DNA of 64,000 nt from Rubrivivax sp. (lineage in GTDB: Bacteria; Pseudomonadota; Gammaproteobacteria; Burkholderiales; Burkholderiaceae_C): the NCBI GenBank assembly GCA_030680415.1, contig JAUXVE010000009.1:1-64000 (forward strand), in the 5' to 3' direction. Of the stretch, positions 1-64,000 are shown in pieces. Position 1 is the stretch's first letter. Each line of letters opens with the position of its first letter. The translations under genes were made by a program, and so were the position numbers. The notes under the pieces were generated by a model. It was given only the letters and a program-made list of their open reading frames with translations, did no database searches and was not told where the DNA came from.

Positions 1-70
1 TTTGAGCGCAGTGAGCGCAGCGAACGAAGCGAGTTATGCGGCACCCCCTCAAGGCGAGCAGCGCAGGGGA

Positions 71-89
71 GTCGGTGCGCAGCACCGAC
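71..89. terminator. Perfect hairpin GTCGGTGC-GCA-GCACCGAC upstream of ligI; possibly the terminator of a gene outside the window
   Basis: 8-bp perfect stem with 3-nt loop read directly; no T-tract. Confidence 0.4.
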
Positions 90-257
90 CGCCACAGTCA
101 GCGCCCCCGCCGGGCACCGCCTGCCGCGACCGGCGCAAAACGTCGAGCGCAGAAAACGGACACCCGTCAAGGTCCGCAACGGGCCGCAAGCTGACTCGAT
201 GCCCGCGCGAACGATGCATGCGTCGCGGGTCGTGCAATGCGCTTGGGAACAATTGAC

Positions 258-1183
258 ATGAGCTTCGAGAAGACTCCCGGCTGGCTCGACTGGCACGCCA
301 AGCCCAGCAAGCCGCGCTTCACCGTGCCGCCGGGCAGTGTCGACGCGCACTGCCATGTCTTCGGCCCCGGCGCCGTGTTTCCCTACGCAGCCGGGCGCAA
401 GTACACGCCGTGCGACGCGTCGCGGCAGCAGCTCTACGCGCTGCGCGACCACCTCGGCCTGGCCCGCAACGTGGTCGTGCAGGCCACCTGCCACGGCACC
501 GACAACCGGGCCATGGTCGATGCCGTCAAGCACGCGGACGGCCGCGCGCGCGGCGTGGCCACCGTCAAGCGCACGGTCACCGACCACGAATTGCACTACA
601 TGCACGCCTGCGGCGTGCGCGGCGTGCGCTTCAACTTCGTGCGTCGCCTGGTGGACTTCACGCCGCGCGACGAACTGCTGGAGATCGCCGGGCGCATCGC
701 GCGCTTTAGCTGGCACGTGGTGGTCTATTTCGAGGCCGTGGACCTGCCCGAGCTGTGGGACTTCTTCACCGCGCTGCCGACCACCGTGGTGGTCGACCAC
801 ATGGGCCGGCCCGACGTCGGCCAGCCGGTGGACGGCCCCGAGTTCGAGCTCTTCGTGAAGCTCATGCGCGAGCACGGCAACGTCTGGTCCAAGGTCAGTT
901 GCCCAGAGCGGCTGTCGCACAGCGGCCCGCCGGCGCTTCCTGGTGAAGTGAGCGGCGAACAGGCGCCCTACCGCGACGTCGTGCCGTTCGCCCGCCGCAT
1001 CGTCGAGACCTTCCCCGACCGCGTGCTGTGGGGCACCGACTGGCCGCACCCCAACCTGAAGGACCACATGCCCGACGACGGACTGCTGGTCGACTTCATC
1101 CCGCACATCGCGGTCACGCCGGAGCTGCAGACAAAGCTGCTGGTGACGAACCCGATGCGCCTGTACTGGCCCGAGGAATCCTG

Positions 1184-1184
<1 letters not shown>
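258..1184 (+). CDS. ligI: Amidohydrolase, 2-pyrone-4,6-dicarboxylate lactonase (LigI-like)
   Basis: Translation MSFEKTPGWLDWHAKPSKPRFTVPPGSVDAHCHVFGP...WGTDWPHP typical of the LigI amidohydrolase family; directly upstream of ligAB. Confidence 0.88.
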
Positions 1185-3359
<2,175 letters not shown>

Positions 3360-3374
3360 GTCGCCGCAGCGTGG

Positions 3375-6368
3375 TCAAGCTGGCTTGGTGCCAGTGGCGG
3401 AAAAGCAGCGCTCCGCCAGGGTGCCCTGCCAGGCGGCGTCGAACACCAGGTCGCAAATCAACTCCTCCGCGGAGCCGCCCTCCAGCGCCAGGCTGCCCAC
3501 GCGTTGCCAGCGTTCGTCGCGGAACGCGGCCCCAAGACTGCTGAGCAGTCCTTGCTTGTAGACCGTGTCCTCGCCGGCCAGGTGCAGGCCCTTGGTTTCC
3601 AGCAGCACGAGTCGCCTTGTGTCGCGCGCCGTGTCCATCGCGAACACGAAGTCGGGATAGACCTTGCCGCGCTTCCAGCCTTGCAGGCCGACATGTGCCT
3701 TGGCCACGTTGCGGTGCCACCAGCGCACGGCCTGCTGCTGGTCGAGGTAGCCCGCGACCTTGACTTCAAACTCGTTCAGGTCAGCGGTTCGCAAGGCCGG
3801 TTCGAGCAGGCTCTTCTCCATCGGGTGCCCGTCGCTGTCGCGCACCAGGGGTTGCAACGATCCGGTCGTCTCGATGGTGTAGTGCTGCGGCAGCTCGTAG
3901 TCAGCGGCGTCGGCGCGCAGCCGGAACTCGATGCGCCCCGCGTCGAGCAGCGCCTTGAACTCGACTTCAGCCAGGCGGTCGCGCTCGGCTTGCACGTCCA
4001 GGCGCAGCCGTTCGATCAGTGATGCCGTGGATGCGGCCAGCGCCGATTCAGCGTACCCCGCGGCCAGCAACCGCTGCTCCACGGCCGCCAGCCAGGTCCA
4101 GGCGTGCCACGGGTTGGGCGCCAGATCGGACAGGGCGCGCACGATACGCACCCTGTCCAGGGTGCGGCCCGCATCGCCCTCGGCGGGCAGATCCGCCGGC
4201 ACGGCGCCGGACAACACATCCAGGCCGATGGACAGGTGCCCCGTGCCCCCGCGTGCGGCATCGGGTGCCCATTGCCGCGCCAGGCCTTCGGCTGAAAAGT
4301 CCTGCCAGGGCACGCGCGCCAGCACGTCGCTTTCATATACCAGTGGGCGGCGCGAATGGTCGGCTTCCACCCAGGTGACCTTGGGCACGAAGATGCGCAT
4401 GCCCTGCCAGGGTGCGCGCCGCAGTGTCTGGATGGGTCGTGGCACCCCCGGATCGGCCTCACCACCGCGCACGGTTACGCCCAGGTCGCCCATGCCTTCG
4501 TCTTCCAGCGACTTCTTGATCGCCCGCACCACGTCGCCGGTGCGAGCGTCGTGGCACAGCACATAGCAGGCGTCCAGCGCCGGCCGCCCGGTCTTGGCCA
4601 CGTGCGGCAAGCGCAGGATGCGACCCACCAGCTGTGTCATCGCGGCCAGGTTGCGCCCCGCAGCCAACGCGCACAGCACATACGCGAACGGGCAGTCCCA
4701 GCCTTCCTGCAGCGCCTGCTTGGTGATGATCACCCGCACTTCGCACCGGGGTGAAAGCAGGTCGATATTTTCTGGCGCCTTCAGGTCGTTGCGTTCGCTG
4801 GTCTTGATGGCGATGTGGCGCTCTTGCAGGCCCAGACGCAGCAGGTAGTCCTTCACGTCCTCGGCGTGGATCAGGCCGGCGTCGCGTGTGTCGGCGCCGG
4901 TGCGTTCCACCTGCACCAGCATGATGGGGCGGATGTAGCGCGCCGTTTCGCCATGCAGCGCCGTGGCTTCGTGCTGCAGGTCGTCGAGCTGCTGCAAGGC
5001 GGCAGCCACGCAGCCCTGCCATTCGCTCCAGCCGCGCACGTCCACCTGGATGGGCAGCTTGATCATCTCGGCATCGTCGAGGTCGGTGCCGCGCACGTTG
5101 CACAGGATGTTGGAGCCGCCGCCCTTCGGACTTGCCAGCCGAGGTGTCGCCGAAAGCTCCAGCATGAAACTCGGGTTGAAGCCGTCGATGGTTCTCAGCG
5201 CCGTATCGCTGTAGGCGTGGTGACCTTCGTCGATCACCACCACGGGCCGCAGCAGGCGCATCACGTTGCCGAGCGAACTCTTGATGATGGAACCCATCTG
5301 TGCCCGGGCCTCGACGGCACTTTTGCCGCGGTCCATGTATACGTCGAGGTTCGGCACCGCGTGCACCAGATTCCAGTGCGCCTGCAGGTCGTCTTCGCGC
5401 GGCAGAAAGCCCAGCACGTTGCCGCGGTCGCGGAAGAACTTCAGCGTTTCCTTGCTGGCGCGGGCGGCGCTTTGCAGCATCAGCACCATCACGCACAAGT
5501 GGGATGCCACGTCTTGCCGGGTCAGCGGCGAGTTTTTTTCCAGCACCTTCACCCGGCCCGCCGCGGCGACATTGAGCATCTGGCGGTAGGGGTGGTCGCG
5601 GTGCGTCAGCGCGCCGAGGGTCTGGCGGTAGATGGCCTCGTTGGGCACCACCCACAGCACGAGCCCGGTGCTGCGCCCCAGGTAGGACTGCATCACCTGC
5701 GCCACCGAGGCGGCCGCCAGCAAGGTCTTGCCGCCGCCCGTGGGCACCTTCAGGCACAGGTTGGGAATGGCGCGGCCGGCGCCGTCCCAGCGGCTGTTGT
5801 AGGGCTGCGCGGCATATGCGGCGGGCAAACCATGGGTCTCCTTCAGCATGGCCCAGGCCCGGCTCGGAAAATCCGCCAAGCTGCGCGCCTGGTCTTCCAT
5901 GCCTTCCATGGCGCGCAAGGCGGCCATCGCCGTTTCGGCCTGCGCACGGCAGCGGTTCAATGCGGTCAGGTAGCGGCCCAGGGCCGCCAGCGCCTCGGTT
6001 TGGAAGCCCTTGAGCGAGATGCCGCCCAGCGCCTCGACGTCGGCCGCCCGGCGCACCGGCTCCCAGAAGACGACGCGGTCGCGTTCTATGCGAGACCTGA
6101 ACTTTGCATCCAGCGCTTCGCTGAGCAGGACATAGTCCAAGCGGTAGAGCAGTTGCAGTTGTTCGATCCGGGCTCCGAAAGCCGCGCGTTCGGCGGGCGA
6201 CCAGCCCGGCGCATCGATGGCCAGATCGATATCGGAGTCGGGCCGTTCCAGGCCGCGCGCGCGCGAGCCGAAGACCCACACCCGGTCGATGCCGGGCACG
6301 CCGGCGAACAGTGCCCGCAGCCGGGCGACCGTGCCCGGTGCGATGCCGAAGAGCGGTGACGGTCTCAC
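3375..6368 (-). CDS. Fusion protein: N-terminal MNT (MntA-like) nucleotidyltransferase domain + type III restriction subunit Res (SF2 helicase + PD-(D/E)xK-like nuclease)
   Basis: GTG start overlapping the upstream HEPN stop (GTGA). N-term FGSRARGLERPDSDIDLAID...YRLDYVLLSEAL (MNT motif and third Asp), then PTGGGKTLLAAAS (Walker A), VVVIDEGHHAY (DEGHH), TKQALQEGWDCP, and C-term YPDFVFAM...LLETKG. No stop between domains. Confidence 0.88.
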   Translation of the reverse strand: MRPSPLFGIAPGTVARLRALFAGVPGIDRVWVFGSRARGLERPDSDIDLAIDAPGWSPAERAAFGARIEQLQLLYRLDYVLLSEALDAKFRSRIERDRVVFWEPVRRAADVEALGGISLKGFQTEALAALGRYLTALNRCRAQAETAMAALRAMEGMEDQARSLADFPSRAWAMLKETHGLPAAYAAQPYNSRWDGAGRAIPNLCLKVPTGGGKTLLAAASVAQVMQSYLGRSTGLVLWVVPNEAIYRQTLGALTHRDHPYRQMLNVAAAGRVKVLEKNSPLTRQDVASHLCVMVLMLQSAARASKETLKFFRDRGNVLGFLPREDDLQAHWNLVHAVPNLDVYMDRGKSAVEARAQMGSIIKSSLGNVMRLLRPVVVIDEGHHAYSDTALRTIDGFNPSFMLELSATPRLASPKGGGSNILCNVRGTDLDDAEMIKLPIQVDVRGWSEWQGCVAAALQQLDDLQHEATALHGETARYIRPIMLVQVERTGADTRDAGLIHAEDVKDYLLRLGLQERHIAIKTSERNDLKAPENIDLLSPRCEVRVIITKQALQEGWDCPFAYVLCALAAGRNLAAMTQLVGRILRLPHVAKTGRPALDACYVLCHDARTGDVVRAIKKSLEDEGMGDLGVTVRGGEADPGVPRPIQTLRRAPWQGMRIFVPKVTWVEADHSRRPLVYESDVLARVPWQDFSAEGLARQWAPDAARGGTGHLSIGLDVLSGAVPADLPAEGDAGRTLDRVRIVRALSDLAPNPWHAWTWLAAVEQRLLAAGYAESALAASTASLIERLRLDVQAERDRLAEVEFKALLDAGRIEFRLRADAADYELPQHYTIETTGSLQPLVRDSDGHPMEKSLLEPALRTADLNEFEVKVAGYLDQQQAVRWWHRNVAKAHVGLQGWKRGKVYPDFVFAMDTARDTRRLVLLETKGLHLAGEDTVYKQGLLSSLGAAFRDERWQRVGSLALEGGSAEELICDLVFDAAWQGTLAERCFSATGTKPA

Positions 6369-6751
6369 GGCTGCGACAGGCGCGCAGACAGGCGGTCGAA
6401 GGCGGCCACGCCGGGGCCCCGCACAAAGGCCGCCACCTGCACCGCCAGTGCCTCCTTGTAGGTGTGGCTGGTGAGATTGCGGCACTCGCGCAGCTGGTCC
6501 CAGACGTCGGCATCGTCGATGAGCTGCGACTGGAAGGCCACGGGAAGAACAGCCCAGGCCTGCTGGGCAACGCGCTCACCCTTGGTGGCAAGGTAGCGGT
6601 GCAGGCATCGCCAGGTCATCTCGAACGTGAACTCGAAGCGCTGGATCAGGGCGTCGCGGACGATGCCGGTTTCGTTTTCGCGCAGCACTTCGTGCAGACG
6701 GGCCAGAGCCCGCTCGAACTGCTCGCGCTGGTCCTCGAATCGTTCGTCCAC
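6365..6751 (-). CDS. HEPN-domain protein, HepT-like / nucleotidyltransferase substrate-binding family (HI0074-like)
   Basis: MDERFEDQREQFERALARLHEVL...FEFTFEMTWRCLHRYL...LRECRNLTSHTYKEAL; contains RNLTSHTY = Rx4HxY. GTG start, 3-nt gap after the mod stop. Confidence 0.88.
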   Translation of the reverse strand: MDERFEDQREQFERALARLHEVLRENETGIVRDALIQRFEFTFEMTWRCLHRYLATKGERVAQQAWAVLPVAFQSQLIDDADVWDQLRECRNLTSHTYKEALAVQVAAFVRGPGVAAFDRLSARLSQP

Positions 6752-6754
6752 GGC

Positions 6755-8587
6755 TCAACCCTCCCGGTACAGCGCAAACGGCAGAGGCGCATAGTCCACG
6801 CCATGCTGCTTGAGTTGCTGGTTGCTCAGGTATTTGGCGGGCGCGAAGACCAGGTGCGCCTTGCGCTCGCCGCCGGCCGCGTCGGCCTCACGGCCCCACT
6901 GCGCGATGCGCTGCGCCAGCGTCAGTGTCAGCGCGGCCTCGGGGCTTTTCAGGAAGGCGAGGTCGGGCCGGTACACCAGCCAGACGTGGCGGTCTTGCGC
7001 CTCAACCAGGTACCACGGTGGTGCATCGGCCGGCGGCGCCGGCAACGTGCCGCCGGTGGCGGTGTGGAAGAGCCATTCACCCAGCGCGGCAACGGTGGGC
7101 AGACGTTCACCCGACAACATCATTTCCAGGTTCAACGGCTCGCCCAGCGTGCAGTAGGTGAAGCTGCCGCCCAGCCCCGGCGCGCGTTCGCTGACCTTGC
7201 GCACGCCCTCGACACGCAGCACGCCGTCGTCGACCGTGGCTTCGATGCTGTCGAAGCGCCTGGGCGCCGTGCTGCCCTGGTCGGCCAAGTCGCCGGCGGC
7301 GAAGCTTTCGCGGGCCTTGATCGCTTCCACCTGCGCCAGCAGTGCGTCGGCCTTCTTCAGCTGCGTGTAGGTGATCTTCTGTGCCAGCAGCGTCTCGCGC
7401 TGCGTGCCTTCCCAGGCATAGCCCTTGATGGCGCGGCGCACGCGTTCGGCAGTGAGCGTGTCGGCGTAGGCCTCGCCTTCCACCAGAATGAAACGGCGTG
7501 TGCCGCCGTCCTTGGCGTTGGCCCTGAGCACGGCGTGTGCGGTGGTGCCGGAGCCGGCGAAGGAGTCGAGGATGAGGGAGTCGCACCCACTGCACAGATC
7601 GATTACTCGCTCCGCAAAGGGTAGCGGCTTCGGGAAGTCGAAGACTCGCGCCCCCATGATTCGGTCAACTTCATCGAAGCCGGAGACACCCTTGAACTCT
7701 GTCCAGAATGTCGATTCGGGCATGCGCTCGGCCGTCTCCGATAGGAAGCGCTTTTTTCGAGGCTTGCCCGTCTTCGGGTTCGGCGGCCACCAAATGCGGC
7801 GGTCGTTCAAGAGAGCCTGGAAGCCAGCCGCGTCCGTGATCCAACCAAGAGACGGATCCGGCGCGTACAGGTCGCCCGTTCCCGGGTTCTCGATGATGTA
7901 GTGCAGGTTGGCGCGCCTCTCAGCCGTCGCTTTTCCGGTCAACGGATCAGTCACATAGGCGCCGCGGTTGTCGCCATCTGGGTTCGCAAAGTCGCTGCGG
8001 TCGATCACCCTTCCACGTACCGTCCGGCTGCCGGAGTAGAGCAAGACGTACTCATGGTCCACAGACAGGCGAGACTTGACGCGGTTGTCGGCATTCCTGG
8101 TTCGCCAAACAATCGACCCTACGAACTGCTCATCACCAAGGAGTTCGCTGCAGGCGTTGTGGAGTCGGTGCAGTTCGTTATCGTCAATGCACATCGCCAG
8201 AACCCCAGTGGGGCTGAGCAACTCCCGCAGCAGCGTCAGCCGCGGCCACATCATGCACAGCCACTTGTCATGGCGCAGCATGTCGTCTGCGTCCACCGGG
8301 TTGGTGCTCAGCCACTCGCGCATGATCGGCGAGTTGACGCCGTCGCTGTAGCACCAGCCCTCGTTGCCGGTGTTGTACGGCGGGTCGATGAAAATGAGGT
8401 CCACTTTGCCGGCGTAGCGCGGCAGCAGGCTCTTCAGCGCGGCCAGGTTGTCGCCGTGGATGATGAGGTTGCCGCCCAGGTCCGGCGCACCTACGCCTTT
8501 GTCGGCATCCACCACCAGGGGCCGGTAGGGCACGGTGAGGTGGTGGTTGTAGACAAACTCCTTGCCCTTGAAAATGATCTCTGGCAT
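6755..8587 (-). CDS. Type III restriction-modification DNA methyltransferase (Mod), beta-class amino-methyltransferase
   Basis: MPEIIFKGKEFVYNHHLTVPYRPL...DLIFIDPPYNTGNEGW (DPPY) preceding DSFAGSGTTAHAVL (FxGxG). Confidence 0.93.
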   Translation of the reverse strand: MPEIIFKGKEFVYNHHLTVPYRPLVVDADKGVGAPDLGGNLIIHGDNLAALKSLLPRYAGKVDLIFIDPPYNTGNEGWCYSDGVNSPIMREWLSTNPVDADDMLRHDKWLCMMWPRLTLLRELLSPTGVLAMCIDDNELHRLHNACSELLGDEQFVGSIVWRTRNADNRVKSRLSVDHEYVLLYSGSRTVRGRVIDRSDFANPDGDNRGAYVTDPLTGKATAERRANLHYIIENPGTGDLYAPDPSLGWITDAAGFQALLNDRRIWWPPNPKTGKPRKKRFLSETAERMPESTFWTEFKGVSGFDEVDRIMGARVFDFPKPLPFAERVIDLCSGCDSLILDSFAGSGTTAHAVLRANAKDGGTRRFILVEGEAYADTLTAERVRRAIKGYAWEGTQRETLLAQKITYTQLKKADALLAQVEAIKARESFAAGDLADQGSTAPRRFDSIEATVDDGVLRVEGVRKVSERAPGLGGSFTYCTLGEPLNLEMMLSGERLPTVAALGEWLFHTATGGTLPAPPADAPPWYLVEAQDRHVWLVYRPDLAFLKSPEAALTLTLAQRIAQWGREADAAGGERKAHLVFAPAKYLSNQQLKQHGVDYAPLPFALYREG

Positions 8588-9629
8588 GAACGCAAACGCT
8601 CCCGTGAACGCCCATTCTCGCCTGTCCAGGACGCTGGGGCCCTTCGAAGTGCCGCCCATCGGCCTGGGCTGCATGAACCTCAGCCACGCCTATGGCGCGC
8701 CGCCGCCGGCGGAGGTGGCCGAGCGGCTGCTGCTGGAAGCGCTGGACCTCGGCGTGACCTTGTTCGACACCGCCGCGCTGTACGGCTTCGGCGCCAACGA
8801 AACGCTGGTCGGCCGCGTGCTGAAGCCGCACCGGTCGAAGATCGTGCTGTGCAGCAAGGGCGGCATGGCCGGGGTGCAGTTCGACGATGGCATGAAGCGC
8901 GTCATCGACGGCCGCCCCGAGGCTATCCGCCGCAACTGCGAAGACAGCCTGCGCCGCCTGCAGACGGATGTCATCGACCTGTACTACCTGCACCGCTGGG
9001 ACAAGCGCGTGCCCATCGAGGACAGCGTCGGCGCCATGGCCGACCTGGTGCACGCGGGCAAGGTGCGCACGATCGGCCTGTCGGAGGTTTCGGCAGCGAC
9101 GCTAAGGAAGGCGCACGCCGTGCACCCGATCGCCGCGGTGCAGACCGAATATTCGCTGTGGACACGCAATGCAGAGATCGCGGTGCTCGACACCTGCCGC
9201 GACATCGGCGCCGCCTTCGTCGCCTTCAGTCCGGTGGCGCGGGGTTTCCTGACGCTCGAGCCGCCCGACGTGGCCGCGCTCGACGCCAAGGACATCCGCC
9301 TCGGCATGCCGCGCTTCCACGCCGAGCCTTACGCCGCCAACCTGCGCCTGCTGCCGGCCTACCAGGCCGTCGCCGCCGAGGTCGGCTGCACGCCGGCACG
9401 GCTGGCGCTGGCCTGGCTGCTGGCGCGCGGCGAGCACGTGATCCCGATCCCGGGCACGTCGAACATCGAGCACCTGCGCGACAACGTCGGCGCCGCTGCA
9501 GTGAGGCTCGCGCCCGGCGTCGTGGCACGGCTCGACGCGCTGATCAACCAGGACACGGTTGCCGGCGAACGCTATGGTGCGCAGTCGGCGAGCGAAGTCG
9601 ACACCGAGGTCTTCACGGCCGCGCGCTGA
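8586..9629 (+). CDS. Aldo/keto reductase
   Basis: GLGCMNLSHAYG...FDTAALYGFGANETLVGRVL...DLYYLHRWD...IPIPGTSNIEHLRDN; start codon overlaps the divergent mod start (alternative GTG at 8604). Confidence 0.9.
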   Translation: MNANAPVNAHSRLSRTLGPFEVPPIGLGCMNLSHAYGAPPPAEVAERLLLEALDLGVTLFDTAALYGFGANETLVGRVLKPHRSKIVLCSKGGMAGVQFDDGMKRVIDGRPEAIRRNCEDSLRRLQTDVIDLYYLHRWDKRVPIEDSVGAMADLVHAGKVRTIGLSEVSAATLRKAHAVHPIAAVQTEYSLWTRNAEIAVLDTCRDIGAAFVAFSPVARGFLTLEPPDVAALDAKDIRLGMPRFHAEPYAANLRLLPAYQAVAAEVGCTPARLALAWLLARGEHVIPIPGTSNIEHLRDNVGAAAVRLAPGVVARLDALINQDTVAGERYGAQSASEVDTEVFTAAR

Positions 9630-9663
9630 TGCCGTGACGGCGCAGCAGGCAAAGGGGGCGCGC

Positions 9664-10509
9664 ATGCAGGACCTCGGCTCATGGATCGGCCGCACCGAGA
9701 CGCTGCGCGACACGCTCGGCCCGACGCCGGTGGCGGCACTCGCGGCCACGCTCGACCACACCGCCGCCGACGTGCCGCCAGGCACGCCGCTGCCGCCGCT
9801 GTGGCACTGGCTGTACTTCCTGCCGCTGCACCGTGCCAGCGAAATCGGCCCTGACGGCCACGCCCGGCGCGGCGGCTTCCTGCCGCCGGTGCCGCTGCCG
9901 CGGCGCATGTGGGCCGGCAGCCAGTTCGAGTTCCGCGCGCCGATCCGCGTCGGCGACGCCGTCGCGCGCGTATCGACGATCGAAAACGTGGTGAGCAAGC
10001 CGGGCCGCAGCGGCGCGCTGGTGTTCGTGAAGGTGCGCCACGAACTGTTCTGCAACCAGGCTGCCGAGCCGGCGCTGGTGGAGTTCCACGACATCGTGTA
10101 CCGCGACGCGAAGCAGCCCGGCGACGCCGAGCCGCCGCCACGGCCGGCCCCGCAGGGCGCCGCCTGGCAACGCGAGATCACGCCCGACGACGTGCTGCTG
10201 TTCCGCTACAGCGCGCTCACCTTCAACGGCCACCGCATCCACTACGACCGCCGCTACGTGACCGAGGTCGAGGGCTACCCCGGCCTCGTCGTGCACGGGC
10301 CGCTGATCGCCACGCTGCTGCTGGACCTGCTGCACCGCCACGCGCCTGCTGCCGAGCTTGCGGCCTTCTGCTTCAAGGCCGTGCGGCCGGCCTTCGACGG
10401 CCAGCCGCTGCGTCTCAACGGCGCAGCGCAGGGGCGGGACGTCAGGTTGTGGGCCCAGGACGCCGAGGGCTGGCTGACGATGGACGCCGTGGCGACGCTG
10501 AAGGCCTGA
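9664..10509 (+). CDS. MaoC/FAS1-type dehydratase, mesaconyl-CoA hydratase-like
   Basis: LPPLWHWLYFLP...FRYSALTFNGHRIHYDRRYVTEVEGYPGLVVHGPL hot-dog hydratase motif. Confidence 0.85.
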   Translation: MQDLGSWIGRTETLRDTLGPTPVAALAATLDHTAADVPPGTPLPPLWHWLYFLPLHRASEIGPDGHARRGGFLPPVPLPRRMWAGSQFEFRAPIRVGDAVARVSTIENVVSKPGRSGALVFVKVRHELFCNQAAEPALVEFHDIVYRDAKQPGDAEPPPRPAPQGAAWQREITPDDVLLFRYSALTFNGHRIHYDRRYVTEVEGYPGLVVHGPLIATLLLDLLHRHAPAAELAAFCFKAVRPAFDGQPLRLNGAAQGRDVRLWAQDAEGWLTMDAVATLKA

Positions 10510-10511
10510 AC

Positions 10512-11705
10512 GTGCAACCGCTGCAGGGCCTCACCGTCGTCGCGCTCGAACACGCGGTCGCAGCGCCTTTCGCGACGCGCCAGCTGGCCGACCTCGGCGC
10601 GCGCGTGATCAAGGTCGAGCGTCCCGGCAGCGGCGACTTCGCCCGCGCCTACGACGACCGCGTGCGCGGCCTGTCGTCGCACTTCGTCTGGACCAACCGC
10701 AGCAAGGAAAGCCTGACGCTGGACCTCAAGCACCCGCAGGCGGTGGCGCTGCTCGAGCGGCTGGTGCTGGAGCAGGCCGACGTGCTGGTGCAGAACCTGG
10801 CCCCCGGCGCAGCGGCCCGGCTGGGCCTGTCGCACGAGGCACTGAGCCCGCGCAAGCCGGGGCTCATCGTCTGCGACATCTCGGGCTACGGCGACGACCC
10901 GCTGCACCCGGGGCCCTATCGCGACAAGAAGGCCTACGACCTGTTGATCCAGGGCGAGGCCGGCTTCGTCTCCATCACCGGCACGCCCGACGAGCCCAGC
11001 AAGGCCGGCATCTCGATCGCCGACATTGCCGCCGGCATGCATGCCTACAGCAACATCCTGGCCGCCTTGTTGCAGCGCGCGATCGACGGCAAGGGCCGGC
11101 GCATCGACGTCTCGATGCTCGAAGCGATGACCGAGTGGATGGGCTACCCGATGTACTACGCCTTCGATGGCGCCGCGCCGCCGCCGCGCAGCGGCGCCAG
11201 CCACGCCACGATCTACCCCTACGGCCCGTTCCCGGCCGGCGACGGCAAGACGGTGATGCTGGGCCTGCAGAACGAGCGCGAGTGGGTGGTCTTCTGCGAG
11301 CAGGTGCTGCGCCAGCCGGCGCTGGCGAGCGACCCGCGTTTTGCCGGCAACGCGCAGCGCAGCGCCGGGCGCGCGGCGCTGCGCGCGGTCATCGTCGAGG
11401 CTTTTGCTGCGCTGGGCGCCGACGCGCTCGTCGCGCGGCTCGAAGCGGCGCAGATCGCCAACGCTCGGGTCAATACCCTGCACGAGGTCTGGGCGCACCC
11501 GCAGCTGGCGGCGCGGCAGCGCTGGCGCACGGTGGCCTCGCCCGCCGGCCCCCTGCCGGCGCTGCTGCCGCCGGGATCGTGGGACGACGGCGCCCCACGC
11601 CTGGGCGCGGTGCCGGCCTTGGGCGAACACACCGAGAGCATCCTGCGCGAGCTCGGTCTCGACGGCGATCGGATCTCTGCGCTGCGCGCGGCCGGCGCGG
11701 TTTGA
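10512..11705 (+). CDS. CaiB/BaiF family CoA-transferase
   Basis: LQGLTVVALEHAVAAPFATRQLADLGARVIKVERPGSGDFAR... class III CoA-transferase; GTG start. Confidence 0.9.
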   Translation: MQPLQGLTVVALEHAVAAPFATRQLADLGARVIKVERPGSGDFARAYDDRVRGLSSHFVWTNRSKESLTLDLKHPQAVALLERLVLEQADVLVQNLAPGAAARLGLSHEALSPRKPGLIVCDISGYGDDPLHPGPYRDKKAYDLLIQGEAGFVSITGTPDEPSKAGISIADIAAGMHAYSNILAALLQRAIDGKGRRIDVSMLEAMTEWMGYPMYYAFDGAAPPPRSGASHATIYPYGPFPAGDGKTVMLGLQNEREWVVFCEQVLRQPALASDPRFAGNAQRSAGRAALRAVIVEAFAALGADALVARLEAAQIANARVNTLHEVWAHPQLAARQRWRTVASPAGPLPALLPPGSWDDGAPRLGAVPALGEHTESILRELGLDGDRISALRAAGAV

Positions 11706-11756
11706 CCGTGACACCGGCCTCGATGCCGGGCGGGTCGGCATGGCCGTGAGAGGGCA

Positions 11757-12035
11757 GAACTGGGCCGCGTACTGGCTCGGGTCGATCGTCGCGCCGATGA
11801 CCAGGGGCCGGTCGTTCGAACGGGGAGCGGCCAGTGCCGCTTCGACCCTGCGCACGCTGTCGACGTTGACGCCGTCGCAGCCCATCGCCTGCGCCAGCAG
11901 CGCGATGTCGGTCGAGTCGATCTTGGTGCCCCAGCTCGGGTAGTGGCGCGCCATCTGCTTGAGCTCGCTGCGGTTCAGGCTGTTGTCGCAGAAGACGACG
12001 ACAGGCGCCGGTTTCAGCGACGTGGCGACGCGCAA
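11757..12035 (-). pseudogene. C-terminal fragment of a thiamine-pyrophosphate-dependent (acetolactate synthase-like) enzyme
   Basis: SLKPAPVVVFCDNSLNRSELKQMARHYPSWGTKIDSTDIALLAQAMGCDGVNVDSVRR...RPLVIGATIDPSQYAAQF with no N-terminal part. Confidence 0.55.
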
Positions 12036-12129
12036 TTCGCCCTGACCGCGCCGGCAGCCCTTGTGCGCCACGGTATTGAGCGGCGCGCTGAAGGACGTGA
12101 TCGCGCACACCACGCCCAGCGTCACGCGC

Positions 12130-12471
12130 AAGGCCACGCGCAGCAGGCACCGGTGGTGCGTCCACGAGAGATTGGGGCTCAGTCGGCCGGGCTGCCAGGC
12201 ACCCGCCTCGTTGGCGGCCGGGATGAGCAGCGTCGTGGCAAGGGCGCAGGACCGGCAGATTTCCGACGCGGTGCGTCGGAAGTCGTCGCTGGCTCGGCAG
12301 CGGCCAGGGGCTGCAGGTACTCGAGGTAGAAGCGCCTGAAAAGCTCCAGGTTGTCGACCCCGTCGCCGGTGCCGAACTCGGCCTGCAGCCGCTCGGCCAG
12401 TTCGCCCGGCAACGCGGTGCCGTAGCCGGCGCGGCCCGGCGGCCTTCGCTTTGACCTTGGCTGCCGGCATG
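12130..12471 (-). pseudogene. Frameshifted fragment of a DUF1016/YhcG-type protein (N-terminal region)
   Basis: Two frames read as YGTALPGELAERLQAEFGTGDGVDNLELFRRFYLEYLQPL and LSPNLSWTHHRCLLRV, both typical of DUF1016 N-domains. Confidence 0.5.
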
Positions 12472-12472
12472 T

Positions 12473-12733
12473 CAGGTGTCAGCCGCGTCGAACAGGCCTG
12501 GCTGCGGCCAACGGCCCTTGGCGGAGTGCGCCGCGTCATCGACCGCAATCTCGTTCCGAGTTGATGTCGGAGACGAGGGCAGGTTCTCGACGTTCAGGCT
12601 GTCGGCGTCGCGGCCCCACTCGCTTTCTTGCAGCACCTCGGCATCGAGCGCTTGCGTCGTGACGTAGATGAAGTCGGTCTCGGTGCTGCAGCCATGGCGC
12701 CAGTGGGCGTCAGCATTGGTCGCGAACCGGGCG
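12473..12733 (-). pseudogene. Possible C-terminal remnant of a DNA methyltransferase
   Basis: RFATNADAHWRHGCSTETDFIYVTTQALDAEVLQESEWGRDADSLNVENLP...PQPGLFDAADT*; resembles Mod-type C-termini from memory only. Confidence 0.35.
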
Positions 12734-12736
12734 CGC

Positions 12737-12985
12737 TCAGGCGGCGAGCGCCGGCGTGACGGCTTCGACCACCGCCAACTGCGGCGGGCTCAAGGTGACG
12801 CCTTGCCGGGCCCCGGTCTCGACCAGCTGGCGCACGACGCGGCGCAGTTCGTCGCGCGTCACCAGCGGGCTCGCGGCGGGCAGGATGACGAACAGCTCTT
12901 CGTCCAGCAGCGGCTCCACCGTGAGCTCAGACGCCGCGGTCTGGCTGAAGTGATAGCCCCTGGCGCGCGGGGCGGCGGGTAGCAT
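12737..12985 (-). pseudogene. Short residual ORF, possibly remnant of a LysR-type regulator effector domain
   Basis: ELTVEPLLDEELFVILPAASPLVTRDELR...; divergent to a TTT receptor gene; too short for an intact regulator. Confidence 0.25.
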
Positions 12986-12993
12986 CGGCGTTC

Positions 12994-13563
12994 ATGCGCC
13001 GCCGCACCGCACTGCTGGCCCTGGCCGCCGTCGCCGCGCTGGCCGGCGGCAGCCGCGCCCAGGGCCGGTTCCCGGAGCGCCCGATCTCGCTGCTGGTGCC
13101 CTTCGGTCCCGGTGGTATCGCCGACCTCGTCGCGCGCGCCGTGGCGGAGTCGATGACGAAGTCGCTCGACCAGCTGGTGGTGGTCGAGAACCGCCCCAGC
13201 GCCGGCAGCATCGTGGCCTCGCAGGCCGTGGCCACGGCCCGGCTCGACGGCCACACGCTGCTGCTGATGAGCAACGGCAATGCCGTCAGCGTGGGGCTGT
13301 TCAAGAAGCTGCCCTACGACACCGTGCGCGACTTCGCGCCCATCACCACGCTGGGCACCTTCGACATCGGCGTCTTCGTGGCGGCGAACTCGCGCTTTGC
13401 CACGCTGCGCGACGCGGTGGCGTCACCGGCGGTGCAGGACAAGCTGGGCAAGCTGGGCACGCGGCTGCAAGGCAGCACGCCAGCGGAGTTGCAGGCGCTG
13501 CTGTCCAGCGAGATCAAGCGCTGGGGCGAGGTCATCCGCGCCGCCAGGATCGAGCCGGAGTGA
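12994..13563 (+). pseudogene. Tripartite tricarboxylate transporter (Bug) substrate-binding protein with large internal in-frame deletion
   Basis: Signal peptide and N-domain (PISLLVPFGPGGIADLVAR...LLLMSNGNAVSVGLFKKLPYDTVRDFAPITTLG) join directly to the C-terminal end (ASPAVQDKLGKLGT...EIKRWGEVIRAARIEPE); 189 aa versus 325 aa for the intact homologue at 26778-27755. Confidence 0.7.
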
Positions 13564-13602
13564 AGACCCACCCAAGCCCCCGCAGCCCATCGGCCGGGTC
13601 GA

Positions 13603-14535
13603 GTGCAGTCGCCCGCGGGAGAGATGGTCTTGATCCCGTGGCCTGATACCGCGCCGCCGCCGCTCACGCCGCGCACACTGCTGGCCTTGCTCAAGGACGC
13701 CGGGGCGTCCTGGCTCGACGATCGTGCAGCCACCATGGGCGCGGCGCTGGCCTACTACACGCTGTTCTCGATGGCGCCGCTGCTGCTGATCGCCATCTCG
13801 GTGGCCGGCGCGGTGTTCGGCATCGACACCGCGCGCGGCGAGATCCTGGCGCAGCTGCGCGCCTTGCTCGGCGACGACGGTGCCGCAGCGGTGGCCGCAT
13901 TGCTTCAGAGCGTGCAGCGCAGCGGCCAGTCCACCCTGGGCATCTTGCTGGGCGCGCTGTTGCTCGGCATCGGCGCCACCACCGTGTTTGCCGAACTGCA
14001 GGGGTCGCTGGACCGTATCTGGCGAGTGGACACGCCGCCCGCCGGCGGCTCGCTCTGGCAGTGGCTGCGGTCGCGGCTGCTGTCCTTCGGCCTCGTGCTG
14101 GGCGTGGGCTTCCTGCTGCTGGTGTCGCTGGCCGTCAGCGCCGCGCTGGCAGCCTGGGGGCGCTGGTGGGCACCGGTGTTCGGCAGCGCGCCGGTGCTGC
14201 TGCAATGGGCCAACCACGGGCTGGGTTTCGTGCTCACCGCGCTGCTGTTCGCAGCGATCTACAAGTGGATGCCGCGGGCCCGCATCGGCTGGCGCGACGT
14301 GGCGCTGGGCAGTGCCATCACCGCCACGCTCTTCACCCTGGGCAAGGCGCTCATCGGCTGGTACATCGGCAGCAGCGGCGTGGCCTCTGGCTTTGGCGCG
14401 GCCAGCGCCATCGTGGCGCTGCTGGTGTGGGTGTATGGCTCGGCGCAGGTGTTCCTGTACGGTGCCGAGGTCACCTGGCTCTTCGCGCAGCGCTTCGGTT
14501 CGCGGCGCGACCTGCTCGCTCAGCGCCGGGACTGA
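13603..14535 (+). CDS. YihY/BrkB family inner-membrane protein
   Basis: RAATMGAALAYYTLFSMAPLLLIAISVAG...GALLLGIGATTVFAELQGSLDRIW...ASAIVALLVWVYGSAQVFLYGAE; start may be 13624. Confidence 0.9.
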   Translation: MQSPAGEMVLIPWPDTAPPPLTPRTLLALLKDAGASWLDDRAATMGAALAYYTLFSMAPLLLIAISVAGAVFGIDTARGEILAQLRALLGDDGAAAVAALLQSVQRSGQSTLGILLGALLLGIGATTVFAELQGSLDRIWRVDTPPAGGSLWQWLRSRLLSFGLVLGVGFLLLVSLAVSAALAAWGRWWAPVFGSAPVLLQWANHGLGFVLTALLFAAIYKWMPRARIGWRDVALGSAITATLFTLGKALIGWYIGSSGVASGFGAASAIVALLVWVYGSAQVFLYGAEVTWLFAQRFGSRRDLLAQRRD

Positions 14536-14786
14536 GAGGTTGAGAGGGAGTCGCTCGAAGAGAGGTCGGCGTCAGGGCCGTTGGGCGGGCACATAGAGAG
14601 CTCAGTTCGCACACCCGTCGCCCGCCCGTCTGTCCGCTGGCGCACAGCAGCGGACAGACGGTGCGCGGTCGCGGCACAATCGCGGCCCTTGAAAGAGCGG
14701 GGGCCAGACCCCACCATTGATGGGTTCAACCGTCTTGCGTCGCGGCTCCTCGCGTACCCGGCGCCCACCCACGTTCATCCAGGATC

Positions 14787-16667
<1,881 letters not shown>

Positions 16668-16727
16668 TTTGGCGCCACGCCGTCCGCGTCCGAACGCGCT
16701 GTTTTCGGCGGGGCGCGCGGTGGTCGT

Positions 16728-17741
16728 CTACGGGGCCATCAACTCGACCTGCTCGCGCAGCTGGGCGGTCTGCTGGCTCCAGTAGGCCGCGGTGCCGAAA
16801 TACGGGAAGTTGAGCGGGAAGGTCGGGTCGCCCCAGCGCTCGGCCAGCCAGGCGCTGTGACGCACCATGCGCAGCGTGCGCAGCGGCTCGATGAGGGCAC
16901 GTTCCCGGTCGTCGAAGTCGGCGAATTGCTCGTAGCCACCGAGCAGGACGTTGAGCTGCAGCGCCATCGTGGCCGCGTCGCCCGAGACCAGCATCCACAG
17001 GTCCTGCACGGCCGGGCCCTGCATGGCATCGTCGAGGTCGACCACGTTGGGGCCGGTGTCGCGCCAGAGCACGTTGCCGGGGTGGCAGTCGCCGTGCAGG
17101 CGCAGCGTGGCCAACGGTGCGGCGGCAGTCAAGGCGTCGAAGGCGGCAGTGGTGGCGGCCAATGCCCGCTCGCACGCGTCCTGCCAGGCCGCCTGTTCGG
17201 TGGGCGGCACGAAGCCGCCTTGCAGCAGCAACTGCAGCGCGCGCCGGCCGTCGGCGCGCGGGTCGAGGTGGTGCCGGTGAGCGAACGGCCGGCGCCTGCC
17301 CACCGCATGAAGGCGGCCGATGAAGCGGCCGATCTGCGCCAGCGTGGCCGGATCGTCGAGCTCCGGCTCGCGGCCCGCGCAGCGGTCTGCGACGGTGTAG
17401 CGGTGCGTGATGCCGTCCACGGAGTGGCAGGCCAGCGTCGGCGGGTCGCCGTGCAGTACCAGCCCCGGCACATCGGGCTCGGCTCGCAGCACCAGCGGCG
17501 GCACCACCGAGACCTCGGCAGCGGCGAGTTCCAGCGCGAAGGCGTGTTCCTCGACGATCTGCTCGTTGCTCCAGCGCCCCGGCCGGTAGAACTTGGCCAC
17601 CACCGCGCGGCCGTCTTCCAGGAAGACCTGGAAGACGCGGTTCTCGTAGGAGTTGAGCTGCAGGATGCGCCCGTCGCCGCGCAAGCCCACGGCGTCCAGC
17701 GAGTCGAGCACCTGCCGCGGCGTGAGCTGGCTGTAGTTCAC
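16728..17741 (-). CDS. Serine/threonine protein kinase, SrkA/YihE-like (aminoglycoside phosphotransferase fold)
   Basis: MNYSQLTPRQVLDSLDAVGLRGDGRILQLNSYENRVFQVFLEDG...LHGDCHPGNVLWRD..VDLDDA; GTG start. Confidence 0.85.
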   Translation of the reverse strand: MNYSQLTPRQVLDSLDAVGLRGDGRILQLNSYENRVFQVFLEDGRAVVAKFYRPGRWSNEQIVEEHAFALELAAAEVSVVPPLVLRAEPDVPGLVLHGDPPTLACHSVDGITHRYTVADRCAGREPELDDPATLAQIGRFIGRLHAVGRRRPFAHRHHLDPRADGRRALQLLLQGGFVPPTEQAAWQDACERALAATTAAFDALTAAAPLATLRLHGDCHPGNVLWRDTGPNVVDLDDAMQGPAVQDLWMLVSGDAATMALQLNVLLGGYEQFADFDDRERALIEPLRTLRMVRHSAWLAERWGDPTFPLNFPYFGTAAYWSQQTAQLREQVELMAP

Positions 17742-17784
17742 TGCGCCGCCACCGGGCAGCGGGTGCAGCCTTCGCGGCGTGTCG

Positions 17785-18552
17785 TCAATGGCGAACCGGC
17801 GCCACCGGCGTGTCGACGACGACACCGCCGATGTCGTCGGGCGCCTCCGGGACATCGCGCATGGACAGACCCGGCCGCAGGTTTCCGAACGTGCTGGTCG
17901 AGCTGAGATCGGCGCGGGCGTCGACGCCGAAGAAGGAATCCTGCATGAAGCCCGAGTCCTGCCACAAAGTCGTACGCGCACGGCGGCGCGATGTCGTCGC
18001 GCTCACGCGTTCGTCGCGCGACGGGCTCGCCGTCGGCGCCGGCTGCGGGCCGCGCGCGGCGGCGCCGCCGGTCTGCGGCACCAGCAACTGCAACTCGGCG
18101 ATCGACGGCAGGTGGTCGACCGGGCAGCGTACGTAGCGCACCCGGCAGGCCGCCAGGACGGACTGCTTGATCTGGGTGGCGCGGCGCGAGTCGCCGCGGT
18201 CGTTGTCGAGGTCGATCGCTGCCAGCACGCGCCCGTTGGCGCTGCAGATCGCAAAGGTGACGTTGAGCGAGCCCAGCAGCGTGTACCAGAAGCGCACCTC
18301 GTTCGGATCGGTGGGCTGGCTGAAGCGCACCAGCGGCAGCTTGGAAAGCACGATGTGGTGCGGCAGTGCCTCGCGCAGATGACGGTAGACGCGCCGCTCG
18401 TCACTGCTGAAGACCGGGCGCGCCGTGAGCGTCCACTCCGTCGGCAGCGGACGCGACCTGGGCCGTTGCCGTCGCGTCAACCAGAGCACGCCCGCGGCGA
18501 GCAGGAGTGCCAGTGACAGCGAAGCGAGGATCCAGGGAAGTGCGTTTTGCAT
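17785..18552 (-). CDS. DUF2726 domain-containing membrane-anchored protein
   Basis: N-terminal TM segment; FSSDERRVYRHLREALP...VLAAIDLDNDRGDSRRATQIKQSVLAACRVRYVRC. Confidence 0.7.
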   Translation of the reverse strand: MQNALPWILASLSLALLLAAGVLWLTRRQRPRSRPLPTEWTLTARPVFSSDERRVYRHLREALPHHIVLSKLPLVRFSQPTDPNEVRFWYTLLGSLNVTFAICSANGRVLAAIDLDNDRGDSRRATQIKQSVLAACRVRYVRCPVDHLPSIAELQLLVPQTGGAAARGPQPAPTASPSRDERVSATTSRRRARTTLWQDSGFMQDSFFGVDARADLSSTSTFGNLRPGLSMRDVPEAPDDIGGVVVDTPVAPVRH

Positions 18553-18669
18553 GAACGGCCGGGCCCTAGAGTGCCTGCATACGAACGCAGGCGAGGCGAT
18601 GTGGCTGACAAAGATGTTACAGCGTGTTCCAGGCCGCGGATCCCCCGCAATTGCGTGTGCCGGGTCTGT

Positions 18670-19338
18670 TCAGTGCTTGCGCGACGTCGCCGACATGCAG
18701 CCTGGCCACAGCTTGTCCAGTTGCAGGACATGCCACTTGATGCGGTAGTCGATCTCGGCGGCCCGTTGACCCAGCAGTTCCTCGAGCTGCGAACCGAGCG
18801 TGTCGAGCGGCAGCGGCAGTTCGGCGGTGACATCGGCGCCGTCGAACTGCAGGCTGGCGCCGGCGCGCCTGACGATGCCCATCATGGCCGAGTTCTCGCG
18901 GGCGATGTAGATCAGCAGGTTCCTCGCGCCGCGGTTGCGGGCGTGCGTCACCGCGTGGTCGAACAGCTGTGCGCCATAGCCCCGGCCGCGTGCACGCTCG
19001 AGCACCGAGACGCCGAATTCAGCTGCTCGGGCCGGTTGGTCGATCGACGGCGCGAAAGCCAGGTGGGCCATCGCCACCAGTTGCAGCCGGCGGTTGAAGA
19101 CACCGAAGACGAGGTCGCGCTCGAAATCGATATGTTTGACGTAGTGCTGGATCTGCTCGTCCGTCGCTGCCTGACCAAAGCGCAGGAGCCGGTCTGGCTC
19201 GTTCAAGGCCAGCAGATGGGCCAGGATGCGGGTTTTGTGGTGTGGCCCGAGGTCTCGGATGGCCACCCAGGTCCGCCGCGCACGCGTACCAGCGTCGCTG
19301 GGCAGTGCCGCTTCGAGTGCTTCGGTTTGCTGTGTCAT
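18670..19338 (-). CDS. GNAT family N-acetyltransferase
   Basis: FGVSVLERARGRGYGAQLFDHAVTHARNRGARNLLIYIARENSAMMGIVRRAG. Confidence 0.8.
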   Translation of the reverse strand: MTQQTEALEAALPSDAGTRARRTWVAIRDLGPHHKTRILAHLLALNEPDRLLRFGQAATDEQIQHYVKHIDFERDLVFGVFNRRLQLVAMAHLAFAPSIDQPARAAEFGVSVLERARGRGYGAQLFDHAVTHARNRGARNLLIYIARENSAMMGIVRRAGASLQFDGADVTAELPLPLDTLGSQLEELLGQRAAEIDYRIKWHVLQLDKLWPGCMSATSRKH

Positions 19339-19437
19339 GCAAGCCTCCGGATAGGTCTGCTCAACATGCTACGCGAAGGTTCTAGGGTTTACCCTCAAAT
19401 CCAAGTGGCGACAGTCGTGGGCAGCGGACGGTGTCCT

Positions 19438-19467
19438 TTGCCGGTGGGCGCGTGTTCGTCGTATACT
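19438..19467 (+). promoter_or_regulatory. Candidate sigma70 promoter for rplM-rpsI: TTGCCG-N18-TATACT
   Basis: -35 at 19438-19443, -10 at 19462-19467, 18-bp spacer, upstream of rplM. Confidence 0.5.
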
Positions 19468-19690
19468 GCAAGGCTTTCCCGCTCACGGCCGGGAATGCTT
19501 TTTGCGCTTTTCGCTGGCGCCTGAGCTTCAGGGGACGCTGCTCGCGGCATCCCGCAAGTGCCCAGGCGCCGAGCGATACGACACGCCCTGAGAGGCCGCC
19601 TCCACAAGCGGTTCCGAAGGGCTGGGCGGGGCGCCGATTCGCCGTGGAACCCGCGGGCTTCACCAGAAGACCGCATTCAGGAAGACCCTC

Positions 19691-20119
19691 ATGAAGACCT
19701 TCAGCGCCAAGCCGGCCGAAGTGAAGCACGAGTGGTTTGTGATTGACGCCACCGACAAGGTGCTCGGACGTGTTGCCAGCGAAGTGGCACTCCGTTTGCG
19801 CGGCAAGCACAAGGCCATCTACACGCCTCACGTCGACACCGGCGATTTCATCGTCATCGTCAACGCCGAAAAGATCCGTGTCACGGGGGCCAAGGCCACC
19901 GACAAGATCTATTACCGGCATTCCGGTTACCCGGGCGGCATCACGGCCACGTCCTTCAAGGACATGCAGGCCCGCCACCCCGGTCGCGCCATCGAGAAGG
20001 CCGTCAAGGGCATGCTGCCCAAGGGACCGCTCGGTTACGCGATGATCAAGAAGCTGAAGGTGTACGCCGGTGCCACGCACCCGCACACCGCCCAGCAGCC
20101 CAAACCGCTCGAGCTTTGA
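19691..20119 (+). CDS. rplM: 50S ribosomal protein L13
   Basis: [41 protein letters not shown]. Confidence 0.97.
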
Positions 20120-20129
20120 GGACGCCGTG

Positions 20130-20522
20130 ATGATCGGAAATTGGAACTACGGTACCGGCCGCCGCAAATCGAGCGTGGCCCGCGTCTTCATGAAGAAGGG
20201 CAGCGGCCAGATCGTCATCAACGGCAAGGCCATCGGCGACTATTTCGGCCGCCAGACCTCGATCATGATCGTCAAGCAGCCCTTGCTGCTGACGGCCAAC
20301 GACGGCGCCTTCGACATCAAGATCAACGTGCACGGCGGCGGTGAATCCGGCCAGGCCGGCGCGGTGCGCCACGGCATCACGCGCGCGCTGATCGACTACG
20401 ACACCGCGCTCAAGCCCGACCTCAGCCGTGCCGGCTTCGTGACGCGCGACGCGCGCGAAGTCGAACGCAAGAAGGTCGGCTTGCACGGCGCCCGCCGTCG
20501 CAAGCAGTTCAGCAAGCGTTGA
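20130..20522 (+). CDS. rpsI: 30S ribosomal protein S9
   Basis: [33 protein letters not shown]...[14 protein letters not shown]. Confidence 0.97.
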
Positions 20523-20532
20523 GGCCGTACGC

Positions 20533-20553
20533 GGACAGTCCGGCGGACTGTCC
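20533..20553. terminator. Hairpin GGACAGTCC-GGC-GGACTGTCC after rpsI
   Basis: 9-bp perfect stem with 3-nt loop, 10 bp after the rpsI stop; no T-tract. Confidence 0.5.
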
Positions 20554-20749
20554 GTGCCCGGTGCCCAAGCCCGCGGGGGCCGGGCGGCGCCGTATCGGAT
20601 CGGTGAAAATGTCCGGGTCCAAGGCAAGGTCAAGACCTGCCAGGGGTTCATCAATGGTGAAATCAGTGGCCCTTGAAGAACGCTGAAAAGCCCGCATTGA
20701 TACTTGCCACGTCCAACGACGCTTGAACCTGCATCCTGAAGGAACTTCC

Positions 20750-21124
20750 ATGAACGCCCTGGCTGAACCGCTTGCCCCGTCTACCGACGACATGCCAGCG
20801 CCGTTGATCTTCACCGACAGCGCCGCCGACAAGGTGCGCCAGCTGGTCGAAGAGGAAGGTAACCCCGACCTCAAGCTGCGCGTGTTCGTGCAGGGCGGTG
20901 GCTGTTCCGGCTTCCAGTACGGCTTCACCTTCGATGAAGTGATCAACGAAGACGACACGCAGATGGCCAAGAACGGCGTCATGCTGCTGATCGACGCCAT
21001 GAGCCTGCAGTATCTGATGGGTGCCGAGATCGACTACAAGGAAGATCTGCAGGGTGCGCAGTTCGTGATCAGGAACCCGAACGCCACGACGACCTGTGGC
21101 TGCGGGTCGTCCTTCTCGGCCTGA
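20750..21124 (+). CDS. erpA: Iron-sulfur cluster insertion protein ErpA
   Basis: A-type carrier; [15 protein letters not shown]...[12 protein letters not shown]. Confidence 0.93.
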
Positions 21125-21171
21125 GCCGCGGCCGCGGCTCGCCCCTCGCGGCCTGGGAACGCCGGGCCGCG

Positions 21172-22290
21172 TCAGCGAGCCGGGTAGAGCGCGCCGAGAA
21201 CGCGAGGCCCCCGAGCCCCGGTGACTGCCGGCAGGTTGCCGCTGCGCCGGGCCAGGTGGGCCTGGGCCAGCCAGGCAAAGGCCAGCGCCTCGACCTGCTC
21301 CGGCGGCAGGCCGGTGTCGGCGCTGCTGCGTACCGTCGAGTCGCGGCCCAGCAATTCGGCCAGACACGACATCAGGTGGCCGTTGTAGGCGCCCCCGCCG
21401 CAGACCAGCAGTGAACGAGTGTTTGGTGCGTGGCGCCGCAGCGCGTCCACCGCGGCGCGCGCCGTGAGCTCGACCAGCGTGGCCATCACGTCCTGCGTTG
21501 ACGCCGTGGTCGCGGCCAGCCTCGTGTCCAGCCAGGCGGCGTCGAAGAGATCCCGCCCCGTGCTCTTGGGCGGCGCGCGGCCGAAGTAGGGTTCAGCCAG
21601 CAGGCGTTCCAGCAAGACGGCGTCCACCCGTCCGCCGGCGGCCCAGGCACCGCCGGCATCGATGGCCGTGCCGCGGTGGCGCCTGCACCACAGGTCCATC
21701 AGCACGTTGCCGGGGCCGCAATCGAAGCCCTGCACGTCGCCATCGGCGCGCAGCAGGGTCAGGTTGGCAATGCCGCCGACGTTGAGCACCGCGACATCGG
21801 TACCCGGCTGAGCGAAGCAGGCGGCGTGAAACGCCGGCACCAGTGGTGCCCCCTGGCCGCCGGCAGCGACGTCACGGCTGCGGAAGTCGCACACCACGCC
21901 GATGCCCGTGCGTTCGGCCAGCAATGCGCCGTTGATGAGCTGCAGCGTGTAGCCCGTGCCGTCGAATTCCTGCGGGCGATGGCGCACCGTCTGGCCATGG
22001 GCGCCTATCGCAGCCACGTCTGCGGCCGTCACGCCGGCCTGCCTGAGCAGCTTCGCCACCGCTTCGGCATAGAGCTCGCTGACCGCGTTGGCAGCCAGCG
22101 CGCCGCGGTGCAATTCATTGGCACCGGCCTGGTTCAGGGCCAGCAACTCGCCGCGAAGTGTCTCGGGCATCGACAGGCTGACATGCGCCGACGCACGAAC
22201 CTGGGCATTGCCGCCGGCCGTGTCGTGAGCCAGAACGGCATCGACGCCGTCGAGCGAGGTGCCCGACATGAGCCCGATGTAGCAGGCCAT
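21172..22290 (-). CDS. anmK: Anhydro-N-acetylmuramic acid kinase
   Basis: MACYIGLMSGTSLDGVDAVL...GIANLTLL...GFDCGPGNVLMD. Confidence 0.95.
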   Translation of the reverse strand: MACYIGLMSGTSLDGVDAVLAHDTAGGNAQVRASAHVSLSMPETLRGELLALNQAGANELHRGALAANAVSELYAEAVAKLLRQAGVTAADVAAIGAHGQTVRHRPQEFDGTGYTLQLINGALLAERTGIGVVCDFRSRDVAAGGQGAPLVPAFHAACFAQPGTDVAVLNVGGIANLTLLRADGDVQGFDCGPGNVLMDLWCRRHRGTAIDAGGAWAAGGRVDAVLLERLLAEPYFGRAPPKSTGRDLFDAAWLDTRLAATTASTQDVMATLVELTARAAVDALRRHAPNTRSLLVCGGGAYNGHLMSCLAELLGRDSTVRSSADTGLPPEQVEALAFAWLAQAHLARRSGNLPAVTGARGPRVLGALYPAR

Positions 22291-22317
22291 GGCGCGCGCG
22301 CTGCGCTGGTGCGGGCC

Positions 22318-23697
22318 TTACTCGGCCAGCACGCGTTGCCCGGCCAGAGTTTCGGCGACGTCCAGCTTGGCCTGCAGGCTGCGGGCGATCTCGGCGAAGT
22401 GCGCCCGTGCCGCGGTATCGAGCGACACCGTCTCGGAGGCCCTGGCCACACGCAGCGGGTCCTGGTGCTGGCCGGCGATGCGGAATTCGAAGTGCAGGTG
22501 CGGCCCGGTGGTCCAGCCGGTCATGCCGACGGCGCCCAGGCGTTGGCCCTGCTCGATGCGCTGGCCCTTGCGCACGTCGATGCGGCTCAAATGGGCGTAC
22601 AGCGTGCTGCGCTCGCCGCCGTGCCTGATCTGCACGACGTTGCCGTACCCGTTCTGTGTGCCCGCGAAGTCGACAATGCCGTCGGCCACCGAACGCACGG
22701 GCGTGCCGATCGGCGCGCCGTAGTCCACGCCCAGGTGGCGGCGCCACTGATTCAAGGTCGGGTGCATGCGCATGGCGAAGCCCGAGGTGACACGCGAGAA
22801 CTCCATCGGGCTACTGAGAAAGACGCGGCGCTTGCTGCGGCCGTCGAGCCCGAAATAGGCGCCGCGGTCGCTGGCGGGCTGGTACCACACGGCGTGGTGG
22901 GCGCGGCCGGCGTTCACGAACTCGGCCGCCAGCACGCGACCGGCGCCGCCGTTCCAGACCACCGGCTCGCCGTCGGCCGTGAGTGTCTCGTAGACGACGC
23001 TGAAAGTGTCGCCGCGGCGCAACTCGCGGTGGAAATCGATGTCGGCGGAGAACATCTCGGCCAGTTGCGCCGCCACGGTGTCGGGCACGCCGGCTGCGTC
23101 GGAGGCGCCGAACAGCGTGCTGCTGATGGTGCCGCTGGCCAGACGGGTCTGTGCCGAGTAGGGCACCGTCTGCAGCTGGGCGAGCCAGTGGCCTTCGATG
23201 CGGTTGAGCGTGAGGCGGGAGAAATGCGAGGTGCTCAGCTCCGAACGCTCGGCGGGGTAGCGCGCCACCAGCTGTTCCAGCGCACCGCTGGCGTCGGTCC
23301 GGGCCTGCACCATCTTGCCGCCGCGGCTGCCGCGGCCGCCGAGGACCAGCCGCGCCGTGCTGTCGCTGCGCAGGAAGGCCGCAGCCGCTGGATCACGCAC
23401 GCCCAGGCGCACGAGCAAGCCCTCCGCAGTGTCGGTGGCACGCGTGATGTCGCTGCGCGTCAGCGTCATCTCGTGTGACGCCAGGGCTTCGAGTTGCGCG
23501 GCCATGCCCTCGGGCTCGACCGCCTCGGTGACCAGGCGCTGCGGCAGCATGGCGGGGTCGGGCACCATCGGGGCCACCGCCACTGCGGTGATGCCAAAAC
23601 CCGCCATCAGTGCGATCAAGGTCGCGACGATGCCCAGGCGGTGCCGCCTGGCGAATTCCGGTATGGCGGGCCAGGCGTCTTTGGTCTGTTGTGTCAA
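22318..23697 (-). CDS. M23 family metallopeptidase (membrane-anchored murein endopeptidase)
   Basis: MRMHPTLNQWRRHLGVDYGAPIGTPVRSVADGIV...TTGPHLHFEFR; start uncertain (TTG at 23697 assumed). Confidence 0.88.
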   Translation of the reverse strand: MTQQTKDAWPAIPEFARRHRLGIVATLIALMAGFGITAVAVAPMVPDPAMLPQRLVTEAVEPEGMAAQLEALASHEMTLTRSDITRATDTAEGLLVRLGVRDPAAAAFLRSDSTARLVLGGRGSRGGKMVQARTDASGALEQLVARYPAERSELSTSHFSRLTLNRIEGHWLAQLQTVPYSAQTRLASGTISSTLFGASDAAGVPDTVAAQLAEMFSADIDFHRELRRGDTFSVVYETLTADGEPVVWNGGAGRVLAAEFVNAGRAHHAVWYQPASDRGAYFGLDGRSKRRVFLSSPMEFSRVTSGFAMRMHPTLNQWRRHLGVDYGAPIGTPVRSVADGIVDFAGTQNGYGNVVQIRHGGERSTLYAHLSRIDVRKGQRIEQGQRLGAVGMTGWTTGPHLHFEFRIAGQHQDPLRVARASETVSLDTAARAHFAEIARSLQAKLDVAETLAGQRVLAE

Positions 23698-23900
23698 AAG
23701 CGGAATCTGCTCTGATGGCCGCGGCGCCCCTCTTGCGAGATGCGCCGTGCCGTTGTCGACCGGAGGCCATGCCGCTGGCCGTCCACTAGAATCAACAGGC
23801 GACGCTGGCAGCGAGACATCCGCCGCGGCACCCGCCGGCACCAAGAAGGGGCTGAGTATACCCAGGCCTGCTGCCTCTTCTGCCTCGAAAAAACCCGCAT

Positions 23901-25163
23901 ATGTTACCGATCCCCGAGACCACCCAGGCGCCGGTGGCCCTGCCGCACCCGATCACCGACCGCGTGCGCGAGGCGATGGCGATTTCGCTCCGCGGTTGCG
24001 AAGAACTGCTGCCGCAAGCCGACTGGCTGCGCAAGCTGGCCCGCTCCGAAGCGACCGGCCAGCCCTTGCGCATCAAGCTCGGCCTGGACCCGACTGCACC
24101 CGACATCCATATCGGCCACACGGTGGTGCTGAACAAGCTGCGCCAGCTGCAGGACCTGGGGCACACCGTGATCTTCCTCATCGGCGACTTCACGTCGATG
24201 ATCGGCGACCCTTCGGGCCGCAACGCCACGCGCCCGCCGCTGACGCGCGAGCAGATCGAGGCCAACGCCCAGACCTACTACCGCCAGGCGAGCCTGGTGC
24301 TCGACCCCGAGAAGACCGAGATTCGCTACAACAGCGAGTGGAGCGACCCGCTGGGCGCGCGCGGCATGATCCAGCTGGCCGCCAAGTACACGCTGGCGCG
24401 CATGCTGGAGCGCGACGACTTCACGAAACGCTTCAAGGCCGGCTCACCGATCTCGGTGCACGAATTGCTGTACCCGCTAATGCAGGGCTACGACTCGGTG
24501 GCGCTGCGCGCGGACCTCGAACTGGGGGGCACCGACCAGAAGTTCAACCTGCTGGTGGGCCGTGCCCTGCAACAGGAATACGGCCAGGAGCCGCAGTGTG
24601 TGCTCACCATGCCGCTGCTGGAAGGGCTCGATGGCGTGGAAAAGATGTCCAAGAGCAAGGGCAACTATGTCGGCATCACAGAGCCGGCCAACACCATGTT
24701 CGCCAAGTTGCTGTCGATCAGCGACACGATGATGTGGAAGTACTACACGCTGCTGTCGTTCCGGCCCGAAGCCGAGATCGCCGAGCTCAGGCGCGAAGTC
24801 GAGGCTGGCCGCAACCCCAAGGACGCCAAGGTGCTGCTGGCGCGTGAGATCACCACGCGCTTCCACAGCGCGGCCGCCGCCGATGCGGCTGCCGCCGACT
24901 TTCAGCGTCGCGCCAGCGGCGGCGTGCCCGACGACATCACCGAGTTGTCGCTGACCGGCGCGCCGCTGGCCATCGGCGCGCTGCTCAAGCAGGCTGGGCT
25001 GGTGCCTTCCAGCAGCGAGGCGCTGCGTCTGGTCGAGCAAGGCGGTGTGCGTATCGACGGCGCGGTGGTCCACGACAAGGTCCTGAAGGTGGCCGCCGGC
25101 ACGTTTGTCGTGCAGGTCGGCAAGCGCAAGTTCGCGCGCGTGACGCTGAGCGGGAACGCGTGA
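23901..25163 (+). CDS. tyrS: Tyrosyl-tRNA synthetase
   Basis: [50 protein letters not shown]...[13 protein letters not shown]-terminal S4 domain. Confidence 0.96.
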
Positions 25164-25191
25164 GGGTCTGTGGCTGTCCCGGCGCGACGCC

Positions 25192-26082
25192 ATGCAGGTC
25201 AGTGCCTACCTGAAGCTGTCGATCGCGGTGGCACTGACCACCATCGCGCTGAAGACCGGCGCCTGGTGGATCAGCGACAGCGTCAGCCTGCTGTCGGACG
25301 CGCTGGAGTCGCTGGTCAACCTGGCCGGAGCGATGTTCGCGCTGGCCATGGTCACGGTGGCGGCGCGGCCTGCCGACGACGACCACCCCTACGGCCACCA
25401 CAAGGCCGAGTACTTTTCCAGCGGCTTCGAGGGTGTGCTCATCTTTGCCGCCGCGCTGGCCATCGTCTGGGCCGCCGTGCAGCGCCTGCTCGACCCGCAG
25501 CCGCTGCAGGCGGTGGGGCTGGGCATCGCACTCTCGGTGCTCAGCTCGGCGTTGAACGGGGCCCTGGCCTGGTCGATGCTGAAGAAGGCCCGCAGCGCAC
25601 GTTCGATGGCGCTGGAGGCCGACGCGCGACACCTGTTCACCGACGTCTGGACCTCGGCCGGCGTGGTGGCGGGCCTGCTGGCGGTGACGGCCACCGGCTG
25701 GCTGTGGCTGGACCCGGTGGTCGCCATCGCGGTGGCCTTGAACATCCTGCGCGAAGGAGCCTCGCTCGTGCGGCGCTCGGCCGACGGCCTGATGGACCGC
25801 GCGCTGGACAACGACGCACGCGCCGAGATCGACCAGGTGCTGGCCGACTTCGCCCACCAGGCCATCCGTTTCGACCACATCGTCACGCGCCGCGCCGGCC
25901 AGCGCCGCTTCGTCGACCTGCACATGCACATGCCGGCGGCCTGGTCGCTGGGCCGCGCCGCAGCGGTGCGCGCTTCGGTGGAGCAGGCACTGATGAGCGC
26001 CGTGCCGGGCCTGCGCGCCACCATCCAGCTGCTGCCGATGGACGTCGAAGCGCACTTCGACGACGCCGAGGACCTGATTTGA
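25192..26082 (+). CDS. Cation diffusion facilitator family transporter
   Basis: [39 protein letters not shown]...[20 protein letters not shown]. Confidence 0.92.
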
Positions 26083-26519
26083 TCGCACTGGTCCAGCGGG
26101 TGCGGCAGGCGCGCGTCGAGGTTGCGGGCGCAGTGGTGGGCGCCATCGGCCCCGGGCTGTTGGTGCTGGTGTGCGCCGAACCCGCGGACACCGCGGCGCA
26201 GGCGGCGAAGCTGGTCGACAAGCTGCTCAGGCTGCGCATCTTCAGCGACGCGGCCGGCAAGATGAACCGCAGCCTGCAGGACGTGGGCGGCGGATTGCTG
26301 CTGGTGTCGCAGTTCACGCTGGCTGCAGACACTTCCGCGGGCAACCGACCGAGCTTTACCGGCGCCGCGCCGGCGGCGCAGGGCCGCGAGCTCTACGAGG
26401 AAACGCTGCGCCTGGCGCGGGCGAGGCACCCGCTGGTGCAGGCCGGCGTGTTCGGTGCCGACATGCAGGTGCATCTGGTCAACGACGGGCCGGTGACGAT
26501 TCCGCTGACGGTGCGCTGA
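26079..26519 (+). CDS. dtd: D-aminoacyl-tRNA deacylase
   Basis: [15 protein letters not shown]...[21 protein letters not shown]...[12 protein letters not shown] start overlapping the CDF stop. Confidence 0.93.
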
Positions 26520-26574
26520 ATGACCCTCACCCCTACCCTACCCAGAAACCTGCACCAATGCGAACTGTATGGCC

Positions 26575-26666
26575 CCCTCGCCCGCCTGGGCGGGAGAGGG
26601 CTGGGGTGAGGGTGGGAGAGACGCGCATGACCCTCACCCCAACCCTCTCCCACAAGTGGGAGAGGG
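26575..26666. repeat. Pair of REP-like palindromes (CCCTCgCCCGCC..GGCGGGaGAGGG; CCCTCTCCCAC-AA-GTGGGAGAGGG) flanked by GGTGAGGG/CCCTCACC motifs
   Basis: Inverted repeats read directly at 26575-26600 and 26643-26666; same core recurs at 38093-38116. Confidence 0.7.
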
Positions 26667-26777
26667 AGCAATACCCGCGGTTCCTGGTCACAAGCCGGCG
26701 CCGCCAAGCGGCGCATGGGTCGCTCCCCAGAGGGGAGAGGAAGCAAATGCGGTTGTGGCCGAAGCGCTCTCACGCTC

Positions 26778-27755
26778 TCAGTCCGCGTACTGACCTGCGG
26801 CCTTGATCGCCGTGCCCCACTTGATGATCTCGGCTTCGACGAACTTCTTGTGGTCGGCCGGGTTGACGCGGCTGTCGGTGACGATGACCGCGCCCAGCGC
26901 TTCCTGGCGCTTGATGAACTCGGCGTCCTTCAGCGCGTCGCGCAGTGCCGCGTTGATCTTGTCCACCACCGGCTTGGGCGTACCCTTGGGCGCATACAGG
27001 CCATGCCAGATCGAGACGTTGAAGCCCTTCAGGCCGGCCTCATCCATCGTCGGCAGGTTGCGCAATGCCGGCGTCGTGAGCCTCTTGCTGGTGGTGACGG
27101 CGTAGGCCTTGACCTTGCCGGCCTCGATCTGCGTCGAGGTGTTGGTGGTCTGGTCGCACATGAGGTCGACCTGGCCGCCGAGCAGGTCGGTCATGGCCGG
27201 CGCGGTGCCTTTGTAGGGCACGGTGGTCATCTCGGTCTTCATGCCCTGCTGGAACAGCAGCCCGCACAGGTGCGAGGCAGCGCCCAGGCCGGCATTGGCG
27301 AGGTTGATCTTGCCCTTGTTGTCGGCCATCCACTTCGTCAGTTCGGCGAAGTTGTTGGCCGGCAGCGTGGAGTGGCCGATCAGCGTCATCGGCACCTCGT
27401 TGATCATGCCCAGGTACTCGAAGTCTTCGAGCGTCTTGTAGGGCATGTTTCGGTACAAGGAAGGCGAGGTGGACATGCCGATGTGGTACAGCAGCAGCGT
27501 GTGGCCGTCGAGCGCGGCCTTGGCCACCTTGTTGGCACCCAGCGTGCCACCGGCACCGCTGACGTTCTCGACCACGATGGTGGTGCCACCCAGCGGTTTG
27601 CGCATGGCCTCGGCGAAGTCGCGCGCGACCTTGTCGGTGGGGCCGCCGGCGGCGAAGGGTACGACGATGGTGACGGTCTTGTCGGGGTAGGCATACGCGC
27701 TGGCGGCCACGGTCGTGGCGAAGAGCGCGGCCAGCAGCCGGCGGGTCTTGGTCAT
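26778..27755 (-). CDS. Tripartite tricarboxylate transporter (Bug) substrate-binding protein
   Basis: Signal peptide; YPDKTVTIVVPFAAGGPTDKVARDFAEAM...; full length 325 aa. Confidence 0.92.
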   Translation of the reverse strand: MTKTRRLLAALFATTVAASAYAYPDKTVTIVVPFAAGGPTDKVARDFAEAMRKPLGGTTIVVENVSGAGGTLGANKVAKAALDGHTLLLYHIGMSTSPSLYRNMPYKTLEDFEYLGMINEVPMTLIGHSTLPANNFAELTKWMADNKGKINLANAGLGAASHLCGLLFQQGMKTEMTTVPYKGTAPAMTDLLGGQVDLMCDQTTNTSTQIEAGKVKAYAVTTSKRLTTPALRNLPTMDEAGLKGFNVSIWHGLYAPKGTPKPVVDKINAALRDALKDAEFIKRQEALGAVIVTDSRVNPADHKKFVEAEIIKWGTAIKAAGQYAD

Positions 27756-27909
27756 GCGGTCTGTCTCCGGATTCGCGGCCAGGGGCGGGTCGGTCGGGCT
27801 ACGGTTTGACCCACCATGCAAAGATGCTAGCCGGCCACCGGCGCCGCCAAGAAGCGGAAAACACGTACGCCGGCCCCGAGCGGGACGCGCTGCAGAAGCC
27901 TTCGAACCT

Positions 27910-29196
27910 TCAGTCGTAGCGCCGGGCGTCCTCGATCACCTTGCCGTCGTTGGGCAGGCTGCCCGGCGGCGCCAGCATCACTTCGCCGCGCAGCTTGGTC
28001 ACCTCGCGCAGCGTCTGCGCCACGGCCTGGGCCAGGCCCTCGGGCGCGGCGGCGGCTTCGGCGTGCAGCGTCATGCGGTCGTTGGCCATCTCGCCTTCGA
28101 TCACCAGCCGCGCGCGGCCGATCTCGGGGTGGCGCTTCAGCACCTCGGCCACCTGGCTGGGGTGCACGAACATGCCGCGCACCTTGGCCGTCTGGTCGGC
28201 ACGGCCCAGCCAGCCGCGGATGCGCGTCTGCGTGCGGCCGGTGGGGCACTGGCCAGGCAACATGGCAGACAGGTCGCCGGTGCCGAAGCGCACCAGCGGG
28301 TAGTCGGGGTTGAGCACGGTGACCACGACCTCGCCGACCTCGGGTGCCTGGCCCGCCTGCGGCTCGGGCACCGGTTCGCCGGTGCCGGGGCGGACGATCT
28401 CGACGATCACGCCCTCGTCCAGCACCAGACCCTCGCGCGCCGCGGTCTCGTAGGCGATGAGGCCGACGTCGGCGGTGCCGTAGCTCTGGTAGGCATGCAC
28501 GCCACGCGCGGCCAGTGCGTCGCGCAGCGCCGGCGGGAAGGCCTCGCCGCCGACCGAAGCCTTGGTCAGCCACGGCAGCGCGATGCCTGCTTCGTCGGCC
28601 TTCTCCAGCGCGATGCGCAGGAAGCTCGGCGTGCCGGCGTAGGCCTGCGGGCGCAGTTCGGACATCGCCTGCAATTGCAGTTCGGTGTTGCCCACGCCAC
28701 CCGGGAACACGGTGCAGCCGATGGCGTGCGCGCCGGTCTCCATCATCGAGCCGGCGGGTGTGAGGTGGTAGCTGAAGCTGTTGTGCACCAGGTCGCCGGC
28801 GCGGAATCCGGCAGCGAACAAGGCACGGCCGAAACGCCAGTAATCGGCGCGTTCACCTTCGGGCTCGTAGATCGGTCCCGGCGACTGGAACACGCGCCGC
28901 GCCGGCCGCAGTGCGCCCTGACTGCGCCAGCCGATGGCCGCAAAGCCGCCGAAGGGGTCGCCGCCGGCGGCGCGCGCGGCTTTCTGGCGCTCCAGCAGTT
29001 CGTGCTTGCGCGTCACCGGCAGGCGGGCCAGCGCGCTGCGCGTGGTGATGTCGCCGGCATCGACGCCGGCGAGCAGGGCGCCGAAGGCCGCGGTGGCCTG
29101 CGCGGCGCGCAGTTGGGCCGGCAGCGCGGCCAGCAGCGCGGCTTCGCGGGCTTGCGGATCGCGGGTTTCGAGTGCGTCGTAGTGTTGGGTGGTCAT
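27910..29196 (-). CDS. Phenylacetate-CoA ligase-like AMP-forming synthetase
   Basis: PaaK-like: HNSFSYHLTPAGSMMETGAHAIGCTVFPGG...YQSYGTADVGLIAYE...IRGWLGRADQTAKVRGMFVHPSQV. Confidence 0.85.
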   Translation of the reverse strand: MTTQHYDALETRDPQAREAALLAALPAQLRAAQATAAFGALLAGVDAGDITTRSALARLPVTRKHELLERQKAARAAGGDPFGGFAAIGWRSQGALRPARRVFQSPGPIYEPEGERADYWRFGRALFAAGFRAGDLVHNSFSYHLTPAGSMMETGAHAIGCTVFPGGVGNTELQLQAMSELRPQAYAGTPSFLRIALEKADEAGIALPWLTKASVGGEAFPPALRDALAARGVHAYQSYGTADVGLIAYETAAREGLVLDEGVIVEIVRPGTGEPVPEPQAGQAPEVGEVVVTVLNPDYPLVRFGTGDLSAMLPGQCPTGRTQTRIRGWLGRADQTAKVRGMFVHPSQVAEVLKRHPEIGRARLVIEGEMANDRMTLHAEAAAAPEGLAQAVAQTLREVTKLRGEVMLAPPGSLPNDGKVIEDARRYD

Positions 29197-29250
29197 TGCG
29201 GGTCCTTTGTGCTGCGCGCGTCGGAGTTCACTCCGGGCGGCGCTGCGGCG

Positions 29251-29628
29251 TCATGTCGCGATTCCCGTTTCCCGCTGCAGCTTCTTCGTCAGCCGTGCTG
29301 CCACCAGCGCGTGGGAATGGCGCACCAGCGCGTCCAGGTCGGCGGCGGCCAGACCGTGCTTGGGGCCGACCTGCACCCACTTGGCGCGGGCGAGGTAAGG
29401 CGCCGGGATCACGCCCGGCACGCCGGTGAGTTCGAGGAAACGCTCGTCGTCGACCTTGAAGGAACAGGTACGGGCGCGGCCGGCGTCAAGCAGGAAGACG
29501 CAGAACATCTTGCCGCCGACGCTGTAGACGAGGTCGGCGCCCCACTTGATGTCCTCGGTGGCGCCGGGCAGCGCGGCGGCCAGCGCGCGCTGGGCTTCGA
29601 AACCCGTGGCGAGGCGGGGCTGCGGCAT
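29251..29628 (-). CDS. MmcQ/YjbR family protein
   Basis: LPGATEDIKWGADLVYSVGGKMFCVF...WVQVGPKHGLAAADLDALVRHSHALVAARL. Confidence 0.75.
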   Translation of the reverse strand: MPQPRLATGFEAQRALAAALPGATEDIKWGADLVYSVGGKMFCVFLLDAGRARTCSFKVDDERFLELTGVPGVIPAPYLARAKWVQVGPKHGLAAADLDALVRHSHALVAARLTKKLQRETGIAT

Positions 29629-29921
29629 CAGTCTTCACGCTCCCAGCGCGCCAGGCGTTTCTTGACCTCGTCGAGCAGCCGGCGCGTGTCGGCGGCACCC
29701 TTCATCGTGAGCGTGTCCCACTCGGGCGTGATCATCAGGCGCCTGGCGATGCGCGCGCGCACCGAAGCCTCTTCGGCGGTCAGTTCGAGCACTCGCTTGC
29801 CGCGCAAATCGAAGCCGGCGCCACGCTCGGCCAGGCCGAGCTCGCGCAGTGCGCGCCGCAGCGTGACCAGGGCCTCGTCGGGCTTGAACGGCGGCGGCGC
29901 GAAGCCGAAGTCGTCGCTCAT
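29628..29921 (-). CDS. Hypothetical protein
   Basis: 97-aa ORF whose stop overlaps the downstream yjbR-like start. Confidence 0.6.
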   Translation of the reverse strand: MSDDFGFAPPPFKPDEALVTLRRALRELGLAERGAGFDLRGKRVLELTAEEASVRARIARRLMITPEWDTLTMKGAADTRRLLDEVKKRLARWERED

Positions 29922-29962
29922 GACGTGGTGCTGGAGGCCATTGCCAAGCGCGCGCCGCGGAA

Positions 29963-30017
29963 CCGGCTTCGCCGGGCCGCAGGCGCGGCCCCCCTGGGGG
30001 GGAGCGCCGAAGGCGCT
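29963..30017. repeat. Four back-to-back hairpins downstream of the livF-like gene; last one has a C(UUCG)G tetraloop on the minus strand
   Basis: CCGGC-TTC-GCCGG; GCCGC-AGGC-GCGGC; CCCCCC-T-GGGGGG; AGCGCC-GAA-GGCGCT read directly. Confidence 0.75.
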
Positions 30018-30027
30018 ACGGGGGGGG

Positions 30028-30834
30028 TCATGAAAGCCAACGCTTGCGGCGCTTGTAGCTCTTCACGTCCCTGAAGCTCTTGCGGTCGCCGCCGCCCATG
30101 CCGAGGTAGAACTCCTTGACGTCCTCGTTCTCGCGCAGGTCCTTGGCCGCGCCCTCCATCACGATGCGGCCGCTTTCCAGGATGTAGCCGTGGTCGGCGT
30201 AGCGCAGCGCCATGTTGGTGTTCTGCTCGGCCAGCAGGAAGGTCACCTTCTCGCGCTGGTTGAGGTCCTTCACGATCTCGAACACCTCTTCGACGATCTG
30301 CGGCGCCAGGCCCATGCTGGGCTCGTCGAGCAGTACCATCTTCGGGTTGGCCATCAGTGCGCGGCCGATGGCGCACATCTGCTGCTCTCCGCCCGACGTG
30401 TAGGCGGCCTGGCTGCTGCGGCGTGTCTTCAGGCGCGGAAAGTAGTTGTAGACCTTCTCCAGTGTCGCGGCCACAGCGGCCTTGCCGTCCTTGCGCGTGT
30501 AGGCGCCGGTCATCAGGTTGTCCTCGATGGTCAGGTGGGCAAAGCAGTGCCTGCCCTCCATGACCTGGATCACGCCGCGGTTGACCATCTCGGAGGTGCT
30601 GAGCTTCTCGATGCGCTCACCGCGCAGTTCGATCGAGCCCTTGGTGACCTCGCCACGCTCGCCGGCCAGCAGGTTGCTCACGGCGCGCAAGGTCGTCGTC
30701 TTGCCGGCGCCATTGCCGCCCAGGATGGCCACCACGCCGCCCTCGGGCACCTGCAGGCTCACGCCCTTGAGCACCAGGATGACGTGGCTGTAGATGACCT
30801 CGATGCCGTTGACGTTGAGGAGGATGTTGCTCAT
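30028..30834 (-). CDS. Branched-chain-type ABC transporter ATP-binding protein (LivF-like)
   Basis: ILGGNGAGKTTTLRAVSNL...YTSGGEQQMCAIGRALMANPKMVLLDEPSMGLAP. Confidence 0.93.
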   Translation of the reverse strand: MSNILLNVNGIEVIYSHVILVLKGVSLQVPEGGVVAILGGNGAGKTTTLRAVSNLLAGERGEVTKGSIELRGERIEKLSTSEMVNRGVIQVMEGRHCFAHLTIEDNLMTGAYTRKDGKAAVAATLEKVYNYFPRLKTRRSSQAAYTSGGEQQMCAIGRALMANPKMVLLDEPSMGLAPQIVEEVFEIVKDLNQREKVTFLLAEQNTNMALRYADHGYILESGRIVMEGAAKDLRENEDVKEFYLGMGGGDRKSFRDVKSYKRRKRWLS

Positions 30835-30850
30835 GTGGATCCTTCGTCTC

Positions 30851-30955
30851 GTTCAAGCGCCGTACGCGGCGCTTGAACGAGGGCCCCGCCAGGGGCCCAC
30901 CCCCGCGCGGCGGGGGCTGGGGGTGCTCCGGACCCCTCCCTCTCGGAGGGAGGGG
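30851..30955. repeat. Four consecutive perfect hairpins between the substrate-binding-protein gene and livF-like gene
   Basis: GTTCAAGCGCCG-TACG-CGGCGCTTGAAC; GGGCCCC-GCCA-GGGGCCC; CCCCCGC-GCG-GCGGGGG; CCCCTCCCTC-TCG-GAGGGAGGGG. Confidence 0.8.
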
Positions 30956-31007
30956 AAGGGGTGGGAGCGGTGCATGCGGACGACGAAGTCCTGAGCCGCC
31001 TCGCGGC

Positions 31008-32336
31008 TCAGGACTGGCAGTCCTGGGGCGTGCGGCGCTCCAGCTTCTTCTCGGCCAGGTACTTTTCGGCCGAAGCCTTGACCAGCGGCTTGATGATGGC
31101 TTCGTCCGCCTGATACCAGTCCGAACTGAAGTTCCACTTCGCGCCGTCCCAGGTGTGCACCCGCGCCCAGCTCGAACCCACGTGGTCGGCGCACGACGTG
31201 GACACCGGACGCATGACGCCCGAGAACCCGAGCGCGTCGAGCTTCTTCTGGTCGAGCGCCAGGTTCTCCAGGCCCCAGCGCACCTGCTCACCGGTCATCA
31301 CCTTGCCCTTGCCGAAGCGTTCCTGCGCGCGCATGACGCCCTCGACACCCAGCATCGATGAGATCAGACCGCGCATGTACAACACCTGGCCGACTTCGTC
31401 CTTGGGTCCCGTGCCCTGGCCCTTGCCGTGGACCATGGCCAGCACGTCCTTGACGACCTTGGCGTTGGGCTCGGCCCCGTGCTGCATCGCCAGCGCGTGG
31501 TAGCCCTTGGCGCCCATGCCCACGTCCTTGACGTCGGGCTCGGCGCCCGACCACCACACGCCGTACATCTTCTCGCGCGGGTAGCCGGTGGCCTGGGCTT
31601 CTTTCAGCGAGGTGGAGTTCATCACGCCCCAGCCCCAAAGGAAGACGTAATCCGGGCGCGACTGCCGGATCTGCAACCAGGTCGCCTTCTGTTCAACGCC
31701 GGGGTGCGCGACCGGCAACAACTGGAGTTCGAAGCCGTCGAATTTGGCGCGCTCCTGCAGCAGGGTGATCGGCTCCTTGCCGTAGGGGCTGTCGTGGTAG
31801 ACGAGTGCGATCTTCTTGCCCTTCAGGGGGCCCTGCGTCTTCGTGACGTGCTGCACCAGAATGTCGGCCCCGGTCCAGTAGGTGCCCAGCAGCGGGAAGT
31901 TCCATTTGAACGCGATGCCGTCGGCCGTGTCAGCGCGCCCATAGCCCGCAGTGATGAGCGGGATCTTGTCGCCGGGCGCTTTCTCGGTCAGCGCGAAGGT
32001 GATGCCGGTCGACAGCGGCTGGAACAAGGTTGCGCCGCCGTGCTTGCCCTTCAGACGTTCATAGCACTCCACACCGCGATCGGTGGCGTAGCCGGTCTCG
32101 CACTCTTCCCAGATGATCTTCACGCCATTGATGCCGCCCTTGGCATTGACGAGCTTGAAGTAGTCGACATAGCCATTGGCGAAAGGCACGCCGTTCGGCG
32201 CGTAGGCGCCGGTGCGGTACACCAGGGCCGGAAAGAACTGCTCCTTGGCCTGGGCGTAGGCCGCGGTGGCGGTGAGCAGGGCGCTGGCCCCCGCGGCCGC
32301 CAGGGTGGCGCCGAGGGCGAAGTTTCCGAATTTCAT
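31008..32336 (-). CDS. Branched-chain-type ABC transporter substrate-binding protein
   Basis: Signal peptide; FFPALVYRTGAYAPNGVPFANGYVDYFKLVNAKGGINGVKIIWEECETGY. Confidence 0.9.
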   Translation of the reverse strand: MKFGNFALGATLAAAGASALLTATAAYAQAKEQFFPALVYRTGAYAPNGVPFANGYVDYFKLVNAKGGINGVKIIWEECETGYATDRGVECYERLKGKHGGATLFQPLSTGITFALTEKAPGDKIPLITAGYGRADTADGIAFKWNFPLLGTYWTGADILVQHVTKTQGPLKGKKIALVYHDSPYGKEPITLLQERAKFDGFELQLLPVAHPGVEQKATWLQIRQSRPDYVFLWGWGVMNSTSLKEAQATGYPREKMYGVWWSGAEPDVKDVGMGAKGYHALAMQHGAEPNAKVVKDVLAMVHGKGQGTGPKDEVGQVLYMRGLISSMLGVEGVMRAQERFGKGKVMTGEQVRWGLENLALDQKKLDALGFSGVMRPVSTSCADHVGSSWARVHTWDGAKWNFSSDWYQADEAIIKPLVKASAEKYLAEKKLERRTPQDCQS

Positions 32337-32420
32337 GTCTGCCTCCAGAGGTGGGTCTAGAAAAATGCACTCGTCAGTGCCTCAGATCGAGCAGCCCGTC
32401 GGCCATCCGAACGCTTGGAT

Positions 32421-33497
32421 TCAGTGCGGGAAGGGCCACAGCCGCAGCTTTTCCTTGGCGGTGGACCACAGCCGAGCCAGCCCGTGCGGCTCGACGATGA
32501 GAAAGAAGACGATCAGCACGCCGAAGATCATGAGCTCGGTGTGGCTGACGAGCGCCGTGTCGATCTGCACGCCGACCAGGCTGCCCAGCCACGGCAGCAC
32601 CTGGTTCAGGAAGATCGGCAGGATGACGATGAAGGCGGCGCCGAAGAAGCTGCCCATGATCGAGCCCAGGCCGCCGATGATGATCATGAACAGCAGCTGG
32701 AACGAGCGGTCGATCGAGAACGCCGCCGGCTCCCACGAACCCAGGTGCACGAAGCCCCACAGCGCGCCGGCCACGCCGACGATGAAGCTGCTGACCGCGA
32801 ACGCGCTGAGTTTGGCGTAGACGGGCCGGATGCCGATCACTGCCGCGGCCACGTCCATGTCGCGAATGGCCATCCACTCGCGCCCGATGTGGCTGCGCAC
32901 CAGGTTCTTGGCCGCGATCGCGAAGACGACCAGGATCGCCAGGCACAGCAGGTATTTCTCTTGCGGCGAGTCGATGGGGATGCCGAAGACATCCAGGCTC
33001 GACACCGACACCGAGCCCGACGCGGTGTAGTTGGTGAACCACTTGATGCGCAGGAAGGCCCAGTCCCAGAAGAACTGCGCCGCCAGCGTGGCCACCGCCA
33101 GGTACAGGCCCTTGATGCGCAGTGACGGGATGCCGAACAGCACCCCTGCCAAGGTGGCACAGACACCCCCCATCAACAGCGACAACAGCAGCGGCATGCC
33201 TTCGATGCGGATCGAGAAGTTGTAGGCCGCATAAGCGCCCACGGCCATGAAGGCGCCCGTGCCCAGCGAGATCTGGCCGCAGTAGCCGACCAGGATGTTC
33301 AGGCCCAGCGCCGCCAGCGACAGGATCAGGAACGGGATCAGGATGGCGCGGAACAGGTATTCGTCGGCCAGCAGCGGCACGCCGATGACGGCGAAGGCCA
33401 GCAGCAGCCCGATGGCGATGCGGTCCTGCGTGATCGGGAAGACCTGCTGGTCGGCCCGGTAAGAGGTCTTGAACTGGCCGTTCTCTCTGTACAACAT
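32421..33497 (-). CDS. Branched-chain-type ABC transporter permease (LivM-like)
   Basis: LSLAALGLNILVGYCGQISLGTGAFMAVGAYAAYN...; adjacent livH-like gene. Confidence 0.9.
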   Translation of the reverse strand: MLYRENGQFKTSYRADQQVFPITQDRIAIGLLLAFAVIGVPLLADEYLFRAILIPFLILSLAALGLNILVGYCGQISLGTGAFMAVGAYAAYNFSIRIEGMPLLLSLLMGGVCATLAGVLFGIPSLRIKGLYLAVATLAAQFFWDWAFLRIKWFTNYTASGSVSVSSLDVFGIPIDSPQEKYLLCLAILVVFAIAAKNLVRSHIGREWMAIRDMDVAAAVIGIRPVYAKLSAFAVSSFIVGVAGALWGFVHLGSWEPAAFSIDRSFQLLFMIIIGGLGSIMGSFFGAAFIVILPIFLNQVLPWLGSLVGVQIDTALVSHTELMIFGVLIVFFLIVEPHGLARLWSTAKEKLRLWPFPH

Positions 33498-33500
33498 GGT

Positions 33501-34430
33501 TCAGACCCGATCGATGATCTTCTCGCCGAACAGGCCCTGGGGCCGCACCAGCAGGACGAAGAGAACGAGCACGTAGCCGAACCAGATCTCGATGCCGCCC
33601 CCCAGGTAGGGGCCGATGAAGACCTCGGAGAGCTTCTCTCCCACACCGATGATCAGTCCGCCGACGATGGCGCCCGGCACGCTGGTCAGCCCCCCGAGGA
33701 TCACCACCGGCAGCGCCTTCAGCGCCACCAGGCTCAGCGAGAACTGCACCCCGAGCTTGCTGCCCCAGATGACGCCGGCCACCAGCGCCACGAAGCCGGC
33801 CACGCTCCAGACGATGACCCAGATGCGGTTGAGCGGGATGCCGATACTCTGTGCCGCCTGGTGGTCGTCGGCCACCGCACGCAGCGCACGGCCGGTGGCC
33901 GTCTTCTGGAAGAACAGGCTCAGCAGCGCCACCAGCGCGGCGGCGATGGCCGCGGCGTAGAGGTCTTCCTTGTTGATGAGGATGCCGCCGTCGAAGGTGC
34001 TCTCCATCAGGAAGATCGGATCCTTGGGCAGACCGACGTCGATCTTGTAGATATCGCTGCCGAACAGCGTCTGCCCCGAGCCGTCCATGAAGTAGGCGAT
34101 GCCCAGCGTGGCCATCAGCAGCGTGATGCCCTCCTGGTTGACGAGCTTGCTCAGCACCAGTCTTTCGATCAGCCAGGCGGCCACGATCATCATCGCCATC
34201 GCCACGGCAAACGCCAGCACATTGGCCAGCAGCTTGTTGTCGAAGCCCAGCCACTGCGGGATCCACTCCGAGAAGCGCGCCATCGCCAGGGCCGCCGACA
34301 GCACCATCGCGCCCTGCGCAAAATTGAACACGCCGCTGGCCTTGAAGATGAGCACGAAGCCCAGCGCCACCAGCGAATACAGCATGCCCGTCATGAGGCC
34401 GCCGAGCAGGGTTTCGAGGAAGGGTCCCAT
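33501..34430 (-). CDS. Branched-chain-type ABC transporter permease (LivH-like)
   Basis: LLGGLMTGMLYSLVALGFVLIFKASGVFNFAQGAMVL. Confidence 0.93.
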   Translation of the reverse strand: MGPFLETLLGGLMTGMLYSLVALGFVLIFKASGVFNFAQGAMVLSAALAMARFSEWIPQWLGFDNKLLANVLAFAVAMAMMIVAAWLIERLVLSKLVNQEGITLLMATLGIAYFMDGSGQTLFGSDIYKIDVGLPKDPIFLMESTFDGGILINKEDLYAAAIAAALVALLSLFFQKTATGRALRAVADDHQAAQSIGIPLNRIWVIVWSVAGFVALVAGVIWGSKLGVQFSLSLVALKALPVVILGGLTSVPGAIVGGLIIGVGEKLSEVFIGPYLGGGIEIWFGYVLVLFVLLVRPQGLFGEKIIDRV

Positions 34431-34441
34431 CGCGTTTTACC

Positions 34442-35236
34442 TCAGTGGCTCGTACCGAGGTACGCGCTGATGACGTCGGGGTTGGCGCGCACCTCGGCCG
34501 GGGTGCCGTCGCCGATCTTCTTGCCGTAGTCGAGCACGACGACGCGGTCGCTGATGTCCATCACCACGCTCATGTCGTGTTCGATAAGCACGATCGTGGT
34601 GCCGTATTCGTCGTTCACGTCCAGGATGAAGCGGCTCATGTCCTGCTTCTCTTCCACGTTCATGCCGGCCATCGGTTCGTCCAGCAGCAGCACCTGCGGC
34701 TCCATGGCCAGAGCGCGGCCGAGGTCGACGCGCTTCTGCAGGCCGTAGGGCAGGCGGCCCACGGGCGTCTTGCGGTAGGCCTGGATCTCCAGGAAGTCGA
34801 TGATCTTCTCAACGAATTCGCGCTGCTCGCCTTCCTCGCGCTCGGCGGCACCCCAGCCGAAACCACGTACAGCCTGCTGGAAGATATTGGTCTTCATGCG
34901 CAGGTTGCGCCCGGTCATGATGTTGTCGAGCACGCTCATGCCCTTGAACAAGGCCAGGCTCTGGAAGGTGCGGGCAAAGCCCATCACGGCCACCTGGCGC
35001 GAGTTCATGTTCGAGAAGGTCTTGCCGCGGAAGGTGATGCTGCCTTGCTGCGGCGTGTACACGCCGTTGATGCAGTTGAGCATGCTGCTCTTGCCGGCAC
35101 CGTTGGGGCCGATGATGGCGCGCACCTCGTGCTCGCACACGTTGAAGCTGATGTCGGTGAGTGCCTTCACGCCGCCGAAACTCAGCGAGATATTGTTCAC
35201 CTCGAGGATGACGTCGCCGATCTTGCGGTCCGCCAT
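34442..35236 (-). CDS. Branched-chain-type ABC transporter ATP-binding protein (LivG-like)
   Basis: ISLSFGGVKALTDISFNVCEHEVRAIIGPNGAGKSSMLNCINGVY. Confidence 0.93.
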   Translation of the reverse strand: MADRKIGDVILEVNNISLSFGGVKALTDISFNVCEHEVRAIIGPNGAGKSSMLNCINGVYTPQQGSITFRGKTFSNMNSRQVAVMGFARTFQSLALFKGMSVLDNIMTGRNLRMKTNIFQQAVRGFGWGAAEREEGEQREFVEKIIDFLEIQAYRKTPVGRLPYGLQKRVDLGRALAMEPQVLLLDEPMAGMNVEEKQDMSRFILDVNDEYGTTIVLIEHDMSVVMDISDRVVVLDYGKKIGDGTPAEVRANPDVISAYLGTSH

Positions 35237-35238
35237 GG

Positions 35239-37185
35239 TCAGGCTGCCTTCTTCATGACGGGATACGTCTTGGCGTCGATGATCGTGATCGTCGCCGACA
35301 CGCTGCCGCTGCGCCCGTCCTCGAACTTGACCGCGGTCTCGATGAACTGTTCCGACTTGCCGCCGTACAGCGCGTCGACCAGCACCTGGTACTTGTCGCC
35401 GATGTAGCCGCGGCGCACCTTGCGCGTGCGCGTGAGTTCGCCGTCGTCGGCGTCCAGTTCCTTGTGCAGCACCAGGAAGCGGCTGATCTGGCTGCCGGCC
35501 AGCATGGCGTCGGCCGAGAGGTCGGCGTTGACCTTCTCGACGCACTCGCGCACCAGCTCCAGCACCTCGGGCTTGGCCGCCAGGTCGGTGTAGCCGGCGT
35601 AGGGCAGGTTGCGCTTCTCGGCCCAGTTGCCGACGGCCTCGAAGTCGATATTGACGAAGGCGCAGACCTTCTCGCGCTTGTCGCCGAAGGCCACCGCCTC
35701 CTTGATGAAGGGAAAGAACTTGAGCTTGTTCTCGACATACTTGGGCGCGAACATGGCGCCGTCGCTGGCGCCGCCCATGATGCGGCCGACGTCCTTGGCG
35801 CGGTCGATGATCTTCAGGTGCCCGCCGGCGTCCAGGAAACCGGCGTCGCCGGTGTGGTACCAGCCGTCGGCGGTCAGCACCTCGGCCGTGGCCGCCGGGT
35901 TCTTGTAGTACTCCTTGAGCAGGCCGGCGCTCTTGACGAGCACCTCGCCGTTGTCGGCGACGCGGATCTCCACGCCCTCGATCGGTACGCCCACGGTGTC
36001 GGCCTTGACCTCGTTGTCGGGCTGCAGGCACACGAAGACCGCCGTCTCGGTGCTGCCGTAGAGCTGCTTGAGGTTGACGCCGATCGAGCGGTAGAAGGTG
36101 AAGAGGTCGGGGCCGATGGCCTCGCCCGCGGTGTAGGCCACGCGCACGCGGGAAAAGCCCAGCGTGTTGCGCAGCGGGCCGTAGATGAATTTGTCGCCCA
36201 GCGCATACAGCAGGCGATCGGCGGCGCCGACGGTCTTGCCGTCCATCAGCGCCGGCCCCACGCGCTTGGCCACGTCCATGAAGGTGTGGAACAGCCACTT
36301 CTTCACGCTGCCGGCGTCCTCCATGCGGATCATGACGCTGGTCAGCAGGCCCTCGAAGACCCGCGGCGGCGCGAAGTAGTAGGTGGGCCCGATCTCCTTG
36401 AGGTCGATCATCACCGTGGCCGCCGACTCGGGGCAGTTGACGACGTAGCCGCAGGCCAGCCATTGCGCGTAGCTGAAGATGTTCTGGCCGATCCACGCCG
36501 GCGGCAGGTAGGCCAGCACCTCTTCGGCGTTGCCGAGCTTGTCGAAGCGGGCGCCGGCGCCAGCGCGGTCGAGCAGCGTGAAGTGCGTGTGCACCACCCC
36601 CTTGGGGTTGCCGGTGGTGCCCGAAGTGAAGAACATCGCGGCCACGTCCTGCGGCTGCGCCCTGGCGACCTCGGCGTCGAAGAAACCAGCGTGCGCCTTG
36701 TCGAACGCCTGCCCGGCTTCGATCAGTGCGTCCAGCGAAGCCAATCCGGGTTCGCTGTAGTTGCGCAGCCCGCGCGGGTCGTCGAACCAGATGTGTGCCA
36801 GCAGCGGGCAGCTTTCGCGCACTTCCACCATCTTGTCGACCTGCTCCTGGTCCTCGACGATGGCAAAGCGCACCTCGGCGTTATTGATCGGGAACACGTA
36901 CTCGGTGGTCGCCGCATCCTGGTACAGCGGCACCGGCACCGCGCCCAGCGACTGCACCGCCAGCATGGTGGCGTACAGCCGCGGCCGGTTCTCGCCCACG
37001 ACCACGACATGGTCGTCGCGCACCATGCCGGCCTCGTGCAGGCCGCAGGCGATGTCCCGCACCAGCTGCGCCAGTTCGGCCCAGGTGGTGGTCTGCCAGA
37101 TGCCGTAGACCTTCTCGCGCAATGCCGGCGCCTGGGGGCGTTGCTTGGCGTGGTCCAGCATGAGGCGGGGGAACGTCGTCTGCAC
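35239..37185 (-). CDS. AMP-dependent acyl-CoA synthetase (long-chain fatty-acid-CoA ligase family)
   Basis: AAMFFTSGTTGNPKGVVHTH...LYGSTETAVFVCLQ...GWYHTGDAGFLDAGGHLKIIDRAKD; GTG start. Confidence 0.9.
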   Translation of the reverse strand: MQTTFPRLMLDHAKQRPQAPALREKVYGIWQTTTWAELAQLVRDIACGLHEAGMVRDDHVVVVGENRPRLYATMLAVQSLGAVPVPLYQDAATTEYVFPINNAEVRFAIVEDQEQVDKMVEVRESCPLLAHIWFDDPRGLRNYSEPGLASLDALIEAGQAFDKAHAGFFDAEVARAQPQDVAAMFFTSGTTGNPKGVVHTHFTLLDRAGAGARFDKLGNAEEVLAYLPPAWIGQNIFSYAQWLACGYVVNCPESAATVMIDLKEIGPTYYFAPPRVFEGLLTSVMIRMEDAGSVKKWLFHTFMDVAKRVGPALMDGKTVGAADRLLYALGDKFIYGPLRNTLGFSRVRVAYTAGEAIGPDLFTFYRSIGVNLKQLYGSTETAVFVCLQPDNEVKADTVGVPIEGVEIRVADNGEVLVKSAGLLKEYYKNPAATAEVLTADGWYHTGDAGFLDAGGHLKIIDRAKDVGRIMGGASDGAMFAPKYVENKLKFFPFIKEAVAFGDKREKVCAFVNIDFEAVGNWAEKRNLPYAGYTDLAAKPEVLELVRECVEKVNADLSADAMLAGSQISRFLVLHKELDADDGELTRTRKVRRGYIGDKYQVLVDALYGGKSEQFIETAVKFEDGRSGSVSATITIIDAKTYPVMKKAA

Positions 37186-37267
37186 CTTGTCGTCTCCTGT
37201 GCACAGCGGCCTGCGCGGGCCGCGCTCTTCTCTTGCCGCGGATTCTGTGCAAGACTTTGACGCCAGG

Positions 37268-37285
37268 TTGTCATTGCGACGACAA
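37268..37285. promoter_or_regulatory. Candidate regulator operator TTGTC-N8-GACAA in the divergent synthetase/Crp-Fnr intergenic region
   Basis: Dyad symmetry read directly; lies between divergent starts at 37185 and 37330. Confidence 0.3.
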
Positions 37286-37329
37286 TTACGGGTTTTTACT
37301 GAGAGGCCTTTCCCCCGCATCCGCCAGCC

Positions 37330-38070
37330 ATGGTGCAGCCAGTCTTTCCAACGGCGTCCCACGCCAGTGCCGTCCGGCCTTCGCGGTCGCGCGCGCCGCT
37401 GCCCGAAGAGCTGCGCCAGATCCCGTGGCTCGCCCGGCTGGATGAAGTCGAACGCCAGCGTATCGTCGCCGACCTGCGTGTCGTCGCCGTCGAACCGGGC
37501 GAGCTGGTGTGCCGCGTCGGGCGGCCGGTGACTTATTGGTTCGGCGTCATCGACGGGCTGCTCAAGATGAGCAACGACAGCGCGCTGGGCGTCCCCATCA
37601 CCTTCACCGGCGTGCCCTCGGGCGGCTGGTTCGGCGAAGGCACGGTATTGAAGAACGAGGTCTACCGCTACAACATCCAGGCCCTGCGCAAGAGCACCGT
37701 GGCCGGCATCACCACGGCCACCTTCCACTGGCTGCTCGATCGCAGCATCGGCTTCAACCGCTTCGTGATGAACCAGCTCAACGAGCGGCTCGGCCAGTTC
37801 ATCGGCGCGCGCGAGATCGACCGCCTGACAAGTCCCGACGAACGTGTCGCGCGCAGCCTGGCTGCCCTCTTCCACCCCGTGCTCTACCCGGGCGTGGGCG
37901 AGTTGCTGCGCATCACGCAGCAGGAGCTGGGCTACCTGGTGGGGCTGTCGCGCCAGCGTGTCAACGAGGCGCTGCACGCCTTGCAGGAAGCCGGCGTGAT
38001 TCGCGTCGAGTACGGCGGCGTGCGCGTGCTCGACCTCGAGCATCTGCGCCGCTACCAGCAGCTCGACTGA
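37330..38070 (+). CDS. Crp/Fnr family transcriptional regulator
   Basis: Cyclic-nucleotide-binding fold followed by HTH ITQQELGYLVGLSRQRVNEALHALQEAGVIRVEYGGVRVLD. Confidence 0.9.
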   Translation: MVQPVFPTASHASAVRPSRSRAPLPEELRQIPWLARLDEVERQRIVADLRVVAVEPGELVCRVGRPVTYWFGVIDGLLKMSNDSALGVPITFTGVPSGGWFGEGTVLKNEVYRYNIQALRKSTVAGITTATFHWLLDRSIGFNRFVMNQLNERLGQFIGAREIDRLTSPDERVARSLAALFHPVLYPGVGELLRITQQELGYLVGLSRQRVNEALHALQEAGVIRVEYGGVRVLDLEHLRRYQQLD

Positions 38071-38092
38071 CGCGCTGTCGACGCGTCTGGCT

Positions 38093-38116
38093 CCCTCTCC
38101 CACGCATGGGAGAGGG
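38093..38116. repeat. REP-like palindrome CCCTCTCCCA-CGCA-TGGGAGAGGG
   Basis: 10-bp perfect stem; same core as 26643-26666. Confidence 0.65.
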
Positions 38117-38147
38117 GGTGCGTGCCGCAGGCTGGTATGGTCGCGCC

Positions 38148-39518
38148 ATGCGTGACGTGGAGCCGGACTTCTGGCGCAATCTGCGCGAAGAGCTCGCCGC
38201 CGGCCGCCACTGGGTCGACCGCAGCGTGGTGCTCGGCTATGCCGCCCTCACCGGCGGCGTGGTGGTCGGCTTCACCCTGCTGTCAGAGGCCGCCAGCCAC
38301 GGCTTTGAGCAGCTGCGCGGCGGCCACGCCTGGGCGCCCTGGCTGATGCTGGCCTGGACGCCCCTGCTCACGGTGGCACTGCTGTGGTGGACGCGCCGCT
38401 TCGTGCCCGGCGCCACGGGCTCGGGCATCCCGCAGGTGGTGCGGGCGCTCGACGACGAGTTGCCCGAAGACCAACGCTCGGTGCTGGTCTCGCTGCGCGT
38501 CTCGCTGCACAAGATCGGACTCGTCGCCGGCGGGCTGCTGGCCGGGCTGTCGATCGGGCGCGAGGGGCCGACGGTTCAGGTGGGCGCCGGCGTCATGGCC
38601 CATGCGAAACGCTGGCTGTCGCCACAGTCCGGCATCGACAGCCACGACCTGATGGTGGCTGGCGCCGCGGCCGGCATCGCCGCGGCCTTCAACACACCGC
38701 TGGGGGGTGTGATCTTCGCGCTGGAGCAGCTCTCGCGCCGGCGCAGCATCTCGCACAGCTCGCTGGTCATCGTCAGCATCGTGCTCGCCGGCCTGGTGGC
38801 GGTGGCGATGTTCGGCAACAACTCCTACTTCGGCGAACTGCGCGTGCAGCATCTGGGCTGGTCGCTGCTCGGCCCGGGCTTGCTGGTCGCACTGGTGGCG
38901 GGGCTGGCCGGGGGCTTGTTCTCGCGCCTGGTCGTGGTTTCGGCGCGCGGCCTGCCCGACCGCTTCAGCCGCTGGCGCGCCAGCCATCCGCTGCGCTTTG
39001 CCGCCGGCTGCGCCTTTGCGGTGGCGGTGATCGGCCTCGTCACCGGCGGCACCACGGCGGGCGCCGGCTATGCGCCGACGCGTGCGCTGCTCGAGGGCCA
39101 GGCGGAACTGCCCGGCGTCTACACCCTCCTCAAGTTCTGCGCCACCTGGCTCTCCGCCTGGACCGGTGTGCCGGCGGGTGTGTTCGCTCCGTCGCTGGCC
39201 ATCGGTGCCGGCATCGGCAACGACGTGGCGCTGCTCACGCGCGTCGGCCCGCAGGCCGCGATCCCGCTCATCGCGCTGGGCATGGTCGGTTTCCTGGCCG
39301 CCACCACGCAGGGGCCGATCACCGCCTTCATCATCGTCATGGAAATGGTCTCGGGCCACGCCATGGTGCTGAGCCTGATGGCCTGCTCCCTGCTGGCCAG
39401 CGGCGTGGCACGCCTCATCACGCGGCCGATGTACCTGGAGCTGGCGGCGCTGCTGCTGCCGCCATCCCCGCCGCCGGCTGCCGCAGCGGCGTCGGCATCC
39501 GACGGGAGAACAACATGA
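38148..39518 (+). CDS. ClC family chloride channel/transporter
   Basis: GATGSGIPQV...GLSIGREGPTVQVGAG...WTGVPAGVFAPSLAIGAGIG. Confidence 0.92.
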   Translation: MRDVEPDFWRNLREELAAGRHWVDRSVVLGYAALTGGVVVGFTLLSEAASHGFEQLRGGHAWAPWLMLAWTPLLTVALLWWTRRFVPGATGSGIPQVVRALDDELPEDQRSVLVSLRVSLHKIGLVAGGLLAGLSIGREGPTVQVGAGVMAHAKRWLSPQSGIDSHDLMVAGAAAGIAAAFNTPLGGVIFALEQLSRRRSISHSSLVIVSIVLAGLVAVAMFGNNSYFGELRVQHLGWSLLGPGLLVALVAGLAGGLFSRLVVVSARGLPDRFSRWRASHPLRFAAGCAFAVAVIGLVTGGTTAGAGYAPTRALLEGQAELPGVYTLLKFCATWLSAWTGVPAGVFAPSLAIGAGIGNDVALLTRVGPQAAIPLIALGMVGFLAATTQGPITAFIIVMEMVSGHAMVLSLMACSLLASGVARLITRPMYLELAALLLPPSPPPAAAAASASDGRTT

Positions 39519-41062
39519 AACCCTGGCTGGCGCGTGTCCTGCATCGAGCCGTGCGCTGGGTCGGCAAGCGGCTCGGCCCGCACGAGCCCATGCCTGGCGG
39601 CGAGACACCGGTGCTGCCGGCGGCGTCGTTCGACGCACTGCCGCCCAAGGCCTGCGTGACGGTGGTGATCCCGGCGCTGAACGAGGCCAGGCGCATCGCC
39701 GGCGTCGTCGCCTATGCGCTGGCCGACCCGGCCACCGCCGAAGTGGTGGTGGTCGACGACAGCTCGATCGACGACACCGCGGCGCTGGCCCGCGCCGCCG
39801 GCGCGCGCATCGTCACCAGCTCCATGCTCGGCAAGGGCCCGTCGATGCACGACGGCATGCTGGCCGCCCAGTGCGAGATCGTGGCCTACCTCGATGGCGA
39901 CCTCGCCGGCCTGCGCCCCGGCATCATCGGCGACCTCTGCCGCCCGCTGCTGCGCAACGAGGCCGACTTCGTGAAGGCCCGCTTCGGCCGCGGCGGCGGC
40001 CGCGTCACCGAGCTCACCGCCAAGCCCATGCTGAAGGTCTTCTTCCCCGAACTGGCCGGCTTCGGCCAGCCGCTGGGCGGCATCATCGCGGCGCGGCGCT
40101 CGCTGCTGCAGCAACTGGCCTTCGAAGACGGCTACGGCGTCGACATCGGGCTGCTGGTCGACGCCCACCGCGCCGGCGCGCGGCTGGCCGAGGTCGACAT
40201 CGGCTCGCTCGAGCACGACAGCCAGCCGCTGCACGACCTCACGGTGATGGCCAACGAGGTCTCGCGCGTGATCTACACGCGGGCCCGTGCCGCCGGCCGG
40301 CTGCACGCCGAGCAGATCAGCGCCATGTTCGAAAGCCAGCGCCAGGCCGCGTCGGCGCTGGACTACATCCTGACACGGCGACGCGGGCGCCAGCGCCTGC
40401 TGCTGCTGGACATGGACGGCACGCTCACCACCACCCGCTTCGCGCTCGAACTGGCACGCGCCACCGGCCAGGAGGCGGCGCTGATGGAGATGCTGGACAA
40501 CGCCGAGGACGACGCCGCCACGCGCAGCGAACGCATCGCGGCGCTGTTCCGCTTCGTGCACAGGCAGCAGTTCGAGCGCGTGGCGCGTGCAGCGCCGCTG
40601 CGCCCGGGCGTGATCGAGTTCGTCAACCGCATGCGGCGTGCCGGCTTCATGGTCGGCGTGCTCAGCGACAGTTACTTCGTCGCCGCCGACATCGTGCGCC
40701 GGCGGGTCTTCGCCGATTTCGCGCTGGCGCACACGATGCAGTTCGACGCCGACGTCTGCAGCGGCCACGTGCGCCTGAACACGGCATTCCAGCCGCTGGC
40801 CGAAGGCGACGGTGAGCCGGTGTGCAAGAGCCATGTGCTGCGCCGCTTCAGGGCCGACGACGGCGGGCCGCCGCTGCTGGAGTGCTGGGCCGTTGGCGAC
40901 AACCTCAACGACCTCGGCCTGATGCGCCTGGCCGACCGCGCCTTCGCCATCGATCCCAAAGCGGCGGCGCTGCGCGGCGAGCCGGGGGTGGTCGTGATCC
41001 AGTCCTTCGAAGAGCTGCTGCCGCTGGTGCCCGAGCCGCCGGCGCAGCGTGAGGGCGCCTGA
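39515..41062 (+). CDS. Fusion enzyme: GT2-fold/GpgS-like glycosyltransferase + HAD-IB (SerB-like) phosphatase
   Basis: VTVVIPALNEARRIAGVV...VVVVDDSSIDDTA...GKGPSMHDGML...YLDGDLAG...GGRVTELTAKPML...QPLGGIIAARR then LLLLDMDGTLTTTRFA...SDSYFVAADIV...AVGDNLNDLGLM; overlaps the ClC stop (ATGA). Confidence 0.8.
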   Translation: MKPWLARVLHRAVRWVGKRLGPHEPMPGGETPVLPAASFDALPPKACVTVVIPALNEARRIAGVVAYALADPATAEVVVVDDSSIDDTAALARAAGARIVTSSMLGKGPSMHDGMLAAQCEIVAYLDGDLAGLRPGIIGDLCRPLLRNEADFVKARFGRGGGRVTELTAKPMLKVFFPELAGFGQPLGGIIAARRSLLQQLAFEDGYGVDIGLLVDAHRAGARLAEVDIGSLEHDSQPLHDLTVMANEVSRVIYTRARAAGRLHAEQISAMFESQRQAASALDYILTRRRGRQRLLLLDMDGTLTTTRFALELARATGQEAALMEMLDNAEDDAATRSERIAALFRFVHRQQFERVARAAPLRPGVIEFVNRMRRAGFMVGVLSDSYFVAADIVRRRVFADFALAHTMQFDADVCSGHVRLNTAFQPLAEGDGEPVCKSHVLRRFRADDGGPPLLECWAVGDNLNDLGLMRLADRAFAIDPKAAALRGEPGVVVIQSFEELLPLVPEPPAQREGA

Positions 41063-41121
41063 AGGTGCCGGGCCGCGCGCGGCGCAGGCTTGCCGGCACA
41101 CGGCGCGGCTGACGGCAGGGC

Positions 41122-42714
41122 ATGTCGACGCTCGACTGGTTCGTCATCGTCGTCTACCTCGCGGGCACGCTGGGCCTGAGCGCCTGGCTGGCGCGCATGC
41201 AGCAGACGCCGGCCGACTACTACGTGGGAGGCCGCACGCTGCCGTGGTGGGCGCTGGCGCTGTCGATGCTGGCCACGCAGTCGTCGGCGAATTCCTTCCT
41301 CGGCATCCCGGCCTTCGTGGCGCTGGTGCCCGGCGGCGGATTGACCTGGCTGCAGTACGAGCTGATGCTGCCGCTGGCCATGGTCCTCATCATGCTGGTG
41401 CTGGTGCCGGTGCTGCGCGGTCTGGCGCTGATCAGCGTCTACGAGTACCTTGAGCGCCGTTTCGACCGCGCCACGCGCCATGTGCTGAGTGCCGTGTTCC
41501 TGCTCTCGCGCGGCCTGGCCACCGGCGTGGCCGTGTACGCCGCGGCGGTGGTGGTGCAGGTGTGCACCGGGCTGCCGCTGGCCTGGTGCATCGTCGGCGT
41601 CGGCGGCATGACGGTGGTCTACGACACCATGGGCGGCATGCGCGCCGTGGTCTGGACCGACGTCATCCAGATGGCCGTGCTGCTGGCCGGCATCGTGGTG
41701 TGCATCGCCTATGCCTGGCAGCTGGCCGGCGGCGGCGCGGCGATCCTGGCCGCGCACGACCCGGCAAGGCTGGCCGCGGTGGAATGGGCGCACGGCGTGG
41801 GCGACGGCGCTCGCGCGCCGCTGTGGGGTTTCGTCGTCGGTGGGCTGGTGCTCTATGTCGCCTATTACGGTGTCGACCAGAGCCAGGTGCAGCGCCAGCT
41901 GGCCGCCCCCGACGTGAAGAGCGCGCAGCGCGCACTGCTGCTCAACGGGCTGGCGCGGTTTCCGCTCACTTTGCTGTACTGCGGCCTCGGGCTGGCGGTC
42001 GGCGCCGTCTACCTGGCGAGCGAGCCGCTGCGCGCTGCGGTGCCGGCGGGGCGGCTGGACTACCTGATGCCGCGCTTCATCGAACTGCACCTGCCCGTCG
42101 GCGTGCGCGGGCTGCTGGTGGCGGCGATCCTGGCCGCCGCGATGTCGAGCCTGGACTCGGCGCTCAACAGCCTGTCGGCGGCCACGCTGCGCGACTTCGT
42201 CGAGCCGCGCCTGGGGCCGCAGGCGCCGGAGTCGCGCCGCCTGCTGGCCTCCAGGCTGGTGACGCTGGGCTGGGGCGTCTTGATCGTCGGCTTCGGACTC
42301 GTCGTCGGCGACCTCGCCAGCAGCGTGGTCGAGGGCATCAACCGCATCGGCGCGCTGTTCTACGGCCCGCTGCTGGCGGCCTTCGGCTGCGGCATCCTCG
42401 ACCGCCGCGCGCGCGGCCCGGGGGTACTGGCGGGCGTGGCCGCAGGCCTCGGCCTCAACGCGGTGCTGGCCTGGGGTCTGGGGCCGCAGCTGTTCTGGAT
42501 GTGGTGGAACGTCACCGGCCTGGTCGCGGCAGTGGCGGTCACGTTGGGGGTCAGCCGCATGCTCGCGCCGCCGACCGCGGCGCAGCTGGACGGCACCACG
42601 CTCGGCGCTGCCGCGCTGCGCCGCGCCTGGGCCGCCGGCCGCCGCTTGTACCTGGGCCTGCTGGGTTACGGCGTGACCATGGCGGCAGTGGCCGTGGCGC
42701 TGGGCGTGCGCTGA
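41122..42714 (+). CDS. Sodium:solute symporter family transporter
   Basis: SSS family: DYYVGGRTLPWWALALSMLATQSSANSFLGIPAF...; about 13 hydrophobic segments. Confidence 0.9.
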   Translation: MSTLDWFVIVVYLAGTLGLSAWLARMQQTPADYYVGGRTLPWWALALSMLATQSSANSFLGIPAFVALVPGGGLTWLQYELMLPLAMVLIMLVLVPVLRGLALISVYEYLERRFDRATRHVLSAVFLLSRGLATGVAVYAAAVVVQVCTGLPLAWCIVGVGGMTVVYDTMGGMRAVVWTDVIQMAVLLAGIVVCIAYAWQLAGGGAAILAAHDPARLAAVEWAHGVGDGARAPLWGFVVGGLVLYVAYYGVDQSQVQRQLAAPDVKSAQRALLLNGLARFPLTLLYCGLGLAVGAVYLASEPLRAAVPAGRLDYLMPRFIELHLPVGVRGLLVAAILAAAMSSLDSALNSLSAATLRDFVEPRLGPQAPESRRLLASRLVTLGWGVLIVGFGLVVGDLASSVVEGINRIGALFYGPLLAAFGCGILDRRARGPGVLAGVAAGLGLNAVLAWGLGPQLFWMWWNVTGLVAAVAVTLGVSRMLAPPTAAQLDGTTLGAAALRRAWAAGRRLYLGLLGYGVTMAAVAVALGVR

Positions 42715-42738
42715 GACAATCGAAACGGAAGTGCACAC

Positions 42739-44115
42739 ATGTCATTGCGACAGTTCATCTCGGCGCGGCGCCTGCTGCGCGCGCTCGGTTCCGTCAAGAG
42801 CGGCATCGAATACAGCTGGACCGAGGCCGCGCGTCTGCTCGGCCTGCACGAAGACCTGTACACGCACCCGCTGCACCGCGACCTGACGCGGCCGGTGACG
42901 GTGGTGCTGATCGGCGCCGGGCACCGCGGCTCGATCTACGCCGACTTCGCGGACAAGAACCCGAAGGAGATGAAGATCGTCGGCGTCGCCGATGCCAACC
43001 CGCAACGTGTGCAGCGCATCGCCAATGCACACCACGTGCCGGCGCGGCACTGCTATGCCAACTGGGAGTCGGTATTCGACGTGCCGCGCCTGGCCGACGC
43101 GGTGATCGTCGCCACCCCCGACCAGGTGCATACGGCGCCCTGCCTGCGCGCGCTGGCGCTGGGCTACGACGTGCTGCTGGAAAAGCCCATCGCCCCCACC
43201 GAGGTCGAATGCCGGCAGATCCTGGCTGCCGCGCGGGCCAGCAAGCGCATCGTCGGCGTCTGCCACGTGCTGCGCTACACGCCCTACTTCCGCGAGCTCA
43301 AGGAGATCCTCGACGCCGGCATGATCGGCCAGATCATCAGCGTGCAGCACATGGAGCCCATCGAACACACGCACATGAGCCATTCCTACGTGCGCGGCGC
43401 CTGGCGCAACAGCAAGACGGCCACCCCCATCATCCTGGCCAAGAGCTGCCACGACACCGACATCATCCGCTGGCTGGTCGGCGGCCACGCGCAGGAGGTG
43501 CACTGCTTCGGCAACCTGAAGTGGTTCAAGCAGGCCAACGCCCCCGAAGGCAGCACCGAGCGCTGCACCGACGGCTGCCTGGTCGAAGGCGAGTGCCCGT
43601 ACTCGGCGCTGCAGATCTACTACCGCGACCGCAAGCGGCTGTACGTGTTCGACCTGCCCGACGAGCAGACGAACTGGGACGCGCTCATCATGCAGGGGCT
43701 GAAGACCACCGACTACGGCCGCTGCGTCTACCGCATGGACAACGACCAGCCCGACCACCTGACGGTCAACATCCTGTTCCACAACGGCGTCACCGCGGGC
43801 TTCTCGATGGAGGCCTTCGTCTCCTACGAGGGCCGGCGCACGCGCATCATGGGCTCGATGGGCGACATCGTGGGCAACATGGAGAGCTTCACGCTGACCA
43901 CCTTCAAGGGCGGCCAGCGCCGCAGCTGGAGCCTGAAGACCGACGCCCACGGCGGCGGCGACCACCGCATGGTCGCCGACTGGGTGCAGGCCGTGGGCCA
44001 GCAGAACCCGACGCTGCTGAGCTCGCCGATCGAGGACTCGGTGGAAAGCCACCTCATGGCCTTCGCGGCCGAGAAGAGCCGGCTCAGCCGGACGATCGAG
44101 GCCGTGGTCGTCTGA
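42739..44115 (+). CDS. Gfo/Idh/MocA family oxidoreductase
   Basis: VTVVLIGAGHRGSIYADFA...VIVATPDQVHTAPCLRALALGYDVLLEKPIAPT. Confidence 0.9.
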   Translation: MSLRQFISARRLLRALGSVKSGIEYSWTEAARLLGLHEDLYTHPLHRDLTRPVTVVLIGAGHRGSIYADFADKNPKEMKIVGVADANPQRVQRIANAHHVPARHCYANWESVFDVPRLADAVIVATPDQVHTAPCLRALALGYDVLLEKPIAPTEVECRQILAAARASKRIVGVCHVLRYTPYFRELKEILDAGMIGQIISVQHMEPIEHTHMSHSYVRGAWRNSKTATPIILAKSCHDTDIIRWLVGGHAQEVHCFGNLKWFKQANAPEGSTERCTDGCLVEGECPYSALQIYYRDRKRLYVFDLPDEQTNWDALIMQGLKTTDYGRCVYRMDNDQPDHLTVNILFHNGVTAGFSMEAFVSYEGRRTRIMGSMGDIVGNMESFTLTTFKGGQRRSWSLKTDAHGGGDHRMVADWVQAVGQQNPTLLSSPIEDSVESHLMAFAAEKSRLSRTIEAVVV

Positions 44116-44130
44116 GAGGGTGTAGACGAA

Positions 44131-44156
44131 ATCCCGTGCACCCGGGTGCATGGGAT
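44131..44156. terminator. Strong palindrome ATCCCgTGCACCC/GGGTGCAtGGGAT between convergent genes
   Basis: 12 paired positions and one mismatch in the 44116-44227 intergenic gap. Confidence 0.5.
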
Positions 44157-44227
44157 GGCCTCTCAACCTCTGAGCGGGAACCGCCCCGGCACCGCGGGCG
44201 CAGGGTCGTCGCACGCTATCTTCGGGA

Positions 44228-47200
44228 TCAACCGATCTCGACCTGCAAGGTGTTGCGCCCGGGCGCGCAGGCCGCCACGAAGGCCGACCACGCGACCAAG
44301 GCCGCGCCCCTGCGGTAGGCGTTGGCGCGGCGCGTGTATGCGAGAGGCTGGCCGTTGAGCGTGAGCGAGCGCACGCCGCAGCCCGCCGCGCCGACGCGGT
44401 AGTGCAGCACCAGCGCATGCCCGTCCAGATCGGTCTCGACGCGCAGGCCGTCGAGCGCGCTCGGCAGCACCGGGTCGATGACCAGCCGGCCGTGTTCGCG
44501 GTCGATGCCGACGAAGTGCCGCATCACCAGGCCCAGCGCCAGGCCGGGGCCGCTGGAATAGATGCGCCAGCCGCCCTCCAGCGGCACCGTGCCGGCGTTG
44601 ATGCGGGCGTAGTCGCGCAGTGCTTCGTAACGGTCGGGGAAGGCGGCGTCGGAACTCGAGTAGTAGCAGTTGGCCTGGCGCGCGGCGGCACTCGGCACCC
44701 AGTGGCGCAGGCCGATCGGGTGCGCCCGGCACAGCGCGGCGAAGAAGCCCACGGCGTCGCCCACGTGCGCCAGCGTCTCGGCGTAGCGCAGGTGCGCGTG
44801 CATGTACATGACGCCGATCTCGCGGCCGAAGTAGGCGCTGCTCTCGGCGCGCTGGAACAGCGTTTGCGGCCCGCCGCGGTAGGCCATGGGGGCGTCGAAC
44901 AGGCGCGCACCGTCGGCGCCGCTCAGGTGGCGGGCGATCAGCGCCAGTTGCTCGTGCGCCTGCGCCGGCGTGAGCATGTCTTCCAGCACCGCATGCATCA
45001 TCGGCAGCAGGCTGTAGCGCAGGCCCGTGAGGCGGTCGCCGGGGTGCAGCAGCAGCGCCGGCGCTGCGTCTCCTTGCTCTGGAAACAGCGCATAACCGGC
45101 CACCACGCCGTCCTGCACCAGCAGGCGCTGGAAGTCGGCGTGCACACGCGCGGCCTCTTCGGCCAGCGGCTGCGCGTCGGCGGCGCGGCCGCTGCCGCGC
45201 AGCGCCGCGACCAGCGCCACCAGCATCTGGTGGTGCAGCGTCACCGTCCAGGCGCTGCACATGCGTTCGCGCAGCGCCGGGTCGGCCGGCTGCAGCGCGT
45301 CGTTCCAGTCGCCGTGCCAGTAGGCTGCCAGGTGCGTGCCGGCGATGCGGCGCGACGCGATCAATGCCAGTGCGCGCTGCACGTGCTGCCACAGCGCAAA
45401 CACCTCGTCGCTGCCGTGGAAGGGCAGCGGCTCGTCGAGCAGGCCCGCGTCACCCGAGGCCGTGAGGTAGCGCGCCAGGCCCAGCAGCGGCCAGAACACG
45501 ATGTCGCCGTGCGAGTCGCCGGCGCGCAGGTGGCGGTCGCGCTCGAAGAACATGAACCACTGCGGCCAGTCGCCGTCGTCGTTCTGCGCCGCAAAGGTGC
45601 GCAGCAGCAGGTCGCGCACGGGCGCCGTGCGGCCGCAGGCCAGCAGCAGCTCCAGCGGGCCCTGGCAGACGTCGCGCGTGCCCCAGCCGCCCCCCGAGTA
45701 CTGCTCCAGTCCACGCGGTGCCAGGTAGTGCACCAGCGCGTTGTGCAGGTACCAGGGCAGGATGTCGGACAGCCGCGACACGTCGGCGGCGTGCGGCCCG
45801 GGCGCTGCATGCAGGCGCAGCGCCGGCAGCGGCGGCGCTGCCGGCACGGCCGGGCCCGGCACCAGCCGGCCGAAGATGCGCAGCGCGAACGCCGGCGCGG
45901 CCACGGCCTCGATGCAGACGTAGGGCTGGCCATGCGGGCGGCCGTCGGCAAACAGCGCTTCGTCGCCGGCGACGCGGGCAAAACGGCTGTCCGCTGCCGG
46001 CTCGATGACGAAGCCGCCGTGCGGGAAGCGCTGCGCGAGCTCGCTGCCGGGCGGCGGCGTGAGCAGGACGCCGTCGCCGTCACTGCGCCAGCACGCCGCG
46101 CCGCCGCCGCTGCCGTCGTCGCCGCCGAGCGCCACGTGGTGGGTGACGAGCAGGCGCAGGGACCCGCCGCTCGTCACGTCCACCGCCAGCTCCAGCGCCT
46201 GCGGTGCATGCAGCGCGAGACTGCGCACGGCAAAGCTGCCGCCGCGATGCTTGTAGATCCAGCAGCAGCCGTCGGGCCGCATCTCGAACGCCGAGGGCAG
46301 GCCGAGCTGCTGCCATACGCCGTCGAGGTGGACGAAAACGCGCTGGCCTTGTGAACGGAACTGCCCCAGGTAGCCGTGCACCGTGGACAGGAGGCGGTTG
46401 ATGCTGACGTGTCCCTGCGTGACCATGGAATGGAAGACGCCGCCCATCCACACCGTGGAGGTCAGCGAGGTCTCGTCCGGCGTCAGGTGCCTGCCGGTGC
46501 GCAGGATGTGACCGTGCGGGCGCAGCACCTGTCCCTCCTTGGCGCGCATCACGACATGGCAGGCGTCGCTGGTGAAGAAGGACAGCAGCGCCTCGCCGTC
46601 GTGTTCTTCGTGCCGGCGCGCGCTGCCGAAGAGGGCATCGATCTCGGCGGCGTCGAGATCCAGCGTGGCCAGCCAGGGTGCGGCGCTGAACAGCGTGGCG
46701 GCCGGCGCGATGCCTGGCGTCACGGGCGCGCTGGCCGCCGCCGACGCTTCGGGCAGGGCCAGCGTGGCGTCGACGAACGCCAGGTCGGCGTCGCCGCTGG
46801 CGGCTGGGTGGTCGGCTTCGACGCGACCGAAGAATCCGAGCCTGGCGGTCTCACCCGGCTGCAGCGTGAGCGGTGCGTCCTGCACCGCGATCATCGCGTG
46901 CTCGTGCTGCAGGCGCTGTGCCGGCAGGCCTTGCAGCAGGCCGGCCGGCGCCGCACCGGAGCGCGCGGCCAAGCCCAGCACCTGCAGCGCATCGGTGGCA
47001 AATGCCACGCCGCGGCGCAGGGAACCCAGCACCGCCCAGGGGTGGCGCCCGCCGAGGCCGCCCACGGCAAGGTTCTGCCGCGCCGCCACCACGCAGCCGC
47101 GCTCGGCGTGCTGCAGCGGCGTGAGGTCGATGTAGTGGCTGACGTAGTGTTCGTTCAGGCGCACCGCTGCGTAGGCGCTGAGTGCGATGTCCTGCACCAG

Positions 47201-47590
47201 CACGAGGTCGATCACCTGTGCCTGGGCGTCGTCGTTCTCCACTTGCACATGCCAGAACCAGGCCGCGGCGCCCTGCGCGAGCCTGAGCGTGAGCAGCCAG
47301 CGCAGCCCGTGCGCGCTGCCCGCGGCCGCATAGCCGGCGTCGGCCGTGTCGCCGAAGTGCAGCCGCGACCCGCTCGCCGGCCCGAGCAGCGGCACGAGTT
47401 GAACGCCGCCAGCGCCATGCCGCCGCAGCCACAGGTTGGCGGGCGCGCCCTCGACTTCATTGCCGACGAACAGGTTCAGCAGGTCTGCGCCGCGACCCAG
47501 GCGGCGCATCGAGCCGTTGGCGTTGATCTCGCACCACAGGCCCGACGGGCTGCGCAGCGTGCATGCGTGCTTGGCACGGCGGCTGATCAT
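44228..47590 (-). CDS. GH94-like glycoside phosphorylase, possibly 1,2-beta-oligoglucan phosphorylase
   Basis: VLVQDIALSAYAAVRLNEHYVSHYIDLTPLQH; GGGWGTRDVCQGPLELLL; HGDWNDALQ; YFGREIGVMYMHAH. Confidence 0.72.
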   Translation of the reverse strand: MISRRAKHACTLRSPSGLWCEINANGSMRRLGRGADLLNLFVGNEVEGAPANLWLRRHGAGGVQLVPLLGPASGSRLHFGDTADAGYAAAGSAHGLRWLLTLRLAQGAAAWFWHVQVENDDAQAQVIDLVLVQDIALSAYAAVRLNEHYVSHYIDLTPLQHAERGCVVAARQNLAVGGLGGRHPWAVLGSLRRGVAFATDALQVLGLAARSGAAPAGLLQGLPAQRLQHEHAMIAVQDAPLTLQPGETARLGFFGRVEADHPAASGDADLAFVDATLALPEASAAASAPVTPGIAPAATLFSAAPWLATLDLDAAEIDALFGSARRHEEHDGEALLSFFTSDACHVVMRAKEGQVLRPHGHILRTGRHLTPDETSLTSTVWMGGVFHSMVTQGHVSINRLLSTVHGYLGQFRSQGQRVFVHLDGVWQQLGLPSAFEMRPDGCCWIYKHRGGSFAVRSLALHAPQALELAVDVTSGGSLRLLVTHHVALGGDDGSGGGAACWRSDGDGVLLTPPPGSELAQRFPHGGFVIEPAADSRFARVAGDEALFADGRPHGQPYVCIEAVAAPAFALRIFGRLVPGPAVPAAPPLPALRLHAAPGPHAADVSRLSDILPWYLHNALVHYLAPRGLEQYSGGGWGTRDVCQGPLELLLACGRTAPVRDLLLRTFAAQNDDGDWPQWFMFFERDRHLRAGDSHGDIVFWPLLGLARYLTASGDAGLLDEPLPFHGSDEVFALWQHVQRALALIASRRIAGTHLAAYWHGDWNDALQPADPALRERMCSAWTVTLHHQMLVALVAALRGSGRAADAQPLAEEAARVHADFQRLLVQDGVVAGYALFPEQGDAAPALLLHPGDRLTGLRYSLLPMMHAVLEDMLTPAQAHEQLALIARHLSGADGARLFDAPMAYRGGPQTLFQRAESSAYFGREIGVMYMHAHLRYAETLAHVGDAVGFFAALCRAHPIGLRHWVPSAAARQANCYYSSSDAAFPDRYEALRDYARINAGTVPLEGGWRIYSSGPGLALGLVMRHFVGIDREHGRLVIDPVLPSALDGLRVETDLDGHALVLHYRVGAAGCGVRSLTLNGQPLAYTRRANAYRRGAALVAWSAFVAACAPGRNTLQVEIG

Positions 47591-50500
47591 CGCGGGCGTC
47601 CCGGTGCCGCCGCGGCGGGGTCGGCGAGCAAGTGCACCAGCGCGGGTGCCGGCGGCAGCGGCAGTTCACGCCCTTGCCAGGCCAGCGCCTGCCCCTGGTG
47701 CCAGGCACGAGGCAGCGGCAGGCCCTTCGGCCAGGCCAGGCGCAAAGCGGCCGGGGCCGCCAGTGCCCGCGGCAACTGCAGCGTCCAGCCACCTCTGGCA
47801 GGCTGCAGGCTGTACTCGAGCCGTCCATGCGAGGTGGACAGGCCGCGCACCGCGACGCCATGTGCCAGCCACTCGGGCTTGAAGCCGGCACCGATGACCA
47901 GCGTGTCGTCGGCCTCGCGCTCGTAGGCGAAGAGGTCGAGCGCCGAGCGGATGTAGTCCGACGACACCCAGGCGTGCGGCATGTCGCCCAGGAACCTGAG
48001 GTCGCGCAGGCCGGGCAGCACGACCTCGGCCCATTGGTTCCAGCCCGGCGGGCGTTGATCGGCGAAGAAGAAGCGCAGCAGCGCGTGCGCGCGTTCGGCC
48101 TGCCCCAGCCGCACCAGCGTGCCCACGGTGCGCAGTTCGTAGGGTGTGTAGTCCTTCCAGGCGCGCCGGCCTTCGGCGCGCTGCTGCGCGAACTGCCAAT
48201 AGCGTTCGAAGGTGGCCGCCAGCAAGTCCGGTGGCACGGCGGCCTGTGCCGGGTTCAGCGCCATGGTGGTCGACGTGGCGTCGAAGTCGCCGCGATCGGC
48301 GGCGCCGGCGATGAACCCGATGCCGTGAAACGCGGCGGTGGCCGTGATCGACGCCGACAGTTCGCGCTCGAACGCGTCGCGCCAGCCGGCCCACAGGGCA
48401 GCCTGCGGTTCGTGGCCCAGCGCGCGTGCGATGAGCACCGCGTCCTTGTATCCGCGCAGGCCCCAGAAGTCGTCCCAGTAGGAATAGGCCGGCTTGTCGG
48501 CGTAACCCTCGTGGCTGATCGAAGGCGGCAGCAGACCGAACAGGTGCGCGCGCTGCGGCGTGCGGTTGGCGGCCGTGCGCTCGCTCTGGCGCAGGCCCTC
48601 CTGGTAGGCCACCACGCGCTGCACGCGCAGCCAGTGGCGGGCGAGCCAGGCGGTGTCGCGGGTGTGGCGCCACAGCTCGGCCACTGCGTAGAGGTACTGG
48701 CCGTGGCTGTCGTTCTCGGCCACCGGGTCGGCGCCGCGAGCGTCGACGCAGCAGGGAACCTTGCCCGACTCGAAGATGTGGCCGGCGTACCAGTCGGTGA
48801 ACTGGCGCGCGGCGTCGATCTCGCCCAGCCGTACCAGGCCGGCGACCATCATCGCGCCGTCGCGCACCCACGACCGTGCGTAGGAACGCGTGCCGGGCTG
48901 CAGCGCCGGGCCGTCGCGCGACATCAGGATGTGAGCCAGCGAAGTGCGCAGCGTGTCGACGAGGGGCAAGGCGTCGGGCGGCACGTCGAGCGCGACGCGG
49001 TGCAGGCGCTGGCGCCAGTGGGCGGCGGCGGCGTCGAAGCGGGCGTCGAGCGTGGCGCGTGTGACAGCGGCAGAGGCTGCCCCTGAACCCGGCAGTCCCA
49101 GCGGCGCGACCCAGCCGAAGACATGGCTGCCACCGGGAGGCAGCGTGACGCTGAACTGCAGCGCTGCGGAGGCGTGGCGCTGCGGGTCGCGCAGCGTGGC
49201 CAGCGCCGGTGCAGCCAGCAGGGTGTCGAGCCCGATGCCACCGTCGAGAGGCAAGGCGGTGACGCGCTGCGGCGCGGCCGTGGCGCGCAGCGTCCTGCCG
49301 TTCACCGCCAGCCTCTCGCTCTGCCAGCGCAGCGTGTCGATGGCGCTGGCGCCGCCCGGCGTGGCCAGGAACTGCTGCGGCGGGTTGACCTGCCAGGGCC
49401 GCACCGCGAGCACCAGCGTAACGCGGCGCGCCGCGGCACCGGTGTTGCGCAGCACGTAGCGCGCCAGCACTTCGGGGGCGCCGCGCGGGCCGTCGGCCGC
49501 GGCCTCGATCTCCAGCGTGAAGGCGGCGTGGCGCCAGCGCACCAGCGGCAGAGGCAATGAGCGATCGCGCAGGCTCTGCGTCACTTCGACGTCGGCCCAG
49601 CCCAGCGGCGCACCACCGTCGACGCGCACCGCCGGCTCGACGCTGAAGCCGCCGCGGCCGACTTCGATGGCGCCGTCTTCGCTCATCAGCGCCGAGCGCG
49701 CGCCGCCGCCGTCGACCCCCACCAGTGCCCAGTAGTTCTGCTCGCCGACGAAGGCCCGCGGCAGCTGTCCGCGCGGTGCGTCGGCGGCCAGGCTGGCGAG
49801 CACCGCGTTCAGTGTCGGCCACTGCTCGGCGCTGCGCAGTTCGACCGTGGGCCGCCCCATGCTGCGCCGCCGCTGCACGCGCAGGTGGCGGGCTTCGCTC
49901 TCGGGCAGGAACAGCGCGTCCAGGCCACCGTCGCTGCCGCGCAGGCGGCGCAGCGCGCGCCAGTGTCGGCCGTCGCTGGAACCCAGCACGTCGTAGTCGA
50001 TATCGCGCACGCCGTCGGGCCAGCGCAGCGCCAGGCCGTTGAATTCACGCACCCGGCCGAGGTCAATGTCGGTCGTGCGTGCGTCATGGCGGACCTGCGG
50101 TGCGGGCCAGGCCGCCGGGTCGGGCTGGCGCTCCTGCAGCGTCAGCCGCGCCACGCACAGCGAGCTGCGGCCGCCGCCGCGGCCGGCGGCGACGACGAAT
50201 TCGACGAACTGCGTTTCGCGCAGCGTGCGGTCGGCCGCCGGGCCCCAGGCGAAGTCGATGTGGCGGCGGCGGATTTTCAGCTCGGTGAGCCGGCCCGGCA
50301 ACGCAAGATCGGGGCGGTTCATCCACCAGACGTTGTCGCCGCCGGCGTCGACGAGCTTGAACTGGATGTCGTTGGTGGCGCCGCCGCCCTTCAGCCGCGC
50401 CACGAGGTCGAAGTGCTCCGGCCAGGCAACGGGCAGCGCGCGCCGCATCACCGCGTAGCCGGAGACGCCGGCATAGTCGACGTCCAGGCACAGGCTGCCG

Positions 50501-50664
50501 TCGCTATCGCGTCGCAGCGCGGCGCGTACCTGGTCCGACGCCGTGGCCTGCCAGGCGCCCGCACCACGGAAGTCGTCGAGCACCTCGTGGCGCAACGGCG
50601 CTGCCTGCGTCACCTGTACCAGCAGCGCCCACGGCAGCCACAGTGCAGCGAACCACCTCGTCAC
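47587..50664 (-). CDS. Secreted protein with discoidin (F5/8 C)-like N-terminal region and six-hairpin glycosidase-like C-terminal domain
   Basis: N-terminal hydrophobic signal; FNGLALRWPDGVRDIDYDVLGSSDGRHWRALRRL; SYARSWVRDGAMMVAGLVRLGEIDAARQFTDWYAGHIF; SYWDDFWGLRGYKDAVLIA; GTG start overlaps upstream permease stop. Confidence 0.68.
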   Translation of the reverse strand: MTRWFAALWLPWALLVQVTQAAPLRHEVLDDFRGAGAWQATASDQVRAALRRDSDGSLCLDVDYAGVSGYAVMRRALPVAWPEHFDLVARLKGGGATNDIQFKLVDAGGDNVWWMNRPDLALPGRLTELKIRRRHIDFAWGPAADRTLRETQFVEFVVAAGRGGGRSSLCVARLTLQERQPDPAAWPAPQVRHDARTTDIDLGRVREFNGLALRWPDGVRDIDYDVLGSSDGRHWRALRRLRGSDGGLDALFLPESEARHLRVQRRRSMGRPTVELRSAEQWPTLNAVLASLAADAPRGQLPRAFVGEQNYWALVGVDGGGARSALMSEDGAIEVGRGGFSVEPAVRVDGGAPLGWADVEVTQSLRDRSLPLPLVRWRHAAFTLEIEAAADGPRGAPEVLARYVLRNTGAAARRVTLVLAVRPWQVNPPQQFLATPGGASAIDTLRWQSERLAVNGRTLRATAAPQRVTALPLDGGIGLDTLLAAPALATLRDPQRHASAALQFSVTLPPGGSHVFGWVAPLGLPGSGAASAAVTRATLDARFDAAAAHWRQRLHRVALDVPPDALPLVDTLRTSLAHILMSRDGPALQPGTRSYARSWVRDGAMMVAGLVRLGEIDAARQFTDWYAGHIFESGKVPCCVDARGADPVAENDSHGQYLYAVAELWRHTRDTAWLARHWLRVQRVVAYQEGLRQSERTAANRTPQRAHLFGLLPPSISHEGYADKPAYSYWDDFWGLRGYKDAVLIARALGHEPQAALWAGWRDAFERELSASITATAAFHGIGFIAGAADRGDFDATSTTMALNPAQAAVPPDLLAATFERYWQFAQQRAEGRRAWKDYTPYELRTVGTLVRLGQAERAHALLRFFFADQRPPGWNQWAEVVLPGLRDLRFLGDMPHAWVSSDYIRSALDLFAYEREADDTLVIGAGFKPEWLAHGVAVRGLSTSHGRLEYSLQPARGGWTLQLPRALAAPAALRLAWPKGLPLPRAWHQGQALAWQGRELPLPPAPALVHLLADPAAAAPGRPR

Positions 50665-51479
50665 TTCACGCTGCCCATCAGCAGCCCCTGCATGTAGTAG
50701 CGCTGCAGCGCCAGGAACAGCAGCAGCACCGGCAGCACCGTGATCACCGCGCCGGCCATCATCAGCTCGCTGTCCTGCACGTGTTCGCGCGCCAGCGAGG
50801 CCAGCGCCACCGGCAGCGTGTGCAGGTCGCCGTCGGTGAGCACGATCAGCGGCCACATGAAGTCGTTCCAGCTGCCGAGGAAGGCGAACACCGCCAGCGT
50901 CACCAGCACCGGCTTGAGCACCGGCAGCACGATCGAGAAGAAGATGCGGAACTCGCCCGCGCCGTCCATGCGCGCGGCTTCGATCAGCTCGTCAGGGATG
51001 CTGCGTGCGTACTGGCGCACCAGGAAGATGCCGAAGATGCTGGCCAGCCCCGGCACCAGCACGCCGGCGTAGGTGTTGACCAGGCCCATGCCTTTGAGCA
51101 TCAGGAACAACGGCAGCATCGCCACCTGACCCGGGATCACCAGCGCCGCAATGAGCAGCGCGAACACCTTGTCGCGCCCGGCAAATTTCAACTTGGCGAA
51201 GGCGTAGCCGGCGAGCGCGTTGAGCAGCGTCGAGATCGCGGTGGCGGCCACGGCGAGCACGAGGCTGTTGACGAAGGCGCGGCCGATGCCGCCCTGCGCC
51301 AGCAGCTGTGTGTAGTGCTGCAGCGTCGGCGCGCCGGGCAGCAGCGGCGGCGGGTAGGTGCTGGCCGCGCCGGTGGGCATGAACGACACCGAGACCATCC
51401 AGAACAGCGGGAACACCGCCAGCAGCGCGGCCAGCAGCAGCGCGGCGTTGACGGCCAGCGTGGCGAGCGGCCGCTTCAT
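50661..51479 (-). CDS. Carbohydrate ABC transporter permease (MalG/UgpE type)
   Basis: VNSLVLAVAATAISTLLNALAGYAFAKLKF...EAARMDGAGEFRIFFSIVLPVLKP. Confidence 0.92.
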   Translation of the reverse strand: MKRPLATLAVNAALLLAALLAVFPLFWMVSVSFMPTGAASTYPPPLLPGAPTLQHYTQLLAQGGIGRAFVNSLVLAVAATAISTLLNALAGYAFAKLKFAGRDKVFALLIAALVIPGQVAMLPLFLMLKGMGLVNTYAGVLVPGLASIFGIFLVRQYARSIPDELIEAARMDGAGEFRIFFSIVLPVLKPVLVTLAVFAFLGSWNDFMWPLIVLTDGDLHTLPVALASLAREHVQDSELMMAGAVITVLPVLLLFLALQRYYMQGLLMGSVK

Positions 51480-52372
51480 GCCAACCTGTCCCCGGTGGTG
51501 CGCGCCGCCAGCCACAGCAGCCCCTTGGTCACCGCGACGATGATCAGGAACAGCACGAAGGCCACCGCCGAAGCGGTGCCCAGGTTCCACCACTTGAAGC
51601 CTTCGTCGTACATCAGGTACAGCACGCTGACCGTGCTTTGCAGCGGACCGCCCTGCGTCATCACGTAGGGCTCGGCGAAGAGCTGGAAGTAGCCGGCTGT
51701 GGTGAGGATGCTGACCATCAGCATCGTCGGCGCCAGCGAGGGCAGCGTGATGTGGCGGAACATCGCCCAGGTGCGTGCGCCGTCAAGCCGCGCCGCTTCG
51801 TACAGGTCTTCGGGGATGGCCTGCAGCGCGGCGATGAAGATGATCATGTTGCCGCCGAAGTTCTTCCACACTGCGAACAGGATGATCGTCGGCATCGACC
51901 AGTGCGGGTCGCCCAGCCAGTCGATGGGGTCGATGCCGATGCCCAGCAACACCTGGTTGACGAGGCCGTAGCGGACGTGGAACAGGTAGCGCCAGATCAC
52001 GGCCACCGCCACCAGCGTCGTCACCACCGGCGCGAACAATGCCGTGCGGAAGATGGGCTTGAAGCGTGTCAGCTTGCTCTGCAGCAGCACTGCCGCGAAT
52101 AGCGACACGCCGATCGACAGCGGCACCCCCAGCACGACGAAATACGCGGTGTTGCCCAGCGCCTTCCAGAACAGCGGCAACTGCAGCACGTGAGCGTAGT
52201 TGTCCAGACCGACGAAGCGCAGGTTGTGCAGGCTGGCCAGCGCGTAGATGTCGAAATCGGTCAGGCTCAGCACCAGCCCGGCCGCCACCGGGAACACGAA
52301 GAACAGGCCGATGACGGCCAGCGCCGGCGCGACGAAGCCCCAGGCGGCGAGGGTGTGGCGCGAGTTGGCCAT
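51476..52372 (-). CDS. Carbohydrate ABC transporter permease (MalF/UgpA type)
   Basis: FVAPALAVIGLFFVFPVAAGLVLSLTDFD...EAARLDGARTWAMFRHITLPSLAP. Confidence 0.92.
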   Translation of the reverse strand: MANSRHTLAAWGFVAPALAVIGLFFVFPVAAGLVLSLTDFDIYALASLHNLRFVGLDNYAHVLQLPLFWKALGNTAYFVVLGVPLSIGVSLFAAVLLQSKLTRFKPIFRTALFAPVVTTLVAVAVIWRYLFHVRYGLVNQVLLGIGIDPIDWLGDPHWSMPTIILFAVWKNFGGNMIIFIAALQAIPEDLYEAARLDGARTWAMFRHITLPSLAPTMLMVSILTTAGYFQLFAEPYVMTQGGPLQSTVSVLYLMYDEGFKWWNLGTASAVAFVLFLIIVAVTKGLLWLAARTTGDRLA

Positions 52373-52379
52373 CGCTGCT

Positions 52380-53708
52380 TCAGCCCGCTGCCGCGCGGTC
52401 GAGCATCCAGCGCCGCTTTCCCAGGATGCTGTCGACGCGCGCATCGAGCGCGCGCAGCGTGGCGTCGATGTCGGCGCGCTCGTGCACGGCGCGCGCCGCG
52501 AAGAGCTGCATCTCCTGCGCAATGCGTTCCCACTCCGGCACCGCAGGCGCAGCGCGCACGTGCTCGAGCTGGGCCGCGAAGGCACGCGCGTGCGCGTCGT
52601 CGGCCAGCGGCGTGCCGTCCTCGCGCGGCAGTGCCCAAGTGCTGCGCCGCGGTGGCAGGTTGCCGGTGAGGCGGTAGAAGTGCAGCTGCACCGCCGGCCG
52701 CGTCAGGTACTCGACGAGTTTCCAGGCCAACGGCTTGACGCGCGAGCGCTTGAACAGCACCAGGCTGGCGCCGCCTGCGATCGACGCCCCCGGCCCAGCG
52801 CCTGCGATGGGCCCGGGCAGCGGCGCGGTCATCCAGCTCGCCTGCAACTCGGGCGGCAGCCGGCGCTTGAACTCGCCGATGTTCCACGGCCCGGAGATGT
52901 AGAACGCGAAAGTGCCGCGGCCGAACTCCTGCCAGACGTTGGCGACCTGGTTGTTGGTGACACCCGGCGCCCAGCCGCGCTCGAACATCTGCAGGTAGAA
53001 CTGCAGCGCGCGGCGGAATCCGGGGCCGGAAAAGTTGCCGCGTCGCCCGCCTTCGCGCAGGACTTCGCCTTCCTGCTGCAGCGCCAGCGCCAGCAGCGGC
53101 TCGAATTCGTTGGTCGGCAACAGGATCGGTGTCGCCACGCCGCCGGCCTGCAGCGCCGCCAGGCAGCGTGTCCACTCGGCCCAGTCGGCCGGCGGCCGCG
53201 CGAAGCCGGCCCGCGCGAGCAGGTCGCGGCGGTAGAACAGCAGCCGCGTGTCGACATACCACGGCACGCCCACCGCCTGGCCCGCGACCTGGTTGGTCTG
53301 CCAGATGCCGCTGTAGTGGTCGACCGGGTCGATCGACGGCGTGCCGGCCAGCAGCGGCCCCAGGGGTTCGAGCGCGCCCAGGGCGGCCATCTCGGGCAGC
53401 CAGGTGTTGCCCATCTGCGCCATGTCGGGCGTGGCGTCGCCGGCGAAGGCGGTGAGCAGCTTCTCGTGCGCCGAGGTCCAGGGCAGGCTCTCGACGCGCA
53501 CGCGCAGGCCCGGGTTCTCGCGCTCGAAGCCGGCCACCAGTTCGGCCGCGACCTCGCCTTCGCGCCCCATGGCCCAGAAACGGATGGTGCGCTCGTCGCC
53601 GCGCGTGCAGGCCGCCGTGCCGAAGGCGGCAGCGGCAGCGAGCCACGAGCGGCGGGTCCAGCGCACACGGGAGCGTCTCGCCGGGCCGGGCCTGTCGGTG
53701 ACGGCCAT
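52380..53708 (-). CDS. Carbohydrate ABC transporter substrate-binding lipoprotein
   Basis: TRRSWLAAAAAFGTAACTRGDERTIRFWAMGREGEVAAELVAGFERENPGLRVRVESLPW; lipobox-like GTAAC. Confidence 0.9.
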   Translation of the reverse strand: MAVTDRPGPARRSRVRWTRRSWLAAAAAFGTAACTRGDERTIRFWAMGREGEVAAELVAGFERENPGLRVRVESLPWTSAHEKLLTAFAGDATPDMAQMGNTWLPEMAALGALEPLGPLLAGTPSIDPVDHYSGIWQTNQVAGQAVGVPWYVDTRLLFYRRDLLARAGFARPPADWAEWTRCLAALQAGGVATPILLPTNEFEPLLALALQQEGEVLREGGRRGNFSGPGFRRALQFYLQMFERGWAPGVTNNQVANVWQEFGRGTFAFYISGPWNIGEFKRRLPPELQASWMTAPLPGPIAGAGPGASIAGGASLVLFKRSRVKPLAWKLVEYLTRPAVQLHFYRLTGNLPPRRSTWALPREDGTPLADDAHARAFAAQLEHVRAAPAVPEWERIAQEMQLFAARAVHERADIDATLRALDARVDSILGKRRWMLDRAAAG

Positions 53709-53713
53709 CGACG

Positions 53714-55156
53714 TCACCCCAGCCACCCGCCAGCGAAGCCTGCCCGCCGCAGCCCCAGCTTCAGGTGCGCATTGCCGCGCATCGCCTTCCACACGAATTC
53801 GCCGCGGTGATTGCCGAGCATGGCCAGCAGCGGCCCCTGGTCGATGCCGAGGTGGTCGACGTCGACCCAGCCGAAGCCGGGCACGACGCGGCCGTGGGTG
53901 AGTTTCACATCGGTGAACGTGAAGCTCGGGTTGAAGGCATCGATGAAGCCGTAGCGGCCGTAGATCTGGGTGCCGTAGCGTTCGTGCATCGCGGCCAGCG
54001 CGGGAACCACGATCTCGGGGGCGAAGGCGATCGACGAACCGGCGCCGTAGGGTGCGATCGTGCCGTCGTCGTGCAGCCCCATGCCGCGGCCGGCGTAGCT
54101 GATGAAGCGGCGCATGCGGCCGCCGAATTCGCGCCGCACGTCGGCCGGCCCGTCGCAGGCGGTGATGCCCCAGACATCGGCGCCGTAGCCGGCCCAGCCC
54201 TCGGGGTTGTGCAAGGCGTAGGCGCGCTGGGCATAGGTGGCGCGGCGCGAGTTCTCGAAGTAGTCGATGCCGCGGCGACGCATGTAAGTGTCCTGCAGGC
54301 CGCGGAAGTCGACCCAGCAGTGCGTGAACTGGTGGCCGAACAGCGGCGGGAAGCGCAGGTAGGTCTGGCCGTAATCGGTGCCCCAGCTGTCGCGGTCGTA
54401 GGTGCTGGTCCAGGCCTCCCAGGCGTCGCGCTGTACGGGGAAGGTGGGCGACGCCAGCGCCAGCAGGTAGACGAGCATCGCTTCGTTGTAGCCCTTCCAG
54501 TCGTTGGCGATGAAACCGCTCTCCGGATGCCAGCCGTGACCGATGGACGGCGGCCGCACCTGCGCCCAGCGCCAGTCGACGCGGGCGTAGATCTCGTCGG
54601 CCAGCGCGCGGATCTCGGCCTCGGCGGCGTCGTTGCCGTCGAACCAGCTCTGGCAATGCAGCGCGCCGGCCAGCAGCAGCGCGGTGTCGACGGTGGACAG
54701 TTCACAGCGCCCGAAGCGCGTGCCGCTCTTCATGTCGAGGAAGTGATAGAAGAATCCCTTGTGGCCGGCCATGCCGCGCGCGGCCGGGCCCTGCGGCGCG
54801 TCGCGGAAGGTGCGCAGCGTGGTGCGGACGCGCTCGCGGGCCTGCTCGCGGGTGATCCAGCCGCGCTCGACACCTACCGGATAGGCGCTGAGCGCAAAGC
54901 CGACCGCGGCGATGCTGCAGAAAGAAGGCGTTGGCCAGCGGTCGGGCGCCAGCCCGGTGGCGGCGTCGGTGGTTTCCCAGAAGTAGCGGAAGGTGCGCTG
55001 CTCGAGGTCGTCGAGCAGCGCGGCTGCGTGCGGCGGCACAGGGCCCGGCGGCGCATCGGCCACGCGGCCCGGCGGCGCGCAGCCGGCCAGCCACGCCGCT
55101 GCCGGCAGCAGCAGCGCCTGCCGGCGCGTGAGGTGGGCATTGAAGAGCTTGGACAT
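53714..55156 (-). CDS. Glucoamylase-family lipoprotein, GH144 endo-beta-1,2-glucanase-like
   Basis: TRRQALLLPAAAWLAGCAPP (Tat-like plus lipobox); DLEQRTFRYFWETTDAATGLAPDR; GMAGHKGFFYHFLDMKSGTRFGRCELSTVDTALLLAG; NDWKGYNEAMLVYLLALASP. Confidence 0.8.
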   Translation of the reverse strand: MSKLFNAHLTRRQALLLPAAAWLAGCAPPGRVADAPPGPVPPHAAALLDDLEQRTFRYFWETTDAATGLAPDRWPTPSFCSIAAVGFALSAYPVGVERGWITREQARERVRTTLRTFRDAPQGPAARGMAGHKGFFYHFLDMKSGTRFGRCELSTVDTALLLAGALHCQSWFDGNDAAEAEIRALADEIYARVDWRWAQVRPPSIGHGWHPESGFIANDWKGYNEAMLVYLLALASPTFPVQRDAWEAWTSTYDRDSWGTDYGQTYLRFPPLFGHQFTHCWVDFRGLQDTYMRRRGIDYFENSRRATYAQRAYALHNPEGWAGYGADVWGITACDGPADVRREFGGRMRRFISYAGRGMGLHDDGTIAPYGAGSSIAFAPEIVVPALAAMHERYGTQIYGRYGFIDAFNPSFTFTDVKLTHGRVVPGFGWVDVDHLGIDQGPLLAMLGNHRGEFVWKAMRGNAHLKLGLRRAGFAGGWLG

Positions 55157-55279
55157 CTGGTCACCGGACAACGGGTCGCCCGCGGCTCGGCAGGCGCGGG
55201 CCCGTTGCCGAGGCATAGATCGATGGGCTCCCGGCGCGCTACACGGCCATGATGCCGTGCGCGCGCGCCGGGGCGGCGC

Positions 55280-58204
55280 CTAGAACTTGACGCCCAGCGC
55301 CAGCCGGAAGGTGCGTGTGTCGCCGCGGATGCTGTTGGGCTTGCCGAGGTTGGCGTTGTCGCCGCCCACCGCGTTCTGCGGGTTGCCCGGGCCGCCGCCC
55401 CAGTCGTCGAAGCCGCCGTAGTTGGTGCGGTCAAAGAGGTTGAGCACGTCGGCGCGCACGCTGAAGCTATGGCCGAAGACGGCGAAGGCCTTGCTCAGAC
55501 TCAGATCGACCTGGTTGAACGAAGGCGCATCGCCCTTGACGTAGACGCACTTGTCCCAGCCTGCGGCGCAACTCGTGATGCGGCGAGGCATGCCGCTGTC
55601 CCAACTCAGCTTGCCGGCCAGCGTGATGCCCCAGGGCAGCAGCGTGTCGGTCATGGCCGCTGCCACCAGGCGGTGTTCGGCGACCAGGATGCTGTCGTTG
55701 AAGCCGCGCACGCCCGGCCGGCCGTAGGTCCAGTCGAAGATGTCGTTGTTCCACTCCTTGTGCGTGGTCTTGGCGTCGCTGTAGGTGTAGGCGATGTTGG
55801 CCGACCAGCCCGAACCTCGCGTGTAGGGCTTGCTGGCTGAAAGCAGCAGCGCGCTGGTCTTGGTCTCGCCGACAAAGTCGCCCAGGATCAGCGTGCCGTA
55901 GCCGTTGGGGCCGCCCCACAGGGGGTCGATCGGGCTTTGTGTGCCGTAGCCGCCGTTGGGGTCGCGGTTGCCGCCGAACCAGACGAACTGGTTCCTGGCA
56001 TCCACGCGGCTGAGCGTGACTTCCATGTTCCACGTCCCCACCGCCTGGCGCAGGCCCAGCGAGAGCTGGTCGGCATAGGGCATCTTGAATTCATTGCGGA
56101 TGAGCCAGATCTCGCCCCCGGGCTGGGCGTTCTTCTGCCGCTCGTCCAGCGCGTGGTTGGCCATGGTGCGGCTGTAGCTGCGGCCCCAGCCGCCGAAGAC
56201 CACCGAGGCGCGGTCAGCGAACAGGTCGTACGACGCGCCCAGGCGCGGTGCAATGGCGCCCTTGTAGGTGTTGCGCGAACTGCCGCTGCTGATGTAATCG
56301 TCGATGTTGATGCCGCCCTTGGCCAGCGACTGCGCGTAGGTCTGCCCGGCCGGCGCGGTGATGCCCCCGACCGTGCGCCCGTCCACGGCCTTGAGTGTGG
56401 CCACGCGGTCGGCCGGTGTGACGTAGTCGTTGTTGAGCATGTTGCTCTCGACATCCCAGCGCAGGCCCATGTTCAGCTCGAGCTGCCGGGTGAGGGCCCA
56501 GTCGTCCTGGAAGTACAGGCCGAGCTGCTTGTTCTTGTAGCTGGTGTCGGCGGCGGCCAGCGCGCGGTCGATCCTGCACTGGTCGCTTTCCAGGCCTGCG
56601 TTGGTGATGTTCGTGCCCGTGCACAGGCCGTTGCTGTAGTAGGGCAGGCCGGTGCCGGTGTCGAGCAGCACCTCGACCACGTCCACGCCGCGCGCGGTGC
56701 CCGACAGGTCGTATTCCATCGCCTTGAACTTGACGCCGCCCTTCATCACATGGCCCCTCAGGCCGGTGTAGGTCAGGTCCTCGGACAGGTAGGTGCCCTT
56801 CTGGCCGCGGTTCTGTGCGTCGGGCGAGCCACCGCCGAAGGCCACGTCGCCCGAGTTCCTGCGTTCCTGCGGCGTGCCGAACCCGACCCTGTACTTGAAG
56901 AAGGGCGAGGTGGCATCCGAATGCGGGTTCCAGGCGGAGTCCTCGAAGCCCACGCGAGCTTCGCTGAGCACCGAGCCCAGCGCCCACTCGTGCTTGACGT
57001 CGAAGCGCGTTTCGTCATTGCTGCGGTTCTTGACGTTGCCGGGCAGACTCAGCACGCGGTCTTCGGGCAGCTTGTCGTCTTCGCGCCGCAGGCGCAGGCT
57101 CACGCTCAGACGCTGATCGTCACCGAACTGGGCGTCGACCTTGCCGAACAACAGGTGCTCGGTGAAGCTGTCGACCTGGCTGCCTTGGGCGGCGATGATG
57201 CCCGGCACGAGGCCCTGGCTGGCCGGCAGCCGGTCCAGGTTGCGCGGCACGAACTGGCGCGAATCGTCGATCTGCTTGCCATCGTAGGCAAAGAAGAAGT
57301 GCACCTGGTCGCGCACGATGGGCCCGCCCAGGCTGAAGCCGAATTCCTTCTTCGAAGATGCCGGCAGGGGCACGCCCTGCGCTTCGCGTTCCTTCTCGAA
57401 CACCGACTTCTCGCGCCAGTTGGTCCCGGTGCGGTCGACATAGGCTTCGCCGTGCAGCTCGTTGGTGCCCGAACGCGTGATGGCCGTGATGGCCACGCTG
57501 CTGACCTGCTCCAGCTCGGCCTTGTAGTTCTGCGTCAGCACGCGGTATTCGCTGATCGCCGATTACGGGAAGGGGTTGCCGCGCGTGCTGTCCTGGCCGC
57601 TCAGGCCGCCGCGCAGGACGTTGTTCTTCTGGCTCACGCCGTCGATGAAGACGTTCACATGGTCGAAGTTCTGCGCCCCCGCCTGCACCTTGGTGTTGCC
57701 GCCGGCGTCGGCGATGAAGGTCACCCCTGGCGCCAGGTCGGCCGAGCTGAGGAAGTTGCGCGTGTTCTGCGGCAGGGTTTCGATGAGTCGGCGCGAGACG
57801 CTGGTGCCGACCTCGGAGCTGCGCACACCCTGGCGCTGCGCGCTGCCGAGTATCGTGACCTGCTGGCCGGCAGCCAGTGCCAGGTCCACGGCAGCGGTTT
57901 CGCCCACCGCCACGGTGATGTTTTGCGTGCGGCCCGTGCCCGCCGGGCCGGCCACGCGGATCTCGTAGGGCCCCGGCGCCAGGCCGGTCAGGACATAGCT
58001 GCCGTCGGCCAGCGTGACGGTGCGGTAGGTGTTGCCGTTGGCCTGGTTGACGGCCGTCACCGCCAGGCCCTGCGGCGCGCCGACGCCGCTGATCTGGCCC
58101 TTGATGGTGGCGGTGCTGAGCTGGGCCTGTGCGGCGCCGGCCAATGCCAGCACCATGGCGCTGGCCAGCGCGTGACGGCGGAAGTTGCTGCTCGGGTTAC
58201 GCAT
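55280..58204 (-). pseudogene. TonB-dependent receptor (Oar-like, N-terminal carboxypeptidase-regulatory-like domain) with one in-frame stop codon
   Basis: Signal peptide, STATIKGQISG...; RGNPFP*SAISEYRVLTQNYKAELEQVSSVAITAITRSGTNELHG in the same frame across the TAA at 57563-57565; C-term ...RTFRLALGVKF. Confidence 0.85.
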
Positions 58205-58276
58205 GTCTTTCAGTCTCCTGGTGTTGTAGTCGACGGGGCCGGAAAAGCAGGGGCGATAACGGTGAGGCGGCGGGCT

Positions 58277-59266
58277 TCAGACGCGCGCGCAGGACTTGCG
58301 GATGACGAGTTCGGTGGGCACGGTGACGCGGCGCGCGGCGGCGGCCGGCGGGTCTTCGAGTGCGGCCACCAGGCCTTCGAGCGCGCGCCGGCCGAGGTCG
58401 GCGATGCCCACGCGCACGGTGCTCAGCGGCGGCGACAGGTAGCGCGCCACCGGGATGTCGTCGAAACCGGCCACCGCCAGGTCTTCGGGCACACGCAGTC
58501 CGGCGTCGGCCAGCGCGGCCATGCAGCCGATGGCCATCATGTCGTTGGCGGCGAAGACGGCGTCGGGCCGCGGCTCGGCCTGCGCGATGCGCCGGCCGGC
58601 GGCCCAGCCCGACTCCTCGGTGAAGTCGCCATCGAAGACGATCTCGTGCACGCCGCGCCGCAGCCCGGCCTTGTAGCCGCGCCGGCGTTCGCGCGCCTCG
58701 TGGTTGCCGGCCGGCCCGCCGATGAACGCGATGCGCTCGAAACCGCGGCCCCCGAGATGGCGTGTCATCGCTTTCGCGCCACCGAAGTTGTCGACCGAGT
58801 AGGCCGCGTGGCCGGGCAGGTCGACACCCGAGTTCACCAGCACCGCGGGCAGCCTGGCCGGCAGGTTCTGGGCCAGGAACTCGGCGTCGGCGTGCGGCGA
58901 CATCACGATCAGGCCGTCGACGCGGCCGTTCATCGCCCGCAGCGCGGCGGCGGCCTCGCTGGCGTCGCCGTGCGAACTGGACACCAGCAAGTGCAGCCGC
59001 CGTGCGCGTGCCGCCTGGTCGATGCCGCGGATGAGCTCCGAGAAGTACTCGCCGAAGAGGTCGGGCAGCAGCGCGCCGACGGTGTCGGTGCGGCGCGTGA
59101 TCAGGCTGCGCGCGGCGCCCGAGGGCGTGAAGCGCAGCGTGGCTGCGGCTGCCAGGATGCGGGCCCGGGTGTCGGGCAGCACGTTGTCGGCACCATTGAG
59201 CGCGCGCGACACGGTGGCGACCGAAACCCCGGCGGCTTTGGCGACATCGCGGATGGTGGTGGGCAT
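58277..59266 (-). CDS. LacI family transcriptional regulator
   Basis: MPTTIRDVAKAAGVSVATVSRALNGADNVLPDTRARILAAAATLRFTPSGAARSL. Confidence 0.95.
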   Translation of the reverse strand: MPTTIRDVAKAAGVSVATVSRALNGADNVLPDTRARILAAAATLRFTPSGAARSLITRRTDTVGALLPDLFGEYFSELIRGIDQAARARRLHLLVSSSHGDASEAAAALRAMNGRVDGLIVMSPHADAEFLAQNLPARLPAVLVNSGVDLPGHAAYSVDNFGGAKAMTRHLGGRGFERIAFIGGPAGNHEARERRRGYKAGLRRGVHEIVFDGDFTEESGWAAGRRIAQAEPRPDAVFAANDMMAIGCMAALADAGLRVPEDLAVAGFDDIPVARYLSPPLSTVRVGIADLGRRALEGLVAALEDPPAAAARRVTVPTELVIRKSCARV

Positions 59267-59314
59267 GACGGCCGGGTGCGTGTGCGGGTGGTGGTGGGAG
59301 GGCCGGAACTGTCG

Positions 59315-59328
59315 TGTAAAGGTTTACA
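59315..59328. promoter_or_regulatory. LacI-family operator candidate TGTAAAGGTTTACA upstream of lacI-like gene
   Basis: 6-bp perfect dyad arms TGTAAA/TTTACA, 49 bp upstream of the start codon. Confidence 0.65.
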
Positions 59329-59358
59329 TGGATTGGACATCGCGCCGCCGGGGCGGCG

Positions 59359-59372
59359 TGTAATCGTTTCCA
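59359..59372. promoter_or_regulatory. Degenerate LacI-family operator candidate TGTAATCGTTTCCA
   Basis: Matches the 60771 site in spacing and half-site GTAA..CG; abuts the GH1 stop codon. Confidence 0.45.
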
Positions 59373-59373
59373 C

Positions 59374-60735
59374 TTACCGCGAAGCGGTGCCGGCGAGCGC
59401 GCCACCGCCCGACGCGATGACGTCGGCATAGAAGCGGGCGCTGGCCTTGGGCGTGCGCTGCTGCGTCGCGAAGTCCACGTGTACGAGGCCGAAGCGCCTG
59501 GAGGTGCCGTGCGCCCACTCCAGGTTGTCGAGCAGCGACCAGGCGCAGTAGCCGCGCACGTCGGCGCCGCGCGCCAGCGCGTCCTGCACCGCGGCGAGGT
59601 GGGTGCGCAGGTAGTGCACGCGCAGCGGATCTTCGACGCGGCCTTCGATCGGGTGCGGCGGGTCGTAGAAGGCGGCGCCGTTTTCGGTCACGTACAGCGG
59701 CAGGCCGCCGTAGCGCTGGTGCAGCCACACCAGCGTGTCGGCCAGGCCTTGCGGGTACAGCTCCCAGCCGGTCTCGGTGTGGATGGCCTGCGGCTGGCGC
59801 ACCGCCGTGGCGGGCACCGGCCAGGCCGCCGCGTCGTGGCGCACGACGCTGCGCGTGTAGTAGTTGAGGCCGAGGAAGTCCACCGGTACGCGCAGCGCCT
59901 CGACCTCGTCGTCGCGCCAGCCGGGCCACGCGGCTCCGAAGATCGCCGGCATCTCCTGCGGGTAGCGGCCCAGCAGCGCCGGGTCGAGGTACTGGCGGTT
60001 CATGTAGGCATCGGCGAGGTCGCGCGCGCGGCGGTCGGCGTCGCTGGCATCGGCGGCCAGGTGCTTGGGCTCGATGTTGACGACCAGCCCCACCTCGTGC
60101 CGGCCCAGCGCGCGATAGGCCTGCACGCCGGCCGCATGCGCGCGCAGCAGGTGATGCGCGGCGATGGCGGCCTCGAAGGCGCTGCGGTGCCCGGGCGCCA
60201 GCACGCCGTGCATGTAGCCGCCGTCGGCCACCACCCAGGGCTCGTTGATCGTCGTCCACAGCGGCACGCGGTCGTCGAGCGCGCGGTAGACGACGCCGGC
60301 GTAGTCGGCGAACCACGGTGCGATGTCGGGGTTGAGCCAGCCGCCGCGGTCGTCCAGCGCCGCCGGCAGGTCCCAGTGGTACAGCGTGGCCATCGGCGTG
60401 ATGCCGGCGCGCAGCAGTTCGTCGACCAGCCGCTCGTAGAAACCGAGCCCGGCCGGGTTGACGCGGCCGCGGCCGTCGGGCAGCACGCGGCCCCAGGCGA
60501 TGCTGAAGCGGTAGGCGGTCAGGCCCAGATCGCGCATCAGCGCCACGTCTTCGCGCATGCGCCGATAGTGGTCGCAGGCGATGTCGCCGGTGTCGCCACC
60601 GCTGACGCGGCCCGGCGTGTGCGCGAAGCGGTGCCAGATGCTGGGTCCGGCGCCGTCGGCCAAGGGTGAGCCCTCGATCTGGTAGGCAGATGTGGCGCAG
60701 CCCCACAGGAAGCGGTCGGGAAAGGTGGGGGGCAT
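59374..60735 (-). CDS. GH1 beta-glucosidase
   Basis: FLWGCATSAYQIEGSPLADGAGPSIWHRFAHTPG; TTINEPWVV; LYVTENGAAFYD. Confidence 0.95.
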   Translation of the reverse strand: MPPTFPDRFLWGCATSAYQIEGSPLADGAGPSIWHRFAHTPGRVSGGDTGDIACDHYRRMREDVALMRDLGLTAYRFSIAWGRVLPDGRGRVNPAGLGFYERLVDELLRAGITPMATLYHWDLPAALDDRGGWLNPDIAPWFADYAGVVYRALDDRVPLWTTINEPWVVADGGYMHGVLAPGHRSAFEAAIAAHHLLRAHAAGVQAYRALGRHEVGLVVNIEPKHLAADASDADRRARDLADAYMNRQYLDPALLGRYPQEMPAIFGAAWPGWRDDEVEALRVPVDFLGLNYYTRSVVRHDAAAWPVPATAVRQPQAIHTETGWELYPQGLADTLVWLHQRYGGLPLYVTENGAAFYDPPHPIEGRVEDPLRVHYLRTHLAAVQDALARGADVRGYCAWSLLDNLEWAHGTSRRFGLVHVDFATQQRTPKASARFYADVIASGGGALAGTASR

Positions 60736-60770
60736 GGCGTGGCAGCGGCTGGCACCCGACCGACGGTGCG

Positions 60771-60784
60771 TGTAAACGGTTACA
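60771..60784. promoter_or_regulatory. LacI-family operator candidate TGTAAACGGTTACA upstream of GH1 gene
   Basis: Dyad TGTAA..TTACA with central CG, 36-49 bp upstream of the GH1 start. Confidence 0.65.
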
Positions 60785-61072
60785 CCACTCTAGGGACCGG
60801 TTGCGCCCCTGTCAACGCCGGCTTGCCCGCGGCCCGGCTGCCCGCGGCCGGCATCACGGCGGGGCCGACGCCGCAACGGAGCGGTTTCGGTGCTGCGCCG
60901 CCGGCCGGCGCCGCCGTTCTCCTCACAAAGCACTTTCATACCCCATGCCAAGTGCTTCATTTAGAAGAAGTTTTTCACGTGCTGAACTGCTGCAACTTGT
61001 ATCCCTAAGTTATTGATTTGATTGATGTTTCGGACACGCAACGGATTGACCCGGAGGATTTGCTCGGTTAGA

Positions 61073-61108
61073 GTGGGAATTCGTGTCGATTAGTGGGGCT
61101 TTGTGTCT
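61073..61108 (+). promoter_or_regulatory. MraZ-box-like direct repeats: GTGGGA-N4-GTGTCG-N4-GTGGGG-N4-GTGTCT, 10-nt period
   Basis: Repeat starts at 61073, 61083, 61093, 61103 read directly; the last coincides with the mraZ GTG start. Confidence 0.6.
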
Positions 61109-61546
61109 TCAATGGTCTTTCGGGGCGGTCCGGTGCTGACGCTGGACGGGAAAGGGCGCATCACCGTGCCCGCCCGCTGGCGTGACGTGCTGGTGGCCAC
61201 CGTGCAGGGCCAGTTGGTGGTGGTCAAGAATCCCGACCGTTGCCTGTCGCTGTATCCGCTGCCGGTGTGGGAGCAGTTCGAATCCAGCGTGCTGTCGCTG
61301 CCGGTGGAAGACGAGGCCTGGCGCCGCATCTTCGTCGGCAGCGCCACGGACGTGGAAATCGACAGCGCCTCGCGCGTGCTGATCCCGCCCGAACTGCGCG
61401 CTTGGGCGGGACTGGAGCGCGAGGTGAAGTTCATGGGGGTGGGCCCGAACTTCGAATTGTGGGACATGGCCCGCTACGAAGCGCGCGAGGCCGAGGTCAT
61501 CGCGCGCGGCCGCCCCGAAGCCTTGCGCACGCTGGTCATCCGGTGA
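61103..61546 (+). CDS. mraZ: Transcriptional regulator MraZ
   Basis: [27 protein letters not shown]; upstream of rsmH-ftsL-ftsI; ATG alternative at 61112. Confidence 0.95.
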
Positions 61547-62478
61547 ACGCCGCGAGCCCATGGCGCCACACCACCGTCTTGCTCACCGAAGCCGTACAGG
61601 CGCTGGTGACGCAGCCCGCTGGCACCTATGTCGACGGCACCTTCGGCCGCGGCGGCCATGCGCGGGCGATCCTGCAGCGGCTCGCGCCGGCGGGCCGGCT
61701 CGTCGCCTTCGACAAGGACCTCGAGGCGGTGGCCGCGGCGGCCGAGATCAGCGACGCGCGCCTGACCATGCGCCACGCCAGCTTTGCCGACATGGCGGGC
61801 GAGCTGGCGGCGCTGGGCATCGACCGCGTGCACGGCATCCTGCTCGACCTGGGCGTGAGCTCGCCGCAGATCGACGACCCGCAGCGTGGTTTCAGCTTCC
61901 GCTTCGATGCGCCGCTGGACATGCGCATGGACACCACGCGCGGCGAGACCGCGGCCGAATTCCTGGAACGCGCCGAACAACGCGAGATCGCAGAGGTGAT
62001 ACGTGACTATGGCGAAGAACGGTTTGCTGTTCCGATTGCAAAGGCGCTTGTGGCTCGCCGGGAGAGCGGGGCTCCCGTGCGAAGCACCGGCGAGCTTTCC
62101 GCGCTCGTGGCTCGTGCAGTCAAGACCCGCGAGCCGGGCCAGGACCCTGCAACGCGCACGTTTCAGGCTCTTCGGATTCACGTCAACGCCGAGCTTGAGG
62201 CGCTGCAGCAAGGGCTGAAAGCCGCGCTCGGCTTGCTCGCACCGCAGGGACGCCTGGTCGTGATCAGCTTCCACTCGCTCGAAGACCGCATCGTCAAGAC
62301 CTTCATCGCCCGCGAGAGCCGCGACGAGGTCGACCGCCGTGCGCCCTTCGCGCCGGCACGGCCGATGCGGCTGGTGGCGCTGGGACGCATCAAGCCCGAC
62401 TACCGCGAAGTGCTCGCCAACCCGCGCGCGCGCTCGGCGGTGCTGCGGGTGGCCGAACGCACCGAGGTGCCGGCATGA
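61543..62478 (+). CDS. rsmH: 16S rRNA (cytosine1402-N4)-methyltransferase
   Basis: [13 protein letters not shown]...[18 protein letters not shown]...[32 protein letters not shown] start overlapping the mraZ stop. Confidence 0.96.
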
Positions 62479-62759
62479 CGAAACTGAACGTGCTGCTGCT
62501 CGTCGCCTTGCTGGCCAGCAGCCTGCTGGCGGTGAACAACGCCTACGAGTCGCGCCGCGTGTTTTCGGAGCTCGACCGCGCGCGCCAGGTGCTGGCACAG
62601 CTGGATGCCGAATTCAAGCGCCTGGACGCCGAGCGCCAGGCCCAGGGCACGCACCTGCTGGTGGAAAAGGCGGCGCGCGAGAAGCTGAAGATGCGCACCG
62701 CCAGCCCGGCGGTGACGGCATATGTCTTCGACGCCGCGGCGTCGGCGGTGCCGCGATGA
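62475..62759 (+). CDS. ftsL: Cell division protein FtsL
   Basis: Short single-TM protein between rsmH and fts[38 protein letters not shown]. Confidence 0.92.
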
Positions 62760-64000
62760 AGAAGAGCCGCCCGGCCCACAACAGCGTGCGCAGCGTCAAC
62801 TACGCCACCAGCCCCTTGCTGGCGAGCAAGACGCCACCGTTGCGATCGCGCTTCGTCGTCGTGCTCGTCGGCGCGGCCTTCCTGGTGCTGCTGGGGCGCG
62901 CCGTGCACGTGCAGATCGTCAGCTCCGGCTTCTACCAGGCCGAGGGCGAGAAGCGCTTCGTGCACAAGCAGCCGCTGCCGGCCAGCCGCGGCCGCATCGT
63001 CGACCGCAACGGCCTCGTGCTGGCCACCAGCGTGGCCATGCCCTCGGTGCAGGTCGACGCCAAGACCTTTGCCGCCGACAGCGCCCAGCGCAAGGCGCTG
63101 GCCGGCCTGCTGTCGATGCCGGTGGCCGAGCTCGAGCAGCGGCTGGCCACCGCCAACGGCACCGTGACGCTGCGCCGCCATGTCCAGGAAGCGGCCTGGC
63201 AGGAAGTGAAGGCGCTCAAGCTCAGGGGCGTGCAGGAAGTGCGCGAGTACCAGCGCCGTTATCCCGAGGGCGAAGCCGCTGCGCACGTGGTGGGCTTCAC
63301 CGACGTCGACGACCGCGGCCAGGAAGGCATCGAGCTCGGCTTCCAGGCGCAGCTGCTGGGTCGTAGCGGCCAGCGCACCGTCGTGCGCGACCGCCTGGGC
63401 CGCGTGGTGGAGGACATCGGCGACCAGGCCGACCCGGTGCACGGCCGCGACGTCACCCTGTCCATCGACTCCAAGGTGCAGTTCTTCGCCTGGCAGCGGC
63501 TGCGCGACGCCGTGCGCGAGCACGGCGCGCGTGCCGGCAGCGTGGTCGTGCTGGACGTGCACACCGGCGAGGTGCTGGCGCTGGCCAACTACCCCAGCTT
63601 CGACCCCGCCCGGCGCCGCAACCTGAGCGGCGCCCAGCTGCGCAATCGCGCGCTCACCGACATCTTCGAGCCGGGCTCGACGATGAAGCCGTTCACCGTC
63701 GCGCTGGCGCTGCAGACCGGCCGCGTCACGCCCAGCACGCTCATCCAGACGGCACCCGGCCGCATCAGCATCACCGGCTCCACGATCAGCGACGCGCACC
63801 CGTACGGCATGCTGACAGTGGCCCAGGTGATCCAGAAGTCGAGCAACGTCGGCACCGTGAAGATGGCGATGCAGATGCCGGCGCGAGAGATGTGGGAGAT
63901 GTATGCGCAGATCGGCCTCGGCCAGAAGCCGCGCATCGACTTTCCCGGTGCCGTCACCGGCCGCCTGCGGCCCTACAAGACCTGGCGGCCGATCGAGCAG
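62756..64000 (+). CDS. ftsI: Peptidoglycan transpeptidase FtsI/PBP3 (3' truncated by window)
   Basis: LPASRGRIVDRNGLVLATSV...IFEPGSTMKPFTVALAL; continues past 64000. Confidence 0.95.
   Translation, partial: MKKSRPAHNSVRSVNYATSPLLASKTPPLRSRFVVVLVGAAFLVLLGRAVHVQIVSSGFYQAEGEKRFVHKQPLPASRGRIVDRNGLVLATSVAMPSVQVDAKTFAADSAQRKALAGLLSMPVAELEQRLATANGTVTLRRHVQEAAWQEVKALKLRGVQEVREYQRRYPEGEAAAHVVGFTDVDDRGQEGIELGFQAQLLGRSGQRTVVRDRLGRVVEDIGDQADPVHGRDVTLSIDSKVQFFAWQRLRDAVREHGARAGSVVVLDVHTGEVLALANYPSFDPARRRNLSGAQLRNRALTDIFEPGSTMKPFTVALALQTGRVTPSTLIQTAPGRISITGSTISDAHPYGMLTVAQVIQKSSNVGTVKMAMQMPAREMWEMYAQIGLGQKPRIDFPGAVTGRLRPYKTWRPIEQ

What the first reader, a model, noticed from the sequence alone, without database searches (positions are those of the whole stretch)
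6458..6481. HEPN protein keeps an intact Rx4HxY motif (RNLTSHTY), and the fused MNT keeps all three catalytic acidic residues
Seen: LRECRNLTSHTYKEAL in the HEPN ORF gives R-x4-H-x-Y. The partner has GS...DID plus a downstream Asp (RLDYVLL). Established: R/H form the HEPN RNase site and the Tyr is the AMPylation target in HepT. Both halves therefore look catalytically competent rather than vestigial, which strengthens the functional TA reading.
Basis: partly seen in the sequence, partly recalled or inferred. Interest (0 to 1): 0.6.

Follow-up and report, generated by a model that had tools for sequence, protein, structure and literature searches.

The report
Antitoxin built into a restriction enzyme
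A small RNA-cutting toxin gene sits inside a bacterial DNA-restriction operon, and the enzyme predicted to switch that toxin off is fused to the front of the DNA-cutting subunit itself, an arrangement that evolved several times and suggests the cell would poison itself if its restriction enzyme were knocked out.

Summary
The motif is real: RNLTSHTY occupies exactly window 6458-6481 (-), residues 91-98 of a 128-aa HEPN protein. The downstream protein starts with an MNT domain carrying GSx10DxD and a third Asp. Both are in register with solved HEPN-MNT toxin-antitoxin pairs and under purifying selection: R 40/40, H 39/40, Y 40/40 in HEPN; all five MNT residues 42/42. Two corrections. The HEPN is of the HI0074 family (PF08780), not HepT proper. 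In its closest tested relative (Legionella), the Arg and His are not needed for RNase activity; only AMPylation of the Tyr carries over safely. The larger finding is the context. The operon is mod-HEPN-MNT::res of a type III restriction-modification system, with the antitoxin domain joined by a flexible linker to the nuclease-helicase subunit. About 42 species-level genomes share it, mostly Burkholderiales and relatives. HEPN coevolves with the MNT domain, not with Res or Mod. Independent fusions of MNT to type I HsdR (one) and HsdS (two lineages), each behind a PF08780 HEPN, were found; a single origin is rejected (p=4e-7). Best explanation: Res keeps HEPN AMPylated, and loss or inhibition of Res frees the toxin. 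TA function is likely; the trigger is inferred.

The parts
6755..8587 (-). mod: type III N6/N4 DNA methyltransferase (ORF open to 8674; homologues start at residue 30, i.e. about 8587); DPPY at residue 97 and FAGSG at residue 372 intact
   Evidence: PADLOC MTase_III E=1.2e-173, Pfam PF01555, motifs
6365..6751 (-). HEPN toxin gene, HI0074 family (PF08780/TIGR01987), 128 aa; starts 3 nt after the mod stop
   Evidence: PF08780 92.1 bits, TIGR01987 77.1 bits; AF2 pLDDT 95.8; Foldseek to 8xdj/8xeh/1wty
6458..6481 (-). Rx4HxY motif RNLTSHTY (R91, H96, Y98; Y98 = predicted AMPylation site)
6632..6643 (-). Q37-x2-E40, equivalent of the Legionella Q44/E47 Mg2+ site; in 39 relatives QE 21, LV 9, KE 8, QK 1
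   Evidence: PMC11586414
6365..6368 (-). GTGA overlap: HEPN stop with MNT::Res start (translational coupling); 31 of 40 relatives have a candidate start overlapping the HEPN stop, 21 of them by 4 nt
6057..6368 (-). MNT (minimal nucleotidyltransferase) domain, residues 1-104 of the fusion protein
   Evidence: PF18765/PF01909; Foldseek to Legionella MNT 8xeo TMt 0.92, 1.3 A
6225..6269 (-). GSx10DxD motif (G34, S35, D46, D48)
6135..6137 (-). third catalytic Asp, D78 (LLYRLDYVLL), 42/42 conserved
6018..6056 (-). flexible linker between MNT and Res (pLDDT <50 at residues 106-114)
3375..6017 (-). type III Res: SF2 helicase (GGGKT 211, DEGH 380, SAT 406, QLVGRILR 579) and PD-ExK nuclease
   Evidence: PADLOC REase_III E=6.8e-188 over residues 118-967; EcoP15I Res 4zcf; motifs conserved in 54 sequences
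3591..3656 (-). PD...ExK nuclease motif (P905 D906, E924, K926), invariant
2412..3359 (+). left flank: oxidoreductase gene (OXR); followed directly by the AKR gene in several congeners (empty site)
8586..9629 (+). right flank: aldo/keto reductase gene (AKR)

Best explanation
This is a type VII-like HEPN/MNT toxin-antitoxin pair wired into a type III restriction-modification operon by fusing the antitoxin enzyme to the restriction subunit. While Res is present and intact, its N-terminal MNT domain AMPylates Tyr98 of HEPN and keeps the RNase off. If Res is lost, degraded or blocked (for instance by a phage anti-restriction protein) while HEPN is still made, new HEPN stays unmodified, cuts RNA and stops growth: a last-resort layer behind DNA restriction. 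Shown here: operon anatomy, fusion, conservation of catalytic residues, purifying selection, specific HEPN-MNT coevolution, repeated independent fusion of MNT to restriction subunits. Inferred from solved relatives: RNase activity and AMPylation. Inferred only: that loss or inhibition of Res is the trigger.
For: Motifs and folds match the AMPylated Legionella HEPN (8xdj) and its MNT (8xeo) at 1.2-1.3 A. R/H/Y 40, 39 and 40 of 40, and five MNT residues 42/42. dN/dS 0.06-0.21 for HEPN and 0.10-0.23 for MNT in close pairs. HEPN distances track MNT (r 0.51, 0/2000 permutations) but not the Res helicase (r 0.05) although MNT and Res are one polypeptide; partial r given Res and Mod 0.49, 0/2000. HEPN adjoins MNT::Res in 40/40, even where other genes separate mod from HEPN (L032, L035). 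Independent MNT::HsdR (L251) and MNT::HsdS (L228, L254) fusions behind PF08780-type HEPNs, single origin rejected p=4e-7. No intact HEPN was seen without an intact MNT; HEPN was lost or active-site-mutated with MNT kept (L014, L042), or both were lost or broken (L054, G065, L195). An enzymatic antitoxin need not be stoichiometric, so it can ride on a scarce restriction subunit (inference).
Against: No toxicity, AMPylation or restriction data for this system. In Legionella the Arg/His are dispensable for RNase activity (PMC11586414), so 'intact motif = active RNase' does not follow directly. The trigger is untested. Congener G011 keeps a HEPN plus free MNT with no mod or Res, so the pair can persist without the restriction system. 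Only two loci are informative for the direction-of-loss argument.
Confidence: 0.6

Rival explanations
1. Ordinary HEPN/MNT pair captured in an RM operon; the fusion is only linked expression and there is no functional coupling to restriction.
For: The mod-res gap holds unrelated TA modules in sister systems: HicAB-like L081, DUF433/DUF5615-like L058, a PF05168-like HEPN with MNT L090/L091. G011 keeps the pair without the RM genes.
Against: At least four separate fusions of MNT to sequence-recognition or cleavage subunits, and single-ORF retention across about 40 species-level genomes, point to selection for the physical link.
Confidence: 0.2
2. Selfish addiction: HEPN kills cells that lose the RM operon.
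For: RM and TA modules are both known addiction elements; the operon sits in a clean insertion at a site that is empty in relatives.
Against: When the whole operon is lost, existing HEPN is already covalently AMPylated and no new HEPN is made, so killing would need an unknown de-AMPylating enzyme. Chromosomal setting.
Confidence: 0.12
3. HEPN is not a toxin here but a regulatory or substrate-binding subunit: MNT-HEPN modifies or controls Res/Mod.
For: Original HI0073/HI0074 proposal; domesticated HEPN-NTase enzymes exist (PMC3710099).
Against: Domesticated HEPNs usually lose the motif (PMC3710099), whereas it is nearly invariant here; L014 keeps MNT::Res without HEPN.
Confidence: 0.1

Closest known systems
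Legionella pneumophila HEPN-MNT (PDB 8xdj, 8xeh, 8xeo; PMC11586414)
   Same: Best joint structural match for both halves; RNQTSHTY motif with AMPylated Tyr105; GSx10DxD MNT
   Different: Stand-alone MNT; RNase site assigned to Q44/E47 and Mg2+, a pair not conserved in 18 of 39 relatives of the window system
HepT/MntA type VII TA of Shewanella oneidensis (5yep, 6m6u; PMC7641770)
   Same: Rx4HxY and GSx10DxD motifs; HEPN fold (TM up to 0.77); that paper counts PF08780/PF01909 pairs in its Class I
   Different: HepT is PF01934; MntA is a free protein with a C-terminal alpha4 helix
HI0073/HI0074 of Haemophilus influenzae and TTHA0048 of Thermus
   Same: Same Pfam family as the HEPN (PF08780)
   Different: No fusion to a restriction subunit in the solved proteins; the Thermus protein is uncharacterised in the PDB record
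EcoP15I type III restriction-modification
   Same: Mod and Res architecture and motifs
   Different: No N-terminal MNT and no HEPN gene
PrrC-EcoprrI and the immunity-suicide coupling hypothesis (PMC3506569, PMC3710099)
   Same: RNase of the HEPN class held off by a restriction system
   Different: PrrC carries its own ATPase and is masked by a type I enzyme; here the inhibitor is a covalent-modifying antitoxin domain inside Res. PMC3506569 stated that immunity loci appear not to encode typical antitoxins

Membership tests
HI0074 family (PF08780/TIGR01987) | Score above curated cut-off | tested here: met
   92.1 vs 31.8 bits; 77.1 vs 55.8 bits
HepT proper (PF01934/NF047751) | Score above curated cut-off | tested here: not met
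   15.7 vs 23.5; 17.2 vs 60 bits
Type VII HEPN/MNT toxin-antitoxin (Class I) | HEPN with Rx4HxY next to MNT with GSx10DxD | tested here: met
Type VII HEPN/MNT toxin-antitoxin (Class I) | MNT AMPylates the motif Tyr and thereby neutralises HEPN | not testable with these tools
   needs biochemistry; inferred from 8xdj and PMC7641770
Type VII HEPN/MNT toxin-antitoxin (Class I) | HEPN is a growth-inhibiting RNase | not testable with these tools
   needs expression and RNase assay
Type VII HEPN/MNT toxin-antitoxin (Class I) | Toxin and antitoxin are cognate (coevolve) | tested here: met
   HEPN~MNT r 0.51, 0/2000; HEPN~Res helicase 0.05
Type III restriction-modification | Beta-class Mod and helicase-nuclease Res encoded together | tested here: met
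   MTase_III E=1e-173, REase_III E=7e-188; DPPY before FxGxG; helicase and PD-ExK motifs
Type III restriction-modification | DNA methylation and two-site cleavage | not testable with these tools
   no assay or methylome
RM-coupled suicide system (PrrC-like) | RNase toxin released when the restriction enzyme is inhibited | not testable with these tools
   anatomy only

The most novel reading that the evidence does not exclude
Restriction enzymes have repeatedly acquired a covalent-modifying antitoxin domain (MNT on type III Res, type I HsdR, type I HsdS), making the restriction subunit itself the guard that keeps a HEPN RNase AMPylated; anything that removes or blocks that subunit automatically triggers abortive growth arrest.
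Probability: 0.42. Interest if true: 0.85.

Novelty: new variant of a known kind. Interest (0 to 1): 0.62.

Why it matters
The 2012 immunity-suicide coupling hypothesis proposed that restriction systems restrain linked toxins but noted that such loci seemed to lack antitoxins (PMC3506569). [quoted passage not shown] That turns a broad hypothesis into a single-residue test: inactivate MNT (D46/D48) without touching restriction and ask whether HEPN becomes toxic, then inhibit Res and ask whether HEPN is released. It also offers a natural sequence set (QE, KE and LV subtypes with near-invariant R, H, Y) for settling which residues form the RNase site in HI0074-type HEPNs.

Tried and rejected
Chance motif: rejected by conservation and selection. 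Pseudogene or vestigial pair: rejected (single ORFs in about 40 species-level genomes, dN/dS well below 1). Phage or plasmid element: no fused copy in viral contigs, phage records or plasmids, only unfused Res relatives. A long MNT frame in G714 (390 aa) was inspected and dropped as an unconvincing GC-rich frame. Stand-alone MNT ancestry of the G011 pair: the tree nests it in the Res-fused clade, but the alternative is not formally rejected (AU p=0.07). An L041 'missing motif' was a frame error of my script, corrected. First attempt to query HEPN and MNT together failed because of stop codons. Library searches for an earlier description of an MNT-Res fusion found none; supplementary files could not be read.

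Full report
What is there. On the minus strand of window 8674-3375 lies a three-gene operon: mod (8587-6755), a 128-aa HEPN protein (6751-6365) and a 997-aa protein (6368-3375) that begins with a minimal nucleotidyltransferase (MNT) domain and continues as a type III restriction subunit. Mod and Res match PADLOC type III models at E=1e-173 and 7e-188, Res only from residue 118. Helicase motifs GGGKT, DEGH, SAT and QLVGRILR, the PD-ExK nuclease motif and the methylase motifs DPPY and FAGSG are intact. The genes are packed: a 3-nt gap from mod to HEPN and a 4-nt GTGA overlap from HEPN to MNT::Res.

The observation. RNLTSHTY is exactly at 6458-6481 as HEPN residues 91-98. GSx10DxD is residues 34-48 of the fusion and the third Asp is D78. 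Shuffling gives these motifs in 0.6% and 0.2% of cases. Conservation is far stronger evidence: R 40/40, H 39/40, Y 40/40; all five MNT residues 42/42.

Family and register. The HEPN is PF08780/TIGR01987, the HI0074 family, and is below the HepT cut-offs. Its model (mean pLDDT 95.8) superposes on Thermus TTHA0048, on the AMPylated Legionella HEPN (TM 0.91, 1.2 A) and less closely on Shewanella HepT (TM up to 0.77). Profile alignments put the motif in register with TTHA0048, Legionella HEPN and HI0074. The MNT domain matches Legionella MNT at 1.3 A. The model of the fusion shows a confident MNT domain, a disordered linker at 106-114, then Res.

What the motif does. In Shewanella the Tyr of Rx4HxY receives AMP groups from MntA and the GSx10DxD motif is needed (PMC7641770). 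In Legionella, the closer relative, Tyr105 is AMPylated but R98A and H103A hardly affect RNase activity; Q44 and E47 with Mg2+ do (PMC11586414). The window protein has the equivalent Q37 and E40, yet among 39 relatives the pair is QE 21, LV 9, KE 8, QK 1, while R, H and Y are essentially invariant. So either the RHY triad is the general site, or R and H are kept for AMPylation and the RNase site has moved.

The clade. A scan of 84,980 species genomes with the fusion protein returned 80 loci. The best 42-43 belong to the group with an N-terminal MNT (55-65% identity; Burkholderiales, Rhodocyclales and relatives, some Xanthomonadales); the rest (44-48%) start at residue about 117 and lack it. 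Within the fused group HEPN adjoins MNT::Res in 40 of 40 loci that carry it, with a candidate start codon overlapping the HEPN stop in 31, by 4 nt in 21; starts were chosen as the nearest candidate. In L032 and L035 other genes separate mod from HEPN but never HEPN from MNT. Close pairs show dN/dS 0.06-0.21 (HEPN) and 0.10-0.23 (MNT). HEPN and MNT (45% and 44% mean identity) diverge faster than Res (73% helicase, 61% nuclease) and Mod (78% catalytic part).

Partnership. HEPN distances correlate with MNT (r=0.51, 0 of 2000 permutations) but not with the Res helicase (r=0.05), although MNT and Res are the same polypeptide. The partial correlation given Res and Mod is 0.49 (0 of 2000), and within the QE subtype alone r=0.71. 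This singles out the fused MNT as HEPN's partner.

Losses. L014 has lost HEPN and kept MNT::Res; L042 has H96R with intact MNT; L054, G065 (locus L174) and L195 lack or have broken copies of both. No copy with an intact HEPN and a broken MNT was seen. This is the direction expected of toxin and antitoxin, but only two loci are informative.

Same site, different cargo. In congeners the flanking oxidoreductase and reductase genes often abut. In the nearest relative G034 the junction holds a VapBC-like pair by inspection of the translation; in G011 it holds only HEPN and a stand-alone MNT; in G065 a decayed mod/res. G011's pair nests inside the Res-fused clade (fused plus G011 100/99; inner group 99/95), suggesting that it lost mod and Res and kept the TA pair, but excluding it from the clade is not formally rejected (AU p=0.07).

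Convergence. Surveys of 369-399 genomes at order, class and phylum level with the MNT domain turned up MNT fused to other restriction subunits: G635 HEPN then MNT::HsdR (Polbeta + HSDR_N + SWI2_SNF2 + EcoR124_C), and G655 hsdM-HEPN-MNT::HsdS-hsdR (Polbeta + two Methylase_S). A targeted search added G1185 hsdM-HEPN-MNT::HsdS. Their HEPNs carry RNLTSHTY, RNLTVHTY and RNLSSHTY. On the tree the two HsdS fusions fall in different stand-alone lineages (with L244/L211 and with L205), HsdR elsewhere, and a single origin of all RM fusions is rejected (AU p=4e-7). Unfused hsdM-HEPN-MNT neighbourhoods (L207, L211) look like the preceding step. At least four fusions are implied.

Mechanism. Most likely Res (or HsdR/HsdS) carries the AMPylating antitoxin, keeps HEPN modified, and HEPN is freed when that subunit is lost or inhibited while HEPN synthesis continues. 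A catalytic antitoxin need not be stoichiometric, so it can sit on a low-abundance restriction subunit. Simple addiction is less attractive because HEPN made before loss is already modified. The coupling step is inference.

Novelty. HEPN-RM associations and PrrC-like coupling are known (PMC3710099, PMC3506569), HEPN/MNT is known type VII (PMC7641770), and HEPN-MNT near BREX is noted (PMC12839542). I found no description of an MNT antitoxin fused to Res, HsdR or HsdS in the held library; most subscription papers and all supplements were out of reach. I rate it a new variant of a known kind.

Limits. No experiments; single-chain models only; many loci are from metagenome bins; survey counts cover Pseudomonadota only; HsdR fusion n=1 and HsdS n=2.

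Noticed in passing
window 3359-8586; L158 (G034), L159 (G011), L174 (G065): The junction between an oxidoreductase and an aldo/keto reductase gene is empty in several congeners but carries a VapBC-like pair, HEPN-MNT, a decayed type III RM, or the full operon in others: a TA/RM insertion hotspot.
   Followed up: partly
L058, L081, L090, L091 (sister type III systems): The mod-res gap of related unfused systems holds other TA-like modules (DUF433/DUF5615-like, HicAB-like, PF05168-like HEPN with MNT), identified by inspection of the translations.
   Followed up: partly
window 8585-8588: The likely mod start (ATG on -) and a possible AKR start (ATG on +) share the palindrome CATG, leaving no intergenic space between divergent genes.
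   Followed up: no
L244 886-1800: HEPN and MNT read in one open frame (a HEPN::MNT fusion) between two PilT-like ATPase genes.
   Followed up: no
L261 231-563 and 1644-1979: Two near-identical Phd-like antitoxin genes (duplicated segment) downstream of the MNT::HsdS gene in G1185.
   Followed up: no
window 44228-47590: SOGP-type glycoside phosphorylase gene next to an uncharacterised 1089-aa ORF (47587-50856) with no Pfam match.
   Followed up: no
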